Made by a program: the position numbers and the translations under genes. This document shows, piece by piece, positions 1 to 64,000 of a stretch of 64,000 nt of DNA. The stretch's first letter is position 1. Each line of letters opens with the position of its first letter. Source of the DNA: Proteiniborus ethanoligenes (GTDB lineage Bacteria; Bacillota; Clostridia; Tissierellales; Proteiniboraceae); assembly GCF_900107485.1 (NCBI RefSeq), contig NZ_FNQE01000015.1, positions 1 to 64,000 of the forward strand, given 5' to 3'. The notes below the pieces were generated by a model. That model saw nothing but the letters and a program-made list of their open reading frames with translations. It was not told the DNA's origin and did no database searches.

Positions 1-68
1 TCACCATCAGCGGTCATAGCAGCGGCAAAGTGCTTTAGTTTGGCAATATCAATGCCAACGTAAATCAT
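1..68 (-). CDS. IS110-family transposase, N-terminal fragment cut by window edge
   Basis: Reading leftward from an ATG at 66-68, the - strand encodes MIYVGIDIAKLKHFAAAMTA followed by Asp-Gly, and then runs off the window. The GIDIAK motif with Asp7 is the first acidic residue of the RuvC-like DEDD catalytic domain of IS110/IS1111 recombinases. A ribosome-binding site (AAAGGA on the - strand, near 78-83) lies about 9 bases upstream. In its family the protein excises and inserts the element without ordinary terminal inverted repeats. Only about 22 codons are visible, so intactness and subgroup cannot be judged. Confidence 0.8.
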   Translation of the reverse strand, partial: MIYVGIDIAKLKHFAAAMTADG

Positions 69-260
69 AGAACCACGTCCTTTATAATAATTGACAACTG
101 TTTTGATCCACCTAGTCTTATTCTCATAGCCTTGCGGGAGATAAAAGTTTAAAACTTATCCAACTATAAATGATTTAAATAAGACAGTGGCAATACACTC
201 CATCTAATAGTCAAGCTATAGGTAATTATAAAAAGTCCACAGTGTCTAATTTGATTATAG
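69..260 (-). ncRNA. Candidate IS110 bridge RNA region
   Basis: In IS110-subgroup elements the non-coding end 5' of the recombinase encodes a bridge RNA with guide loops for target and donor DNA. Here about 190 bases without a gene lie in that position. They can fold: a hairpin at 140-160 (GATAAAAGTTT / AAAACTTATC) and a longer stem pairing GACA 183-186 with TGTC 243-246 and GTGG 187-190 with CCAC 237-240 around a 46-base loop. A TATAAT faces left at 254-259. The RNA ends and loop assignments are inference. Confidence 0.35.
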
Positions 261-280
261 CGGATAATTAAAATAAATAA

Positions 281-327
281 GGAAGGAGAGTATGATTTTA
301 GTCCTTGACTATATCATACAAGGATAA
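281..327 (+). promoter_or_regulatory. Short upstream ORF and SD-masking hairpin before remA
   Basis: A strong Shine-Dalgarno (GGAAGGAG, 281-288) precedes an ATG at 292 that opens an 11-codon reading frame, [11 protein letters not shown], with TAA at 325-327, two bases before the remA ATG. The frame covers both arms of a perfect hairpin, TCCTTG (302-307) and CAAGGA (319-324). The second arm is the remA ribosome-binding site. Ribosomes on the short frame would open the hairpin, which suggests translational coupling. The regulatory role is inferred. Confidence 0.45.
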
Positions 328-329
328 TT

Positions 330-590
330 ATGAGTATAAAGCTTATCAACATTGGTTTTGGCAATATTGTTTCTGCTAACAGGATTATTGCTATAGTCAG
401 CCCTGAATCAGCACCTATAAAAAGAATAATTCAAGAGGCTAGAGACAGGGGAATGCTTATTGATGCAACATATGGCAGAAGAACGAGAGCAGTTGTTGTT
501 ACAGATAGTGACCATATAATATTATCTGCTGTCCAGCCTGAGACAGTAGCTCATAGATTAAATAGTAAAGACAGCAATGAAATAGAATAA
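330..590 (+). CDS. remA: RemA/DUF370 family DNA-binding regulator
   Basis: This 86-residue protein opens [12 protein letters not shown] and carries the conserved [18 protein letters not shown] segment of the RemA (DUF370) family. In Bacillus subtilis RemA activates extracellular-matrix and osmoprotection genes by binding DNA as an oligomer. Its place directly ahead of gmk and rpoZ is the usual Firmicutes order. Its ribosome-binding site (AAGGA, 320-324) is weak and lies in a hairpin downstream of a short ORF. Product identity is firm; the regulatory targets here are unknown. Confidence 0.93.
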
Positions 591-619
591 CATTATTTTA
601 ATGAAAAGAGGAGAATCAT

Positions 620-1216
620 ATGGGAAACGGGTTACTTATTGTAATTTCAGGACCATCAGGTGTAGGTAAAGGAACTGTTTGCAGATATTTATTAGATAAA
701 AATAAAGAGATAAGCTTATCTGTATCTTCTACTACAAGAGCACCAAGAATAGGGGAAATAGATAAGGTTAGCTATTTTTTTACAGATAAAGAGCAATTTG
801 AAAAAATGATAAATAATGAGGAGTTTCTAGAATATGCTTATGTTCATGGAAATTATTATGGGACTCCTAAAAAAAATGTTTTAGAAAAAGTTGAAAAGGG
901 GCAAGATGTATTATTAGAGATAGATATACAAGGTGCATTACAGGTAAAAGAATTCTATCCAGATGGTGTGTTTATTTTTATTTTACCCCCAACTATGGAA
1001 GAGCTAAAAAAGAGAATTGTAAATAGAGGTACAGAGACAGAAGCGGCGATTGAAGAAAGATTTAAGACTGCTTACAAAGAAATAGAGTATGTATTCAAAT
1101 ATGATTATGCTATTCTAAACGATGAAATAGAATTAGCGGTAAAAAGAATAGAATCTATCATAGAAGCTGAAAAATGTAAAGTTAAAAGGCAGATAGAAAT
1201 AATAAAAGATATATAG
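620..1216 (+). CDS. gmk: Guanylate kinase
   Basis: The protein (198 residues) phosphorylates GMP to GDP with ATP in cytosolic purine salvage and (p)ppGpp homeostasis. The P-loop GPSGVGKGT is at residues 11-19, followed by the SSTTRAPR segment and the GNYYGTPK GMP-binding loop. The LLEIDIQGA motif is typical of the family. An AGGAG site lies 7 bases before the ATG. It sits between remA and rpoZ in a tight operon. Length is close to the family norm of about 200. Confidence 0.97.
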   Translation: MGNGLLIVISGPSGVGKGTVCRYLLDKNKEISLSVSSTTRAPRIGEIDKVSYFFTDKEQFEKMINNEEFLEYAYVHGNYYGTPKKNVLEKVEKGQDVLLEIDIQGALQVKEFYPDGVFIFILPPTMEELKKRIVNRGTETEAAIEERFKTAYKEIEYVFKYDYAILNDEIELAVKRIESIIEAEKCKVKRQIEIIKDI

Positions 1217-1228
1217 GAGGTTTTTTTT

Positions 1229-1432
1229 ATGCTATATCCTTCAATTAATGACTTACTTAAAGATGTAGATAGTAGATACACTTTGGTACTATTAGTTTCT
1301 AAGAGAGCAAGACAAATAGTAGATGGTGCAGAGCCTTTAGTTAATCCAATGTCTAGCAAACCAGTATCTATTGCCTTACAAGAAGTGGCAGAAGGTAAAT
1401 TTACATATACAAGATCAAATACTAACAAATAA
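1229..1432 (+). CDS. rpoZ: RNA polymerase omega subunit
   Basis: The 67-residue protein is the small omega subunit that helps assemble and stabilise RNA polymerase. The conserved N-terminal stretch includes YTLVLLVSKRARQIV and the EVAEGK motif that contacts beta-prime. A strong AGGAGG precedes a run of T before the ATG. It starts 12 bases after gmk and ends 22 bases before the coaBC start, consistent with cotranscription. Confidence 0.95.
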   Translation: MLYPSINDLLKDVDSRYTLVLLVSKRARQIVDGAEPLVNPMSSKPVSIALQEVAEGKFTYTRSNTNK

Positions 1433-1454
1433 GCTATATAAAGAGGTGTGTAAA

Positions 1455-2648
1455 TTGCTTAGTGGAAAAAACATTGTAATGGGGGTATCCGGTGGAATAG
1501 CGGTGTATAAGGCTGTGGATGTAGTTAGTAGACTAAGAAAGCTTTGTGCCAACGTTGATGTGATAATGACTAGATCAGCAACCGAATTTGTGACACCATT
1601 AACTTTCCAATCCATATCGCAAAACCCTGTTACTGTAGATATTTTTAAAGAGCCAACACAATGGGAAATTGAACATATTTCTTTAGCAAAGAAAGCCCAT
1701 GTTTTTTTAGTAGCGCCTGCAACTGCTAATATTATAGGAAAAGTAGCCAATGGCATTGCAGATGATATGTTGTCTACTACAATAATGGCTACAAAAGCAA
1801 AGGTTGTATTTGCACCAGCTATGAATACAAATATGTATAATAATATTATATTCAAAGAAAATATGGATAAGTTAAAAAAATATGGTTATGAATTTATTAA
1901 GCCTGGGACAGGCAGATTAGCATGTGGTGATTTTGGAGAAGGAAAAATGGCAGAACCAGCAGATATAGTTGATTATATTGTTCAGACACTGACTAATGAT
2001 GAGCTTAAAGGAAGGAAGATTATTGTTACTGCAGGACCTACTATTGAACCACTTGATCCAGTAAGATATATGACTAATCATTCTAGTGGAAAGATGGGAT
2101 ATGCTATAGCAAAAGAAGCTAAACAAAGAGGAGCAGAAGTAATCTTAATTTCTGGACCAGTTAACCTGGAACCACCTTCAGGTGTGGAGCTAATAAAAGT
2201 AAACACTACAGAGGAAATGCATAATGCAGTTGAAAAGCATTTTGAAAGCTGTGATGTGCTTGTAAAGGCCGCAGCACCTTTGGATTATAGACCAGTTACT
2301 GTAAGCAAAAATAAAATTAAAAAAGATAAAGCTGAAATTGAGATAAAATTTACTAGAAATCCAGATATTGTTGCTTGCTTTGGTAAAATGAAGAAAAATC
2401 AGCTGTTAGTAGGATTTGCTGCAGAAACAGAGAACCTAATAGAAAATGCAAAGAAAAAAATAGTTAATAAGAATCTTGATTTTATTGTTGCAAATAACAT
2501 ACTAGCAGAAAATGCAGGATTCAAATACGATACTAATATTATAACAATTATAGATAGGGATGGAACCACAACAGATTATCCATTAATGAAAAAAGAAGAT
2601 GCTGCAAGGGTTATAATAGATAAAATATCTGTAATGCTTAATTGTTGA
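1455..2648 (+). CDS. coaBC: Bifunctional phosphopantothenoylcysteine decarboxylase/synthetase
   Basis: This 397-residue enzyme makes 4'-phosphopantetheine for coenzyme A from 4'-phosphopantothenate and cysteine. The N-terminal flavin decarboxylase (CoaC) shows the EHISLAK histidine, the PAMNTNMY motif and the GRLACG active-site cysteine. The C-terminal synthetase (CoaB) shows TAGPTIEPLDPVRY, NHSSGKMG and the lysine-rich NKIKKDK loop. I chose TTG at 1455 because AGAGG (1442-1446) lies 8 bases upstream and homologues begin just there; an in-frame ATG at 1371 would overlap rpoZ by 62 bases. A long hairpin follows the stop. Confidence 0.95.
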   Translation: MLSGKNIVMGVSGGIAVYKAVDVVSRLRKLCANVDVIMTRSATEFVTPLTFQSISQNPVTVDIFKEPTQWEIEHISLAKKAHVFLVAPATANIIGKVANGIADDMLSTTIMATKAKVVFAPAMNTNMYNNIIFKENMDKLKKYGYEFIKPGTGRLACGDFGEGKMAEPADIVDYIVQTLTNDELKGRKIIVTAGPTIEPLDPVRYMTNHSSGKMGYAIAKEAKQRGAEVILISGPVNLEPPSGVELIKVNTTEEMHNAVEKHFESCDVLVKAAAPLDYRPVTVSKNKIKKDKAEIEIKFTRNPDIVACFGKMKKNQLLVGFAAETENLIENAKKKIVNKNLDFIVANNILAENAGFKYDTNIITIIDRDGTTTDYPLMKKEDAARVIIDKISVMLNC

Positions 2649-2657
2649 GTGAAACAG

Positions 2658-2714
2658 AGCTAGATATTAGACATAGTAAATGTGATTTTTTATTATGTAA
2701 ATATCTAGCTTTTA
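2658..2714 (+). terminator. Hairpin after coaBC, probable terminator
   Basis: AGCTAGATAT (2658-2667) pairs perfectly with ATATCTAGCT (2701-2710), and inside it ACATA (2671-2675) pairs with TATGT (2694-2698). TTTT follows at once. The loop is long for a rho-independent terminator, so read-through into priA is possible. Confidence 0.5.
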
Positions 2715-2750
2715 AATTATATTCTATGCTTAATTGAAAGGTTGATTTTA

Positions 2751-5237
2751 ATGACATGTAAGATATTTGCTGAGGTAGTAGTAGACAACACAAGTTCTAG
2801 CACTGATAAGCTATTTACTTATTCTATTCCTTCAAAATATGAAAAAGACGCTAAGATAGGTAGAAAAGTACTAGTTCCATTTGGAAGGGGAAACAAACTG
2901 GTTGAAGGTATGATTATCAATTTGATTAATCATACTGATGTAGACTTTGACAGACTTAAACCGATAAAAACCGTATTGCACGATTCAATTTTTCTTTCAG
3001 AAAATTTAATAAAATTAAGCTTATGGATAAAAGATATGTATATGGCCCAATATAGTGAGGTTATTAAGACTATGATGCCTTCGGGAACAACAAATAAAGT
3101 AATTGAGCTTATAAGCCTTACATGCAAAGAAGAAGATATATACCACAAAGTAAAATCTAAGAATGGAATAAAGATATTAGAATATTTATTTAAATATGGA
3201 GAATCAGATTTACAAAAAATCAAGGAAGCAACTGGAATAACTAATATAAATCCAAGCATTAATCTGCTTTTAAAAAATAGTCTAATACAGATAGATAAAA
3301 GAATAAGCGCTGAAGTAAATAAAAAATATGAAAAATTTATTTATAAAAAATTTAGTGGCAAGGATAGAGATAATATTCTTGGTAATATTGCCCCAAATGC
3401 GACAAAGCAAAAAGAAATTATTAAATACATTCAAGACAAGGAAGTTGTCAGCTTGAAGGAGTTGATGATAGACACTAACTGTAGCCTTAGCTCAGTAAAG
3501 TCATTAGAAGAAAAGGGATATTTAAAAATAGAAGAGATTGAGGTCAGGAGAGAAGCCATAACAAAGGAAATTCATCTATACAAAAAACTCGATCTTACAA
3601 AGGATCAACAAAAATGTGTTGATGCCATTTATAATGACTATGTTGAAAATGGATTTAATAAGTTTTTGATTCATGGGGTAACAGGTAGTGGTAAGACTGA
3701 AATATATCTTCAGTTAATTGAGAAAATACTTGATATGGGTAAGGAAGCCATTGTATTGGTTCCAGAAATATCTTTAACACCTCAGACTGTTGAAAGATTT
3801 GCAGGAAGGTTTAAAAATAAAGTTGCCGTATTACACAGCGGGCTATCCTATGGTGAAAGATATGATGAGTGGAGAAAAATAAAAGCTGGAGAGGTACAGA
3901 TTGCAGTAGGGGCTAGGTCAGCAATTTTTGCTCCTTTTGATAATCTAGGATTAATTATTATAGATGAAGAGCACGAGACAAGTTATAAATCTAGTATTAA
4001 TCCTAAATATAATGCAATTGAAGTTGGTGAAAAAAGATGTGAAATAGAAAATGCAACTTTAATACTAGGCTCTGCTACTCCATCCATAGAATCCTATTAT
4101 AAAGCTAAAGAAGGAGAATATAAGCTACTTGAATTACCTAATAGAGTGAATAACAAAAGCTTACCTAAAATTGAAGTTATAGACATGAAAACAGAACTAG
4201 ATAATGGAAATAAATCAATGTTCAGTAATGAGCTCTATAATGCTATAAGAGATAATCTGAACAACAAGAAACAAACCATTTTATTTTTAAATAGAAGAGG
4301 CTTTTCAACTTTTGTTTCTTGTAGAAAATGTGGATTTGTTGTAAAATGTAAAGAATGTGATATTGCTTTAACCTATCATGGAGCTCAAAATATTCTTAAG
4401 TGTCACTATTGTGGATATACTTTTAAGCCACCAACAGTATGCCCAAGTTGTCAAAGCAAATATATTAAATATTTCGGTATAGGAACACAAAAGGTAGAAG
4501 ATGAGGTAAAGAAATTATTTCCACAGGGAAGAATTGTTAGAATGGATATGGACACTACCTCAACTAAAGGAAGCCATGAAAGAATATTTGAGAAAATGAA
4601 AAAAGGTAGCATTGATATATTAATAGGTACTCAGATGATATCAAAGGGATTAGATTTCCCAAATGTAACCCTTGTTGGAATAATAGCTGCAGATACTACA
4701 TTGAATATTCCAGATTTTAAAGCTTCTGAGAGGACATTTCAGTTGCTGACACAAGTTGGAGGTAGAGCTGGTAGAGGTGAATATGAAGGCAGAGTCATAC
4801 TGCAAACTTATGAGCCTGACCACTATAGCATATTAACAGCCCAATATCATGATTATATTAGTTTCTATGAAAAAGAAATATCAATACGTAAAGCATTTGA
4901 TTATCCACCATTTACTAACATTGTAAGCATTATCGTTTCAGGTGAAAATGAAAAAGATGTTTTTGAATCATCTAAACAAATTGCTAATAAAATTAAAGAA
5001 GATATAATTAAAGAAACTAACGATTTAGATTTAGTCAATAAAATAATTGGCCCTATGGAAGCGCCAATTTACAGAATAAAAGGCAGATTTAGAAGACAGA
5101 TTATAATAAAAATTAAAGAATCACGCCTTTCTTTGATAATCAAGGTACTAGATAGGGTAAATAAAGAAAGTAGAACAAAAAATTATTTTGAAAATATAAG
5201 AATAAGTACAGATATAAATCCAGTTTCAATAATTTAG
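2751..5237 (+). CDS. priA: Primosomal protein N' (replication restart helicase PriA)
   Basis: The 828-residue protein reloads the replisome at stalled forks. After an N-terminal DNA-binding domain comes a superfamily 2 helicase core with Walker A GVTGSGKT (residues 309-316), a DEEH box, and the family's zinc-binding cysteine set (CRKCG, CKEC, CHYCG, CPSC) between the two helicase lobes. ATG at 2751 is preferred over the in-frame TTG at 2742 because GAAAGG at 2736-2741 is correctly spaced for it. It lies 12 bases upstream of def. Confidence 0.96.
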
Positions 5238-5248
5238 GAGGTAACAAA

Positions 5249-5701
5249 ATGGCTGTAAGACAATTAAGATATGATGATGATCCTATTTTAAGGAAAAAAT
5301 CTAGGGAAATAGATGTAATTGATGATAGAATAAGAACCTTAGCTCAAGATATGATAGAGACCATGTATAAGGAAGAAGGAGTAGGATTAGCAGCTCCTCA
5401 AGTGGGAATACTAAGAAGGTTGATAGTTATAGATGTAGGAGAAGGACCAATAACTTTAGTTAATCCTGTAATGATAGAAAAGGAAGGAGAAAACATTGAC
5501 TTGGAAGGTTGTTTAAGCATTCCTGGGAAAAATGGAAAGGTAAACAGACCTAAAAGAGTAAAAGTAGAATATCTGGACATAGATGGGCAGAAGCAAATGA
5601 TTGAAGGTTTTGATTTGCTAGCTAGGGCATTGTGTCACGAAATTGATCATTTAAATGGTGTCTTGTTTACTGATAAAGTAATAGATACTGAAGAAGAATA
5701 G
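5249..5701 (+). CDS. def: Peptide deformylase
   Basis: The enzyme removes the formyl group from nascent proteins. All three family motifs are present in 150 residues: [10 protein letters not shown] (44-53), EGCLSIPG with the metal-binding Cys88 (86-93) and HEIDH (130-134). An AGGAGG ribosome-binding site lies 8 bases before the ATG. It is followed at once by fmt, which installs the formyl group that this enzyme later removes. Confidence 0.97.
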
Positions 5702-5712
5702 GAGTGTTAATA

Positions 5713-6642
5713 ATGAAGGTTCTTTTTATGGGGACGCCAGACTTTTCAGTTCCGACACTTGAAGCTTTGTATAAGGCTGGACACGAAATTCTACTAGTTG
5801 TTTCGCAAGCTGATAAAGCTAAAGGAAGGGGCAAGAAAGTAGCTCATACTCCTGTTAAGGAAAAGGCATTACAATTAGAGTTACCTGTGTTTCAACCGGA
5901 GAATGTTAATTCTAAAGAAAGCATAGATACAATAAAAAATACAAATCCTGATGTAATAGTTGTAGTTGCATACGGACAAATATTGAAAGAAGATATACTC
6001 AAAATTCCTAAATATGGGTGCATCAATGTTCATGCATCCCTTTTGCCTAAATATAGAGGGGCAGCACCAATTAATTGGGCCATTATAAATGGAGAGAAGC
6101 ATACAGGAATTACAACTATGATGATGGAAAAAGGTTTGGATTCAGGAGATATGCTCCTTAAGACTGAAACAGAAATAAATGAAGAAGAAACAGCAGGTCA
6201 GCTTCATGATAGATTAATGAATATGGGGGCAGAATTGCTAATAGAAACTTTAAAGAAAATAGACAGTGGTGTTTTAGTAAAAACTCCACAGAATCATAAT
6301 GAAGCCACATATGCTAGCATGATGACAAAAGAGCTTGGGAAAATTAATTGGAATGAGAGTGCAATTAATATTAAAAATCTAGTTAGAGGAACTCAGCCAT
6401 GGCCTGGTGCGTATGCAATGTATAAGGACATAAACGTAAAGATATTGGAAGTAGATATAGTTGATAAATCTGTAGAAGGAGATAATGGAGAAGTAGTAAA
6501 GGTAACTGAAGAAGGAATATTTGTAAATGCTTTAGACAAGTGTGTAGTTTTAAAGCAAATTCAATTCCCGGGCAAAAGGAGTATGACAATCTCAGAATTT
6601 TTAAGAGGAAATCAATTTGAAACTGGGGTTTTATTAAAATAG
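5713..6642 (+). CDS. fmt: Methionyl-tRNA formyltransferase
   Basis: The 309-residue enzyme formylates initiator Met-tRNA using 10-formyltetrahydrofolate. It has the N-terminal MKVLFMGTPDFS fold start, the catalytic block with Asn105, His107 and the KYRGAAPINWA stretch, and Asp143 in the GLDSGDM segment. The C-terminal OB-like domain follows. ATG at 5713 is chosen because AGGAG (5700-5704), overlapping the def stop, is 8 bases upstream. A GTG at 5704 would have no such site. Confidence 0.96.
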   Translation: MKVLFMGTPDFSVPTLEALYKAGHEILLVVSQADKAKGRGKKVAHTPVKEKALQLELPVFQPENVNSKESIDTIKNTNPDVIVVVAYGQILKEDILKIPKYGCINVHASLLPKYRGAAPINWAIINGEKHTGITTMMMEKGLDSGDMLLKTETEINEEETAGQLHDRLMNMGAELLIETLKKIDSGVLVKTPQNHNEATYASMMTKELGKINWNESAINIKNLVRGTQPWPGAYAMYKDINVKILEVDIVDKSVEGDNGEVVKVTEEGIFVNALDKCVVLKQIQFPGKRSMTISEFLRGNQFETGVLLK

Positions 6643-6767
6643 ATAATAAAGCAATATTGTTTAAGACTGATTAGTATTGAGTACTTAGACTTTCTAATAC
6701 TGTTTATATATGGAACAGTTACGTAATTACTCAGTTGCTTAGATTGATGGAAATGCAAAGAAGGGAT

Positions 6768-6795
6768 TAAGGGGTCATGTACCCCTTGTTTTTTT
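6768..6795 (+). terminator. Rho-independent terminator after fmt
   Basis: AAGGGG and CCCCTT form a short GC-rich stem around 6769-6787, followed by TTG and seven Ts. It lies in the 174-base gap between fmt and rsmB, whose ribosome-binding site follows directly, so rsmB probably receives regulated read-through or a promoter inside the gap. I saw no gene in the gap. Confidence 0.75.
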
Positions 6796-6816
6796 AAAAT
6801 AACAAGAGGTGAAACA

Positions 6817-8160
6817 ATGAAAAGAAGTCCTAGGGAAATCGTGTTAAACATACTAAATGAGATAAATGAGAAGGAAGCATATTCTAATATATCTATAAGC
6901 AGGAATATAAGTAATGATATAAATTACTTAGATGAAGCATTTATCAGAGAGACAGTATATGGAACCATAGAAAATAAATTATATATTGACTGGATTATCA
7001 ATAAGTACTCAAAAGTAAAAAACAATAAGATTGCACCAATAATTAAAGACATACTTAGGTTAGGAATTTATCAGATAGTTTTCATGGATAGAATCCCTGA
7101 TAGTGCTGCTGTAAATGAGTCTGTAAAACTAGCAAAAAAATATGGACATAAAGGTTCTATTGGTTTTGTTAATGCAATTTTAAGAAATATTTCTAAGAAT
7201 AAAAATAATATTATTTTACCTGAAAAAGATATAGAACCTATAGAATATATATCTGTTAAATATTCTCACCCTCAATGGATGGTGAAAAAATGGTTAGAAG
7301 ATTATGGAATGGATTTTACCGAAAGCTTATGCATTGCCAATAATGAAAGACCAATGCTAAATATAAGAGTTAATACACTAAAAATTTCTAATAAAGAACT
7401 AATGGATAAATTAATAAATAAAGGTTTCAATGTTAGCGAAGGAAAATATGCAAAGGATTGTATAATAATTGACAATCCAATTAGGATAACTGAAACAGAA
7501 GAATTTAAAAGTGGTCTGTTTCAAATACAAGATGAAAGTTCTATGTTAGTGGCTCAAATATTAAGCCCTAAACCTGGAGACCTTGTTTTAGATGTATGTA
7601 GTGCTCCTGGTGGCAAAACTACTCATATGGCTCAAATAATGGAGAATAAAGGATTGATAATATCCAGGGATGTTCATGAGCACAAATTAGGATTAATAAA
7701 AGAAAATGTTGAGCGATTGGATATTCGCATTGCTCAAATAGAGAAATTTGATGCACTTCAAATAGATGAAAGTTTGATTGGTAAGGTAGATTGCTGCCTT
7801 GTAGATGCTCCATGTTCAGGATTAGGATTGATCAGGAGAAAACCAGATATAAAATGGCATAAGTATGAGGTAGATTTATCTCAAATAAGTAAACTACAAT
7901 ATGATATATTAACAAATAGCAGTAAATATTTGAAAAAAGGTGGAACCTTGGTTTATAGTACTTGTACAATACAAAGAGAAGAGAATATATATTTAATAGA
8001 GAAATTTCTTGAAAATAATAAAGGCTTTAAGCTTAGTAACTTTGAAAATCTAGTAAACGATGAAGTGTTAAAAAAAGAGGCACAAAAAGGATATATTGAG
8101 CTTTATCCTAATGTACACAAGACTGATGGATTTTTTATTTCAAGAATGATTAAAATATAG
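6817..8160 (+). CDS. rsmB: 16S rRNA (cytosine-967-C5)-methyltransferase
   Basis: The 447-residue protein joins an N-terminal NusB-like RNA-binding domain (about residues 5-130) to a SAM-dependent m5C methyltransferase. The SAM loop is SAPGGKTTH (262-270). The two family cysteines are Cys333 in DAPCSG and Cys383 in STCTI. AAGAGGTGA lies 7 bases before the ATG. The gene sits between fmt and rlmN, a common Firmicutes arrangement of translation-related genes. Confidence 0.95.
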   Translation: MKRSPREIVLNILNEINEKEAYSNISISRNISNDINYLDEAFIRETVYGTIENKLYIDWIINKYSKVKNNKIAPIIKDILRLGIYQIVFMDRIPDSAAVNESVKLAKKYGHKGSIGFVNAILRNISKNKNNIILPEKDIEPIEYISVKYSHPQWMVKKWLEDYGMDFTESLCIANNERPMLNIRVNTLKISNKELMDKLINKGFNVSEGKYAKDCIIIDNPIRITETEEFKSGLFQIQDESSMLVAQILSPKPGDLVLDVCSAPGGKTTHMAQIMENKGLIISRDVHEHKLGLIKENVERLDIRIAQIEKFDALQIDESLIGKVDCCLVDAPCSGLGLIRRKPDIKWHKYEVDLSQISKLQYDILTNSSKYLKKGGTLVYSTCTIQREENIYLIEKFLENNKGFKLSNFENLVNDEVLKKEAQKGYIELYPNVHKTDGFFISRMIKI

Positions 8161-8230
8161 ACTATAGTTAAACTGAGCTTTAGTATGATATAATATATAT
8201 TGTTTAATAAAATTTCCGAGGGGGGATTTT

Positions 8231-9277
8231 TTGAAAACTATTGACTTAAAATCACTTCAATTGGAGGATTTAATAGATGTTTTTTTAGAATTAGGTGAGA
8301 AAAAATATAGAGCTCTTCAGACCTTTAGATGGATACATCAAAAAATGGTTCCCTCAATAGATGATATTACAGAACTACCCAAAATTCTAAGAGACAAGCT
8401 AAATGAAAACTATTTATTTAGCACCCTAAAAGTAGCTAAAAGACTTGATTCAAAATATGATGAAACCAGCAAATATTTGTTTATATTAGAGGATAATAAT
8501 ATTATAGAGAGTGTGATGATGAAACATAAACATGGAATCACAGTTTGTTTATCTACTCAAGTGGGCTGTAGAATGGGATGCGAGTTTTGTGCATCTACTA
8601 AGAATGGGTTAGTTAGAAATCTTCTACCAGGAGAGATACTAGAGCAATTTTACTTGATACAGAAAGACCAAGGTAAGAATATATCTAATATAGTGCTCAT
8701 GGGAAGTGGAGAGCCATTAGATAATTATGAAAACACAATAAAATTTTTGAGAATTATTCATAGTAAAGAAGGACAGAACTTAGGACATAGACATATTACT
8801 ATATCTACCTGCGGTATAGTTCCTAAAATTTATGATTTAGCCGAAGAAGAAATGCCTATTAATTTGTCTATTTCTCTTCATTCACCTTTTGATGAGGAAC
8901 GAAAGAAAATAATGCCTATTGCTAATAGATATAGTATTGATAAGATAATAGAAGCTTGTAATTATTATATTGAAAAAACTAATAGAAGAATAACCTTTGA
9001 ATATACTTTAATTAGGGACGTAAATGACAAACTATCTGATGCATTGGAGATAGTAAGGCTCCTTAATGGAATGCTATGTCATGTAAATCTAATACCACTA
9101 AATATTATTAAAGAATTTGAACATGAAAAATCTAATAATAAAGCAATAAATAATTTTAAAGAAATATTAGTTAAAGGCGGCATAAGTACTACTATAAGAA
9201 AGGAAATGGGAGCAGATGTAAATGCTGCCTGTGGACAACTAAGAAGGGATTATATTAATAGGGAAACTATTAATTAA
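8231..9277 (+). CDS. rlmN: 23S rRNA/tRNA adenine-C2 methyltransferase
   Basis: This 348-residue radical SAM enzyme methylates C2 of adenosine in 23S rRNA and some tRNAs. The iron-sulfur cluster motif is Cys113, Cys117 and Cys120 (CRMGCEFC), and the methyl-carrier cysteine is probably Cys334 in NAACGQLRRD. The start is TTG at 8231, placed 5 bases after a very strong GAGGGGGG. A TATAAT at 8189-8194 may be the -10 of its own promoter, though no good -35 is visible. Confidence 0.95.
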   Translation: MKTIDLKSLQLEDLIDVFLELGEKKYRALQTFRWIHQKMVPSIDDITELPKILRDKLNENYLFSTLKVAKRLDSKYDETSKYLFILEDNNIIESVMMKHKHGITVCLSTQVGCRMGCEFCASTKNGLVRNLLPGEILEQFYLIQKDQGKNISNIVLMGSGEPLDNYENTIKFLRIIHSKEGQNLGHRHITISTCGIVPKIYDLAEEEMPINLSISLHSPFDEERKKIMPIANRYSIDKIIEACNYYIEKTNRRITFEYTLIRDVNDKLSDALEIVRLLNGMLCHVNLIPLNIIKEFEHEKSNNKAINNFKEILVKGGISTTIRKEMGADVNAACGQLRRDYINRETIN

Positions 9278-9324
9278 TGATATATTTTGCTTAGCCACAT
9301 TATTTCACAAAGTGGGGTGCTAAA

Positions 9325-10059
9325 ATGTTTATTTGTGTATGCTCTGATATAGGAGAAGTTAGGAGTATTAATCAGGACTCATACTATTATTCAAAAGATG
9401 ACAGATTACCTATATTTGCGGTAGCAGATGGTATGGGTGGTCACAATGCAGGTGAAATAGCTAGTACGCTAGCTATTGAAATTATTGAAGAGAATTATAA
9501 CAGAGAAAAAGAAAATATCATTAATAGCAATCTTGACATTCCTAAGTTTATTAATTCAACCTTAGCTGAAGCAAATAACAGAATATTAAAAGAAGCTAGA
9601 GAAAATGAAAATTATAATGGCATGGGAACTACTGTGACTACTGGTATTATCTATAAAAATGAAATTTTCATAGGGCATGTAGGGGATAGCAGGGCATATT
9701 TATTAAGAAAAGATGAGTTACATCAGCTAACACAAGACCATTCTTTAGTAGCTGAGCTGGTTAGAAATGGAAGTATTAGTCTTGAAGAAGCTGTTAACCA
9801 TCCACAAAAGAATATTATTACTAGAGCTTTAGGAACTGACGAAGAAGTGAAAGTAGATATATTTAGTAGAAATATAGAAAAAGATGATATAATATTGCTA
9901 TGTACTGATGGCTTAACTAATTTGGTTAGTGATGACAGAATAAAAGAAGAAATAATCAATTGTGATGATTTAAGAAAAGTATGTGGCTTACTTACTGATG
10001 TAGCAAATAAGCTTGGCGGTTTTGATAATACAACTGTAATGATTGTTAAGATAAGTTGA
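9325..10059 (+). CDS. stp: PP2C-type protein Ser/Thr phosphatase
   Basis: The 244-residue PP2C/PPM phosphatase carries the metal-binding motifs VADGMGGHNAGE (around Asp35-Gly36), GHVGDSRAY and LCTDGLTNLV. In Firmicutes it reverses phosphorylation by the partner kinase PrkC, which is encoded 14 bases downstream. It is cytosolic. The ribosome-binding site (GTGGGGTG) is partly paired with TTAGCCAC just upstream, a weak fold I give little weight. Confidence 0.95.
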   Translation: MFICVCSDIGEVRSINQDSYYYSKDDRLPIFAVADGMGGHNAGEIASTLAIEIIEENYNREKENIINSNLDIPKFINSTLAEANNRILKEARENENYNGMGTTVTTGIIYKNEIFIGHVGDSRAYLLRKDELHQLTQDHSLVAELVRNGSISLEEAVNHPQKNIITRALGTDEEVKVDIFSRNIEKDDIILLCTDGLTNLVSDDRIKEEIINCDDLRKVCGLLTDVANKLGGFDNTTVMIVKIS

Positions 10060-10073
10060 AAGAAGGTGAAAAT

Positions 10074-12026
10074 ATGATTGGAAAAATATTGGGAAATAGA
10101 TATGAGATTGTTGAAAAAATTGGTGGTGGAGGGATGGCTTTAGTATATAAAGCCAGATGCAGACTTCTGAATAGATTTGTAGCCATTAAAATATTAAGAT
10201 CTGAGTTCATTAATGATGAAGAATTTATTAATAAATTTAGAAGAGAATCTCAAGCTGCTGCAAGCTTATCTCATCCAAATATTGTTAGCATTTATGATGT
10301 GGGCGTTGAAGATAATGTTTACTACATTGTAATGGAGTATGTCAATGGGAAAACCTTAAAACAATATATTAGAGAACAAGGGAAATTAAGCATAGAAGAG
10401 TCTTTAGATATTGCTATAAAAATTGCAGAAGCTTTAAGTCATGCTCATGAAAACCACATTGTTCATAGAGATATTAAGCCTCATAACATCTTAGTGACTG
10501 AGGATGGCAGAGTGAAGGTTACAGACTTTGGCATTGCTAGAGCTGCTACAGCATCTACTGTTACCAACACTAGTAATGTAATTGGCTCAGTTCATTATTT
10601 TTCTCCTGAGCAGGCTAGGGGAGGATATACTGATGAAAAATCAGATATTTATTCTTTAGGAGTAGTAATGTATGAAATGGTTACAGGTAGAGTCCCTTTC
10701 CAGGGCGATAGTCCTATTTCCGTGGCTTTAAAGCATATTCAAGAAGATATAGAACCGCCGTCATATTTTGATAGCTCCATATCAAAGAGCATAGAGAGCA
10801 TAATAATGAAATGTGTGCAAAAGGACCAAAGCTTAAGATATGGCAATATAGAATTATTGTTAAGTGATCTAAAGAAGGTAAGAGATAGAGAAGAAATAGA
10901 TATTGAGGACAATACAATATTCTATGATTCTCCTACAAGGATTATCCCAAGAATAGATGACGACCTAATCAACTCTACAGTGAAAGAATATGATGATGTT
11001 AAAAAGAAAAACAAGAAAAAAGTAGAGGATAATGAATATGAGCCTGAGAAAAAAGGAACTTCCAAAATAGTTACAATTACTGCAATTTTGCTAGCTTTTA
11101 TATTAACTCTTGGTTTTGCTGGAGGTTTTTTCTGGATTAGAGGTCAAATACAAGGAAAGGAAGTAACTGTTCCTAGTGTTGTTGGATTACATCGCGATGT
11201 AGCTGAACAACAACTTTTAGAAAAAGGGTTAGGGTTTAAGGTTAAAAATGAAGTTTTTAGTTCCAACTTTAAAGCAGGCCATATAGTGGAGCAGAGCATA
11301 GATGCAGGAAATACTGTAAAATCTGGTTTTCCAATTGAAGTTACTATAAGCAAGGGGGAACAAGAGGTAGATGTACCTGATGTAGTTAATAAGCATATTG
11401 ATGATGCTGAGGCTATTTTAGATAATCATGAATTAAAAAGTAGTGTTAAATATATTCCTAGTGATATACCTAAAGATTATGTTATAAGCCAAACACCAGA
11501 TGGAGCTAGTAGGGTTCCTGCTTGGTCAATAGTAAGTCTAGTTGTAAGCCAAGGCCCTGAAATTAAATATGTTGTTATGCCTAATGTTATTGGAGATAAT
11601 GTGGAAGATGCTAAAAAAGAGTTAACAGACTTAGGGCTTTTAGTAGAAATAAAAGAAGAAGAAAATGAAAATGTTGACAAGGGCATCGTAATATGGCAAA
11701 GCTTTACTGCAAATTCAGAAGTAGAGGAAAATACTACTGTAAATTTAACAGTAAGTAAAGGAATTGAAGCAGACAACAATTCTAATACAGGTGAAGGAAC
11801 AGGAACTGTAGAAGAAGATGTGGTGTATAATAATTTAACTATTATTTTGGCAAAGGATAAAAGTGAGGTCGAAGTTAAAATATATAGAATACAAGATAAT
11901 GAAAGAGAATTAGTATATAATCAAACTCATAATACAAACGAAGAATCAATTTCAGTTCCAGTTGAAGGCAAGAAAAGTGCTAAATATGAGGTGTATTTCG
12001 ACGGTGAATTTAAGGGAGAAATTTAA
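10074..12026 (+). CDS. prkC: Membrane Ser/Thr protein kinase with PASTA repeats
   Basis: The 650-residue protein has an N-terminal Hanks-type kinase domain (Lys39 in VAIK, HRDIKPHN at 131-138, DFG at 151-153), a juxtamembrane lysine-rich stretch, one transmembrane helix (about 332-355) and three extracellular PASTA repeats (starting near 366, 433 and 503), each opening with a VP/MP-x-V motif. PASTA domains bind muropeptides, and the kinase links cell-wall state or germination to cytosolic targets. A short extra C-terminal beta-rich tail follows the repeats. ATG at 10074 follows GAAGGTG; stp lies just upstream. Confidence 0.96.
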   Translation: MIGKILGNRYEIVEKIGGGGMALVYKARCRLLNRFVAIKILRSEFINDEEFINKFRRESQAAASLSHPNIVSIYDVGVEDNVYYIVMEYVNGKTLKQYIREQGKLSIEESLDIAIKIAEALSHAHENHIVHRDIKPHNILVTEDGRVKVTDFGIARAATASTVTNTSNVIGSVHYFSPEQARGGYTDEKSDIYSLGVVMYEMVTGRVPFQGDSPISVALKHIQEDIEPPSYFDSSISKSIESIIMKCVQKDQSLRYGNIELLLSDLKKVRDREEIDIEDNTIFYDSPTRIIPRIDDDLINSTVKEYDDVKKKNKKKVEDNEYEPEKKGTSKIVTITAILLAFILTLGFAGGFFWIRGQIQGKEVTVPSVVGLHRDVAEQQLLEKGLGFKVKNEVFSSNFKAGHIVEQSIDAGNTVKSGFPIEVTISKGEQEVDVPDVVNKHIDDAEAILDNHELKSSVKYIPSDIPKDYVISQTPDGASRVPAWSIVSLVVSQGPEIKYVVMPNVIGDNVEDAKKELTDLGLLVEIKEEENENVDKGIVIWQSFTANSEVEENTTVNLTVSKGIEADNNSNTGEGTGTVEEDVVYNNLTIILAKDKSEVEVKIYRIQDNERELVYNQTHNTNEESISVPVEGKKSAKYEVYFDGEFKGEI

Positions 12027-12050
12027 TAGTAACTATAGGAGGACTGATTA

Positions 12051-12926
12051 ATGCTAGAAGGAATAATAATCAAAGGAATAGGTGGCTTTTATTATGTTAA
12101 AGTTGGAGATAGGATTTACGAGTGCAGAGCTAGAGGTCTTTTTAGGAAAAACAAAATAATACCTCTAGTAGGAGATAGGGTCCTGATTAAAATTAACAAA
12201 GAAGATAACACCGGATATGTAGAGGAAATTTATGATAGAACTACAGAACTAATCAGACCGCCAGTAGCAAACGTAAATCAAGCTGTTATAGTTTTTGCTG
12301 TAAAAAAACCAGATCCTAATCTTTGGTTGTTAGACAGATTTTTGCTTCTTGCATCATACCAAGGCCTAGATGCGATTATTTGTATAAACAAATCAGATTT
12401 AGATGTAGATGGGGAAATTGACAATATTTATGACATCTATAAAAAGGCAGGGTATCAAATTATTAAAACTAGTTGTACTAATAGAATAGGCATTGATGAA
12501 TTAAAAAGACAATTGAAAGACAAAATAACAGTATTTGCAGGACCTTCTGGAGTGGGAAAATCAACGTTGCTCAACAATATACAATCAAATTTAAAGCTAC
12601 AGACTGGTGAAATTAGTCAAAAAACAAGTAGAGGAAAACATACAACCAGGCATGTAGAGCTTATAGAACTTGATTCAGGAGGTTGGGTTGTAGACACACC
12701 AGGGTTCAGTACTTTAGATATTGACTTTATAAAAGAGGACGAGCTAATAAAATATTTTATTGAAGTATATGATAGAAGTTCCTTATGTAGATTTTCAGGC
12801 TGTAGTCACAATAAAGAGCCTGGATGTGAAGTGAAGAAAGCAGTAGAAGAAAGAGAAATAAGTCAATCAAGATATGATAATTATCTTAGTATGCTACAAG
12901 AAGTAAAAGACATTAGGAGGTATTAG
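12051..12926 (+). CDS. rsgA: Ribosome small-subunit biogenesis GTPase RsgA
   Basis: The circularly permuted GTPase (291 residues) acts in late 30S maturation. Motif order is diagnostic: NKSD (113-116) precedes the P-loop GPSGVGKS (164-171) and DTPG (215-218). An N-terminal OB domain and a C-terminal zinc knuckle (Cys246, Cys251, His253, Cys259) are present. AGGAGG lies upstream of the ATG. The gene follows prkC and overlaps nothing; rpe starts one base after its stop. Confidence 0.96.
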   Translation: MLEGIIIKGIGGFYYVKVGDRIYECRARGLFRKNKIIPLVGDRVLIKINKEDNTGYVEEIYDRTTELIRPPVANVNQAVIVFAVKKPDPNLWLLDRFLLLASYQGLDAIICINKSDLDVDGEIDNIYDIYKKAGYQIIKTSCTNRIGIDELKRQLKDKITVFAGPSGVGKSTLLNNIQSNLKLQTGEISQKTSRGKHTTRHVELIELDSGGWVVDTPGFSTLDIDFIKEDELIKYFIEVYDRSSLCRFSGCSHNKEPGCEVKKAVEEREISQSRYDNYLSMLQEVKDIRRY

Positions 12927-12927
12927 C

Positions 12928-13575
12928 ATGATAAAGATAGCACCTTCTGTTTTATCAGCAGATTTTAGCAGGTTAGAAGAGCAAATTAAGCTAGTTGAAG
13001 AAGGCGGAGCTGATTATATTCACCTAGATGTTATGGATGGGCATTTTGTACCCAACATTACCTTTGGAGCACCAGTTATTAAAATGCTTAGAAAGGTAAC
13101 TCAAATACCCTTTGACGTACATTTAATGATAGAAAATCCAGACAGATATATTAAAGATTTTGTAGATGCAGGTGCAGATATAATTACTGTTCATGAAGAA
13201 GCAAGTATACATCTTCATAGAACAATACAATATATAAAAAGCTTTGGAGTTAAAGCTGGAGTTGCTCTTAACCCATCTACTTCTATAGAAAACATTAAAT
13301 ATGTTATCGATGAAGTTGATATGGTACTAATTATGACCGTAAATCCTGGCTTTGGTGGACAATATTTTATTGAACAGATGAAAGAGAAAATAATAGATTT
13401 AAAAAGGTTAATAGACAGCAAAAACTTGAATATAGATATTCAAGTGGATGGAGGAATCAAGCTAGATAACATTAAAGAGATAGCCTCATATGGGGCGAAT
13501 ATATTCGTGGCAGGCTCTGCTATATTCAATAGTTCGGATATAACTAATGTCACAAGAATGTTTAAAAATTTATAA
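12928..13575 (+). CDS. rpe: Ribulose-phosphate 3-epimerase
   Basis: This 215-residue TIM-barrel enzyme interconverts ribulose 5-phosphate and xylulose 5-phosphate. It has the N-terminal PSVLSADF segment, HLDVMDGHFVPNI metal-site residues, VHLMIENP, the NPGFGGQ loop and the VDGGI phosphate-binding end. AGGAGG is 6 bases ahead of the ATG. The rsgA-rpe pair followed by thiamine genes is typical of clostridia. Confidence 0.96.
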   Translation: MIKIAPSVLSADFSRLEEQIKLVEEGGADYIHLDVMDGHFVPNITFGAPVIKMLRKVTQIPFDVHLMIENPDRYIKDFVDAGADIITVHEEASIHLHRTIQYIKSFGVKAGVALNPSTSIENIKYVIDEVDMVLIMTVNPGFGGQYFIEQMKEKIIDLKRLIDSKNLNIDIQVDGGIKLDNIKEIASYGANIFVAGSAIFNSSDITNVTRMFKNL

Positions 13576-13626
13576 CTTTACAATTATTCATCTATTTGTT
13601 ATACTAAATGTTGATAAAAAAAATTT

Positions 13627-13712
13627 CACTAGGGGAGCATAAGTGCTGAGAGGAAGCCATTTAGGTTTCGACCCTATAACCTGATCTAGTTAATACTAGC
13701 GTAGGGAAGTGT
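13627..13712 (+). promoter_or_regulatory. TPP riboswitch (THI element)
   Basis: The highly conserved THI-box pieces appear in order: GGGGAGC, GTGCTGAGAGG, GACCCTATAACCTGATC, then TAGTTAATACTAGCGTAGGGAAG. This aptamer binds thiamine pyrophosphate. It is 96 bases upstream of thiT, with an intrinsic terminator between them, so high TPP should switch off thiT and thiN. Confidence 0.96.
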
Positions 13713-13766
13713 TTATATTTTGTTTTTCATTTTTAAAAAAATCATGAAAAATTATAGACACTAATC

Positions 13767-13807
13767 CCTCCCCAGGAAAACATTTAAAACTTAAGGGAGG
13801 TTTTTTT
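13767..13807 (+). terminator. Riboswitch expression platform: terminator containing the thiT SD
   Basis: CCTCCC (13767-13772) pairs with GGGAGG (13795-13800), followed by seven Ts and immediately by the thiT ATG. The 3' arm is the only plausible thiT ribosome-binding site, so the same hairpin could both end transcription and hide the site. Confidence 0.8.
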
Positions 13808-14359
13808 ATGGTAAAAAACAAAGCAGCAAGATTTTTAGCAGAAAGCGGTATTATGATAGCATTAGCTACTGTACTAAGCATGATTCCATTGTACAAAATG
13901 CCGTTTGGAGGCTCAGTAACAGCAGGTAGCATGATTCCAATTATACTTATTGGAATAAGGTGGGGTACATTGCCTGGATTATTAGCAGGAACAGTGTATG
14001 GATTGATACAAGCAGTTTTAGAGCCCTATATTGTTCATCCTCTTCAATTTCTTTTAGATTACCCGATAGCTTTTGGCTTATTAGGTCTATCTGGTATGTA
14101 TAGAAGCATAAAAAGCATTAAGCCAGAAAGCAAAACCATGGAATATGTTGGAGCAGTAATTGGAGTTTTTATAGCTATATTTGGAAGATTTATAAGCCAT
14201 GTTTTATCAGGAGTAGTGTATTTCTCAGAGAATGCAAAGGATCTTGATTCATGGTCATACTCTCTAAAATATAATGGAGGCTATTTAGGCGTAGAATTGA
14301 TTGTTTCTATAATAATTATTATGTTGATTTGGAAGCCTATTAGAAGAGAAATTAAATAA
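13808..14359 (+). CDS. thiT: ECF transporter thiamine-binding subunit ThiT
   Basis: The 183-residue integral membrane protein has about six hydrophobic segments and the ThiT/YuaJ signatures ESGIMIALATVLS, PFGGSVTAGSMIPI and the conserved VHPLQFLLDYP region. It is the substrate-capture component of an energy-coupling-factor importer; its shared ATPase and EcfT subunits are not in this window. The upstream TPP riboswitch supports thiamine as substrate. Confidence 0.95.
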   Translation: MVKNKAARFLAESGIMIALATVLSMIPLYKMPFGGSVTAGSMIPIILIGIRWGTLPGLLAGTVYGLIQAVLEPYIVHPLQFLLDYPIAFGLLGLSGMYRSIKSIKPESKTMEYVGAVIGVFIAIFGRFISHVLSGVVYFSENAKDLDSWSYSLKYNGGYLGVELIVSIIIIMLIWKPIRREIK

Positions 14360-14372
14360 GGTGAGTGATTTT

Positions 14373-15002
14373 ATGAAGGCATTAGTAGTATCTAATGGCA
14401 ATATTACAGATATTGATATAGAAGCCTATTTCAAAGATGCTGATATTGTTATATGTGCTGATGGTGGTGCTAGACACTTATTTAATAAAAACCTAATCCC
14501 TAACGTGATAGTAGGTGATTTAGATTCCTTAGATTATACTATTTTGAAAAAATTTGAGGATCTGGGGGTAAGGTTTCAAAAATATCAAGCATCAAAGGAC
14601 AAATCTGACACAGAATTAGCAATAGAATTTGCCATTTCTGAAGGAGCAATTGATATAATATTATGTGGTGCTACAGGCACTAGATTAGACCATACTATTG
14701 CCAACATTATGATGCTATATAAGCTGCTAGTTAATCAAAAGGTCAATATATCTATTGTAGATAGCCATAATGAAATATTTATAACAAAAAAACAGTTAAG
14801 ACTAAAGGAGAAAAAGGGATGCTTTATATCTATTATACCTTTAGTTGATTCTAAGGTCACTCTTAAGGGTTTTAAGTATGAAACAAATAATAGGAGATTT
14901 ACTCTAGGCTCTACATTAGGCATAAGTAATGTGATAAAGGATAATGAAGGAATAGTTATTATAGAAGAAGGAGCATGCTTAGTTATTAGATCAAGGGATT
15001 AA
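14373..15002 (+). CDS. thiN: Thiamine pyrophosphokinase
   Basis: The 209-residue enzyme converts imported thiamine to TPP, which makes functional sense directly after thiT. Family motifs include CADGGARHL, VGDLDSLD, the KDKSDTELA block and CGATGTRLDHT. ATG at 14373 is taken because AAGGTGAG (14358-14365) is well spaced; an in-frame GTG at 14361 is less likely. A strong terminator follows the stop. Confidence 0.95.
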   Translation: MKALVVSNGNITDIDIEAYFKDADIVICADGGARHLFNKNLIPNVIVGDLDSLDYTILKKFEDLGVRFQKYQASKDKSDTELAIEFAISEGAIDIILCGATGTRLDHTIANIMMLYKLLVNQKVNISIVDSHNEIFITKKQLRLKEKKGCFISIIPLVDSKVTLKGFKYETNNRRFTLGSTLGISNVIKDNEGIVIIEEGACLVIRSRD

Positions 15003-15012
15003 CACACATTTA

Positions 15013-15035
15013 AATCGGCTAATAGCCGATTTTTT
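15013..15035 (+). terminator. Rho-independent terminator after thiN
   Basis: AATCGGCT (15013-15020) and AGCCGATT (15024-15031) form a perfect 8-bp stem with a 3-base loop and a run of Ts. It closes the TPP-controlled thiT-thiN unit. Confidence 0.9.
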
Positions 15036-15095
15036 GTAACTTTTTATTCTATGCTGAATAAAATATAATATAGTAGCCTTATGAGGGGTGTCTCT

Positions 15096-15284
15096 ATGGG
15101 AAGGTATAGAAGATGGAATTGTAGACGTCATATTATTAATGGGAGTATAAAAAAGATATTAGGCATAGTACTAGCAGTATTAGGTGTTATTATTATAATA
15201 CAAATAATACCTTTAAAAGCATGGATTTTTGCCATAGGAATACTGTTAATTTGCCTAGGCTGGAGTTTGTTTAGAATTTTTTAG
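15096..15284 (+). CDS. Small two-helix membrane protein, function unknown
   Basis: I do not recognise this 62-residue protein. It begins with a strongly basic stretch (MGRYRRWNCRRH) and then has two hydrophobic segments (about residues 19-37 and 41-60) joined by a short loop, ending RIF. The positive-inside rule suggests a cytosolic N-terminus. ATG at 15096 follows GAGGGGTG; an in-frame ATG at 15081 has no ribosome-binding site. A TATAAT at 15064-15069 may be its -10. It is isolated between the thiN terminator and rpmB on the other strand. Confidence 0.65.
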   Translation: MGRYRRWNCRRHIINGSIKKILGIVLAVLGVIIIIQIIPLKAWIFAIGILLICLGWSLFRIF

Positions 15285-15312
15285 ACTTTATGCTAAGTAC
15301 TTAAAAAGATTA

Positions 15313-15349
15313 CAAAAAATCAGATAGGCTTCCATTCCACAGGAAGCCT
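15313..15349 (-). terminator. Terminator after rpmB
   Basis: On the - strand AGGCTTCC and GGAAGCCT (15342-15349 and 15326-15333) form a perfect 8-bp stem. A run of six T (as read on the - strand, 15314-15319) follows after six bases. The gap between stem and T-run makes it weaker than a classical terminator. Confidence 0.55.
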
Positions 15350-15353
15350 TTAA

Positions 15354-15545
15354 TTATAATGCTCTTTCAACATTACCTGATCTGATACATCTTGTACATA
15401 CATAAATTCTTTTTGGAGCACCGTTAACGATTGCTCTTATTCTACGTACATTTGGAGCCCAAGTTCTATTACTTTTCTTATTTGAGAAAGTCACTAAATG
15501 GCCTGACATTTTTCCCTTTCCACATACTTCACAGAATCTTGCCAT
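15354..15545 (-). CDS. rpmB: Ribosomal protein L28 (zinc-binding form)
   Basis: The 63-residue 50S protein has CEVCGKG near the N-terminus and CTRC near the C-terminus, the four-cysteine zinc ribbon of the C+ paralogue. This implies normal zinc supply; a C- paralogue, if any, is elsewhere. A perfect AAGGAGGTG precedes the ATG on the - strand. It is a single-gene unit with its own promoter and terminator, lying opposite to the asp23-fakA operon as in B. subtilis. Confidence 0.96.
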   Translation of the reverse strand: MARFCEVCGKGKMSGHLVTFSNKKSNRTWAPNVRRIRAIVNGAPKRIYVCTRCIRSGNVERAL

Positions 15546-15621
15546 ATTAAAACACCTCCTTAAAATCTAGGTTGACGATAATTAATATTTTATAAATACA
15601 TTTTCAAAATCAACACATCCT

Positions 15622-15651
15622 ATTGTATCATACACTAGATATTCTTTGCAA
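15622..15651 (-). promoter_or_regulatory. Sigma-A-type promoter for rpmB
   Basis: Read on the - strand, TTGCAA (15646-15651) and TACAAT (15622-15627) are separated by 18 bases. It points to rpmB, about 75 bases downstream. Confidence 0.65.
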
Positions 15652-15696
15652 TATGAAAGATAATATTATACTAAATTTTAATTATATATTCTAAAG

Positions 15697-15725
15697 TTGA
15701 AGATAATATAAATATAATGTAGAAT
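15697..15725 (+). promoter_or_regulatory. Promoter for the asp23-fakA-recG operon
   Basis: TTGAAG (15697-15702) and TAGAAT (15720-15725) are spaced by exactly 17 bases. Transcription should start near 15732, giving an untranslated leader of about 210 bases before asp23. Confidence 0.6.
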
Positions 15726-15728
15726 ATA

Positions 15729-15917
15729 GTTATAAAAATCCTTTAGGTATTTTTTATAACTAATAGGAAAGTTCTAATTCAGTATCTTTTATATATAAAA
15801 GAACTTGACTGCAATGAGTTTTAAGCAGATTGCAAAATCCTTGATTTCGTACAAGTAACTTATGTAGTGACTCAAGAAAAGCTTCCCTAATTTTAATGAG
15901 ATCATAGAAGCTTTTCT
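15729..15917 (+). promoter_or_regulatory. Structured leader before asp23
   Basis: The 396-base gap between rpmB and asp23 holds divergent promoters and a leader with four hairpins: AGTTATAAAAAT with ATTTTTTATAACT (about 15728-15761), AAGTTCT with AGAACTT (15769-15806), TGCAAT with ATTGCA (15810-15834), and a perfect 11-bp stem AGAAAAGCTTC with GAAGCTTTTCT (15875-15917). I recognise no known riboswitch or T-box sequence. No coding frame is credible here. Confidence 0.45.
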
Positions 15918-15941
15918 CATATTTTAAAAGGAGGACTGTAA

Positions 15942-16298
15942 ATGGCAGGTAAATTGACTAATAAATATGGTTCAATAAGTATTGATGAAAGTGTAATAGA
16001 AACCATCGCTGGATTAGCAGCTATTGAAAGCTATGGTCTAGTTGGCATGTCAAATAGAAATGCTACTGATGGATTAGTTGAACTACTAAAAAAAGATCAT
16101 GTTAAAAAGGGTGTAAAAGTTTTTACAGATGATGACAGAATAATTGTAGACTTATATATAGTTGTGCAGTTTGGAACAAAAATTTCTGTTGTGGCAGATA
16201 ATGTAATTGAAAAAGTAAAATATAATATTGAAAGTATGACTGGATTAAAAGTAGAAAAAGTGAACATAAATATACAGGGAGTAAGAGTACAAAAGTAG
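15942..16298 (+). CDS. Asp23/Gls24 family envelope stress protein (YloU)
   Basis: The 118-residue protein has the Asp23 layout: an N-terminal GSISIDESVIETIAGLAA segment, a central beta-rich IVDLYIVVQFG stretch and a C-terminal VEKVNINIQGVR end. Family members sit near the membrane and respond to cell-envelope stress. It is almost always paired with the fatty-acid kinase gene, here 18 bases downstream. AGGAGG precedes the ATG. Confidence 0.92.
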   Translation: MAGKLTNKYGSISIDESVIETIAGLAAIESYGLVGMSNRNATDGLVELLKKDHVKKGVKVFTDDDRIIVDLYIVVQFGTKISVVADNVIEKVKYNIESMTGLKVEKVNINIQGVRVQK

Positions 16299-16316
16299 GC
16301 TAAGGAGGTGCTTATA

Positions 16317-17948
16317 TTGAAAATCGAATATGTAGATGGGAACATTCTAAAAAAATCATTTATTGGAGCTGCAAATTGTCTTGAAAAAAATAAAGAAATA
16401 GTTAATGCACTGAATGTATTTCCTGTTCCTGATGGCGATACTGGAACTAACATGTCATTGACTATGCAGTCTGCTATTAAACAAATAAGGACATTAGAAA
16501 CTGATAATATAGATAAAATAGTATCTGCTGCTTCTAATGGCTCTTTAATGGGAGCTAGAGGTAATTCTGGTGTTATATTATCTCAGCTATTCAGAGGTTT
16601 TGCAAAAGAACTCGCAGGAGCAGAAAAAATAAATACTAGTATATTGGCAAATGCTTTTAAAGCTGGATCAGATACTGCTTATAAGGCAGTTATGAAGCCT
16701 ATTGAAGGTACTATCTTAACAGTTGCTAGAGAATGTGCTGAAATGGCTATTAATATATCAAAAAAGGAAACCGATATTGTTGAATTTATGAGATTAGTTA
16801 TAAAGCATGGAGAAGAAACTTTATCTAAAACACCTGATATGTTACCTGTATTAAAGCAAGCTGGGGTAGTTGATGCAGGTGGAAAAGGACTTATTATGAT
16901 ACTTACAGGAGCTTTAGAAGCTTTAACAGGAAAAGAAGAGACTATAATTGAAGAAACTATAGCAAGAGATGATTCTTTGCATACATATACAGAAACAGAT
17001 GAAGATATTAAATATGGCTATTGTACTGAATTCATAATTAATAATTCATCCTTGGAAAGTGAACTCTTTAGAGATGAAATTATAGGATATGGAGACTCTA
17101 TGCTTGTAGTGGGTGGAGAAAACATTATAAAAGTACATATTCATACTAATGATCCTGGAGAAGTATTGCAGAAAGCTTTGCAATATGGAGAGCTAATAGA
17201 TATTAAAATAGATAATATGAGATATCAGCATAGGAACAATGACTTTAATGATGCAGCCACATCTAATAAGGAAGAAGTAATAATGGAAAATAAAAAATAT
17301 AGCTTTATTACAGTATCCATGGGTGAAGGGCTTGCTAATGTATTTAAAGATTTGAATGTTGATTATGTAATAGCTGGTGGTCAAACAATGAATCCAAGTA
17401 CAGAAGACATCCTAAATGCTGTTGATAATGTTAAAGGAGAAAATATTATTATTTTGCCTAATAATAGCAACATTATATTAGCTGCTACACAGGCTAAGGA
17501 GTTAAGCTCTAAAAGAGTAGAGGTGCTACCAACAAAAACTATTCCACAAGGAATAGCTGCTGTAGTTGCTTTTGACGAAGAGCTTAACATAGAAGAAAAT
17601 ATGGAAAATATGAAAGACGCAATTGAAGTTGTAAAGACTGGTCAAGTAACTTTTTCAGTTAGAGATACAGTTATTGACGAAAAAGAGATTAAAAAAGACG
17701 ATATAATGGGAATATATGATGGAGATATTAAGATAATAGGAAATGATATACAAGATGTAGCTTTTGAACTAGTAAAAACTATGGTAGCTGATGAAAATGG
17801 CTTAGTAACCATTTTTTATGGTGATGAAATGACTGAAGATGATGCTATAGAGTTGGCAAATAAAATAGAAGAGGAATTAGAAGATTTTGACATTGAAATA
17901 ATTAATGGAGGACAACCTCTTTATTATTATTTAATTTCAGTTGAATAA
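16317..17948 (+). CDS. fakA: Fatty acid kinase catalytic subunit (DhaL-like)
   Basis: This 543-residue protein (YloV/DAK2 family) phosphorylates fatty acids presented by a FakB carrier so they can enter phospholipid synthesis. The N-terminal DhaL domain has the Mg-ATP motif NVFPVPDGDTGTNM (residues 33-46) and GARGNSGVILSQ. The middle and C-terminal domains match the family. The start is TTG at 16317, 8 bases after AAGGAGG; a GTG at 16308 overlaps that site. No fakB gene is in the window; host plsX may supply acyl-phosphate for the same pathway. Confidence 0.92.
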   Translation: MKIEYVDGNILKKSFIGAANCLEKNKEIVNALNVFPVPDGDTGTNMSLTMQSAIKQIRTLETDNIDKIVSAASNGSLMGARGNSGVILSQLFRGFAKELAGAEKINTSILANAFKAGSDTAYKAVMKPIEGTILTVARECAEMAINISKKETDIVEFMRLVIKHGEETLSKTPDMLPVLKQAGVVDAGGKGLIMILTGALEALTGKEETIIEETIARDDSLHTYTETDEDIKYGYCTEFIINNSSLESELFRDEIIGYGDSMLVVGGENIIKVHIHTNDPGEVLQKALQYGELIDIKIDNMRYQHRNNDFNDAATSNKEEVIMENKKYSFITVSMGEGLANVFKDLNVDYVIAGGQTMNPSTEDILNAVDNVKGENIIILPNNSNIILAATQAKELSSKRVEVLPTKTIPQGIAAVVAFDEELNIEENMENMKDAIEVVKTGQVTFSVRDTVIDEKEIKKDDIMGIYDGDIKIIGNDIQDVAFELVKTMVADENGLVTIFYGDEMTEDDAIELANKIEEELEDFDIEIINGGQPLYYYLISVE

Positions 17949-17972
17949 TCTAATTATATATTAATATAAATC

Positions 17973-18017
17973 ACAAGAATTCAATGGAATAAACTTTGGA
18001 TTCTTGTTTATTTTTTG
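17973..18017 (+). terminator. Terminator between fakA and recG
   Basis: ACAAGAAT (17973-17980) and ATTCTTGT (18000-18007) form an 8-bp stem followed by TTATTTTTT. A following TATAAT (18019-18024) may start recG separately. Confidence 0.7.
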
Positions 18018-18052
18018 TATAATATATATAGTTAATTGTAGAGGTGAAAACT

Positions 18053-20116
18053 TTGGATATACTAGAAAAATCAGTTCAATACATTAAGGGTGTAGGGCCT
18101 AAGAAAACAAAAAATTTACACAAAATAGGTATTAAAACAATTGGAGATTTGCTTTTTCATTTTCCAAGAAGTTATGAAGACAGAAGAGAAATAAAAAAGA
18201 TCTCAACCCTTCAAAATGGAGAAAAAGCAAATTTAAAAGTTGTTATTTGTAGCAATGCAAAAGTACATAGACCAAGAAGAAACATGTCAGTAATAAAAAT
18301 ATTAGCAAGAGATGAAACTGGAATCATTCATTTATCTTGGTTTAACCAAAATTATATAGTAAATCAAATTATGATGGGAGATATAGTCTATATAAGTGGT
18401 AAAGTAAAAAAAACAGGAGCTAATATTGAAATGCAAAATCCAGTATATGAAAAGATTGAGGAAAACGGAAAAAAAACTGGGCGAATTGTGCCGATATATC
18501 AATTAACTGACGGATTAACTAATAATGAATTGACAAAAATAATTGAAAATGTCATATCAACTTATTACATGGAGTTCATAGATGCAATTCCTCCTAAAAT
18601 TATTCATGAGCTAAAATTAATCTCATTTCGTGAAGCAATAAAAAATATTCATTTTCCTAAAGACAGAAGTTCTTATGTAAAGAGTAAAGAACGTTTAGTT
18701 TTTGAAGAACTATTTCTATTGCAATTAGGGCTATTTATTCTTAAAGGAAAAGTTACATCTAATCATAGAGGGATTATATTTTCTAAGGATGATGGTATTG
18801 ATGAAATAATTAAGTCACTTCCTTACGAATTAACTAATGCACAAAAAAGAGTTTTTATGGAAATATCTAAAGATATGGAGTCATCAAAACAAATGAATCG
18901 TCTTGTACAAGGTGATGTAGGCTCGGGTAAGACTATTATTGCAGTTCTTGCTATGATGAAGGCATATAAGTCAGGATACCAATCTGCAATGATGGCACCT
19001 ACTGAAATACTTGCAACGCAACATTATGAAAGTATAAAAGGCATATTAAGCAAGTATGATGTTAAATGTGAATTGTTAGTAAGTAATGTTAACTCAAAAA
19101 AGAAAAGTGAAATATTAGGAAAAATTGAAAAAGGAGAAGTAGATATTATAGTAGGTACTCATGCTTTAATACAAGAAAGAGTTAAATTTTATAATTTAGG
19201 ATTAACAATAACTGATGAACAGCATAGATTTGGAGTTAGACAAAGAGCAACCCTATCTATGAAAGGGAACAACCCAGATATACTTGTCATGACTGCTACA
19301 CCTATACCTAGAACCTTAGCCCTAATATTATATGGTGATTTAGAAGTATCAATAATTGATGAACTTCCAGCGGGAAGAAAGAAGATAAAGACTTATGCTA
19401 TTACTAGTGAAATGAAAGAAAGAGCATATGGATTCATTAAGGAGCAAATACATAAAGGCAGGCAAGCCTATATAGTATGTCCATTAATTGAAGAGTCTGA
19501 TAGTATTGATGCTCAATCGGCAATTCTATTATATGGAATGCTAAAGGAAAAATATTTTAAAGAATTTAGACTAGGGCTATTACATGGGCAAATGAAAAGT
19601 ACAGAGAAGGATTATGTAATGAACCAATTTAAAAATGGTGAGATAGACATACTAGTTTCAACTACTGTTATTGAAGTAGGAGTGAATGTTCCAAATGCTA
19701 ATATTATGATGATAGAGAATTCTGAAAGGTTTGGGTTAGCTCAATTGCACCAGCTAAGAGGAAGAGTTGGAAGAGGAGCATATCAATCTTATTGCATTTT
19801 AGTTAATGAAAGCAAAAGTAAATCTTCTAAAGAGAGAATGAGTATAATGGAGAAAACAAATGATGGCTTCATAATCTCTGAAAAGGATTTAGAAGCTAGA
19901 GGACCAGGTCATTTTTTTGGAACAAAGCAGCATGGGATACCGGAGTTGAAAATAGCTAATCTGTTTACAGATGTAAACACTTTAACAATTGCACAGAAAA
20001 TAGCTATTCAAGTTTTAGAGGAAGATCCTAAATTAGCCTTAGACCATAATAAGATGATTAAAATGAAAATCATGAATTTATTTAATCGAGAATATGAACT
20101 AATTTCATTTAATTGA
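18053..20116 (+). CDS. recG: ATP-dependent DNA helicase RecG
   Basis: The 687-residue enzyme reverses stalled forks and migrates Holliday junctions. An N-terminal wedge (OB-fold) domain precedes a superfamily 2 helicase core with Walker A GDVGSGKT, a DEQH box (TDEQHRFGVRQR) and QLRGRVGRG. I chose TTG at 18053 because AGAGGTGA is 6-7 bases upstream; the GTG at 18044 is part of that site. Family length is about 680-690. Confidence 0.96.
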   Translation: MDILEKSVQYIKGVGPKKTKNLHKIGIKTIGDLLFHFPRSYEDRREIKKISTLQNGEKANLKVVICSNAKVHRPRRNMSVIKILARDETGIIHLSWFNQNYIVNQIMMGDIVYISGKVKKTGANIEMQNPVYEKIEENGKKTGRIVPIYQLTDGLTNNELTKIIENVISTYYMEFIDAIPPKIIHELKLISFREAIKNIHFPKDRSSYVKSKERLVFEELFLLQLGLFILKGKVTSNHRGIIFSKDDGIDEIIKSLPYELTNAQKRVFMEISKDMESSKQMNRLVQGDVGSGKTIIAVLAMMKAYKSGYQSAMMAPTEILATQHYESIKGILSKYDVKCELLVSNVNSKKKSEILGKIEKGEVDIIVGTHALIQERVKFYNLGLTITDEQHRFGVRQRATLSMKGNNPDILVMTATPIPRTLALILYGDLEVSIIDELPAGRKKIKTYAITSEMKERAYGFIKEQIHKGRQAYIVCPLIEESDSIDAQSAILLYGMLKEKYFKEFRLGLLHGQMKSTEKDYVMNQFKNGEIDILVSTTVIEVGVNVPNANIMMIENSERFGLAQLHQLRGRVGRGAYQSYCILVNESKSKSSKERMSIMEKTNDGFIISEKDLEARGPGHFFGTKQHGIPELKIANLFTDVNTLTIAQKIAIQVLEEDPKLALDHNKMIKMKIMNLFNREYELISFN

Positions 20117-20248
20117 GATAATAAAAAATTACAGGTATTTAGGATTTTAGTAGCAATTTCTGAGTATTTTTGCAAAAAATAATAATATTTTGTTTTGGAC
20201 CTAAGAATTTTATGATAAAATAATATCTAATACTAAGGAGGAATTCTG

Positions 20249-20836
20249 TTGCGTGTAATAACAGGAAAGTTAAAAGGAAGTAAACTAATCTCTCCTAAAG
20301 GATTACATACAAGACCAACATCTGATAAAGTTAAAGAAGCTATATTTAACATCCTAGGAAACATATCTGAAGGCAGTCAGGTGCTTGATTTATATGCTGG
20401 TTCTGGAAATGTAGGCATAGAATTCTTGAGTAGAGGGGCTAGTAAATGCTATTTTATTGATTGTGATACAAATAGTATTAAATCAATTAAGGAAAATTTA
20501 AGTAGGACAAAACTTGCTGAACAGGCCTATGTATACAAGAACATCGCTGATAAGGCCATTAGCATGCTAGGTTCAAGAGGCATTTTATTTGATTATATAT
20601 TCTTAGATCCGCCTTATGAAAAAAATCTTATAGTGCCTACACTTGAAAAAATAAGTATTTGTAATATACTAAATGAAAATGGAATCATCATAACTGAGCA
20701 TGAAAGTAAAATTGTATTACCAGAGTATATAAATTATTTATTTAAGAAAGACTTCAGAAAATATGGAGGAACTACAATATCTTTTTACATCAATGGGAGG
20801 TTGAACAATGAAAGCAGTATATCCAGGGACATTTGA
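20249..20836 (+). CDS. rsmD: 16S rRNA (guanine-966-N2)-methyltransferase
   Basis: The 195-residue SAM-dependent enzyme has the N-terminal [13 protein letters not shown] signature, [15 protein letters not shown], the SAM loop [13 protein letters not shown] and the catalytic DPPYEK motif. The start is TTG at 20249 after AAGGAGG (20235-20241). Its last 29 bases overlap coaD, a common rsmD-coaD coupling. Confidence 0.95.
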
Positions 20837-21287
20837 TCCAGTAACTAATGGACATCTAGATATAATAAAAAGAAGTTCAAAAAAATTCGACAAAATTACA
20901 GTTCTGGTCTTAAATAACCCATCTAAAAATCATATGTTTACTGTAGAAGAGAGAATAAAATTACTTAAAGAAATCACTAAAAATTTCGAAAATGTGGAGG
21001 TTGATTCGTTTACGGGATTACTAGTAGATTATATGAAACAAAATGAATCTAAATTGATTATAAGAGGCTTAAGAGCAGTGTCAGATTTTGAATATGAGAT
21101 GCAAATGGCATTAATGAACAACAGCCTTTATGATGAAGCAGAAACATTTTTTTTAATTGCAAGAGATAAATATTCTTATTTAAGCTCTAGCATTGTAAAA
21201 GAGGTTGCAAGCTTTAATGGTGATATTTCTGGATTAGTACCTAATATAGTAGAGTTAGCAATTAAGTCTAAACTAAGGGGGGAGTAA
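20808..21287 (+). CDS. coaD: Phosphopantetheine adenylyltransferase
   Basis: The 159-residue enzyme adds AMP to 4'-phosphopantetheine in coenzyme A synthesis, downstream of the coaBC product encoded earlier in this window. It has [12 protein letters not shown] with the TxGH nucleotidyl-transfer motif (residues 13-16), [15 protein letters not shown] and the SSSIVKE end motif. Translation likely couples to rsmD, whose 3' end it overlaps; GGGAGG (20796-20801) is its ribosome-binding site. Confidence 0.97.
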
Positions 21288-21290
21288 GAT

Positions 21291-21737
21291 ATGGATGTTT
21301 TAAAACTATTAGATGAAATAGAAGACATTATAGAAGGTAGTTCAACAATACCTTTTGCTGGCAAAGTATTAGTAGATAAGAACGAAGTATTAGATGTAAT
21401 AAGGGAAATAAGAATAAAGTTGCCTGATGAAATTAAACAAGCTGAATGGATAAAAGAAGAAAGACAAAGGATTCTAGCAGAAGCACAAAATGAAGCAGAC
21501 ACAATAATTGATGAAGTTAAATTACATATCGAAGAAATGGTTGAGCAAGATGAAATTACAAAACAGGCCCATGAAAGATCAGAGGAGATAATAACAAAAG
21601 CTCAAAACAATGCTAAAGAAATAAGAATTGGCGCAAGAGAGTATGCTGACGGACTATTAAAAGAAGTAGAGAATAATCTTAAAAGTATTATTGACACATT
21701 AGAGAGAAACAGACAAGAACTAAATGGTTTTAAATAA
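21291..21737 (+). CDS. Coiled-coil protein, function unknown
   Basis: The 148-residue, highly charged protein is predicted largely helical, with heptad-like stretches rich in Glu, Lys and Ala (about residues 55-145) resembling ATP synthase b-subunit or DivIVA-like coiled coils. It starts 3 bases after coaD, and clostridial genomes often keep such a gene here, annotated loosely as an ATPase. There is no P-loop, so that name is not supported by the sequence. A bidirectional terminator follows. Confidence 0.8.
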   Translation: MDVLKLLDEIEDIIEGSSTIPFAGKVLVDKNEVLDVIREIRIKLPDEIKQAEWIKEERQRILAEAQNEADTIIDEVKLHIEEMVEQDEITKQAHERSEEIITKAQNNAKEIRIGAREYADGLLKEVENNLKSIIDTLERNRQELNGFK

Positions 21738-21742
21738 TTAAC

Positions 21743-21775
21743 AAAGACTCCTGTGGTTTTGAAGGGGTCTTTTCA
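21743..21775. terminator. Bidirectional terminator between convergent genes
   Basis: AAAGACTCC (21743-21751) pairs with GGGGTCTTT (21764-21772) with one T-G pair, followed by TT on the + strand and AAAGA/TCTTT symmetry on the other. It separates the coaD unit from ylbJ, which converges on it. Confidence 0.75.
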
Positions 21776-23074
21776 TTTGTCATTTAAAATAGTTTTTATA
21801 TTATATAGGGCTCCAATGAAAAGAGCAGTTACTGTTGTGACCACTATCATAACTAGTTCTATACCCAAGGAAAATTTAAAGGTATTTAACCAGTTATCAA
21901 CAAAGCTGTTTTGTAGGCTGTAATTCTCAGTAATAAAAGAAACAACTATACTCTTAAAAAATAATTTGTATAGTATGTAGCTATAAATAAAAGATATGAA
22001 TGCATGAAGACCTTTAGCAAGCAAGTAAAGTTTTGGATTAATGTCTGTTGTACCAATAGCACTAATAGCTTGGCTATGGATAGATAGACCGCTCCAGCCT
22101 ATTAGGAAACTTACTGCACATAGCTGAGAAATAAAACTAGAGCCATTAGCCTTAGAAATTAGCTTGCAGCCATTAGTAACTTCTAAAAGCCCACTAATAA
22201 AGCCCTTGATTAGCTCTATATCTATATCAACAGGAAATATTACCATAAAAAGGGATGAAAAAAAATTAATAAATTTAGTTACCATTAGAATTTCAATTAT
22301 AACAGAGTATATTATTATAAATCCTCCAATCATAAACATTGATTCAAATGAAGACCTTATAGAATCGCTCATTAACATACTTATATTTCTTCCATCTTTT
22401 TTTCTTGCTTGGACTAAACTATAAAGTGCTTTTCGAAAATAATTAATTCTTCCCTTGCTATACCCATTATTTAAGTTTTCTATTTTACCATAATTCTTAA
22501 AAAGAAATCCAACTGTGATAGCACCTAAATAATGTGATGATGCAAGTAGGGTTCCAATAGCTGGATTTCTAAACATTCCTATAGAAACAGCTCCAATCAT
22601 AAACAATGGACCAGAAGTACTACAAAAAGAAACAAGTCTTTGTGCTTCAATTTTATCTATTATATTTTCATTCCTTAGCTTAGAAACTAATGTAACACCT
22701 ACTGGATATCCAGATGATATACTCATAACAAATGGAAAAGATCCTTTACCAGATACACCAAACAAAGGATACATTATTGGCTCTAAGAGGACACCAAAAA
22801 AATTCACAACACCAAGTCCTATTAATACTTCTGCACCAATAAAAAAAGGCATTAAAGAAGGCAAAATGATATTTGACCATGTTCTAAAGCCATTTAATGC
22901 AGCGTTTATGGTGTTATTAGGATAAATTATTAAACAAGATACCAAGAATAAGACTAGTATGACTAATAAATAGGTTTTTATATTTTTAAATCTATTTACT
23001 ATCTTCTTATTTATAATACTAATAAAAAATATTAAAATACATATAGAAAAAAATAGAATAATATAATTGGACAT
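21773..23074 (-). CDS. ylbJ: Sporulation integral membrane protein YlbJ
   Basis: The 433-residue protein has about nine to ten hydrophobic segments and the nucleoside-transporter/spore-maturation gate-type motifs GVSGKGSFPFVMSISSGYPVG and FLIGWSGLSIHSQA. In B. subtilis ylbJ is expressed in the mother cell under sigma-E and is needed for spore formation. It therefore argues for an endospore former. AGCAGGAGG precedes the ATG on the - strand. ylbM lies upstream on the same strand. Confidence 0.93.
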   Translation of the reverse strand: MSNYIILFFSICILIFFISIINKKIVNRFKNIKTYLLVILVLFLVSCLIIYPNNTINAALNGFRTWSNIILPSLMPFFIGAEVLIGLGVVNFFGVLLEPIMYPLFGVSGKGSFPFVMSISSGYPVGVTLVSKLRNENIIDKIEAQRLVSFCSTSGPLFMIGAVSIGMFRNPAIGTLLASSHYLGAITVGFLFKNYGKIENLNNGYSKGRINYFRKALYSLVQARKKDGRNISMLMSDSIRSSFESMFMIGGFIIIYSVIIEILMVTKFINFFSSLFMVIFPVDIDIELIKGFISGLLEVTNGCKLISKANGSSFISQLCAVSFLIGWSGLSIHSQAISAIGTTDINPKLYLLAKGLHAFISFIYSYILYKLFFKSIVVSFITENYSLQNSFVDNWLNTFKFSLGIELVMIVVTTVTALFIGALYNIKTILNDK

Positions 23075-23169
23075 ATTAAACCTCCTGCTTTATATCTTAT
23101 ATATTATATTGAGAACATCTTTATAATATGATAATAAACAGGAGGAAATGGGTAGGTACAATTAAAGTA

Positions 23170-24426
23170 TTAAATAATGAAATTAATATAAGGTGAAGTT
23201 AGATAATCTAGGTTCATTTTAATTTTACCCTTGTCTAGACCTAAAAAATATAGATCTGTAGCTTTTTTATCTAATAATATCATTTGATTTAAAACCCTAT
23301 TACCAAATTCCTTGTAATCAGCAAACTTAGTTATAATAGGTAGTGAGCATTTTAGTTTTGCTTGTTTAAGTATATCAAATCCTTTAGTATTTAAACCTAA
23401 AACTCTTATATATTGAGGTCCATGAAAATGAAGATGATTAAATTCATCTTGGTTAATCTCAATTAGAAGGTGAATAAGTATTCTTTTTAGTCTAGTTAAA
23501 GTAAACCTTTTAGTGCTTATACAGTTTAGGATGTCATTTATATTACTATAATTAGTAGAACAGTCTATAATTCTATTATGAAGCCCTTCTGTAACACCAA
23601 TAATGCTCTTAAGTTTTTCAGGAGTACTATTTCTTAGTATGTATAAAAGAATATTTGAAAAATTTTCGATTCTGTTAAAATCCTTATTTTCTTCTAAAAA
23701 ATTTTGTAGACTTATATATGTAGGAGCTGGAACAGTATCTATTATGTTTTTTGCCATATGATTATTCAGTAATTGTTCACGAATAGCAGTTGCACTAGAA
23801 AATCTGCCAGTAAGGTTCTTATCATGATAATTAGAATTCTTTCTCTTAATTGTATATGGCTTAATATTACTAGAAATCTTCTTTAATGCTTTTAAATATT
23901 CTATAGAAAGGATATTATTTGGATTAGAAATAACATCACTAATCTTAGAGCTATAATGAGGAGCACAATCTTTTAAATAATTAACTAAAGCATGTTCTCT
24001 AGCTTTGGGGAAAGAATTTCCTTGTGCAAGAGAATCTTTTAAGTATTCTATAAATGCTTCCGATTCACTATTAAATATCTCTGCTATATATTCTAATAGA
24101 TGGATATCTCCAAGTTCACTTCCAAAACTAACACTATCAACAATACCTAAACTATCTAATATTCTAACAGCACCATAAGCAAAAAATTCTGCACTTTGAC
24201 ATGCGTATATAAATGGTAATTCTATTACTAAATCAACGCCATTATCTACGGCCATTTTAGCTCTAGTCCATTTATCTACTAAAGCAGGCTCACCTCTTTG
24301 CAAAAAATTACCGCTCATTACTGCTATAGAATAATCTGAACATGTAATTTCCTTAGATTTATTCAAGTGATATAAATGTCCATTATGAAAAGGATTATAT
24401 TCTGTAATCAGTCCAACAATTTTCAT
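23170..24426 (-). CDS. ylbM: tRNA(Met) cytidine acetate ligase (YlbM/TmcAL)
   Basis: This 418-residue enzyme activates acetate with ATP to make N4-acetylcytidine at the wobble base of elongator tRNA-Met. The nucleotidyltransferase motif EYNPFHNGHLYHL (HxGH) is at the N-terminus, and GNFLQRGEPALVDKW follows. ATG at 24426 is chosen because GGAGG lies 5 bases upstream; the TTG at 24438 overlaps that site. ackA, on the opposite strand, starts 176 bases away, and acetate is common to both. Confidence 0.93.
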   Translation of the reverse strand: MKIVGLITEYNPFHNGHLYHLNKSKEITCSDYSIAVMSGNFLQRGEPALVDKWTRAKMAVDNGVDLVIELPFIYACQSAEFFAYGAVRILDSLGIVDSVSFGSELGDIHLLEYIAEIFNSESEAFIEYLKDSLAQGNSFPKAREHALVNYLKDCAPHYSSKISDVISNPNNILSIEYLKALKKISSNIKPYTIKRKNSNYHDKNLTGRFSSATAIREQLLNNHMAKNIIDTVPAPTYISLQNFLEENKDFNRIENFSNILLYILRNSTPEKLKSIIGVTEGLHNRIIDCSTNYSNINDILNCISTKRFTLTRLKRILIHLLIEINQDEFNHLHFHGPQYIRVLGLNTKGFDILKQAKLKCSLPIITKFADYKEFGNRVLNQMILLDKKATDLYFLGLDKGKIKMNLDYLTSPYINFII

Positions 24427-24549
24427 AACAACCTCCAAAAAATGAAAAATAAGTATTTATTTCATATACTTTTCTTTATTATATCATTTTTTAAAAGATT
24501 AAAAATTATTAATATAGGAAATAATCTATAATACAGTTGATTTTTTTGC

Positions 24550-24579
24550 TTGACTATAATAATATGGGATTGTTAATAT
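24550..24579 (+). promoter_or_regulatory. Promoter for ackA
   Basis: TTGACT (24550-24555) is followed after 18 bases by TAATAT (24574-24579). The ackA ATG is at 24603. Confidence 0.6.
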
Positions 24580-24602
24580 ATATACTTGTAGGAGGGATAG
24601 AC

Positions 24603-25793
24603 ATGAAAATTTTAGTTATTAATTGTGGGAGCTCTTCATTAAAATATCAATTAATAGATATGACTAATGAAAATGTTCTAGCTAAAGGTTTAGCAGAAAG
24701 AATAGGCATTGAAGGCTCTAGAATTAAACACAAACCAACAGGAAAAGAAGAAGTAGTAATTGAAAAACCAATGGACAACCATAAAGTAGTGCTTGAAATA
24801 GTTTTAAATGCACTAGTAGACTCTAATTATGGTATCATAAAGTCAATGGATGAAATTGGTGCAGTAGGTCATAGAGTAGTTCATGGAGGCGAAAAGTTTT
24901 CAGAATCTGTTATTATTGATGACAATGTAATGCAAGCTATAAAGGATTGTATAGACTTAGCTCCATTACATAACCCACCAAACATTGTAGGAATAGAAGC
25001 ATGTAAAGAGCTTATGCCAAATACTCCTATGGTTGCAGTTTTTGATACTGCTTTCCATCAAACAATGGAGGCTGATAATTATATATATCCAATACCTTAC
25101 GAATTTTATGAAAAATATAAGATTAGAAGATATGGATTCCATGGAACTTCTCATAAATATGTTTCATTAAGAGCTGCTGAAATATTAGGAAAAGACATTA
25201 AAGACTTAAATATTGTTACATGTCACTTAGGAAATGGCTCTAGCGTATGTGCAGTACAAGGCGGAAAATCTATGGATACGAGCATGGGCTTTACACCTTT
25301 AGAAGGTTTAGCAATGGGTACTAGGTCCGGAGATATTGACCCAGCTATAATTCCATTCATTATGGACAAAGAAGGGATGACCTTTGATGAAGTAAATGAT
25401 ATGCTAAACAAAAAATCTGGTGTATTAGGTATCTCAGGAATTAGTAGTGACTTTAGAGACTTAGAAATAGCAATGGAAGAAGGCAATGAAAGAGCAAAAC
25501 TTGCCTTAGATGTATTTGTTAATAGGGTTAAAAAATATGTTGGTGCCTATGTAGCTACTATGTGTAGAATAGATGCACTAGTATTTACAGCAGGAATAGG
25601 CGAAAATTCAAGCTATATCAGAGAGAAAGTTTGCGAAGGACTTGAATGCCTAGGTATTAAAATTGAACCTGAATTAAACAACATAAGAGGAAAGGAAGCT
25701 TTTCTTAACAAAGATTTAACTGCTGTTAATATACTTGTTATTCCTACAAACGAAGAATTAATGATTGCAAGAGATACTAAAGCTTTAATATAA
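24603..25793 (+). CDS. ackA: Acetate kinase
   Basis: The 396-residue enzyme interconverts acetyl phosphate and acetate, yielding ATP in fermentation. Family signatures are [11 protein letters not shown] at the N-terminus, [36 protein letters not shown] and the C-terminal [13 protein letters not shown] at 24603 follows TAGGAGGG; a longer frame back to 24537 would start inside the promoter. No pta gene is adjacent, so phosphotransacetylase lies outside the window or acetyl phosphate has another source. A terminator follows. Confidence 0.97.
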
Positions 25794-25799
25794 TATAAC

Positions 25800-25828
25800 A
25801 AGGCAGGTTAATCCTGCCTTTATCTTCT
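25800..25828 (+). terminator. Terminator after ackA
   Basis: AAGGCAGG (25800-25807) and CCTGCCTT (25813-25820) form an 8-bp GC-rich stem with a 5-base loop, followed by TATCTTCT. Confidence 0.85.
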
Positions 25829-25854
25829 ATCATATGGTAATATAACAATTGTTC

Positions 25855-25884
25855 TTGACAAACATTCTATAACTTATATATAAT
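25855..25884 (+). promoter_or_regulatory. Promoter for yceD-rpmF
   Basis: A consensus TTGACA (25855-25860) and a consensus TATAAT (25879-25884) are separated by 18 bases, 32 bases upstream of the yceD start. Confidence 0.8.
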
Positions 25885-25915
25885 AAAATTTGGCAATGTT
25901 TAAGAGGTGAAGGCG

Positions 25916-26425
25916 ATGAAGATAGACCTGTCAAGACTCCTTGATAGAGCAGTTTACAAAATAGACTTTGAACAAGATGTTGAATTAACTAAAATATCAA
26001 CAAACCTTCGTGAATTAGAGTTGGTAGACTTAGTTAATATAAAGGGAAGTGTTTATAGTACAGAGGAAAGTTTGTATCTTAGTGCAATGGTTTCTTATGA
26101 ATACTATGAAAACTGCGCAAGATGCCTTGAAAAGTTTGTTAATAGAGTAGAGACTGTTCTATCAGGAAGACTTATGGAGAACTCTAAATCACATGATGAA
26201 ATTGATGATGATGAACTCATAATTTATTATGAAAATAATGAATTAGATTTAAAAGAGCAAATATTAACCTCTATAATATTGTCTTTACCTATGAAGTCAG
26301 TTTGTAACGACAATTGTAGGGGATTGTGTCTAGTCTGTGGAAGAGATTTGAATAAAGGAAATTGTGATTGTAATATTCAAGAAATTGATCCTCGTCTAGC
26401 TAAATTAAAGGATTTATTTGACTGA
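25916..26425 (+). CDS. DUF177 (YceD-like) protein
   Basis: The 169-residue protein has the DUF177 pattern: a variable N-terminus, the CARCLEKF pair of cysteines, then CNDNCRGLCLVCGRDLNKGNCDC near the C-terminus, a probable metal site. The family is nearly always encoded directly upstream of rpmF, here 18 bases away, and has been linked to 23S rRNA processing. ATG at 25916 follows AAGAGGTGA; GTG at 25907 lies within that site. Confidence 0.9.
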   Translation: MKIDLSRLLDRAVYKIDFEQDVELTKISTNLRELELVDLVNIKGSVYSTEESLYLSAMVSYEYYENCARCLEKFVNRVETVLSGRLMENSKSHDEIDDDELIIYYENNELDLKEQILTSIILSLPMKSVCNDNCRGLCLVCGRDLNKGNCDCNIQEIDPRLAKLKDLFD

Positions 26426-26443
26426 TTTAAGGAGGTGTTTTAA

Positions 26444-26623
26444 ATGGCAGTACCAAAACGTAAGACATCAAAAGCAAGAAGAGATAAAAGAAGAGCTTCA
26501 TCTCAAGTTTTAACAAAAGCTACAGTAGTTGAATGTCCACAATGTCATGAACCAAAACTACCACATAGAGTATGTAAGTCATGCGGATATTACAAAAATA
26601 AAGAAGTTGTAGCAGTTGAATAA
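26444..26623 (+). CDS. rpmF: Ribosomal protein L32
   Basis: This 59-residue 50S protein begins [19 protein letters not shown] and carries a four-cysteine zinc ribbon (CPQC and CKSC separated by about 12 residues). AGGAGGTG lies 9 bases before the ATG. It closes the yceD-rpmF unit and is followed by a strong terminator. Length and motifs are standard. Confidence 0.97.
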
Positions 26624-26630
26624 TGAATGA

Positions 26631-26667
26631 AAAAAGATAGTGGGTAATAGCACTATCTTTTTTTTAT
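26631..26667 (+). terminator. Terminator after rpmF
   Basis: AAAAAGATAGTG and CACTATCTTTTT form a 12-bp stem with an 8-base loop, ending in a run of Ts. It separates the ribosomal gene from the FapR-controlled lipid cluster. Confidence 0.9.
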
Positions 26668-26676
26668 AAAAAACTA

Positions 26677-26705
26677 TTGATTTTTTTAAAATATTAATAT
26701 ATACT
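26677..26705 (+). promoter_or_regulatory. Promoter of the fapR-fab cluster
   Basis: TTGATT (26677-26682) and TATACT (26700-26705) are spaced by 17 bases. The FapR operator begins 6 bases downstream, over the expected transcription start. Confidence 0.7.
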
Positions 26706-26711
26706 CGTTAT

Positions 26712-26726
26712 TAGTACCAGGTACTA
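26712..26726 (+). promoter_or_regulatory. FapR operator
   Basis: TAGTACCAGGTACTA is a perfect 15-base palindrome centred on A26719, matching the known FapR half-site TTAGTACC. Bound FapR would block initiation until malonyl-CoA releases it. Confidence 0.85.
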
Positions 26727-26755
26727 TATACAAGTATTAACTCGAGGTGAAAATT

Positions 26756-27337
26756 GTGAGTGCAAATAAGCTTAGTAAAAAAGAAAGGCATATTAGACTG
26801 GTTGAAAAATTAAAGGAGGATCCATTTTTAACTGATGAAGAGTTAATGCAATTATTCAATGTAAGCATTCAAACTATTAGACTAGATAGACTTGAGCTAG
26901 GAATACCAGAATTAAGAGAGAGAATAAAAAATGTTGCAGAAAAAAGCTATTCAAAAGTTAGAACTATCGGTGGTACAGAGATAGTAGGAGAATTAGTAGA
27001 TATTAGCTTAGGGAAAAATGGAATATCCATACTGGAAACAGATGAAACAATGGCTTTTATGAAAACAAGTATTGTCAGAGGACATAATATTTATGCTCAA
27101 GCAGAATCCTTAGCTATTGCAGTAATAGATGCAGATGTTGCATTAACAGGGGTTGCAAACATTAAATACAAGGACTTAGTTAAAGCTGGTGAAAAGCTAA
27201 TTGCAAAAGCAGAAGTAACTAGAAAAAGAGGAAACAAGTATTTTGTTCATGTATTTACATATGTTGGACAAAAACAAGTATTTAGAGGTAAATTTATTCT
27301 TGTGTCTATAGACCAGAATGTTCAGGAGGCGGATTAA
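26756..27337 (+). CDS. fapR: Fatty acid and phospholipid biosynthesis repressor FapR
   Basis: The 193-residue regulator has an N-terminal helix-turn-helix (around residues 15-60, including [32 protein letters not shown] in part) and a C-terminal hot-dog domain that binds malonyl-CoA. It represses its own cluster through the operator just upstream. GTG at 26756 follows CGAGGTGA; the GTG at 26747 is inside that site. Its stop overlaps an ATG just before the plsX GTG. Confidence 0.95.
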
Positions 27338-27338
27338 T

Positions 27339-28358
27339 GTGAGAATAGCTGTAGATGCTATGGGTGGAGATCAGGGGGTAATGGTTACAGTTAAAGGTAG
27401 TATTGAGGCTGTAAAAGAATTAGGAATCAATATAATTCTTGTGGGTAATGAAGAGATAATTAAAAATGAATTGTCGAAATATGAATATAGTGGAAACAAT
27501 ATTGAGATAATTAGTGCTGAAGATATAATTACAAACGATGAAGAACCAGCTATGGCCGTAAGAAGAAAAAAACAGTCATCTATGGTTATGGGGTTGAACT
27601 TAGTTAAAGACAAAATGGCAGATGCGTTTGTCTCTTCTGGAAGTACGGGAGCTTTGTTGGCAGGTGGCTTACTTCTTGTAAAGAGAATAAAAGGTGTAGA
27701 TAGGGCAGCTCTTGCTATACCCTATCCAACAAAAAAAGGTGTATCTTTATTGCTAGATGCAGGTGCAAATACAGACTGCAAAGCAAAATACCTTCAACAA
27801 TTCGCAATAATGGGCTCTATTTATATGGAAAAAATATTAGATACTGCAAATCCTAAAGTATCTCTTGTAAACATTGGTACTGAAGAGGGAAAAGGAAACG
27901 AGTTATCAAAGGAAACCTATGATTTACTTAAAAATACAAATGTTAATTTTACTGGCAATATAGAAGCAAGGGATATACCAGAAGGAGATGCAGATGTATT
28001 AATATGTGATGGTTTTGTTGGAAATATTATATTAAAGCTGACGGAAGGTCTTGCAATGTCAATTTTCAGCTTATTGAAAGAAGAATTCATGAGCTCTTTT
28101 ACTAGTAAAATAGGAGCATTATTATTAAAATCAGGATTGAAGAAATTTAAGAAAAGACTTGATTATACCGAATATGGTGGTGCTCCCTTATTAGGGATAA
28201 AAGGAGTAGTAATAAAAGCTCATGGTAGCTCAGATGCAAAAGCTATTAAGAATGCAATAAAACAGGCCAAAATTCTTGTCGAGAATAAAGTAATTGAAAG
28301 AATAGAAGATGAAGTAAGTTTTTTAGGAGGTAATCATGATAGGGAGGAAAGAATTTAA
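27339..28358 (+). CDS. plsX: Phosphate acyltransferase PlsX
   Basis: The 339-residue enzyme makes acyl-phosphate from acyl-ACP for phospholipid synthesis. It starts [11 protein letters not shown] and has [23 protein letters not shown] and the [12 protein letters not shown] motif. GTG at 27339 is supported by AGGAGG (27324-27329). Its 3' end overlaps fabH by 23 bases. plsY is not in the window. Confidence 0.96.
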
Positions 28359-29352
28359 AGGAGTAGGAATAGTAGGAACTGGCAGTTATGTTCCTGAAAA
28401 GGTGATTACAAATTTTGATTTAGAAAAAATGGTAGATACAACTGATGAATGGATAAGAACTAGAACTGGAATTAGAGAAAGAAGAATACTTGATATAGAA
28501 AAAGGGTCATCATATATGGCGATAGAAGCTGCTAAAAAAGCTTTAGAAGATGCAGAAATAAAACCAGAGGATATAGATTTAATTATTGTTTCAACTGTTA
28601 CTCCAGATATGATGTTTCCATCAACAGCTTGTTTAGTTCAAGAAAGCTTAAGGTGCAAGAATGCAGCGGCCTTCGACTTAGAAGCAGCATGCTCTGGATT
28701 TTTATATGGACTTTCAGTTGCATATTCTTTCATAAGTTCAGGCATATACAAAAACATTCTGCTTATAGGTGCAGAAGCACTGTCAAGAATAACAGACTGG
28801 ACAGATAGAAACACCTGTGTTTTGTTTGGCGATGGTGCTGGGGCAGTTGTTGTAAGCGAGGTACCAGAAGGTAAAGGAGTCCTAGGCTTAGACTTAGGTG
28901 CAGATGGAGAAGGAAAGGATTTGTTGAAAATTTCAGCAGGAGGTTCTTTAATGCCTGCCACAGATGATACAATAAAAAACAAATTACACTATATTTATAT
29001 GGAGGGCAATGAGGTATTTAAATTTGCAGTCAGAAAGATGGAGGAAATATCCCTTAAGGTTATTCAAAAAACAAATTTAAAGCTACAAGATATTGATTTT
29101 TTAGTACCTCATCAAGCAAACATGAGAATTATTGAATCAGCAAGAAAGAAATTAAAGCTTAGAGAAGATAAGGTATATATAAATTTAGAAAACTATGGTA
29201 ACATGTCCTCAGCTTCTATACCTGTTGCTTTAGATGAAGCAGTAAGAAAAAACAAAATAAAGAACAATGATGTGATTTTACTCATAGGTTTTGGTGGAGG
29301 TCTTACCTGGGGGGCCATGGTTTTAAAATGGCACAGTAGAAGGAGTGCATAA
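28336..29352 (+). CDS. fabH: Beta-ketoacyl-ACP synthase III
   Basis: This 338-residue condensing enzyme starts fatty-acid synthesis from acetyl-CoA or a branched acyl-CoA and malonyl-ACP. The Cys-His-Asn triad is visible: Cys119 in EAACSGF, His259 in VPHQANMRI and Asn289 in [17 protein letters not shown], inside the end of plsX, is its ribosome-binding site. Confidence 0.97.
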
Positions 29353-29353
29353 A

Positions 29354-30292
29354 ATGATAAAGACAGAATTATGTGATTTGCTTAATATTGAATATCCGAT
29401 AATCCAAGGTGGAATGGCTTGGGTTGCTACATCAGAGCTAGCGGCAGCAGTTTCAAATGCTGGAGGATTAGGTATAATAGGATGTGGGAATGCTCCTAGA
29501 GAAGTTATTGAAGCAGAGATTGCTAATATAAAAAAACTAACAGACAAACCTTTTGGGGTTAATATAATGCTTTTATCTCCATATGCAGAGGATATTATAG
29601 AGTTCTTATATGAAGAAAAAGTTCCTGTAGTAACAACTGGAGCAGGGAATCCAGGAAAATATATTAATAAATTTAAGGAAATAGGTACTAAAGTAATACC
29701 TGTAGTACCATCAGTGGCCTTAGCAAAGAGGATGGAGAAAATAGGTGCTGATGCAGTTGTTGTAGAGGGAACTGAAGCTGGAGGGCATATTGGGGAACTA
29801 ACTACCATGTCACTTATTCCACAAGTTGCCGACGAGGTAACAATCCCAGTGATTGCTGCGGGAGGGATAGCCGATGGAAGAGGCTTTATTGCAGCTTTGT
29901 CATTAGGTGCGAAGGGAGTACAAATAGGAACAAGATTTATTTGTACAGTTGAATGTAAGGTGCATGAAAATTATAAACAAGCAATAATTAAATCAAGCGA
30001 TAGAGATGCAGTAGCTACAGGCAGGACTACTGGTCATCCAGTAAGAGCATTAAAAAATGCATTTACTAAAAAGCTAGCTCAACTTGAAAAACAAAATACT
30101 GATATTGAAACTATAGAAAATTTTGGAGTTGGCATGTTAAGAAAAGCTGTTATTGAGGGGGACATAGTTAATGGATCAGTTATGGCTGGACAAATAAGTG
30201 GACTGATAAAAGACATAAAAACTTGCAAAGCAGTTATAGAAGATATTATGTTAGAGGCTGAAGCTATTAGAAGAAATATATATAGTCTATAG
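29354..30292 (+). CDS. fabK: FMN-dependent enoyl-ACP reductase FabK
   Basis: This 312-residue TIM-barrel flavoprotein performs the last reduction of the elongation cycle in place of FabI. It begins near LNIEYPIIQGGMAWV and has the EGTEAGGHIG FMN-binding motif and IAAGGIADGRG. ATG at 29354 follows AAGGAG; it starts one base after fabH. The family is close to nitronate monooxygenases, but its place in the fab cluster supports FabK. Confidence 0.93.
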   Translation: MIKTELCDLLNIEYPIIQGGMAWVATSELAAAVSNAGGLGIIGCGNAPREVIEAEIANIKKLTDKPFGVNIMLLSPYAEDIIEFLYEEKVPVVTTGAGNPGKYINKFKEIGTKVIPVVPSVALAKRMEKIGADAVVVEGTEAGGHIGELTTMSLIPQVADEVTIPVIAAGGIADGRGFIAALSLGAKGVQIGTRFICTVECKVHENYKQAIIKSSDRDAVATGRTTGHPVRALKNAFTKKLAQLEKQNTDIETIENFGVGMLRKAVIEGDIVNGSVMAGQISGLIKDIKTCKAVIEDIMLEAEAIRRNIYSL

Positions 30293-30304
30293 AGGTGATA
30301 AAGG

Positions 30305-31246
30305 ATGAGAAAAATAGCCTTCTTATTTCCAGGTCAAGGTGCTCAGTATATAGGCATGGGAAAAGAAATTGCTGAAAAATACCCTAGTGCTAATAAAATA
30401 TTTCAAATATCAAATGAAAGTCTTAATTTAGATTTAAAAAATCTTTGCTTTGAAGGACCTGATGAAGAACTGATGAAAACTGAATTCACTCAGCCTGCTA
30501 TTTTGACCACTTCTGTAGCAATTTTAAAGGTAATTGGGGAGCATGGAATAAATGCAGAAATCTGTGCAGGTTTAAGCTTAGGAGAATATACAGCATTAGT
30601 ATACTCAAATGTATTATCCTTTGAGGAAGCAGTAAAGCTAGTAAAAAAAAGAGGAAGGTTTATGCAAGAAGCAGTGCCAGAAGGTAAGGGTGCTATGGCA
30701 GCAATAATTGGATTAGATAATAGTTTGGTAATGGAGGCTATGGATAAAGCTAGAACAAAAGGAGTTGTTGAAGGCGCTAATTACAATTGTCCTGGTCAAA
30801 TTGTTATTTCTGGTGAAGTTGAAGCAGTAAAGGATGCATGCACAATAGCCAAGGAATTAGGTGCAAAAAAAGCAACTCTTCTTTCTGTAAGCGCACCTTT
30901 TCATTGCAGCTTACTTAAGAATGCTGGTGATAAGTTAAAAGATGAACTAGTTAATGTAAGCATCAATCAGCCTATTAAAAAAATTATATCAAATGTAACT
31001 GGAGATTATATTATTAATAGTGACGAAATTAAAGATTTGTTGACTAAACAGGTTTCAATGCCAGTTTTATGGGAAAAATCTATAGAACAAATGATAGATG
31101 ACGGTATAAATACTTTTATCGAAATAGGACCAGGAAAAACTTTAATTGGGTTTGCAAAAAAAATTAGTAAGAAATATGATAATGAGTTTGATTATTTTAA
31201 TGTTGAGAATATTGAAACACTAGATAATTTGTTAACTAAAATATAG
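30305..31246 (+). CDS. fabD: Malonyl-CoA:ACP transacylase
   Basis: The 313-residue enzyme loads malonate onto ACP. It has FLFPGQGAQYIGMG at the N-terminus, the nucleophile Ser91 in GLSLGEY, and the catalytic histidine in APFHCSLL near residue 200. AGAGGTGA precedes the ATG. It lies 12 bases after fabK in the FapR-controlled cluster. Confidence 0.97.
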   Translation: MRKIAFLFPGQGAQYIGMGKEIAEKYPSANKIFQISNESLNLDLKNLCFEGPDEELMKTEFTQPAILTTSVAILKVIGEHGINAEICAGLSLGEYTALVYSNVLSFEEAVKLVKKRGRFMQEAVPEGKGAMAAIIGLDNSLVMEAMDKARTKGVVEGANYNCPGQIVISGEVEAVKDACTIAKELGAKKATLLSVSAPFHCSLLKNAGDKLKDELVNVSINQPIKKIISNVTGDYIINSDEIKDLLTKQVSMPVLWEKSIEQMIDDGINTFIEIGPGKTLIGFAKKISKKYDNEFDYFNVENIETLDNLLTKI

Positions 31247-31259
31247 TAGGAGTGAGGAC

Positions 31260-32003
31260 ATGGATCTTAGAGGTAAAACAGCTTTAGTTACTGGAGGCTC
31301 TAGGGGTATTGGGAGAGCCATAGCCATTAAACTTGCTTCACTAGGCTCTGATATATTATTTTCATATTCAAGCAATGAAGAAAAAGCAAAAGAAGTGCAA
31401 GTAGAGATTGAAAAAATGGGAAGACGTGTATTAGCTGTAAAGGCTGATGTTTCAAAAATGGATAATGTTGAAAGCTTAGTAATACAAGGAATGAATTATT
31501 TTTCCAAAATAGACATATTAGTTAATAATGCTGGAGTCACTAAAGATAATCTTCTTATGAGAATGACTGAAGAAGAATGGGATGATGTAATCAATGTTAA
31601 TTTAAAGGGTACATTTAATGTCACTAAATCTTTAATAAGAAATATGTTAAAACAAAAAGAATGCAGCATTATTAATGTAGCATCTATAGTTGGAGCTTCT
31701 GGCAATGCTGGGCAATGTAATTATGCTGCTTCAAAGGCAGGTATAATTGGGTTTACTAAATCTTTAGCCAAGGAAGTAGCTAAGAAAAATATTCGAGTTA
31801 ACGCTGTTGCTCCTGGGTTTATATCTACAGACATGACTGAAAAGCTTCCAGAAAAAATAGTTAATGAGTATCTAGAAAAAATACCATTGCAAAAACTTGG
31901 TGAACCTGAAGATATAGCTAATGCAGTAGCATTCCTAGCAAGTGACATGTCAAAATATATTACTGGACAAATAATTGTTGTTGATGGTGGTATATTAATT
32001 TAA
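31260..32003 (+). CDS. fabG: 3-oxoacyl-ACP reductase
   Basis: The 247-residue short-chain dehydrogenase reduces beta-ketoacyl-ACP with NADPH. The nucleotide loop is TGGSRGIGR (11-19), NNAG is at 89-92, and the catalytic Ser142, Tyr155 and Lys159 are present in the expected spacing (YAASK). It ends in the ITGQIIVVDGG tail typical of FabG. AGGAG precedes the ATG. Confidence 0.97.
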   Translation: MDLRGKTALVTGGSRGIGRAIAIKLASLGSDILFSYSSNEEKAKEVQVEIEKMGRRVLAVKADVSKMDNVESLVIQGMNYFSKIDILVNNAGVTKDNLLMRMTEEEWDDVINVNLKGTFNVTKSLIRNMLKQKECSIINVASIVGASGNAGQCNYAASKAGIIGFTKSLAKEVAKKNIRVNAVAPGFISTDMTEKLPEKIVNEYLEKIPLQKLGEPEDIANAVAFLASDMSKYITGQIIVVDGGILI

Positions 32004-32041
32004 TATAATATATATGCTTTGTGGAAGGAGGTGTGCATATT

Positions 32042-32272
32042 ATGATATTTGACAAAATTAAAAAGCTAATTGCAGAACAACTTGATGTTGCAGAAGAAGA
32101 TATTAACCTTGAATCTTCTTTTCAAGAAGACTTAGATGCTGATTCATTAGATGTTGTAGAATTAATTATGGCTATTGAAGATGAATTTGATATTGAAATA
32201 TCAGATGAAGAAGCTGAAAAAATAGCTACTGTTAAAGATGCAGTTGAATATATTCAGAATAATACTAAGTAA
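32042..32272 (+). CDS. acpP: Acyl carrier protein
   Basis: The 76-residue acidic helical protein carries acyl chains on a phosphopantetheine arm attached to Ser35 in the DADSLDVVE motif. ATG at 32042 is preferred because AAGGAGGTG (32024-32032) is correctly spaced; an in-frame GTG at 32021 precedes that site. It lies between fabG and fabF, and a GC-rich hairpin follows its stop. Confidence 0.97.
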
Positions 32273-32286
32273 AGAGAATAAAAAAA

Positions 32287-32308
32287 GGGTCCCGCAAGTC
32301 GGGACCTT
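32287..32308. other. GC-rich hairpin between acpP and fabF
   Basis: GGTCCCG (32288-32294) and CGGGACC (32300-32306) form a perfect stem with loop CAAGT. On the + strand only TT then AAAAAA follows; the T-run suited to termination is on the - strand. It may be a processing or stability element rather than a + strand terminator, helping acpP mRNA accumulate. Confidence 0.6.
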
Positions 32309-32411
32309 AAAAAATAGATAAAAAATAAAATTCAAATATTATTGTACACTATTATTAGATTTTATTCTAGTTTTTATTAAACTAATTAAATATAGGATAG
32401 GCAGGGATAAT

Positions 32412-33653
32412 ATGAAAAAAAGGGTAGTGATTACTGGTTTAGGAATAATAAGCCCAATAGGAACTGGAAAGGAAGAATTTCTCAATTCGCTTCTGGAAGG
32501 CAAAAATGGGATATCAAATATTACTAGATTTGATATAGATGGATTTAACACCACAATAGCAGGAGAGATAAAAGATTTTGATCCTGAAAAATATATAGAT
32601 AAAAAAGAAGCAAAAAGAATGGATAGATTTACCCAGTATGCAGTAGCAGCATCTAAGCTTGCTATAGAAGATGCAGAAATTGATATTGAGAAAATCAATA
32701 ATGATAGGTTTGGTGTTATTTTAGGCTCAGGTATAGGAGGCCTTGAAACCTTTGAAGAGCAGCATGAAAAGTTTTTAGAAAAGGGACCAAAGCGAGTTAG
32801 TCCATTTTTCATTCCAATGATGATAGGAAATATGGCTGCAGGTCAAATATCCATAATGTTTAAAGCAAAGGGAGTAAATGAAACTATAGTTACTGCTTGT
32901 GCATCATCAACAAATGCAATTGGCGATGCTTTTAGGATAATACAAAGAAATGATAGTGATATTATTATCACAGGTGGAGCTGAAGCCTCAATTACCCCTA
33001 TGGCTTTAGCAGGGTTTTCTGCTATGAAAGCATTATCTACAAATAATTTAAATCCTTCTAAAGCAAGTAGGCCTTTTGATAAAAATAGAGATGGTTTTGT
33101 AATGGGGGAAGGAGCAGGAATATTAGTTTTAGAAGAACTAGGCCATGCTTTAAATAGGGGAGCAAAGATTTACGGAGAAATAATTGGATATGGTTGCACA
33201 GCAGATGCATATCACATTACTACTCCTGCAGAAAATGGAGAAGGTGCTGCTAAAGCTATGAAAATCGCCTTGAATGATGCAGGTATTCAACCAAGTGAAG
33301 TGGATTACATTAATGCCCATGGTACATCTACATCTTATAATGATATGCTTGAAACTGCAGCAATTAAAGCAGTATTTAAAGAACATGCATACAATTTGAA
33401 AATTAGCTCTACCAAGTCAATGACAGGACATTTATTAGGAGCAGCAGGAGGAGTAGAGGCATGTGCATGTGCTTTGTCTATATCAAATGGATATATACCT
33501 CCAACAATAAATTATGAAACCATTGACGAGGAATGTGATCTTGACTATGTACCAAATAAGGGTATATTCCAAGATGTAAGTATTGCATTATCCAACTCAT
33601 TAGGTTTTGGTGGACATAATGCATCTATAGTTATAAAAAAATATATAGACTAA
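32412..33653 (+). CDS. fabF: Beta-ketoacyl-ACP synthase II
   Basis: The 413-residue elongating condensing enzyme has its nucleophile Cys163 in [13 protein letters not shown] and the two histidines in [11 protein letters not shown] and [13 protein letters not shown]. The C-terminal [12 protein letters not shown] loop is conserved. The gene lies 139 bases after acpP, so it may have an extra promoter, though none is clear. It closes the lipid cluster; fabZ and the acetyl-CoA carboxylase genes are not here. Confidence 0.97.
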
Positions 33654-33684
33654 AATTTAATTGCTAATAGGATAAAACAATTTA

Positions 33685-33734
33685 AACAGCCAAGACTCTT
33701 AAAACAATTGAGTCGAGGCTGTATAATCTTTTTT
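33685..33734 (+). terminator. Terminator after fabF
   Basis: ACAGCC (33686-33691) pairs with GGCTGT (33717-33722) and GACTC (33694-33698) with GAGTC (33710-33714), followed after six bases by TTTTTT. It ends the fatty-acid cluster. Confidence 0.75.
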
Positions 33735-33775
33735 GCAAACTTTAAATAGATTGAAATTGCTTTAGAATTGAGCTG

Positions 33776-33830
33776 TTGACCTTAGTTTAAAATAGTTTGC
33801 ATAATACACATGTTGTATAGTAAACTAAGG
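33776..33830 (+). promoter_or_regulatory. rnc promoter flanked by a 10-bp inverted repeat
   Basis: TTGACC (33776-33781) and CATAAT (33800-33805) with an 18-base spacer form a plausible promoter. A perfect inverted repeat CCTTAGTTTA (33780-33789) / TAAACTAAGG (33821-33830) brackets its -10 region, with a smaller ATACA/TGTAT stem inside. Confidence 0.5.
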
Positions 33831-33836
33831 TATGTG

Positions 33837-33885
33837 GGTATTATTATAGATGATTTAAAATAATTAAAACATCTATAATAATACC
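33837..33885 (+). promoter_or_regulatory. Long 16-bp hairpin in the rnc leader
   Basis: GGTATTATTATAGATG (33837-33852) is perfectly complementary to 33870-33885, with a 17-base loop. It lies in the expected 5' untranslated region of rnc, ending 31 bases before the ATG. No T-run follows, so it is not a normal terminator. It could be a substrate for RNase III itself. Confidence 0.6.
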
Positions 33886-33916
33886 TCTATAAATCTTTGA
33901 TTTGGAGGGCTAGTTA

Positions 33917-34648
33917 ATGAGATATGTAATTAATGCAGAGAGGATTCATTTGTTAAATGAAATTCAAAATAAAATAGGATATAAGTTTAGAAAAATCGAA
34001 TTATTAAACTGGGCATTGACTCACAGCTCTTATGCTAATGAGCATAAACGATATAAAATTACATACAATGAAAGATTAGAGTTTCTGGGAGATTCTGTAT
34101 TAGGACTTATAGTAAGCGACTACATTTTCGTAAAATATTCAGATTATCCAGAGGGAGATCTTACAAAACTTAGGGCAACTGTAGTCTGTGAACCTTCCTT
34201 ATCACATGTTGCAAAGGAAATTGGACTAGGAAAATATTTATTGCTAGGAAAAGGAGAAGAGGTAACTGGTGGAAGAGAAAGGGTTTCTATATTAGCAGAT
34301 GCTTTTGAGGCTTTAATAGGAGCTATATATATAGATGGGAAGTTTATTAATGCTAAAACTTTTGTGCTGAGATATATGACTGGAATTATCGAAAATGCAG
34401 TCAATGGAAGAGAATTATTCATAGATTATAAAACACAGCTACAAGAGCTTCTGCAGAAAAAAACAAAATCAAAGATTGAATATAAAATAGTATCAGAGGA
34501 AGGTCCAGATCATAATAAAACCTTTTACACAGAAGTGGTTGTGAAGAATAGGGTCTTAGGGAAAGGCTTTGGGAAAAGCAAGAAGGAAGCAGAGCAAAGT
34601 GCTGCAAAAGTAGCCTTAGAAGGAATGGAAATTGAAAATGAGCACTAA
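33917..34648 (+). CDS. rnc: Ribonuclease III
   Basis: The 243-residue enzyme cuts double-stranded RNA, including rRNA precursors. The catalytic signature NERLEFLGDSVLG has Glu52 and Asp59, and the second acidic pair is in ADAFEALIGAIYIDG. A C-terminal double-stranded RNA-binding domain (about 170-240) follows, ending in KSKKEAEQSAAKVAL. GGAGGG precedes the ATG. The order rnc-(radical SAM)-smc-ftsY is conserved in clostridia. Confidence 0.97.
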   Translation: MRYVINAERIHLLNEIQNKIGYKFRKIELLNWALTHSSYANEHKRYKITYNERLEFLGDSVLGLIVSDYIFVKYSDYPEGDLTKLRATVVCEPSLSHVAKEIGLGKYLLLGKGEEVTGGRERVSILADAFEALIGAIYIDGKFINAKTFVLRYMTGIIENAVNGRELFIDYKTQLQELLQKKTKSKIEYKIVSEEGPDHNKTFYTEVVVKNRVLGKGFGKSKKEAEQSAAKVALEGMEIENEH

Positions 34649-35735
34649 ACATCATATAATACCCATTTTTGTTCCTCATATAGGATGTCCTAATGATTGT
34701 ATTTTCTGTAATCAGAAAAAAATAGCAACAGATAAAACTAATGTTGATACTAAGGGTATTGCAAATACAATTAATAATTATATTTGCACTATTCCTGAAA
34801 CAAACGAAAAACTAGAGATAGCCTTCTTTGGTGGAAGCTTTACAGGTATAGATATGGATATTCAAAGAGAGCTTTTGGAAACAGCATATTACTATAAAAG
34901 AAATGGTTATGTTGACAGAATAAGATTGTCTACAAGGCCAGATTATATAGATGATAAAAGGTTACATCTATTAAAGCAATATGGTGTGGATATAATTGAG
35001 CTTGGTGTACAATCTATGGATCAAGAAGTCCTCTTAAATAGCTTTAGAGGACATAGCGATTTGGATGTAATAAATGCTTCTAGGCTAATAAAGGATTATG
35101 GATTTGTTTTAGGCTTACAGATGATGTTAGGACTTCCTACAAGTAACTATGTGAAAGAACTATTTACAGCTAAGCAGCTCATAAGCTTAAAACCTAGTAT
35201 TGTAAGGATATACCCGACCTTAGTCATAAAAGATACATTCTTGGAGAAAAAGTATTTTCGTGGAGAGTACATTCCATTGACCTTAAATGAAGCCATCATA
35301 ATATGTGTGGACTTATTAATGCTGTTTAATTATTATAATATTAATGTCATTAGAATAGGCTTACAGCCAACTGACAATATAGCTGAAAATAAGGATGTAG
35401 TTGCAGGTCCATTCCATCCTGCATTTAGACAATTAGTTGAAGAAAAAATATACAAAGAGATTCTAACCTCTTTTTTCAAAAACATTGGCAATATTTCCAA
35501 TAATATACAGGTTAAAATTAATAAAAAGGAGATTTCTAATTTTATTGGTCAAAATTCTTCAAATTTGAAGTATTTAAATGATTCATTTGGGATAGATAAA
35601 GTGAAAGTCTTAGGTGGGGACATAAGCAAATCTTCTTTTTATATAGAAAACAAAGACATGAACTATGAGATAAATATAAGAGAATATACTGAAAAATATT
35701 TGCTAAATAAGAAGTTAATTACAATTGACGATTAA
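34638..35735 (+). CDS. Elp3-like radical SAM protein
   Basis: The 365-residue protein has the radical SAM cluster motif Cys17, Cys21 and Cys24 (CPNDCIFCN) near the N-terminus and FFGGSFTGID, LSTRPDYID and LGVQSMDQEVL, as in the radical SAM half of Elp3. It has no evident acetyltransferase domain, so it is not full Elp3. It overlaps rnc by 11 bases and is likely translationally coupled. Clostridia often keep this gene between rnc and smc; its substrate is unknown, with RNA modification only a guess. Confidence 0.85.
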   Translation: MSTKHHIIPIFVPHIGCPNDCIFCNQKKIATDKTNVDTKGIANTINNYICTIPETNEKLEIAFFGGSFTGIDMDIQRELLETAYYYKRNGYVDRIRLSTRPDYIDDKRLHLLKQYGVDIIELGVQSMDQEVLLNSFRGHSDLDVINASRLIKDYGFVLGLQMMLGLPTSNYVKELFTAKQLISLKPSIVRIYPTLVIKDTFLEKKYFRGEYIPLTLNEAIIICVDLLMLFNYYNINVIRIGLQPTDNIAENKDVVAGPFHPAFRQLVEEKIYKEILTSFFKNIGNISNNIQVKINKKEISNFIGQNSSNLKYLNDSFGIDKVKVLGGDISKSSFYIENKDMNYEINIREYTEKYLLNKKLITIDD

Positions 35736-35854
35736 CATAATATTGCTTATAAATAATGTGCAATAAATAACAGAAACAATTACTTTTTATTTATTGATCA
35801 ATATAAATAGCTTTTTTATTTAGACTATTTTTCTTAGGGATAGAGGTGAATGTT

Positions 35855-38800
35855 TTGTATCTTAAAAAAATAGAAATTCAGGGATTTAAGTCTTTTGCAG
35901 ATAAGACTGAAATAGAATTCAAAGGTGGTATAACCGCTGTAGTTGGTCCTAATGGTAGTGGGAAAAGTAATATTTCGGATGCTTTACGTTGGGTGCTAGG
36001 TGAGCAAAGCGCTAAGTCTTTAAGAGGTAGCAAAATGGAAGATATTATTTTTTCTGGAACTAATAACAGAAGACCAGTAGGATATGCAGAGGTTACACTA
36101 ATTCTCGACAACAAAGATGGTAATCTTCCAATAGATTATTCAGAGGTTAGTGTTACACGGAGAGTATTTAGATCTGGTGAAAGCGAATATTATATTAACA
36201 AAAGCTCTTGTAGATTAAAAGACATTAGAGAGCTCTTTATGGATACAGGAGTTGGTAAAGAAGGATATTCAATAATTGGACAAGGGAGAATAGACGAAAT
36301 ACTAAGTACAAAGTCTGAAGACCGAAGAATGATATTTGAAGAAGCAGCAGGCATAGTAAAGTATAAAACCAGAAAAGAAGAGGCAGAAAAAAAATTAGAA
36401 AAAACAAAAGAAAACATTATAAGAATTAAAGATATAATACTTGAGCTTGAAAACCAAATTGAGCCATTAAGAAATCAATCAGAAAAAGCAAAGGAATATT
36501 TAATATTATCAAAGAGTCTTAAAGAGCTAGAGGTTAATCTTTTTGTAAGAGAAATTGATAGGCTTAAAGAAGAGATATCTCACATAGAAGTTCAAAAAGA
36601 ATTAGTTAAGTCTCAGCTTAAGGAGAATGAAGATATTAGAAATGTCCTTGAGAATAAGTACAATAAAGTAAAATTTGAAATTGAAAAAATGGATGCTAAA
36701 ACAGATGAAATACAGAAAAACAAATACAATATCCAAAATATCTTGGAAAAAAACGACGGGGAACTAAACTTAAGTAATGAAAGGATATTTTATTTAGAAA
36801 AAGAATCAGAAAGGTTTCTACAAGAAGTTAAACTCCTAAAAGAACAAGTAATGGAACTTGAAGAAAAAGAAGAAAAGCTGCTGAATCACAAGTCAGAGCT
36901 TGAAAAGAATATTCAATCTTTGTATTCAGGTCTTGAGATGAAGAATGACGAATTAGAAAATTTGATACAGTCAATTAGAAAAAGTGAAGAAAATATAGAA
37001 AGCAAAAAAAGTGATTTAATACAATATTTGAATGAGATAGCAGATAAAAAAAGCCAATTGAATAGCTTAGCTTCATTTAATAAAAGCATAGATAAGAGAA
37101 TTGAGCAAATAGAAAATGATATATATAATACCAACTTTCAAATTGAACACAATAATAATTTACTCAGCAATGTTTCAGAAGAAATAGCTGAAATGAAAGA
37201 CTCCTTAGAAAGGTTTCATAAAGAAAAGGGAGATAAAGTTTCTGATAAGAAAATGATTTTAGAGCGTCAAGAAAAGCTACAAAAACAAGCAGATAATATT
37301 AAAGGACAAATTCATGGTAAAATTTCAAATTTAAAATTACTAATAGAAATGAAGGAAGAATATGAAGGCTATTACAAAAGTGTAAAAAATGCTTTGATAG
37401 CATGTAAAAAAAATAAAGCCCTTGGTAGTGGTGTAAAAGGCGTAGTTGCAGAATTGTTAGATGTAGATAAAAGATATGAGAGAGCTATTGAAATAGCCTT
37501 AGGCTCTTCACTACAAAATATTGTAACTGTAACCCAAGAAGATGCAAAGAAAATAATAGACTATTTAAAGCAGAATAAATTAGGAAGAGTAACATTTTTG
37601 CCTATATCCTCTATAAATGGAAGAGGCTTAAGTTCAGCAGAGAAAAATCTATTGCAACATAAAGGAGTAATAGGAGTAGCTTCTGATTTGATTAGCTTTA
37701 ACAGTGCATATAGAAATATTTTTGAATACTTGTTAGGTAGAGTTTTAATAGTTGAAACAATAGATGATGGAATTAGGTTGTCGAAGCAAAGCAATTATTC
37801 TTTTAAGATTGTATCACTAGACGGAGATGTTTTAAGTCCAGGGGGCTCAATGACAGGAGGTAGCTTTACCACCAATTCTACTAACATTTTAGGAAGAGAT
37901 AGACAAATAAAAGAGCTAGAAGATAATATTAAAGAGTTAAATAATCTACATGTAAGCTTAGTTAAAGAATTTGAAGAATGCCAAGAAGAAAAAAGTCAGC
38001 TTGATAAAAGAATACTTGAAATAGAAGAAAAAATCAACGAAATCAATATGACTTTAGTTAGATTAGAAAACAAACATAATCAATATATTGAAGATATTAC
38101 TAGAAGCAATGTTTTAATAGAAAAATATATTGGAGAAAAAAATCAATTATTAAATGAAATTCAAAGTTCAGAAGTTGATGTTAGTGAATTGGAAAATAGT
38201 TTAGCTAAATTAAATGAAAAAACAAGTTTGATTCAGGCAGATATTGATGAACTGACTATAAGTCTTGAAAAACAAAAATCCGTTAGGGAAGACTTTTCCC
38301 AGCAAAACACAGAATTACGTGTAGAGGTAGCTACAATAAACCAAGAATTAAAATCAGTAACGGATTCAATTGATAATTATAAAAATATGACAGCAAAATT
38401 AAAAGAAGATATCAACAAAAAAGCAATAGATAGAGAGAAAAACAAAGAAGAAGTAATAAAAGAAAAAGAAAGAGTAAATTCATTGCTTGAAGATAAGAAA
38501 CAATTATCATCTGAGCTATTAGAATACGATATTAGACTTAATGAAGTTAAAAATGAAAGAAATAACTTTATGCAGGCCTTCTATACTAATCAAGAAAAAC
38601 TAAATGATATGAACAGAAAACTAAATGATCTTCAAAAAAGCATGTCTTCTTTAGAAATAAAGCAAGAGAAGTACAATATTCAGCTTGAGAATATTAACAC
38701 CAAAATGTGGGAAGATTACGAGATTACTTATCAAATGGCAATAAATCATAAAAAAGAAATAGAAAGTGTAACTAAGGTTCAATCTGAAATACGTGAACTT

Positions 38801-39436
38801 AAAAACAAGATAAAAATATTAGGTAATATTAACTTAGATTCTATTGAAGAATTTGATAGGGTAAGTGAAAGATATGAGTTTATGAAGACTCAAAAAGAAG
38901 ACTTAATCGAGGCTAAGGATTCCCTAGATATTGTCATAAAAGATATAAATGTAAAAATGAAACAGCAATTTAAAGAAAGCTTTGAAATAATAAGAGAAAA
39001 CTTCAACAAAGTATTTGTTAAACTATTTGATGGAGGAAAGGCAGATGTCTTCTTAGATGACGAAGAGGATATATTATCTAGTGGAATAGAAATAATTGCT
39101 CAGCCTCCAGGAAAAAAACTTCAAAGCTTATCTTTGCTATCAGGTGGCGAAAGAGCATTGACAGCAATAGCGCTTTTATTTGCAATACTTAAAACTAAGC
39201 CTACACCATTTTGTGTACTTGATGAGATAGAAGCTGCTTTAGATGATGCAAACGTATATAGATATGCAGAATATCTTAAAGACTTTTCTAATGATACACA
39301 ATTTATTGTTATAACCCATAGAAAAGGTACAATGGAGCATGCTGACTCATTGTATGGAATAACTATGGAAGAAGAAGGAGTAAGCAAGTTAATTTCAGTA
39401 AAATTAACAGATAAGAATGAAGAGAGAGCAAGCTAG
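35855..39436 (+). CDS. smc: Chromosome segregation ATPase SMC
   Basis: The 1193-residue protein organises and segregates the chromosome as a dimer with ScpA and ScpB, which are not in this window. Walker A GPNGSGKSN is at residues 31-39. Two long coiled coils flank the hinge (around 515-690, with GSGVKGVVAELL and LSPGGSMTGG), and the C-terminal head has LSGGERALTAIALLFA and the VLDEIEAALDDAN Walker B. TTG at 35855 follows AGAGGTGA; GTG at 35846 is within that site. Confidence 0.97.
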   Translation: MYLKKIEIQGFKSFADKTEIEFKGGITAVVGPNGSGKSNISDALRWVLGEQSAKSLRGSKMEDIIFSGTNNRRPVGYAEVTLILDNKDGNLPIDYSEVSVTRRVFRSGESEYYINKSSCRLKDIRELFMDTGVGKEGYSIIGQGRIDEILSTKSEDRRMIFEEAAGIVKYKTRKEEAEKKLEKTKENIIRIKDIILELENQIEPLRNQSEKAKEYLILSKSLKELEVNLFVREIDRLKEEISHIEVQKELVKSQLKENEDIRNVLENKYNKVKFEIEKMDAKTDEIQKNKYNIQNILEKNDGELNLSNERIFYLEKESERFLQEVKLLKEQVMELEEKEEKLLNHKSELEKNIQSLYSGLEMKNDELENLIQSIRKSEENIESKKSDLIQYLNEIADKKSQLNSLASFNKSIDKRIEQIENDIYNTNFQIEHNNNLLSNVSEEIAEMKDSLERFHKEKGDKVSDKKMILERQEKLQKQADNIKGQIHGKISNLKLLIEMKEEYEGYYKSVKNALIACKKNKALGSGVKGVVAELLDVDKRYERAIEIALGSSLQNIVTVTQEDAKKIIDYLKQNKLGRVTFLPISSINGRGLSSAEKNLLQHKGVIGVASDLISFNSAYRNIFEYLLGRVLIVETIDDGIRLSKQSNYSFKIVSLDGDVLSPGGSMTGGSFTTNSTNILGRDRQIKELEDNIKELNNLHVSLVKEFEECQEEKSQLDKRILEIEEKINEINMTLVRLENKHNQYIEDITRSNVLIEKYIGEKNQLLNEIQSSEVDVSELENSLAKLNEKTSLIQADIDELTISLEKQKSVREDFSQQNTELRVEVATINQELKSVTDSIDNYKNMTAKLKEDINKKAIDREKNKEEVIKEKERVNSLLEDKKQLSSELLEYDIRLNEVKNERNNFMQAFYTNQEKLNDMNRKLNDLQKSMSSLEIKQEKYNIQLENINTKMWEDYEITYQMAINHKKEIESVTKVQSEIRELKNKIKILGNINLDSIEEFDRVSERYEFMKTQKEDLIEAKDSLDIVIKDINVKMKQQFKESFEIIRENFNKVFVKLFDGGKADVFLDDEEDILSSGIEIIAQPPGKKLQSLSLLSGGERALTAIALLFAILKTKPTPFCVLDEIEAALDDANVYRYAEYLKDFSNDTQFIVITHRKGTMEHADSLYGITMEEEGVSKLISVKLTDKNEERAS

Positions 39437-39448
39437 GAGGCGGAATTT

Positions 39449-40627
39449 ATGTTCAAGAACTTTTTTAAGCTAGGAAAAAAGGATAATAAAGAAAAAATAG
39501 ATAATCACATTGAAAATGATTTAAATAAAGAATTAGATGATTACAAAGAAGAAAATTTAAGTGAAGATATATCAGAAGAAGAAAACCTAGTTGAGTACAA
39601 TGGTATTGAAGAGAACTCCGGGGAAGAAAACATAGAATATGATTCTCAAATTGAATTGGAAGAAGCAGGCTCAGAAGATGACAATAATTATGAAGAAGCT
39701 GATGAGAAAAAAATAGGTTTTTTTAACAGATTAAAAAATGGACTATCAAAAACTAGAAAAGGAATCACTGAGAAAGTTGATATAATACTAAAATCTTATA
39801 AAAAAATAGACGAAGAACTATTTGAAGATTTAGAAGAAGTGTTAATAACTGCAGATGTAGGTGTTAACACTACAATGGATATTATTCAAGAGTTAAGAGA
39901 GAAAGTTAAAGAAAGAAAAATAAGTGAAGTATCAGAAATAAGAGGTCTTCTAAAAGAAGTTCTTAGAGAAGTATTAACTAAGGGAGAAACTAATAAACTT
40001 AATATTGATCCTTCCCCTGCGATTATTATGGTAGTTGGAGTAAATGGAGTAGGAAAAACTACAACTATTGGGAAGCTATCTTCTCGACTTAAATCAGAAG
40101 GTAAAAAGGTTCTAATAGCTGCAGGAGACACTTTTAGAGCAGCAGCAATTGAACAACTTCAAGAGTGGGGGAATAGGGCTGGGGTTGATATAATTTCTCA
40201 TCAAGAGGGAGCTGATCCTGCTGCAGTAATTTATGATGGAATTCAAGCTGCAAAAGCAAGAAAAATTGATGTTTTAATATGCGATACCGCTGGAAGACTT
40301 CATAATAAAAAGAATCTAATGAATGAGCTTAGTAAAATATTTAGGGTTGTAGAAAGAGAATATCCTGATGCTAGAAAAGAAATATTACTTGTAGTTGATG
40401 CTACTACAGGACAAAATGCAGTTTCACAAGCCAAGGTATTTAAAGAAGCATGTGATATTACTGGAATAGTACTAACAAAGCTTGATGGAACAGCAAAAGG
40501 CGGTGTAGTATTAGCAGTACAATCTGAATTAGATGTACCAGTAAAATTAGTTGGTGTAGGAGAGAAAATTAGTGATTTACAAGATTTTGATCCCATAAGT
40601 TTTGTAGAGGCCATTTTTGAAGAATAA
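39449..40627 (+). CDS. ftsY: Signal recognition particle receptor FtsY
   Basis: The 392-residue SRP receptor GTPase docks ribosome-SRP complexes at the membrane. A very acidic N-terminal A domain (about residues 15-90) precedes the N and G domains. The P-loop GVNGVGKTT is at 197-205, followed by DTFRAAAIEQL, DTAGRLHNK and TKLDGTAKGG. AGGAGG lies before the ATG, 12 bases after smc. Its partner ffh is downstream. Confidence 0.97.
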   Translation: MFKNFFKLGKKDNKEKIDNHIENDLNKELDDYKEENLSEDISEEENLVEYNGIEENSGEENIEYDSQIELEEAGSEDDNNYEEADEKKIGFFNRLKNGLSKTRKGITEKVDIILKSYKKIDEELFEDLEEVLITADVGVNTTMDIIQELREKVKERKISEVSEIRGLLKEVLREVLTKGETNKLNIDPSPAIIMVVGVNGVGKTTTIGKLSSRLKSEGKKVLIAAGDTFRAAAIEQLQEWGNRAGVDIISHQEGADPAAVIYDGIQAAKARKIDVLICDTAGRLHNKKNLMNELSKIFRVVEREYPDARKEILLVVDATTGQNAVSQAKVFKEACDITGIVLTKLDGTAKGGVVLAVQSELDVPVKLVGVGEKISDLQDFDPISFVEAIFEE

Positions 40628-40629
40628 TT

Positions 40630-40659
40630 GTTGACAAAAAATATTTTATAGTATAGAAT
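40630..40659 (+). promoter_or_regulatory. Promoter for ylxM-ffh
   Basis: A consensus TTGACA (40630-40635) and TAGAAT (40654-40659) are separated by 18 bases in the ftsY-ylxM gap. Confidence 0.7.
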
Positions 40660-40705
40660 ACTACTGTCAAGCAAATAACTTTACATTAATAATGTAGGTG
40701 ATTTT

Positions 40706-41086
40706 ATGTTTGAGAAAGTTGTTCAAATAGGTTTGCTTTTTGACTTTTATGGAAAGCTATTAAATCACAAGCAATATACTGCTATTGAGCTTTATTATAT
40801 ACACGATTTGTCATTAAGCGAAATCGGTGAGCATATTGGGATTAGTAGGCAAGGAGTACATGATTTAATAAAGCGTACAGAAAACAAACTTTATTTTTAT
40901 GAAGAAACTTTAGGTCTTGTTAATAAATTCTTTAATTATAAAGAAAAAGCAAAACAGATTTTAGAATATACAGAAGAAATAATAAAATATGATGATGATA
41001 AAAAACCTATAATAATTAGAGGGAACATCGAAAAAATTAAAGAGATTGCTCTTGAGATATTAGAAATTGACCAGGAGGTTAAGTGA
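40706..41086 (+). CDS. ylxM: YlxM family helix-turn-helix protein
   Basis: The 126-residue protein has the sigma-70 region 4-like helix-turn-helix of the YlxM/p13 family: YYIHDLSLSEIGEHIGISRQ followed by GVHDLIKRTENKL. Homologues bind the SRP complex and modulate its activity; it is nearly always encoded directly upstream of ffh. Its stop overlaps the ffh ATG (ATGA). The tail after residue 100 is charged and lysine-rich. Confidence 0.93.
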   Translation: MFEKVVQIGLLFDFYGKLLNHKQYTAIELYYIHDLSLSEIGEHIGISRQGVHDLIKRTENKLYFYEETLGLVNKFFNYKEKAKQILEYTEEIIKYDDDKKPIIIRGNIEKIKEIALEILEIDQEVK

Positions 41087-42423
41087 TGGTTTTTGAAGGA
41101 TTAGCTGAAAAACTACAGAATGCCTTAGGCAAGTTGAAAGGTAAAGGTAAGCTTTCTGAAAAAGATGTTGAAAATGCTATGAGAGAAGTCAGACTTGCTC
41201 TTCTAGAAGCTGATGTTAACTTTAAGGTAGTTAAACAATTTATTAATACAGTTAAAGAACGAGCTATAGGACATGAAGTCATGGAAAGCTTAACACCAGG
41301 CCAACAAGTAATTAAGATAGTAAATGAAGAATTAACTATTTTAATGGGTGAAAAAGAAAGTAAATTAGAATTTGCAAACACACCACCTACTGTTATTATG
41401 ATGTGTGGTTTACAAGGTGCAGGTAAAACGACCACATCCGGAAAGCTTGGTGCCCTATTAAAGAAAAAAGGGAAAAGACCTTTATTAGTTGCCTGCGATA
41501 TATATAGACCCGCTGCTATAAAACAGCTACAAGTTGTTGGCGAAAAAGTAGAGATACCGGTATTTAGCATTGGAGACAAGCAAAGTCCGGTTAATATAGC
41601 AAAGGCGTCTATTGAACACGGTAAGAAAAATGGAAATGATGTTATTATCATAGATACTGCTGGAAGACTTCACATAGATGAAGATTTGATGGAGGAACTA
41701 GAGAATATAAAAAACGAGGTTAAACCTAATGAAATATTATTAGTTGTAGATGCTATGACGGGACAAGATGCAGTTACAGTCTCAGAATCCTTTAATGAAA
41801 AGCTAGGGATAACTGGAGTAGTTCTAACTAAGTTAGATGGCGATGCAAGAGGTGGAGCAGCACTTTCAATAAGAGCAGTAACAAACAAGCCAATAAAATT
41901 TGCTGCTACTGGAGAAAAATTTGATCAATTAGAGACTTTTCATCCTGATAGAATGGCATCTAGAATTTTAGGAATGGGAGATGTATTAAGCTTAATTGAG
42001 AAAGCTCAAGCAAGCTTTGATGAAAAAAAAGCTTTAGAGCTGGAGAAAAAACTAAGAAATCAGCAATTTACCTTTGAAGATTTTCTAGATCAATTGCAAC
42101 AAATGAAAAACATGGGACCAATGAGCCAACTATTAGAGATGATTCCAGGAATAAATTCAAAACAGTTAAAAAATCTAAATGTAGATGAAAAAGAATTAGT
42201 CCATATTGAAGCTATTATACAATCCATGACAAAGGAAGAAAGAATCAACCCTTCAGTAATAGATGGTAGTAGAAGAAAAAGAATTGCAAAAGGAAGCGGT
42301 ACTAGTATTCAAGAAGTAAATAAGCTTTTAAAGCAATTTAATGAAACAAAAAAGATGCTTAAGAAATTTTCTGGAATGGAAAAAACTATCAAGAAAAAAG
42401 GAAGGTTTAACCTGCCCTTTTAG
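41086..42423 (+). CDS. ffh: Signal recognition particle protein Ffh
   Basis: The 445-residue SRP54 GTPase recognises signal peptides on nascent chains. The P-loop GLQGAGKTT is at 108-116, DTAGRLHID and TKLDGDARGG follow, and the C-terminal M domain (about 300-445) is rich in methionine (for example QMKNMGPMSQLLEMIPGI). ATG at 41086 is used because AGGAGG (41073-41078) is well spaced; GTG at 41083 is less likely. In most relatives rpsP follows directly; here a mobile element lies between. Confidence 0.97.
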   Translation: MVFEGLAEKLQNALGKLKGKGKLSEKDVENAMREVRLALLEADVNFKVVKQFINTVKERAIGHEVMESLTPGQQVIKIVNEELTILMGEKESKLEFANTPPTVIMMCGLQGAGKTTTSGKLGALLKKKGKRPLLVACDIYRPAAIKQLQVVGEKVEIPVFSIGDKQSPVNIAKASIEHGKKNGNDVIIIDTAGRLHIDEDLMEELENIKNEVKPNEILLVVDAMTGQDAVTVSESFNEKLGITGVVLTKLDGDARGGAALSIRAVTNKPIKFAATGEKFDQLETFHPDRMASRILGMGDVLSLIEKAQASFDEKKALELEKKLRNQQFTFEDFLDQLQQMKNMGPMSQLLEMIPGINSKQLKNLNVDEKELVHIEAIIQSMTKEERINPSVIDGSRRKRIAKGSGTSIQEVNKLLKQFNETKKMLKKFSGMEKTIKKKGRFNLPF

Positions 42424-42432
42424 AATAATTTA

Positions 42433-42436
42433 ATAA
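42433..42436 (+). repeat. Target-site duplication ATAA, left copy
   Basis: ATAA at 42433-42436 is repeated as ATAA at 44321-44324, immediately outside the two terminal inverted repeats of the insertion sequence. Confidence 0.6.
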
Positions 42437-42530
42437 ATAGGCTCTCGGAATAGGATGAAGGTTCAGGATTAAAATATTGCAAATTTAATAATAAGGTCCT
42501 AGTTTTTCAAAGAAATATTCGATTTAAAAA

Positions 42531-42588
42531 ATGATTTTAAAAAAGTGCATAGCAAATAAACCCAACATTTTGAGTTTTTTAAAATCAT
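42531..42588. terminator. 14-bp hairpin inside the IS left end
   Basis: ATGATTTTAAAAAA (42531-42544) is the exact complement of TTTTTTAAAATCAT (42575-42588), with a 30-base loop. It lies between the transposase stop and the left end, where it could act as a terminator on either strand and insulate the element. Confidence 0.5.
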
Positions 42589-42632
42589 GAAAAGTGGTAT
42601 AAAATCAAACTAAAATATAACCTCCGAGAGTT

Positions 42633-44096
42633 TTATTGTATCTTTTTTACGCTGTACCAAGCATCAATATGCTGGCACATCATAATACCGTAAAGGCGGA
42701 TGTACCACATTTTAGTAGAACGATGACGCCCAGCTTCTAGATGGTAATCAACCTTTTCTCTTTTGTTTGAGCGTTCAACAGAGGTACGGCGTTTGTAGAC
42801 AAATTTCCACTTGTCTGAGGAACGAGCTGTTTTGGGGAAAAGCCTCAAATTATCCTCAGAAAAAGTATGAAAGGTACGCCCATACTTAGCTTTGGAACAA
42901 GGATTTTTACAAGAATTTTTAGCACCATTAGCAAGAGAACATCTCCATTTTTGGCGGTTTTGAGACTTATCATAACCATTAGGTTTCATTTCTTTGCCAA
43001 TAGGACAAATAGGAATGCCCTTAGCTGAAATCTTAATATCACCCTCAGAACTGAAATTAGCTTTAGTTCTGGGATTTAAATCAATAAAAGCCTCAATACC
43101 TTGATGCTCTAGTAATTCATATATGGCTTCAGCATCATGAGCAGCATCAAGGAGAAACCTGTTAATCGTGCCCAGGGAGAAGCGTTGTGCAAATTCAATA
43201 GAGCCTGTTACAAAACAAACAGAATCATGTCTTGAAGCAGGATGAAGTCTAGGATATAGAGGTAAATCATAGAAGCTGTCGCAGGCGGATATCATGTATA
43301 AGCTATATCCATTGTAATATTTTTCCCTAGAACTATCCCATCCGGAGTTACAGTCTGGTTGAGAATACAAGCGGGGACAATTACACTTTGCAACACCCTG
43401 GGCATAACAATCACAAGAAGATTTACTCCTTGGGAAACTAGCAGTAACCAAAGGAGTGCCATCGCCAGCAACGCTAAGGGACTCGAGATTATCAAGTAGA
43501 CCTAATTTAGCAGAAACAGAAAGGATTTGAGATTGAAAGAACTCAAACAGCCTGTCCGCAGGCAAAGTTTTCTTTTTAGCACCATCGCGAAGGAAACGAG
43601 CGATTAGTTTCTTAACAATACCAGGATTTGTAGGGGCTTGTTTTTTCCCCTTTTTAGGTTTTTTCTTTCTTTTCTTCTTGCGTGTATGCTTTAAATTTGG
43701 TTTAACATTATCAAATTCCAAGCCCCATAAACGATTAAAGAAGTCATAGAAGGTGCCAACGCCAGGAATGTCACCAGGTTCAAAACCACTTAAAATGGCA
43801 TAAAGAGGGACACGATAGAGTTCATCAACCCACTTTGTAATGCCAATAGTGGGATTAGTAAGTAAGAAAAGAATATAAGACCTGAGCATAGAAGCAGGAT
43901 CCCGAGGCGCAGGTCCTTTGACAGAATACTCATCACTAAGAAAAGTCGTAATATAAGAAATATCAGTAATCCATAGCTTAGTGATAATAGGCCAGTCACT
44001 AGAAACAAGGGTAAGGATGCCGTCCGAATAATGTTTATTAAGTTGGTTTAAAACGAAGTTTTGGTAAGCTTCATGAGGAACAAAAACAGGCTTCAT
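42633..44096 (-). CDS. DDE transposase
   Basis: The 487-residue protein looks full length. An N-terminal DUF772-like helical region (about 60-125, with DPASMLRSYILFLL and GVGTFYDFFNRL) is followed by a very basic patch (137-152) and a DDE catalytic fold: Asp212 in VAGDGTP, Asp317 in LLDAAHD and Glu441 in KRRTSVERSNKRE. A cysteine-rich insert (229-249) and a Cys pair region (364-400) are unusual additions. GGGAGTG precedes the ATG on the - strand. I place it near IS1182/IS5-type elements, with the exact family unresolved. Confidence 0.88.
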   Translation of the reverse strand: MKPVFVPHEAYQNFVLNQLNKHYSDGILTLVSSDWPIITKLWITDISYITTFLSDEYSVKGPAPRDPASMLRSYILFLLTNPTIGITKWVDELYRVPLYAILSGFEPGDIPGVGTFYDFFNRLWGLEFDNVKPNLKHTRKKKRKKKPKKGKKQAPTNPGIVKKLIARFLRDGAKKKTLPADRLFEFFQSQILSVSAKLGLLDNLESLSVAGDGTPLVTASFPRSKSSCDCYAQGVAKCNCPRLYSQPDCNSGWDSSREKYYNGYSLYMISACDSFYDLPLYPRLHPASRHDSVCFVTGSIEFAQRFSLGTINRFLLDAAHDAEAIYELLEHQGIEAFIDLNPRTKANFSSEGDIKISAKGIPICPIGKEMKPNGYDKSQNRQKWRCSLANGAKNSCKNPCSKAKYGRTFHTFSEDNLRLFPKTARSSDKWKFVYKRRTSVERSNKREKVDYHLEAGRHRSTKMWYIRLYGIMMCQHIDAWYSVKKIQ

Positions 44097-44320
44097 AAAA
44101 ACACTCCCATCGCAGTTAGTAGGGAAAAAATCCCTTCACCTCGATTATTGGGGCGTTTTTGAAAAGTCAAGTGTTTTTTGGAAAAACATAAAAATAATGC
44201 AAGGATATTTTTAAAACTTGCATTTTGATATAAAACCCTATTGAAAAATAGGAGGAATGAAAAAAATGATGGTATAGCAAAGTGTTGTGCCATCTATCTC
44301 GGGGTATTCCGAGAGACTAT

Positions 44321-44324
44321 ATAA
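44321..44324 (+). repeat. Target-site duplication ATAA, right copy
   Basis: This is the right-hand partner of ATAA at 42433-42436. Together with the last base of the element it completes a TATAAT hexamer (44320-44325) just upstream of rpsP. Confidence 0.6.
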
Positions 44325-44342
44325 TTTAAAGGAGGTGAAATA

Positions 44343-44615
44343 ATGGCGGTAAAAATTAGATTAACAAGAATGGGTGCTAAGAAAAAACCATTCTATAGAA
44401 TTGTAGTAGCAGATTCTCGCTCTCCAAGAGATGGTAGATTTATTGAGGAAATTGGATACTATAATCCTGTATCAGAACCTAAGGAAGTTGTAATTGACGA
44501 TGAAAAGGCAATAAAATGGTTAAACAATGGTGCAAAACCGACTGATACAGTTAATTATTTGTTTAAAAACAATGGTGTTTTAGAGAAATATGAAGCTTCT
44601 AAAAAATCTGAATAA
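44343..44615 (+). CDS. rpsP: Ribosomal protein S16
   Basis: The 90-residue 30S protein begins [20 protein letters not shown] and has [31 protein letters not shown] lies 5 bases before the ATG and survives the nearby transposon insertion, whose right end is only 22 bases upstream. In relatives it is cotranscribed with ffh; here its transcription must cross or start within the inserted element. Confidence 0.97.
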
Positions 44616-44635
44616 TTGCTTCAGGGGGTGAAATA

Positions 44636-44866
44636 ATGGGAGATTTAGTTGAAATACTTGCGAAAGCACTTGTTGACAATCCTGATGAAGTCCAAGTAAA
44701 TGAAATAGAAGGTACTCAGTCTATTATTATTGAGTTAAAGGTAGCCCCAGAAGACATGGGAAAGGTTATAGGAAAACAAGGCAGAATTGCTAAAGCTATT
44801 AGAACATTAGTAAAAGCAGCAGCAATAAAAGAAAATAAGAGAGTAGTAGTAGAAATTATACAATAG
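44636..44866 (+). CDS. khpA: KH-domain RNA-binding protein KhpA (YlqC)
   Basis: This 76-residue single KH domain has the GKVIGKQGRIAKAIRTLV loop that contacts RNA. KhpA partners with KhpB in Firmicutes and influences cell division and RNA stability. It follows rpsP by 20 bases with GGGGGTGA before the ATG. Its stop overlaps the start of a perfect terminator. Confidence 0.95.
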   Translation: MGDLVEILAKALVDNPDEVQVNEIEGTQSIIIELKVAPEDMGKVIGKQGRIAKAIRTLVKAAAIKENKRVVVEIIQ

Positions 44867-44890
44867 GGATTAGCTAGCTAATCCCTTTTT
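44865..44890 (+). terminator. Terminator after khpA
   Basis: AGGGATTAG (44865-44873) and CTAATCCCT (44878-44886) form a 9-bp stem with loop CTAG followed by Ts. It overlaps the khpA stop codon and cuts off rimM from rpsP. Confidence 0.9.
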
Positions 44891-45035
44891 ATATAGTGCT
44901 TCTTTATGAAAAATATGATGTTAACCTTTAGAGGAATATTTTCGACCTAATAAGCATATTTATGTTTTATTTTTATAGGTAGTTTGATATTCTATATATA
45001 ATGATACATTTATATAAAAATGGTGGGTGCATAGA

Positions 45036-45551
45036 ATGAAACATATAAGAATTGGGAAAATAGTAAATACTCATGGAATAAATGGTGATGTTAAAGTATT
45101 ACCCCTAACTGATGATTCTAAAAGGTTTGAAAAATTGGATTCTATTTTTATTGAAGATAATAAAGTTTCTGTCCAAATTGAAAGGGTTTGGTACAGTAAA
45201 GGATTTGTTATGTTAAAGTTTAAAGGCTACGACAATATTAATGATGTACTGAAATATAAGGACAAATATATAGTAATAGATGAGAAGAATGCAGTAGAGC
45301 TTCCAGAAGATTCCTACTTTATTTTTCAGATTATTGGAATTAAAGTTTATTGTAGTGATGGTAGAGAGCTTGGAGAAATAATAGAGGTTCTACAACCTGG
45401 TGGAAACGATGTCTATGTTGTTCAAGATATAGATAAAAAAACTGGTGATAAAAAAGAATATTTAATACCTGCTATAAAAGATGTTGTAAAAAAAATTGAT
45501 ATAGATAATAAAGAGATGATTATTGAGCCTATAAAAGGATTGATAGAATGA
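45036..45551 (+). CDS. rimM: Ribosome maturation factor RimM
   Basis: The 171-residue protein assists 30S head assembly. It has the N-terminal IRIGKIVNTHGINGDVKVLPLTDD segment and a C-terminal PRC-barrel with LGEIIEVLQPGGNDVYVV and YLIPAIKDVV. ATG at 45036 follows GGTGGG; GTG at 45027 lies at the end of that site. A TATAAT at 44997-45002 is a possible -10 without a convincing -35. Its stop overlaps trmD. Confidence 0.95.
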   Translation: MKHIRIGKIVNTHGINGDVKVLPLTDDSKRFEKLDSIFIEDNKVSVQIERVWYSKGFVMLKFKGYDNINDVLKYKDKYIVIDEKNAVELPEDSYFIFQIIGIKVYCSDGRELGEIIEVLQPGGNDVYVVQDIDKKTGDKKEYLIPAIKDVVKKIDIDNKEMIIEPIKGLIE

Positions 45552-46306
45552 GAATTGATATATTAACACTATTTCCTGAAATTTTTCAAAATTTTTTGGA
45601 TACTAGTATAGTTGGAAGAGCAAAAAACAATGGTATAGTTGAAGTAAATTGTATAAATATTAGAGATTTTTCAAAAGATAAACATAAAAGAGTAGATGAT
45701 TATTCTTTTGGTGGAGGGCCAGGAATGGTTATAAGTCCTGAACCTGTATTTAATGCAATTATGTCAGCGAAAAGCGAAAGGTGTAAGACAATTTATCTTA
45801 GCCCCAAAGGTAGGACATATAAACAGCAAGTGGCTAATGAATTATCATCGGAAGAGCATATTATTCTATTATGCGGTCATTATGAAGGTATAGATAATAG
45901 AATAATGGAAAATTATATAGATGACGAGATTTCCATAGGGGATTATGTATTAACAGGTGGAGAAATAGCTGCTATGGTTGTAGTAGATTCTATTGTAAGA
46001 TTATTACCTGGTGCTTTAAACAATCAAGAATCTTTTACTGATGAATCTCACTACAATGGATTATTAGAGTACCCACATTACACTAGGCCGCGAATCTTCA
46101 ATGGGTTTGAAGTCCCAGAAGTTTTGTTGTCTGGGAATCATAGTAAGATTGAAGAGTGGAGAAAGTATCAATCCCTTAAAGTAACCTATGAAAGAAGACC
46201 AGATTTGCTTAAAGAAGCGAAGTTAAATAAAACAGAGCAAGAAATGTTAAACACCATAATAAACAATAAAAACTTTAATCAAATTGAAAATAAAAACAAG
46301 TTGTAA
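45548..46306 (+). CDS. trmD: tRNA (guanine-37-N1)-methyltransferase
   Basis: The 252-residue SPOUT-fold enzyme prevents frameshifting by methylating G37. It starts MRIDILTLFPEIF, with YSFGGGPGMV, LCGHYEGIDNR, and the knot motif SIGDYVLTGGE. The ATGA overlap with rimM (45548-45551) indicates coupled translation. It is followed by the rplS promoter and leader. Confidence 0.97.
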   Translation: MRIDILTLFPEIFQNFLDTSIVGRAKNNGIVEVNCINIRDFSKDKHKRVDDYSFGGGPGMVISPEPVFNAIMSAKSERCKTIYLSPKGRTYKQQVANELSSEEHIILLCGHYEGIDNRIMENYIDDEISIGDYVLTGGEIAAMVVVDSIVRLLPGALNNQESFTDESHYNGLLEYPHYTRPRIFNGFEVPEVLLSGNHSKIEEWRKYQSLKVTYERRPDLLKEAKLNKTEQEMLNTIINNKNFNQIENKNKL

Positions 46307-46329
46307 TTACACTATATATATGTTATAAT
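46301..46329 (+). promoter_or_regulatory. Promoter for rplS
   Basis: TTGTAA (46301-46306) and a consensus TATAAT (46324-46329) are separated by 17 bases, overlapping the trmD stop. Confidence 0.8.
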
Positions 46330-46331
46330 GA

Positions 46332-46390
46332 CTTGTGGCAAAACGGATGGTCCTCTGCCAATGAGCAAGAACATCTAGGAGGAAGGGAGG
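46332..46390 (+). promoter_or_regulatory. L19 leader (ribosomal protein autoregulatory element)
   Basis: TGGCA (46336-46340) pairs with TGCCA (46356-46360); GATG in the loop (46346-46349) can pair with CATC (46372-46375), a possible pseudoknot. The GGATGGTCCTCTGCC and GAGCAAGAACATC segments recall the Firmicutes L19 leader. The ribosome-binding site lies directly after it. The family match is from memory. Confidence 0.6.
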
Positions 46391-46399
46391 TAAAATACA

Positions 46400-46747
46400 T
46401 TGGATATCATAAAAATGATTGAACAGGAACAAATAAAAAATGAAGTAACTGACTTTAATGTAGGAGATACTGTACAAGTACACTATAGAATTAAAGAAGG
46501 TAATAGAGAAAGAATCCAAATCTTTGAAGGTACTGTACTTAAAAGACAGGGTGGAGGCTTAGGAGAAACTTTTACTGTAAGAAGAATTTCTTACGGTGTA
46601 GGTGTTGAAAGAACTTTCCCTTTAAATTCACCAAAGATTGAAAAGCTAGTTGTTGTAAGAAAAGGTAAAGTAAGAAGAGCTAAATTATTCTATCTAAGAG
46701 ATAGACAAGGAAAATCAGCAAAAGTAAAAGAGAAAACAAACTATTAA
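46400..46747 (+). CDS. rplS: Ribosomal protein L19
   Basis: The 115-residue 50S protein contains [32 protein letters not shown] and [17 protein letters not shown]. The start is TTG at 46400, 9 bases after GGGAGG (46385-46390). An upstream leader probably lets L19 repress its own synthesis. It is followed by a terminator. Confidence 0.97.
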
Positions 46748-46752
46748 GACAT

Positions 46753-46784
46753 TGGGACTGGCTACAGTCCCTATGTTTATTTTA
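46753..46784 (+). terminator. Terminator after rplS
   Basis: GGGACTG (46754-46760) and CAGTCCC (46765-46771) form a 7-bp stem with loop GCTA, then TATGTTTATTTTA. Confidence 0.75.
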
Positions 46785-46835
46785 CAGCCTTTATTATGGA
46801 ACCTCTAAAGAAATAGTAAAAGGATAGGTGAAAAC

Positions 46836-47699
46836 ATGAATATTAATTGGTATCCTGGTCACATGAAAAAAACTAAGGACTTAATCATAAATAATCTAAA
46901 ATTAGTAGACTTAGTAATAGAATTATTAGATGCAAGAATCCCATACAGTAGCAAGAACCCTAATATTGATACTATAGTAAGCAACAAGCCTAGAATAGTA
47001 GTAATGAATAAAAGTGACTTAAGTAATGAAAAAGGCAACTATAAATGGGCAGAGCATTACAAATCAAAAGATATACCTGTCATATTAGCTAATGCAACTA
47101 GCAATACAGGAGTAGGGAGTATTATGGAAGAAGCTAATAAAGCTGTAATAGAAAAATTCAGAGTCAGAGAACAAAAGGGAATCAAAAATACTTCTATCAG
47201 AGCTATGATAGTTGGTATCCCCAATGTAGGGAAATCCACATTAATAAATTCTTTGGCTGGAAGAAAAGGAGCACAAACTGGGAATAGACCTGGAATTACA
47301 AAAGGTAAGCAATGGATAAAATTAAAAGGAAATATAGAGCTATTAGATACACCAGGCATACTCTGGCCTAAATTTGAAGATAAAGATGTGGCATTAAACC
47401 TAGCTTTTACAGGAGCCATTAAAGATGAGATAATGGATATAGAAACTTTAGCTTTAAAATTAATAGAAAAGCTTAATAATATGGATCCTGTTTTATTAGA
47501 GAGAAGATATGAAATAAATGTAGAAAGTAATAAACCACTTGAAATTATGGATAAAATCGCCATAAAAAGAGGCTGTATTCTTAAAAATCAAGAGATTGAT
47601 TATACAAGAGTTAGTCATTTAATACTAGATGAGTTTAGACGAGGATTTATTGGACGAATAACATTAGAATACCCAGAGGATATAAAGATTATTGATTAG
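46836..47699 (+). CDS. rbgA: Ribosome biogenesis GTPase RbgA (YlqF)
   Basis: The 287-residue circularly permuted GTPase is needed for late 50S assembly. It starts MNINWYPGHMKKT; NKSD (58-61) precedes the P-loop GIPNVGKS (127-134) and DTPG (about 172-175). The C-terminal helical domain binds rRNA. The order rplS-rbgA-rnhB matches B. subtilis. Confidence 0.96.
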   Translation: MNINWYPGHMKKTKDLIINNLKLVDLVIELLDARIPYSSKNPNIDTIVSNKPRIVVMNKSDLSNEKGNYKWAEHYKSKDIPVILANATSNTGVGSIMEEANKAVIEKFRVREQKGIKNTSIRAMIVGIPNVGKSTLINSLAGRKGAQTGNRPGITKGKQWIKLKGNIELLDTPGILWPKFEDKDVALNLAFTGAIKDEIMDIETLALKLIEKLNNMDPVLLERRYEINVESNKPLEIMDKIAIKRGCILKNQEIDYTRVSHLILDEFRRGFIGRITLEYPEDIKIID

Positions 47700-47730
47700 C
47701 CTTCCGATAATATTAAAAGGAAGGCTTTAT
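47698..47730 (+). terminator. Terminator-like hairpin after rbgA
   Basis: AGCCTTCC (47698-47705) and GGAAGGCT (47719-47726) form an 8-bp stem overlapping the stop codon, with a short TT tail. Termination is probably partial. Confidence 0.6.
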
Positions 47731-47801
47731 TAATATATGATCTAATAAGTAGGTATGTATAATGAAGTATTCATTACAAAATACTGCTGGAGGTAAATAC
47801 A

Positions 47802-48440
47802 ATGCTAGAGTATGAGAAAGAATTATGGAATAAAGATTATAGTTATATTGCCTGTATTGATGAAGTTGGAAGAGGCTGCTTAGCAGGAGATGTAGTTGCA
47901 TGTGCAGTAATATTGCCTAAGAATTTATTGATTGAAGGCGTAAAAGATTCTAAAAAGCTTTCATCAAAGAAGAGAGAGCAGCTTTGTGGAATCATTTATG
48001 AAAAAGCTATTGCTATTGGAATAGGTTGTATGGATTCAGAACATATAGATGAATTTAACATAAAAAATAGCACTTTAATGGCTATGAAAAAGGCATTAAT
48101 GAATTTAAAGGATAAGAAGGGAAATGCAATTGCTCCAGATTATGTTTTAATTGATGCGGAAAGGATAGATATTAATATACCTCAGGAAAGTATAATTAAG
48201 GGTGATGAAAAATGTCATGGTATAGCTGCAGCATCAATAGTTGCAAAAGTGTACAGGGACAAAAAATGCGAAGAATGGGCTACTGAATATCCCAAATATG
48301 GATTTGAAAAGCACAAGGGATACGGGACAAAAGCCCATATAGAAGCCATAAAAGAATATGGACCCTGTTCAATACATAGAAAGAGCTTCTTAAAAAATAT
48401 CATTAGTAGTTCAAAGCAAATAAATTTATTTGGTGAGTAA
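47802..48440 (+). CDS. rnhB: Ribonuclease HII
   Basis: The 212-residue enzyme removes ribonucleotides from DNA and RNA primers. The catalytic DEVGRG motif has Asp20 and Glu21 (YIACIDEVGRGCLAGD), and further acidic residues appear in LIDAERIDI and GDEKCHGIAAASIVAKV. AGGAGGT-type spacing precedes the ATG (GGAGGTAAATACA). The next gene's ribosome-binding site overlaps its 3' end. Confidence 0.96.
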   Translation: MLEYEKELWNKDYSYIACIDEVGRGCLAGDVVACAVILPKNLLIEGVKDSKKLSSKKREQLCGIIYEKAIAIGIGCMDSEHIDEFNIKNSTLMAMKKALMNLKDKKGNAIAPDYVLIDAERIDINIPQESIIKGDEKCHGIAAASIVAKVYRDKKCEEWATEYPKYGFEKHKGYGTKAHIEAIKEYGPCSIHRKSFLKNIISSSKQINLFGE

Positions 48441-48441
48441 T

Positions 48442-49926
48442 ATGAAAATTACAAATTTAAATCTAAATAAAAATATAAATATTGATGATAAGGTTTTGAG
48501 AGAAGGAGTAGCTATACAAGCAAAAATCATGGAAGTAAATGGCTCAAACATTATAATTATGCTTGACAATGGAGAGTTACTAGAAGCAAAGACACTATTG
48601 GATATGGAAAATCTAAAGAATCAATTAGTAAAGTTTCTTATAAAAAATATTGAGGATGGGAAGGTCTTCTTAACTCCTATCAATAAAGAGGATTTAAATT
48701 TAATTAAAGGGGAAGGGTACAGTGATAATAAGGCTGTTGATGTATTTATTGATAAGGTATTAAACACATATAATCTTATCAAGAATGAAGAAAATATTCT
48801 CTTAATTAAGACTATTATAGGTAATAAAATGCCCTTAACAAAAGAAAACTTAGATAATTTAATTAAGAATATTGAAAAGCTCAAAAACCTAATAAACATT
48901 CAAAAAGATGAAAAAGTCTTTGCAATTAACTTAGACAAAACTCCCTTTGACGAAAGCATAATGAAATTTATTAAAATAAATAATAACACTATAACAGAGA
49001 ATAATGCTGGAACATATCCCCATTTAGATAATAATCTACTAATTAATGAAAACATAGCTAATATTAAGCAAAATAATTATCAAGGTCAAAGAGAAGTAGT
49101 TGATGTAACAAAAGATATTTTCCCAAAGCTAGAAACCATTTTTTCGCAAGATACATCAACACGAAGTCTAATAAATAAAGTTGTAATTTTAACACAATTA
49201 GGGGTAGAATTATCTTTGAACAACATTGAAAAACTTAAAAATTTTATAGAGAATGGCGAGGGAATAATTAGGCCCTTATTAAAATTGGCAAGCTTTATAA
49301 AAAACAGTGAACAAACAGATGATAGATATACAGATGAAATTAATGATTTTTCTAATAAGCTTGATCTCAAATTTGTAAAGGTAGATGAAAAAAATACAAT
49401 TAGTAAGGAAAGTATAAAACGTTTTCTCTATGAAACAAAAGAAATATTGGAACGACTAACACCCTATATAAAATCTAAGAAAAGCTTATCAGAAGAACTG
49501 AGTATAAGAATAAACAATTTTTTAGATAATCTTGATTTGCAAAGGAAAATCAATTCCTATTATACATTTGTTCACATTCCAATAGAATATGAAGAAGAAA
49601 AAGATGAAAATAACTTATTTATTATAAAAAAGAAAAATAAACTCTACACAAATAGCTATAGTATATATATTTCACTAAATACAAAAAACCTTAATAAAGT
49701 AGATGTATACTGTAATATTAATGATGAAGAGATAAAAGCAGATTTTATTATAGAAAAAGAATTTAGGAATTTATTTAAGGATGAATTTGATAGATTAAAA
49801 GGTAGCTTAAACAAGCTAGGGTATAAAAATGTGAGTATTAATTTAAGAGAAGATTTTGAGAAAGATCTTTTAAACGTATTTTTAGAAAATGATTTGTTTA
49901 ACTATAATTTAAATATTAGGGTGTGA
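48442..49926 (+). CDS. YlqG-like protein with FliK-type C-terminus
   Basis: I do not recognise this 494-residue protein by sequence alone. The N-terminus has an OB-like segment (VLREGVAIQAKIMEVNGS); the middle is helical, charged and Asn/Lys-rich; the last 130 residues (from about YYTFVHIPIEYEEE) resemble the hook-length control domain of FliK. Position between rnhB and a flhB-like gene equals ylqG in B. subtilis. ATG at 48442 follows GGTGAG. A role in export control is inference. Confidence 0.75.
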   Translation: MKITNLNLNKNINIDDKVLREGVAIQAKIMEVNGSNIIIMLDNGELLEAKTLLDMENLKNQLVKFLIKNIEDGKVFLTPINKEDLNLIKGEGYSDNKAVDVFIDKVLNTYNLIKNEENILLIKTIIGNKMPLTKENLDNLIKNIEKLKNLINIQKDEKVFAINLDKTPFDESIMKFIKINNNTITENNAGTYPHLDNNLLINENIANIKQNNYQGQREVVDVTKDIFPKLETIFSQDTSTRSLINKVVILTQLGVELSLNNIEKLKNFIENGEGIIRPLLKLASFIKNSEQTDDRYTDEINDFSNKLDLKFVKVDEKNTISKESIKRFLYETKEILERLTPYIKSKKSLSEELSIRINNFLDNLDLQRKINSYYTFVHIPIEYEEEKDENNLFIIKKKNKLYTNSYSIYISLNTKNLNKVDVYCNINDEEIKADFIIEKEFRNLFKDEFDRLKGSLNKLGYKNVSINLREDFEKDLLNVFLENDLFNYNLNIRV

Positions 49927-49931
49927 AGACT

Positions 49932-50216
49932 TTGGACAAAAAAAAAGATAAGAAAATGGCCGTAGCTTTACAATATGATTCAGACATAAAAGATGCTCCC
50001 TTCGTAGTGGCTAAAGGCAAAGGTATAATTGCAGATAATATTATTGAAGAAGGGATTAAAGAAGGAATTAAAATAATTGAAGATAAAAACCTAGTCCATA
50101 GCTTAATAAATTTAGAAATTACACAAGAAATACCAGAAGAATTATACGCTGCAGTAGCCCAGATTATTTCTTTTATTTATGGCTTAGACAATGAGAGGGA
50201 AAAATATTATGAGTAA
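49932..50216 (+). CDS. FlhB C-terminal domain-like protein (YlqH)
   Basis: The 94-residue protein matches the cytosolic C-terminal domain of the flagellar export gate FlhB (AVALQYD, DAPFVVAKGKGIIAD, EIPEELYAAVAQIISFIY). It lacks the membrane part and the NPTH self-cleavage site; KKMAVALQY stands where NPTHYAVAL would be. In B. subtilis such a stand-alone gene (ylqH) also follows ylqG. TTG at 49932 is the likely start, with a GTG at 49923 possible. It overlaps yraN by 8 bases. Confidence 0.85.
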   Translation: MDKKKDKKMAVALQYDSDIKDAPFVVAKGKGIIADNIIEEGIKEGIKIIEDKNLVHSLINLEITQEIPEELYAAVAQIISFIYGLDNEREKYYE

Positions 50217-50562
50217 TATAGAGACTGGAATTTTGGGTGAAAAATTAGCATACAATTATTTATCAAACAATGATTATACTATATTAGAAAAAAATTTCAG
50301 AGCTAAAGTAGGAGAAATAGATATTATTGCCAAGAAAAACGAGGTAATTGTTTTTATTGAGGTTAAGACCAGAAATAATAATAATTATGGTCGTCCCTAT
50401 GAGTCTGTTAACTACAGAAAACAGCATAAGATTGTATGGACAGCACAAAGCTATATCAATCTGAAGAAATTATCAAATTATCAATTTAGGTTTGATATAA
50501 TTGAAGTTTATCTAAAACCCAATATTAGAATAAATCATATTCAAAATGCTTTTTGGTTATAG
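50209..50562 (+). CDS. yraN: UPF0102 family protein YraN
   Basis: The 117-residue protein has an endonuclease-like fold signature: GILGEKLAYNYL, EKNFRAKVGEIDIIAKKNEVIVFIEVKTR in part, with the acidic residues and EVK that recall Holliday-junction resolvase nucleases. Its function is unproven. It often lies between rnhB and comM/dprA. ATG at 50209 follows GAGAGGGA; an earlier ATG at 50191 has no clear ribosome-binding site. Confidence 0.9.
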   Translation: MSNIETGILGEKLAYNYLSNNDYTILEKNFRAKVGEIDIIAKKNEVIVFIEVKTRNNNNYGRPYESVNYRKQHKIVWTAQSYINLKKLSNYQFRFDIIEVYLKPNIRINHIQNAFWL

Positions 50563-50568
50563 TATAAT

Positions 50569-50604
50569 AAGGTTTATATAATATTTTAAGAATATATAAA
50601 CCTT
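50569..50604. terminator. Hairpin between convergent yraN and CmpB-like gene
   Basis: AAGGTTTATATA (50569-50580) is the exact complement of TATATAAACCTT (50593-50604), with a 12-base loop. It sits where transcripts from both sides converge, so a bidirectional terminator is likely despite the missing long T-run. Confidence 0.6.
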
Positions 50605-50641
50605 AAAGAACAGATATATTATGGTTGAAATCAAGGGGAAA

Positions 50642-51055
50642 TCACATGATTTTTTCAAGCTTTTCATCTAAGAAATCATGAATTTTTTCAAAAGTTAGAC
50701 CAACAACAAACCAAGCAGGGAAATAATCAAACCTTATGTACCCTCTTATTGTGTATGATGTGGAGCTTCTATAATCCCAAGGGCAAGAACCCACTAATTG
50801 CTCTAGAACAAAGCCACTAATAAATTCAATGATAAATATGAGTAATGCCCATATAATCCCTCTTAAAAATATATTATACCTCCTTATCTTATTGTGTATA
50901 GGTTCTAAAAATACAGCTCCTCCATATATGAAAAACATCCATATACTAGTACTACTTATTAAATTAAGGTTTCCAGATAATAGAGAATGGAAACCAGTCC
51001 AAAATACTTCCATAAGCAAGCCTAATAATCCATATACAACATAGCGAGTTAACAT
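50642..51055 (-). CDS. CmpB-like integral membrane protein (putative ABC transporter permease)
   Basis: The 137-residue protein has about four hydrophobic segments and the family pattern MFFIYGGAVFLEP, RGIIWALLIFIIEFISG, CPWDYR and a Tyr/Trp-rich end. It is named putative ABC transporter permease in databases (PF06541), but no ATPase is next to it and its transport role is unproven. It is the only gene on the - strand in this part of the window. No strong ribosome-binding site is evident, and the start is tentative. Confidence 0.8.
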   Translation of the reverse strand: MLTRYVVYGLLGLLMEVFWTGFHSLLSGNLNLISSTSIWMFFIYGGAVFLEPIHNKIRRYNIFLRGIIWALLIFIIEFISGFVLEQLVGSCPWDYRSSTSYTIRGYIRFDYFPAWFVVGLTFEKIHDFLDEKLEKIM

Positions 51056-51331
51056 AACAATATTATGTTCAACAGATTTTATTTTATTCGTTACGACAAA
51101 TAATCCTATAAACGTACACGCTACACTAAAGAAAAATCTACATGTGTCACTATCTGACTATTACCCAAGGAATAATTCTATGTAAATTATTTTTTTACAG
51201 GATAAGAGACAATAATATATATATGATTCTAATTAATGTTTTAAATAAAGTAAAATCATTATATAATATAACTGTTTATTAAAACCATTTAAACATAGAT
51301 AATAATTAAACAAACAAAAAGGAGGATTTTT

Positions 51332-51853
51332 ATGAGCAATAAACCAATTGTAACAATAGAAATGGAAAACGGAGAACTAATAAAGATAGAACTATATCCT
51401 GAAGTAGCTCCAAATACAGTAAGAAATTTCACATCATTAGTTCAGAGTGGATACTATGATGAACTTACTTTTCATAGGGTAATTCCTGGATTCATGATAC
51501 AAGGAGGATGCCCTCAAGGAACAGGTATGGGGGGGCCAGGATATTCAATAAAGGGTGAGTTTAAAAATAATGGGTTTGAAAACAACTTAAAACATGATAG
51601 AGGCATTATTTCAATGGCCAGATCTATGATGCCAAACTCTGCAGGCTCACAATTCTTTATTATGGTAAAATCAGCACCACATTTAGATGGACAGTATGCT
51701 GCATTTGGGAAAGTGACAGAGGGCCTAGAAGTAGTGGATAGAATAGTTAATGTGGATAGAGACTACAATGATAAGCCTTTTGAAGAACAAAAAATGAAAA
51801 AAGTAATAGTAGAAACTTTTGGAGTAGAATATGGAGAGGTAGAAAAAATATAA
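51332..51853 (+). CDS. Cyclophilin-type peptidyl-prolyl cis-trans isomerase
   Basis: The 173-residue enzyme catalyses proline isomerisation in the cytosol; no signal peptide is seen. It has FHRVIPGFMIQGGCPQGTG, NSAGSQFFIM and LDGQYAAFGKV, including the catalytic Arg in FHRV. AAAGGAGG precedes the ATG. A TATAAT-like box (around 51264) may serve as its promoter. The 276-base gap upstream shows no other gene. Confidence 0.95.
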   Translation: MSNKPIVTIEMENGELIKIELYPEVAPNTVRNFTSLVQSGYYDELTFHRVIPGFMIQGGCPQGTGMGGPGYSIKGEFKNNGFENNLKHDRGIISMARSMMPNSAGSQFFIMVKSAPHLDGQYAAFGKVTEGLEVVDRIVNVDRDYNDKPFEEQKMKKVIVETFGVEYGEVEKI

Positions 51854-51929
51854 CTATATATTTTTAGCTATTTAATAACATTAATCATAAATATTAAAAA
51901 TGTATGTTTTAAATAGTTTTAGTGAAGTA

Positions 51930-51964
51930 AAAGGAGTGTGTATATTTGCCACACTCCTTTTTGT
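51930..51964 (+). terminator. Terminator after the cyclophilin gene
   Basis: AAAGGAGTGTG (51930-51940) and CACACTCCTTT (51950-51960) form an 11-bp stem with a 9-base loop and a T-run. The rest of the 316-base gap (51854-52169) before comM is AT-rich, and I see nothing else definite in it. Confidence 0.9.
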
Positions 51965-52169
51965 ATGTTCAATAATATGCAAAAAACAGTTTCAATTGAT
52001 TAGTTTAAATATGTCAGATTTATTTACACATATTTAAATTTTCAGAAAATTTAGAGGAATAATAAATTTTATATTGAATTATTCATAAATATGAAATAAA
52101 CTAAAAATTAACGATTATTTTAAAGTGTTTATATATGAATTACAGATAAATAAAAAGGAGAAGGTAGAA

Positions 52170-53699
52170 ATGCTTTCTAAAGTAAAAACATGTGTGCTTC
52201 AGGGTTTAAACGGTTCAATTGTAGAAGTAGAAACAGATATCTCTAGAGGATTACCTATGTTTAATATTGTGGGTCTTGCGGACATATCAATAAAAGAGTC
52301 TAAAGATAGGGTAAGAACAGCAATAAAGAATAGTGGATATGAATTTCCTTTAAGCAGGATAACTGTCAACTTAGCACCAGCTAATACTAGAAAAGAAGGT
52401 TCTCAGCTAGATTTGGCAATTGCTGTAGGTATACTGGCTTCTACAGAAATTATTAAGAATAATATCATTGAGGATACATGTTTTATAGGGGAATTATCTT
52501 TAGATGGTAACATAAGTAGAGTTGATGGAGCTCTACCAATAACTATTTCATTAATGGAGCTAGGTATAAAAAAGGTTATAATACCTTTTGACAATAGAGA
52601 TGAGTGTAAGGTAGTTAATAATATAGATATTATTCCTGTTAAAAGTATTAAAGATTTAGTATCATATTTAAATGAGGAATTAATTATAGATTCATATTCA
52701 GCAATTAGCCAAATATTTTATGATGAAGAAGATTATAGTTGTGATGATTTTTCAGATATTAAAGGACAGCAGGCTTTAAAAAGATCTATGGAAGTTGCAG
52801 CAGCTGGGCATCATAACGTAATTATACTAGGTCCACCTGGCTCAGGTAAAACCATGGTAGCTAGGAGACTACCATCTATTTTGCCAAAACTAACATTTGA
52901 AGAGGCGTTAGAAGTAACTAAGATATATAGTATAGCTGGATTACTTAATAATAAATCTATCATAACCAGTAGACCCTTTCGTTCGCCTCATCATACAGCC
53001 TCTGCTATTTCGCTAATAGGAGGAGGAAGAGTACCTAAACCTGGAGAAATATCTTTGTCCCATCACGGAGTTTTATTCCTTGATGAACTGCCGGAATTCT
53101 CCAAAAATGTAATTGAGGTTCTTAGACAGCCAATGGAAGATGGAGCTGTAACTATTTCTAGAGTAAATGCTACACTAACTTACCCTACCAGATTCATGTT
53201 AATTGCAAGCATGAATCCATGTCCGTGTGGTTATTATGGTGACCCAGTTCACGAATGTAGCTGTAGTCAGAAAAATATCGAAAGATATCTGGGGAAAATA
53301 AGTGGACCATTACTTGATAGAATAGATATACATATTGAAGTAACTCCGGTTAACTATAGCGAATTAGATAATCATACAGATAAAATTGAATCCTCAAAGG
53401 AAATAAGAGAAAGAGTCAATAAAGCAAGAGATATTCAAGTAAACAGATATAAAGGAGAAAATATTTTTTCTAACTCTCAACTGAGCCCTAAAAATATAAA
53501 TAAATACTGCAAGTTAGACACCAAAGGTAAAAAATTAATAAAAGAAGCCTTTGAAAGACTCGGATTAAGTGCAAGAGCATATAACAAAGTCTTAAAAGTG
53601 GCGAGAACCATTGCGGATTTAGATGGAAAGGAAAATATAGAATCATGTCATTTGGCGGAGGCTATTCAATACAGAAGTTTAGATAGAAAATATTGGTGA
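52170..53699 (+). CDS. comM: ComM/YifB family Mg-chelatase-like AAA+ helicase
   Basis: The 509-residue protein has an N-terminal ribosomal S5-like/Lon-type domain (about 1-170), an AAA+ core with Walker A GPPGSGKT (221-228) and FLDELPEF, the CPCGYYGD cysteine motif and a C-terminal Mg-chelatase domain. In other bacteria ComM promotes branch migration during natural transformation. dprA directly follows, which fits. ATG at 52170 is used because AAGGAGAAGG precedes it; the frame back to 52125 lacks a ribosome-binding site. Confidence 0.93.
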   Translation: MLSKVKTCVLQGLNGSIVEVETDISRGLPMFNIVGLADISIKESKDRVRTAIKNSGYEFPLSRITVNLAPANTRKEGSQLDLAIAVGILASTEIIKNNIIEDTCFIGELSLDGNISRVDGALPITISLMELGIKKVIIPFDNRDECKVVNNIDIIPVKSIKDLVSYLNEELIIDSYSAISQIFYDEEDYSCDDFSDIKGQQALKRSMEVAAAGHHNVIILGPPGSGKTMVARRLPSILPKLTFEEALEVTKIYSIAGLLNNKSIITSRPFRSPHHTASAISLIGGGRVPKPGEISLSHHGVLFLDELPEFSKNVIEVLRQPMEDGAVTISRVNATLTYPTRFMLIASMNPCPCGYYGDPVHECSCSQKNIERYLGKISGPLLDRIDIHIEVTPVNYSELDNHTDKIESSKEIRERVNKARDIQVNRYKGENIFSNSQLSPKNINKYCKLDTKGKKLIKEAFERLGLSARAYNKVLKVARTIADLDGKENIESCHLAEAIQYRSLDRKYW

Positions 53700-53727
53700 T
53701 ACAATTTACTGTTTAAGGGTGATTGTT

Positions 53728-54825
53728 ATGGATAACAGAGAGGTATTAATATGGCTTGCAAGCATAGAGGGAATAAACAATAGAATCATAGAAATCTTAG
53801 AAAATAAATTTGAACAAATGTCCTATGTTTGGTATGCAGATGCAAAAGAAATACTAATGCTAAGTGAAATAAATGATAAAATTAAAAACCAGATTATAAA
53901 GCATAGAAATAATCTATATTACGAAAGTCTTTTAAAAAAGATATATAGTAGCAATGTAAAGGTAATAACATACTATGATGATGATTATCCAAGCAAGCTT
54001 TTGCACATCAATGGGTACCCTAAAGTACTATACTTAAAAGGCAATCTACTCCCAGAAGACCATATTTCTATAGCCATTGTTGGCTCTAGGAAATCTACAG
54101 CATATGGAAGATTAGTAGCAGAAAAGATTTCATCTGAGTTAAGTCAGTTAGGAGTTACATTAGTAAGTGGCATGGCCAAAGGCATAGACACTCAAGTTCA
54201 CCAAAGTGCTTTAAATAATAACACCCGTACTATTGCAGTTTTAGGAAGTGGAGTAGATGTAGTTTATCCAAGTTCTAATAGAGAATTATACTATAAAATC
54301 CAAGAAAATGGATGTGTAATTTCAGAATTTCCCTTAGGTACACAGCCTTTTTCATACAACTTTCCTCAGAGGAATAGAATTATTAGCGGGCTTTCCTTAG
54401 GAGTAGTAGTAATAGAAGCCACTGAAAAAAGTGGCTCATTAATAACTGCACATCATGCAACTGAACAGGGTAGGGATGTTTTTGCTGTACCAGGAAATAT
54501 AAACAGCTTATATAGCAGAGGTACAAATCTACTTATTAAAGATGGTGCAAAGCTAGTAATGTCAGTTGAGGACATAATAGATGAAGTTCCTGAGCTGAAT
54601 GATAAATATTTAAAGACAAATAATAAGAAGGAAAGATTAGATTATTCTCAATTTAGCGATGCAGAAAGAAATGTAATAGAATGCTTAATAGAAAACCCTA
54701 TACATTGCGATTTAATATCTTATAGAACAGGTATAGGAATTATTGAACTTAATGGCATACTTACAATACTTGAAATGAAAGGAATTATCAGACAGCTACC
54801 AGGAAGAGTTTATGCAATTATGTAG
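53728..54825 (+). CDS. dprA: DNA processing protein DprA
   Basis: The 365-residue protein binds incoming single-stranded DNA and loads RecA. An N-terminal SAM-like helical part precedes the Rossmann fold with GSRKSTAYGR, SGMAKGIDTQVHQSAL, GSGVDVVYPSSN and FPQRNRIISGLS. A C-terminal winged-helix part follows. ATG at 53728 fits AAGGGTGA; GTG at 53719 is part of it. The comM-dprA-topA-codY order is common in clostridia. Confidence 0.95.
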   Translation: MDNREVLIWLASIEGINNRIIEILENKFEQMSYVWYADAKEILMLSEINDKIKNQIIKHRNNLYYESLLKKIYSSNVKVITYYDDDYPSKLLHINGYPKVLYLKGNLLPEDHISIAIVGSRKSTAYGRLVAEKISSELSQLGVTLVSGMAKGIDTQVHQSALNNNTRTIAVLGSGVDVVYPSSNRELYYKIQENGCVISEFPLGTQPFSYNFPQRNRIISGLSLGVVVIEATEKSGSLITAHHATEQGRDVFAVPGNINSLYSRGTNLLIKDGAKLVMSVEDIIDEVPELNDKYLKTNNKKERLDYSQFSDAERNVIECLIENPIHCDLISYRTGIGIIELNGILTILEMKGIIRQLPGRVYAIM

Positions 54826-54830
54826 AGTAG

Positions 54831-54860
54831 TTGTACATCTAGCATCATTTTTGATATAAT
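54831..54860 (+). promoter_or_regulatory. Promoter for topA
   Basis: TTGTAC (54831-54836) and a consensus TATAAT (54855-54860) are separated by 18 bases. Confidence 0.65.
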
Positions 54861-54892
54861 AACAGTCATTATGATATTCGGAGGTGGAAATA

Positions 54893-56977
54893 TTGGCAAA
54901 GGATTTAGTTATAGTTGAATCGCCTGCAAAAGCTAAGACAATATCAAAGTTTTTAGGAAAAAATTATGAGGTTAAAGCTTCAGTTGGTCATATTAGAGAT
55001 TTACCCAAAAGTAAATTGGGAATAGATATAGATAATAATTTTGAGCCACAATATATTACAATAAGAGGTAAGGGACCATTAATAAAGGAATTAAAAAGTG
55101 AAGCCAAAAAAGCTAAAAGAATATTTTTAGCTACGGACCCTGATAGAGAAGGAGAAGCTATATCTTGGCATTTATCAAATATTTTAGAATTAGATGAAAC
55201 ACAGAAAAATAGAATAGAATTCCATGAAATAACAAAAAACGCAATACAAAATGCTATAAAAAAACCAAGAGCAATTAACAAATCTTTAGTAGACGCGCAA
55301 CAAGCTAGAAGAGTATTAGATAGACTTGTAGGTTATAAAATTAGTCCTCTATTATGGAAAAAGGTTAGAAAGGGATTAAGTGCAGGGAGAGTGCAATCAG
55401 TAGCTACAAAGCTTATCTGTGACCGTGAAAAAGAAATAGAGAATTTTATCCCAAAAGAATATTGGTCTATAGATGCCATATTAATGAAAAACAAAAGCGA
55501 ATTTAGGGCTAATTTTTATGGAATAAAAAACGGTGAAGATGACGAGAAAATAGAACTTAATACAAAAGAACAAGTGGATGAAATAATTTCATCCATTAAA
55601 GATGAAAAATACATTGTAGAAGAAATAAAAAAGGGAAAGAAAAACAGGAATCCTCATCCTCCCTTTACTACTAGTAGCCTACAACAAGAAGCATCTAGAC
55701 GTATTGGGTTTTCAACTAAAAAAACTATGATGATTGCACAACAGTTATATGAAGGAGTTGACATAAAGGGAGAAGGAACTGTGGGACTTGTATCATATAT
55801 AAGAACAGATTCCACAAGAATTTCTGAAGAAGCAACAAATAGTGTTAATGAATTTATAAAAAGTGAATTTGGAGAAAGTTATTTAAAGAGTCCAAACCGT
55901 AATAAACCAACTAATAAAAAAGAAGCACAGGATGCACACGAAGCCATTAGACCTACATCAGTACTAAGAACTCCTGCTATGGTTAAGGAGTCTTTAAAAA
56001 AGGATCAATATAAACTATATCAGCTTATTTGGGAACGTTTTGTAGCTAGCCAAATGGAATCAGCTTTATATGAAACACTGTCAGTAAAAATTAATGTTAA
56101 TAATCATATTTTTAGAGCTACAGGTTCAAAAATTGTATTTGATGGATTTTTAAAAATATATAACACTGCAGAAAATGAAAAAGATGTTATATTACCAGAT
56201 ATAAAAGTAGGAGAAGTTCTCGAACTTAGTAGCTTAGACCCTCAACAGCATTTTACTCAGCCGCCTTCAAGATATACAGAAGCTTCTTTGGTTAAGACCT
56301 TAGAAGAACTAGGCATTGGAAGACCAAGTACTTATGCACCTACTATAAGCACTATAATAAGCAGAGGATATGTAATTATTGAAAAAAGATCTTTTAAGCC
56401 TACTGAGCTAGGAATTATAGTAACAGAATTACTCAAAGAGTATTTTGCAGGCATTGTAAATGAAGAGTTTACTGCTGAAATGGAAGAGCAGCTGGATAAA
56501 ATTGAAGAAGAAAATATTGATTGGAAGAAAGTAATAGAGTATTTTTATAAAGATTTTTCTAAGGAGTTAGAAATTGCAGAAAAAGAAATAAGTAAAATAG
56601 AAATACAAGATGAAGAGACAGATATTAAATGTGATAAATGTGGTAGGAATATGGTAATAAAAATAGGAAGATACGGGAAATTTTTAGCATGTCCAGGATA
56701 TCCAGAGTGCAAAAACACTAAGCCTATTACAGAGGAAATAGGTGTTAAGTGTCCTGAATGTGGTGGAGAAATCATTGAAAGAAAATCTAAAAGAGGCAGA
56801 AAATTTTATGGCTGTAGTAATTATCCTGATTGTACCTTTGTTTCATGGGATAAGCCCTCCCAAGAACGTTGTCCTAAATGTAACAATATATTAGTTGAAA
56901 AAAAATCAAGAAAAGGTACTGAAAAAAAATGTTTAAATGATAAATGTGATTATGTCTCAAAAGAAAAAGATGAGTAG
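54893..56977 (+). CDS. topA: DNA topoisomerase I
   Basis: The 694-residue type IA enzyme relaxes negative supercoils. It starts MAKDLVIVESPAKAKTI with Glu9, has the Toprim TDPDREGE (81-88), active-site Tyr302 in VSYIRTDST and three C-terminal zinc motifs (CDKCG to CPGYPEC, CPECGG to CSNYPDC, CPKC to CLNDKC). TTG at 54893 follows CGGAGGTGG; GTG at 54884 lies in that site. Confidence 0.96.
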   Translation: MAKDLVIVESPAKAKTISKFLGKNYEVKASVGHIRDLPKSKLGIDIDNNFEPQYITIRGKGPLIKELKSEAKKAKRIFLATDPDREGEAISWHLSNILELDETQKNRIEFHEITKNAIQNAIKKPRAINKSLVDAQQARRVLDRLVGYKISPLLWKKVRKGLSAGRVQSVATKLICDREKEIENFIPKEYWSIDAILMKNKSEFRANFYGIKNGEDDEKIELNTKEQVDEIISSIKDEKYIVEEIKKGKKNRNPHPPFTTSSLQQEASRRIGFSTKKTMMIAQQLYEGVDIKGEGTVGLVSYIRTDSTRISEEATNSVNEFIKSEFGESYLKSPNRNKPTNKKEAQDAHEAIRPTSVLRTPAMVKESLKKDQYKLYQLIWERFVASQMESALYETLSVKINVNNHIFRATGSKIVFDGFLKIYNTAENEKDVILPDIKVGEVLELSSLDPQQHFTQPPSRYTEASLVKTLEELGIGRPSTYAPTISTIISRGYVIIEKRSFKPTELGIIVTELLKEYFAGIVNEEFTAEMEEQLDKIEEENIDWKKVIEYFYKDFSKELEIAEKEISKIEIQDEETDIKCDKCGRNMVIKIGRYGKFLACPGYPECKNTKPITEEIGVKCPECGGEIIERKSKRGRKFYGCSNYPDCTFVSWDKPSQERCPKCNNILVEKKSRKGTEKKCLNDKCDYVSKEKDE

Positions 56978-57107
56978 AAAAAAATGTTAAAATCATTTTG
57001 TTGAAATATTTCGAAAAATATGATAATGTTTTTTTGCTGTGTAAAAAGACAGGGATTAAAAATTTGCACCATTTAGAATATAATCAAATATTAAAAGGAG
57101 GATTTTT

Positions 57108-57893
57108 ATGGCAGAAAGCTTGTTACAGAAGACAAGAAGATTAAATAAAATTTTGCAAAACACAGGTTCTAAACCTGTTTCGTTTACTGAATTAAGTAAT
57201 GTATTATCAGATATTTTAGATGCAAATGTTTATATTGCAAGCAGAAAAGGTAGAGTTTTAGGATTTGCCTTACATGAAGGCTTTGAGTGTAGCATTTTGC
57301 ATACTGAAGTAGTAGAAGAAAAACGATTCCCAGAAGAATATAATAATGAACTACTGAAAATAACAGAAACAAACGAGAATATTAAAGAGATATCTGAATG
57401 CGTATTTGATCAAATCTCAAAATGTGATTATCCTGAAAAAATAGCCACGGTTATACCTTTAATAAGTGGTGGTACAAGATTAGGAACTTTAGTGTTGGCA
57501 AGGTTTGGAAGACTGTTCACAGAAGACGATTTAGTACTATCTGAATACAGTGCTACTATTGTTGGGATGGAAATTCTCAGATCAAAAAATGAAGAAATTG
57601 AAGAAGAGGCAAGAAAAAAAGCAGTTGTTCAGATGGCTATAGGGACTCTTTCCTACTCAGAATTAGAAGCAATAGAGCATATATTTAATGAATTAGATGG
57701 AAGCGAAGGACTCCTAGTTGCGAGTAAAATAGCAGATAGAGTAGGCATAACTAGATCTGTTATTGTAAATGCGTTAAGGAAATTTGAAAGTGCAGGAGTT
57801 ATTGAGTCTAGATCTTTAGGTATGAAGGGAACGCATATTAAGATTTTAAACGATTACCTTTTAAAAGAATTAAAAAAATTAAAAGAAAGTTGA
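57108..57893 (+). CDS. codY: GTP and branched-chain amino-acid sensing regulator CodY
   Basis: The 261-residue global repressor has an N-terminal GAF domain (about 1-155) that binds branched-chain amino acids and a C-terminal winged helix with [22 protein letters not shown] in part. It links nutrient status to metabolism, motility and sporulation. AAGGAGG precedes the ATG. Its position directly upstream of the flagellar operon matches B. subtilis. A partly matching CodY-like palindrome lies near 57004-57020, too weak to claim. Confidence 0.96.
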
Positions 57894-57916
57894 TAGTTTG
57901 ACTATCGGCTTTTTTA
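57888..57916 (+). terminator. Terminator after codY
   Basis: AGTTGATAGT (57888-57897) pairs with ACTATCGGCT (57901-57910) including two G-U pairs, with loop TTG, then TTTTTT. It overlaps the codY stop and separates it from flgB. Confidence 0.85.
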
Positions 57917-58172
57917 TTTTCAGTTATAATAAATTTTACTGATGAAAGTAATACAAAACCATTATTTTCTGGGTCTTATGAACTATATAATAAAAAACGA
58001 TAAATATTTACAAGATATTGAAGGAAAAGTGAAAATATAATAGAATAAATATATATTGTGTTTAAAAATAGCATAAAAACAAATTTATGTGGTATATGTA
58101 TTATAATATGCAGTTTTCGTTAGAAAAAGCTTAATTTATGTAAATACATTATCATAAAAGGGTGGTATATTT

Positions 58173-58577
58173 ATGGTAAATAGAATTTTTAGTACAACAG
58201 ATTTTTTTAAAAAAGCACTCGATGGCTCTGCACTAAGACACAATGCTATATCTAATAATATTGCAAATGTAAATACGCCAGGATATAAAAGGGTTACAGT
58301 TGAGTTTGAAGATTTGTTAAAAAATGAATTAGAAAAAAATAGGATTAGGCTTTCAACTACTCATAGCAAACATATTGGAGGATATACAAGTGCTAGTATA
58401 GGATCAGTGGTTAAAGAACATAAGAATTATTCAACAAGAAGAGATAAAAATAGCGTTAATATCGATATTGAAGTTGCTGAAAGAGCTAAGAATGAAATTT
58501 ATTATAATGCTATTAGCAGACAATTATCCAGACAGTTTGAGGCTATTAGTTCGGTAATTAATGAAGGAGGTAGATAA
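58173..58577 (+). CDS. flgB: Flagellar basal-body rod protein FlgB
   Basis: The 134-residue proximal rod protein has the ALRHNAISNNIANVNTPGYKR motif shared by rod and hook proteins and the C-terminal YYNAISRQLSRQFEAI helix. It is exported without a cleaved signal by the flagellar type III system. It starts the operon. The 279-base gap upstream has a TATAAT at 58102-58107 but no confident -35 and no sigma-D-type sequence that I can see. Confidence 0.95.
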   Translation: MVNRIFSTTDFFKKALDGSALRHNAISNNIANVNTPGYKRVTVEFEDLLKNELEKNRIRLSTTHSKHIGGYTSASIGSVVKEHKNYSTRRDKNSVNIDIEVAERAKNEIYYNAISRQLSRQFEAISSVINEGGR

Positions 58578-58579
58578 AC

Positions 58580-59020
58580 TTGAAGATGTTTAATTCTATA
58601 GACATTAGTGCAACTGGGATGACAGCAGAAAGGACTAGAATGGATATCATATCAAAAAATATTGCTAATGCAAGTACTACGAGAACTAGCAGTGGGACAC
58701 CATATAGAAGGCAAATGGTTGTTTTTAAAGAAAATGGGACTACACCTTTTTCATATTATTTATCTAAATCTTCAAATGAACTTTTAAAAAACAAAGGCGT
58801 GAAAATTAGTGCCATAGTAGAAGATAAAACACCCTTTAAACAAGTATATGAGCCAGGACATCCTGATGCAAATGAAAATGGATACATACAAATGCCAAAT
58901 GTGGATATTACAACGGAAATGGTAGATATGATTTCTGCAACTAGGGCTTATGAAGCTAATATGAGTGCTATTAACTCAGCTAAAAACATGGCCTTGAAAG
59001 CTTTAGAAATAGGACGTTAG
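58580..59020 (+). CDS. flgC: Flagellar basal-body rod protein FlgC
   Basis: The 146-residue rod protein has the N-terminal ISATGMTAERTRMDIISKNIANAST motif in part and the C-terminal VDITTEMVDMISATRAYEANMSAINSAK in part. TTG at 58580 is 9 bases after GGAGG and is preferred; an ATG at 58586 is possible. It lies 2 bases after flgB. Confidence 0.95.
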   Translation: MKMFNSIDISATGMTAERTRMDIISKNIANASTTRTSSGTPYRRQMVVFKENGTTPFSYYLSKSSNELLKNKGVKISAIVEDKTPFKQVYEPGHPDANENGYIQMPNVDITTEMVDMISATRAYEANMSAINSAKNMALKALEIGR

Positions 59021-59032
59021 TGGGGGGAAGTC

Positions 59033-59332
59033 ATGAGAATAGAGAATTTAAGTAAGCCTTTAGAGATAAAAGGCAGCATCAATAAAAATCAAATGGACAA
59101 CCTAGATATGAAAACCTCATTTAATGATTTATTAAAAAATGCTTTAAATGAGGTTAATAAATTACAAACAGAAGCAGATGACCACAACAAACTATTGGCT
59201 ATTGGGCAAGTAGATAACATTCATGATGTTACAATAGCATCAGAGAAAGCAAAAATTGCACTTCAAATGACTCTTGCCATTAGAAATAAAGTAGTTGATG
59301 CATATAAAGAGATAATGAGAATGCAAGTTTAA
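59033..59332 (+). CDS. fliE: Flagellar hook-basal body protein FliE
   Basis: The 99-residue protein joins the MS ring to the rod. It has the family's DVTIASEKAKIALQMTLAIRNKVV stretch in part and the C-terminal YKEIMRMQV end. A GGGGGGAAG-type site lies before the ATG. Short length and position between flgC and fliF are typical. Confidence 0.95.
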   Translation: MRIENLSKPLEIKGSINKNQMDNLDMKTSFNDLLKNALNEVNKLQTEADDHNKLLAIGQVDNIHDVTIASEKAKIALQMTLAIRNKVVDAYKEIMRMQV

Positions 59333-59362
59333 TTTTTATGCAGTAAGAAATGAGGTGATAGG

Positions 59363-60895
59363 GTGGGGGAACTAATACAGCAAATGAGAAGGCAGTTGAA
59401 CGAGTTTTGGAAAAACCTAGAAAAAGGTAAAAAAATTAAACTTGTTATTGGTATCTTAATTTTATTAATATCTTTAACGTTGATGATATTTTTCTTAACA
59501 AGGACTAAGTATGAAGTTCTATTTAGCGGATTAACTTCAAAGGATGCAGCGCTAGTTACAAAAAAGCTTGATGATATGAATGTGAAATGGAAAGATGAAT
59601 ATAATGGAACTACTATACTAGTACCTAAGAATGATAAAAATAGATTAAAAATGGAACTAATTAGAGAAGGCATTCCCAGAGGCAGATATAGCCGAGAAGA
59701 TGCTTTTAATGATTCAAGTTGGACTATGACTGAATATGACAAAAAGCAAAGAGCAAGTTATGCTCTTGAAAATGATTTAGCCAACGACATAGAAAAAATT
59801 GAAGGTATCGAAGAAGCATCTGTTTTTTTAAATTTACCAGAAAACACTAGCTATGTTTTAAATAATAACGAAGAACCTTCTGCTTCCGTATTTATTATTC
59901 TGTCAGTAGGAAGGACATTATCTTCAATACAAGTTCAAGGTATACAAGATTATGTAGCTAGTGCCGTAGGCATGAACCCAGATAATGTTTCTGTTATTGA
60001 CGATACAGGAAGAGTGTTAACCATATCAACTGAAAACAAAGAAAACTTCGATTTAACAGAACAGCTTAATCTTCAACAAGGCTTACAGGAAAGGATTAAT
60101 AAAAGCATAAGAAGTTTTCTGGAAAGTGTTTTTGGGTATGGAAATGTAGTTGTAAGAGCGGGAGTAAAGATGAATTTTGATAGTGAATTGAGAAGCGAGA
60201 TAGAATTTAAGCCCCCAATTCAAGACATGGAAGAAGGATTAGTTCGTAGTATGGAAAAAATAGAGGAACACATGGAAAACATGTTTACTGGTGGCGTTCC
60301 TGGTGTTGACTCAAATGTTGAAGATGTAACTGATTATGTTCAACAAGAGGGTGAAAGCTCTAGGTATGACAAAGCCAGTGAAACAATAAACTATGAGCTA
60401 AATGAAATAAATAAACAAATCAAGAAAGCACCAGGTCAAGTTGAATCTGTAACTGTTGCAATAATTTTAGATAAAAATTCGTTACCAGAAGGGGAATTAA
60501 CAGATGATTTAAGAGCAGAAATATCTAGCCTTATATATGCTGCTACAGGTCTTGATACGAAACAAGTAGAAATTAGTGCTTTACCATTTATAGAACAAAT
60601 AGATCAATATGGACCTACAGAAGATATAAGAGCTAAATTCCCAGCTTGGCTTATAGCACTTATAGCTATAGGGGTTATTTCTGTTGCATCAATTATTATT
60701 GTAATGTTTAGAAGAAAAGAAAGAGATATAGATATAAATGAAATGATTGAACAAAAAGCAAGTGAAATGTCAGTTATAGAAGATATTGATTTTGACTCGG
60801 AAAAATCTAAAGTAAAAGAGCAAATAAATAATTTTGTTGACAAAAAGCCTGAGGCAGTTGCACAATTATTAAGAACTTGGCTGAATGAAGAGTAG
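59363..60895 (+). CDS. fliF: Flagellar MS-ring protein FliF
   Basis: The 510-residue membrane ring protein has a transmembrane helix near residues 25-46 (IKLVIGILILLISLTLMIFF), the periplasmic ring-building motifs (FSGL, SYALENDLANDIEKIEGI, ASVFLNLPE), a flexible acidic loop and a second membrane helix near 430-450. The C-terminal tail binds FliG. GTG at 59363 follows TGAGGTGA with good spacing. Confidence 0.95.
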   Translation: MGELIQQMRRQLNEFWKNLEKGKKIKLVIGILILLISLTLMIFFLTRTKYEVLFSGLTSKDAALVTKKLDDMNVKWKDEYNGTTILVPKNDKNRLKMELIREGIPRGRYSREDAFNDSSWTMTEYDKKQRASYALENDLANDIEKIEGIEEASVFLNLPENTSYVLNNNEEPSASVFIILSVGRTLSSIQVQGIQDYVASAVGMNPDNVSVIDDTGRVLTISTENKENFDLTEQLNLQQGLQERINKSIRSFLESVFGYGNVVVRAGVKMNFDSELRSEIEFKPPIQDMEEGLVRSMEKIEEHMENMFTGGVPGVDSNVEDVTDYVQQEGESSRYDKASETINYELNEINKQIKKAPGQVESVTVAIILDKNSLPEGELTDDLRAEISSLIYAATGLDTKQVEISALPFIEQIDQYGPTEDIRAKFPAWLIALIAIGVISVASIIIVMFRRKERDIDINEMIEQKASEMSVIEDIDFDSEKSKVKEQINNFVDKKPEAVAQLLRTWLNEE

Positions 60896-60905
60896 AGGTG
60901 AAGCT

Positions 60906-61913
60906 ATGTCTAGAAAACAATCTATGAAGGGGAAAGAAAAGGCAGCAATACTGTTAATAACGCTTGGTCCGCAAAAATCTGCAGATATTTTCAAGCATTT
61001 GAGCGATGAAGAAATCGAGGAGTTAACCCTTGAAATAGCAAACATGAGAATTGTTTCACCTGAAGAAAAAGAAAATGTTCTGGATAGCTTTTACCAGCTG
61101 TGCTTAGCTCAAGAATATATATCTGAAGGTGGCATTAATTATGCTAAGGATGTTCTAGAAAGAGCACTAGGCTCTCAAAAAGCAGTAGAAATAATTAATA
61201 GGTTGACTGCATCTCTTCAGGTTAGACCTTTTGAGTTTGTTAGAAAAGCAGATCCTAACCAAATACTTAACTATATACAGAATGAACATCCTCAAACCAT
61301 TGCTTTAATTCTTGCATATTTAAGATCAAGTCAATCTGCACAGATATTAGCAAAGCTACCTGCGGATAAACAAGCGGAGGTTGCAAGAAGAATAGCAATA
61401 ATGGACAGAACATCACCTGAGGTAATAAAAGAAATTGAAAGAGTTATAGAAAGTAAATTCTCTACATTGGTTTCTCAAGACTATACTACAGCTGGAGGAA
61501 TATCTACAATTGTATCTATACTTAATTCTGTTGACAGAGGAACAGAGAAATTTATTATGGAAGAGCTTGAGGTCAAGGATGCGGAGCTATCTGAAGAAAT
61601 CAGAAAGAGAATGTTTGTATTTGAAGATATTGTTACATTAGATAGTAGATCTATTCAAAGATTTGTTCGTGAAATTGATAATAGCAGGTGGGCTGTTGCA
61701 CTTAAAGGAGCAAGCGAAGAAGTTAAAGATGTTATCTTCAACAATATGTCTAAACGTTTAGTAGAAATGATTAAGGAAGACATGGAATTTATGGGACCTG
61801 TTAGACTTAAAGATATTGAGGAAGCTCAGCAAAATATAGTTAATGTCATTAGAAAACTAGAAGAAGAAGGAGAAATAGTTACACCAAGGGGAGGAGATGA
61901 AGTAGTTGTCTAA
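60906..61913 (+). CDS. fliG: Flagellar motor switch protein FliG
   Basis: The 335-residue switch protein transmits torque and sets rotation direction. It has GKEKAAILLITLGPQKSADIFKHL in part, EHPQTIALILAYL and the C-terminal charged torque helix RSIQRFVREIDN. ATG at 60906 is chosen because AGAGGTGAA precedes it; ATG at 60885 would overlap fliF and lacks a site. Confidence 0.95.
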   Translation: MSRKQSMKGKEKAAILLITLGPQKSADIFKHLSDEEIEELTLEIANMRIVSPEEKENVLDSFYQLCLAQEYISEGGINYAKDVLERALGSQKAVEIINRLTASLQVRPFEFVRKADPNQILNYIQNEHPQTIALILAYLRSSQSAQILAKLPADKQAEVARRIAIMDRTSPEVIKEIERVIESKFSTLVSQDYTTAGGISTIVSILNSVDRGTEKFIMEELEVKDAELSEEIRKRMFVFEDIVTLDSRSIQRFVREIDNSRWAVALKGASEEVKDVIFNNMSKRLVEMIKEDMEFMGPVRLKDIEEAQQNIVNVIRKLEEEGEIVTPRGGDEVVV

Positions 61914-62637
61914 TATTTTTAAGTCCTCTCAAATAAGGATTATTAATACGCCTTCGATAAAGCATCCACAAGGTGATGAACTACAAGTAAATATTAAAGA
62001 TAAACTAGCTGAAGCAGAAAAAATTGCAGATGACATTATTTCTAAAGCAAAAAATGAAGCAGAAGAAATAATTTTAAACGCAAGAAGAGATAGTGAAAAA
62101 GTCCTTGAAGAAACCCATTCTCAAGCGAAAAGCATATATGATGCAGCTAGAGACGAGGGATTTAATCAAGGATATGAAAAGGGCTATATTGAGGGGAAAG
62201 AAATATCTGATGCAATGATTGAAGAAGCTAACGAGATTAAAAAAAATTACTTAAAAGAAAGAGAATTAGCTCTTTCAAGTATTGAAAATGATGTTATATA
62301 TATGGTAATTTCATTATGTGAAAACATAATAAATCAAAAACTTGAAAATGATAAGGAGGCTATACTTCCTATAATATTGAAGGGAATAAATAGTCTTAAT
62401 GTAAAGGAAAATTTAATCATTAAAGTTTCTAAGGAGGATTATGATATTGTAGAGATGTCTAAACAAAGATTGCTAGCAATGGCAAACTTAATAGAAGATA
62501 TTGAAATACGAATTGATTCTACACTATCAAGAGGAGACTGTATAATAGAAGGTTCAAAAGGGAACGTGGATTCAAGTGTAAATTTGCAAATAGAAGAAAT
62601 GAGAAAAGTTTTAATTACTTTATTAAATAGCGAGTGA
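61906..62637 (+). CDS. fliH: Flagellar assembly protein FliH
   Basis: The 243-residue regulator of the export ATPase is helical and charged, with a long coiled-coil N-terminal half containing A/G-repeats typical of FliH (AEKIADDIISKAKNEAEEI in part, GFNQGYEKGYIEGKE) and a C-terminal globular part. TTG at 61906 overlaps fliG by 8 bases, with GGGGAGGAG upstream. It partners with FliI, encoded next. Confidence 0.92.
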   Translation: MSNIFKSSQIRIINTPSIKHPQGDELQVNIKDKLAEAEKIADDIISKAKNEAEEIILNARRDSEKVLEETHSQAKSIYDAARDEGFNQGYEKGYIEGKEISDAMIEEANEIKKNYLKERELALSSIENDVIYMVISLCENIINQKLENDKEAILPIILKGINSLNVKENLIIKVSKEDYDIVEMSKQRLLAMANLIEDIEIRIDSTLSRGDCIIEGSKGNVDSSVNLQIEEMRKVLITLLNSE

Positions 62638-62642
62638 TAAAT

Positions 62643-63971
62643 ATGCACAGTATAAGCATTCAAAAATACATAGATTTAATAGATACGGCTGAATTTATAA
62701 AGTATAATGGTGAAATTACAAAAGTAACTGGTTTAACAATTGAATCTAAAGGACCACAGTCTAATATTGGAGAAGTATGCCATATAATTCCTTTCAACTC
62801 AGATGAGCCTATAATGGCAGAAGTTGTAGGCTTTAAAGAAGATAAGATTTTACTAATGCCTTTTGGCAACATGGAGGGAATCGGACCGGGAAGCAAAGTA
62901 ATTGCAAGTGGACACTCTTTACAAGTAAATGTAGGAGAAGAGCTAATCGGAAGAATTCTTGATGGATTAGGGAATCCTATGGATGGCAAAGGTCCTATAT
63001 TCACAATAAAGCAGTATCCTGTTTCTAATATGCCTCCTAATCCACTTGAAAGAAAAAGAATAACTGAAATCATGCCTTTGGGGATAAAATCTATAGATGG
63101 GCTTTTAACATGTGGTACTGGACAAAGAATGGGAATATTTGCTGGTAGTGGAGTAGGAAAAAGTACTTTGATGGGTATGATAGCAAGAAATGCTAAGTCA
63201 GACATAAATGTTATAGGTCTTATAGGTGAAAGGGGTAGGGAAGTAAGAGAATTTATTGAAAACGACTTACAAGAGGAAGGATTAAAAAACTCTGTTGTTG
63301 TTGTAGCTACCTCAGATCAGCCAGCTTTAGTTAGGATGAAAGGTGCACTTTTAACTACAGCAATTGCTGAATATTTCAGAGATAAGGGAAAAAATGTAAT
63401 GATGCTTATGGATTCTCTAACTAGATTTGCTATGGCTCAAAGAGAAATAGGGCTAGCCATAGGAGAGCCACCTGTAACACGTGGGTTTACTCCATCTGTG
63501 TTCTCAGTACTGCCCAAACTGCTAGAAAGAGCCGGAACATCATCTACAGGAAGTATTACTGGACTTTATACTGTCCTTGTTGATGGAGATGATTTGAATG
63601 AACCAATAACAGATACGGTTAGAGGTATACTTGATGGGCATATTGTTTTAGACAGAAAACTGGCTAATCAAAACCATTACCCTGCAATAGATGTACTGCA
63701 AAGCATAAGCAGAGTAATGCCTAATATTTGTTCCAAGGAACATATTTCTATTTCTAATGAAATAAAAGACATATTAGCTACATATAGGGAGTCAGAGGAT
63801 TTAATTAATATTGGAGCATATAAAATAGGTACAAATTCCAAAATTGATAGAGCGATAAGAATTATTGGGCATATAAATGATTATTTAAAGCAAGAGATGA
63901 TGAGTAGTTATTCTTTTGATGAAACGATTAAAATGCTAGAGAATATTTTAGCGATATCTAATGCTAATTAG
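62643..63971 (+). CDS. fliI: Flagellum-specific export ATPase FliI
   Basis: The 442-residue ATPase energises flagellar protein export and resembles the F1 beta subunit. Walker A GSGVGKST is at 168-175, followed by GLIGERGREVREFI, a Walker B MLMDSLTRFAMAQRE and GEPPVTRGFTPSVF. ATG at 62643 seems right, though a GTG at 62634 overlapping the fliH stop is possible; the ribosome-binding site is weak for both. Confidence 0.95.
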   Translation: MHSISIQKYIDLIDTAEFIKYNGEITKVTGLTIESKGPQSNIGEVCHIIPFNSDEPIMAEVVGFKEDKILLMPFGNMEGIGPGSKVIASGHSLQVNVGEELIGRILDGLGNPMDGKGPIFTIKQYPVSNMPPNPLERKRITEIMPLGIKSIDGLLTCGTGQRMGIFAGSGVGKSTLMGMIARNAKSDINVIGLIGERGREVREFIENDLQEEGLKNSVVVVATSDQPALVRMKGALLTTAIAEYFRDKGKNVMMLMDSLTRFAMAQREIGLAIGEPPVTRGFTPSVFSVLPKLLERAGTSSTGSITGLYTVLVDGDDLNEPITDTVRGILDGHIVLDRKLANQNHYPAIDVLQSISRVMPNICSKEHISISNEIKDILATYRESEDLINIGAYKIGTNSKIDRAIRIIGHINDYLKQEMMSSYSFDETIKMLENILAISNAN

Positions 63972-63990
63972 CAGTAAGGGAGTTGATACT

Positions 63991-64000
63991 TTGGAGAAAT
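63991..64000 (+). CDS. fliJ: Probable start of fliJ, cut by window edge
   Basis: A TTG at 63991 follows AAGGGAG (63976-63982) by 8 bases and opens a frame reading Met-Glu-Lys before the window ends. In flagellar operons fliJ follows fliI. The call rests on the site and position only. Confidence 0.4.

Follow-up and report, generated by a model that had tools for sequence, protein, structure and literature searches.

A covarying hairpin in the RNase III gene leader of Proteiniborus ethanoligenes, a candidate site of autoregulation, and unrelated long stems at the same place in other Bacillota

The leader of rnc, the gene for ribonuclease III (RNase III), in Proteiniborus ethanoligenes carries a long hairpin that is confirmed to be real and not a product of chance, and its covariation among relatives indicates that it is an RNA structure under selection on the sense strand. 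By analogy with rncO of Escherichia coli, we consider it probable that RNase III cuts this stem, with which the rnc mRNA would begin, and that the stem serves negative autoregulation. A wider proposal, to which we give about an even chance, is that in Bacillota the rnc leaders have repeatedly acquired sequence-unrelated stems of 22 to 24 pairs or exchanged one such stem for another (as a minimum the f1, f19, and f40 types described below, plus single cases), so that an RNase III gauge would be kept by shape alone while the sequence turns over; the f1 group would add to this a promoter-like box of fixed spacing that is found only at rnc.

The DNA analysed, here called the window, comprises positions 1 to 64,000 of the forward strand of contig NZ_FNQE01000015.1 (assembly GCF_900107485.1; this genome is G000 below). 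The features referred to in the text are as follows.

33686..33734, + strand: terminator-like stem-loop with a T-run after fabF, apart from the hairpin (recognized by eye; the stem is also present in the fold)
33796..33827, + strand: conserved box TTTGCAT-N15-TAGTAAACTA, specific to rnc; putative promoter
33833..33837, + strand: predicted transcription start, at or just before the stem, ~7 bases from the -10-like hexamer
33837..33852, + strand: 5' arm of the hairpin (sequence, fold, and covariation)
33854..33868, + strand: inner stem, 33854 to 33858 pairing with 33864 to 33868, and loop, 33859 to 33863 (sequence, fold, and alignment)
33870..33885, + strand: 3' arm of the hairpin (sequence, fold, and covariation)
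33904..33909, + strand: ribosome-binding site GGAGGG, outside the stem (sequence)
33917..34648, + strand: rnc, ribonuclease III, 243 aa (TIGR02191 and Pfam domains)

An earlier note on this DNA had claimed a perfect 16-bp hairpin in the leader of the RNase III gene. Both parts of that claim hold: read directly, the arm GGTATTATTATAGATG (33837 to 33852) is fully complementary to 33870 to 33885, and the product of the downstream gene matches the TIGR02191 equivalog model with 269.6 bits (cut-off, 166.25) and contains the Pfam RNase III and double-strand-binding domains. Above the 16-bp stem are a 1x1 A/A mismatch (33853/33869), five further pairs, and a 5-nt loop, and the 3' edge of the hairpin lies 31 nt upstream of the rnc start codon. 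No other perfect stem in the window is as long (runner-up, 14 bp; loops of 3 to 40 nt), and the longest stems in 30 dinucleotide shuffles of the 64-kb sequence were 10 to 13 bp. The leader from 33806 to 33940 has a folding energy of -32.1 kcal/mol (z = -4.5), and none of 200 shuffles was equally low. The gene order is a fabF-like gene (named from its translation alone), the terminator-like stem-loop, rnc, a radical SAM gene, and smc.

Genes for RNase III were found in 98 of 100 relatives, and all 98 leaders were read. A stem homologous to that of the window, here called the f1 type, is located directly upstream of the ribosome-binding site in 17 genomes from eight families (f1, f6, f9, f10, f12, f16 with one of four, f17, and f18), the order of which is apparently Tissierellales. 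The earlier note had proposed looking for compensatory changes in relatives, and these are present: covariation is strong across alignment A1, which holds 16 leaders from the eight families (G010 was omitted, its hairpin being identical to that of G026). In A1, 94.0% of 352 cells are paired, compared with 82.7% in shuffles; both sides have changed in 14 of 22 pairs (1 of 500 shuffles as high); doubly changed cells number 44 against 14.8 expected (0 of 500 shuffles); and in the one weak measure among five, further pair types number 26 against 23.1 expected (25 of 500 shuffles), all of these being counts from shuffles that ignore relatedness and therefore not probabilities. Pairing falls to 41% to 47% when the partner is slid by 1 to 3 columns. 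Within the genus, one and the same pair is A-U in G000, G-U in G002, and G-C in G001. Across the f1-type stems, G-U combinations exceed A-C combinations by 26 to 7 excluding the outermost pair and by 37 to 7 including it, which means that selection acts on the sense RNA. This asymmetry, together with the promoter-like box described below, suggests that the leader stretch is transcribed. Long stems are missing from many relatives, being present in 0 of 13 genomes in f4, 0 of 6 in f13, 0 of 3 in f14, 2 of 13 in f5, and 3 of 14 in f7; the stem is therefore dispensable.

Some relatives have unusual rnc genes. The match in G062, an assembly of one contig, is split into two pieces 0.7 Mb apart (C1:999696-1000139 and C1:1707369-1707674) that correspond to the nuclease part and the double-strand-binding part. 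G075 and G095, both of genus g45 and listed as 99% complete, had no rnc match at E <= 0.001, RNase III being either lost or strongly diverged in these genomes. The rnc frames of G356 and G329 (both of family f41), G089, and G312 contain one internal TAG each; its occurrence twice in f41 points to a gene that is perhaps recoded or broken.

The f1-type stem is largely confined to rnc. At E <= 0.01, covariance model R1, built from the f1-type leaders, had matches in 20 of the order's 249 genomes, and in 17 of the 20 the match was in the rnc leader; all 17 were known beforehand from the reading of the leaders, and 16 were training sequences. Of the remaining three genomes, G056 and G062 were matched at a hairpin between two other genes and G134 within a gene. 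An R1-matched hairpin (46 and 44 bits) is kept in L126 and L127, from two genomes of genus g37, at ~1501 to 1558 between two non-rnc genes. Outside the order, at E <= 0.001 and excluding G000, there was one match in 391 genomes of the class and one in 398 genomes of the phylum (searches over more than 40 genomes used stricter filters, by which weak matches were possibly lost). These lie beside a putative cold-shock protein gene (G564) and after a putative prfB (G816), both genes being named from reading. This distribution marks the f1-type stem as an rnc element in part of one order. As for the genome of P. ethanoligenes itself, a BLAST search with the leader returned the self-match only, the exact 16-nt arm occurs just as the two arms of the hairpin, and 16 matches with up to two mismatches were found compared with 28 for the reversed control. 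Plasmids, searched with the leader as query, gave no match. A dispersed repeat or mobile element was discarded as a reading, there being no second copy in the genome.

Upstream of the stem is the box TTTGCAT-N15-TAGTAAACTA, which can be read as a -35 element TTGCAT (33797 to 33802), an 18-nt spacer, and a -10 element TAAACT (33821 to 33826) and which is predicted to act as a promoter. On such a reading, transcription would begin only a few bases from the stem; the likely start thus coincides with the stem or narrowly precedes it and does not follow 33885. The leaders of f9, f10, f12, and f18 have the same box-to-stem layout as the window. When 14 genomes were searched with TTTGCAT-N12-18-TAGTAAACTA, 12 had a single match each, at rnc and with N15, and the reversed pattern, used as a control in the 14 genomes, gave no matches. 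In the order, 32 of 249 genomes had a match to the pattern TTGCAT-N13-17-TAGTAAACT. The match was at rnc, and always with N15, in 18 of these and at another place in 3, and 11 were genomes with no rnc coordinates by which to place it. The box occurs with no f1-type stem in f8 (four genomes) and f11 (one genome), and f6, f16, and f17 have the stem but a degenerate box or none. An alternative promoter match at 33776 to 33805 was set aside in favor of the conserved box, as G001 and G002 do not share it. The conservation of the box is stricter than that of an ordinary promoter, and TAGTAAACTA is an inverted repeat that might have regulator binding as an additional role. A perfect 11-bp inverted repeat, ACCTTAGTTTA/TAAACTAAGGT at 33779 to 33831, spans the box and is not conserved in G001 and G002.

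Long stems of any sequence were sought with a scan of the 170 nt upstream plus 30 nt, in which the number of pairs minus twice the number of mismatches had to be at least 16. The scan tolerates two single mismatches and no bulges and therefore overlooks some stems, for example that of G027, one of the R1 matches. Of the 98 rnc leaders in the order, 39 passed, compared with 0.25 expected from shuffled leaders and with 0 of 30 leaders for each of the control genes tig and eno (in each case the 30 loci with the highest scores, out of 98 genomes matched for tig and 97 for eno). In the same genomes, rnc passed in 18 of 30 (tig set) and 14 of 30 (eno set), giving Fisher p values of 2e-7 and 2e-5, uncorrected for relatedness. 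Nearly all of the long stems (35 of 39) end within 60 nt of the aligned rnc start; those farther away may be terminators. In the class, 110 genomes outside the order had an rnc match, from which 88 leaders were taken and 22 were not; L165 and L181 were dropped since the rnc signature was not found, leaving 86 leaders scanned with a first rule and 85 with the second (one was too short), and 12 of the 85 passed, 10 of them with no T-run.

The long stems are not all of one kind. In f19, 10 of 14 leaders have a different stem of 24 pairs, in which 92.5% of 240 cells are paired and nine pairs have changed on both sides (0 of 500 shuffles), the structure having been derived from the same alignment as the count; G-U and A-C combinations number 18 and 4. 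Model R2, made from this stem, found 18 genomes among the 249 of the order (E <= 0.01), all 18 belonging to f19 and all 18 matches being upstream of rnc, and 8 of them were absent from the training set. In L315 the R2 score is higher on the opposite strand, and in L304 about 150 nt separate the stem from the gene downstream. Four leaders of f40, a family outside the order, have yet another stem in common, with 23 pairs. In these few sequences, 93.5% of 92 cells are paired, seven pairs have changed on both sides (4 of 500 shuffles), further pair types are not above chance (169 of 500 shuffles), and G-U and A-C combinations number 15 and 1. R1 had no significant match in the leaders tried from f2, f3, f7, f8, f11, f40, and the rest of f16 (best E, 0.33).

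The covariation analysis covered the f1, f19, and f40 types; further long stems are those of f3 and, as single cases, of G003, G008, G017, Listeria farberi, and Filifactor alocis. The stems of L. farberi (L385) and F. alocis (L344) lie 15 and 19 nt, respectively, before the aligned rnc start. They are among 7 of 79 named leaders with a stem score of at least 15; of the others, L323 has the f1 type, and the rest are 93 to 105 nt upstream or overlap the gene. The motif TGACGA in the 5' arm is common to stems of the distant families f3 (L088 and L089) and f40 (L158, L159, and L161), perhaps reflecting a common sequence preference or a distant relation. The earlier note had suggested that the E. 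coli strategy evolved or persists in this lineage. That three sequence-unrelated stems occupy the same place in different lineages favors repeated origin or rapid replacement over the persistence of one old element.

According to the mechanism that we propose, the rnc mRNA would start with an AU-rich stem of ~22 bp, amounting to two helical turns with one internal mismatch. RNase III would recognize and cut this stem in its own leader, probably near the middle, and the cut would strip the 5' structure, so that the message would keep a short open leader with a 5' monophosphate. Other nucleases would then degrade the rnc message, with a presumed loss of stability, and rnc would thereby limit its own expression, the negative sign being the expected one. 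RNase J and RNase Y are the candidate decay nucleases in this lineage. The ribosome-binding site is free in the folded leader, which argues for control via decay and not via masking. Unrelated duplexes of 22 to 24 pairs kept before the gene of this particular enzyme are what would be expected of substrates of a double-strand-specific nuclease. The RNase III of Bacillus subtilis is described as cutting duplexes of 10 to 36 bp with 2-nt 3' overhangs (PMC11780869), and the stem of 22 pairs falls within this range.

The stem could instead be a 5'-terminal stabilizing hairpin that shields the rnc mRNA from 5'-end-dependent decay with no special role for RNase III, since a 5' stem can stabilize an mRNA independently of this enzyme, and here it is probably at the extreme 5' end and leaves the ribosome-binding site free. 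We regard this as unlikely: three unrelated long stems before rnc, and none at the 30 tig and 30 eno loci, would be left unexplained, and a short stem would suffice for shielding, yet full two-turn stems are kept. More doubtful still is cutting by RNase III with a positive effect, through which the rnc mRNA would be better translated or more stable. The anatomy fits cutting of either sign, and cspA of Staphylococcus aureus is reported as a precedent (PMC3386247), but little would be gained from processing, since even before a cut the leader leaves its ribosome-binding site exposed, and the rnc cases described in the cited papers are negative.

The near-perfect inverted repeat adjoins the promoter-like box and could be a DNA element, such as a cruciform or a palindromic operator bound by a dimeric protein. 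This has very little probability, as pairing is kept while the sequence diverges and G-U exceeds A-C in the f1-type, f19, and f40 stems; the operator reading was dropped because such an asymmetry is not expected of a strand-symmetric site. A terminator or attenuator for readthrough from fabF would suit a stem placed between two genes, but it is highly improbable, because the stem is downstream of the promoter-like box, a separate terminator-like stem-loop is present at 33686 to 33734, and the statement of the earlier note that no T-run follows the hairpin was borne out, with no terminator-like sites found in 33000 to 35500. The stem-loop at 33686 to 33734 was likewise unflagged in that scan. 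A loose T-run rule (five T in eight) flagged 3 of the 39 long-stem leaders of the order, including that of P. ethanoligenes with its tail AATCTTTGAT, and a stricter rule flagged none of the 39. At the Rfam gathering score, no family was found at the window leader or in 11 other rnc loci, and the only match in the whole window was a TPP riboswitch (RF00059; 13621 to 13724, 74.4 bits). Matches at permissive thresholds, mostly to eukaryotic miRNA families, were sub-threshold and were judged to be artefacts of a simple hairpin. Short stems are common in AT-rich sequence, but chance or a mobile repeat is scarcely credible given the shuffles, the lack of a second copy, and covariation in eight families.

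Preferring negative autoregulation through the leader stem, we can compare the stem with known systems. As described in the available texts, E. coli RNase III binds and cuts its own 5' untranslated region, and the rnc message is destabilized (PMC8708148, PMC5371410), and for Sinorhizobium meliloti RNase III two lines of evidence for self-control are given (PMC6121014). Leader self-control has thus been described for E. coli, whereas in S. aureus and Streptomyces the reported self-cleavage of rnc, also with negative feedback, is at a site in the coding sequence and not in the leader (PMC3386247). For B. subtilis, the transcript encoding RNase III is reported to contain positions of putative endonuclease cleavage; the available text does not identify them as RNase III cuts in a leader stem and mentions no covarying leader family (PMC11780869). 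No description of such covarying rnc leaders was found in the accessible parts of the open-licence PMC literature on RNase III autoregulation, Clostridia, B. subtilis, Listeria, and structured-RNA surveys.

If the proposed mechanism is true, an enzyme that mainly reads shape would let its own control site drift freely in sequence, and the leaders would supply natural substrates and covariation data on recognition by RNase III of low-GC Gram-positive bacteria. Like rncO, the stem in P. ethanoligenes precedes the coding sequence for RNase III within the 5' leader; unlike rncO, it belongs to another phylum, is a single simple stem behind an rnc-specific promoter-like box, and is a predicted cleavage site. 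The working principle is already known from rncO; more novel is the proposal that unrelated stems arose repeatedly.
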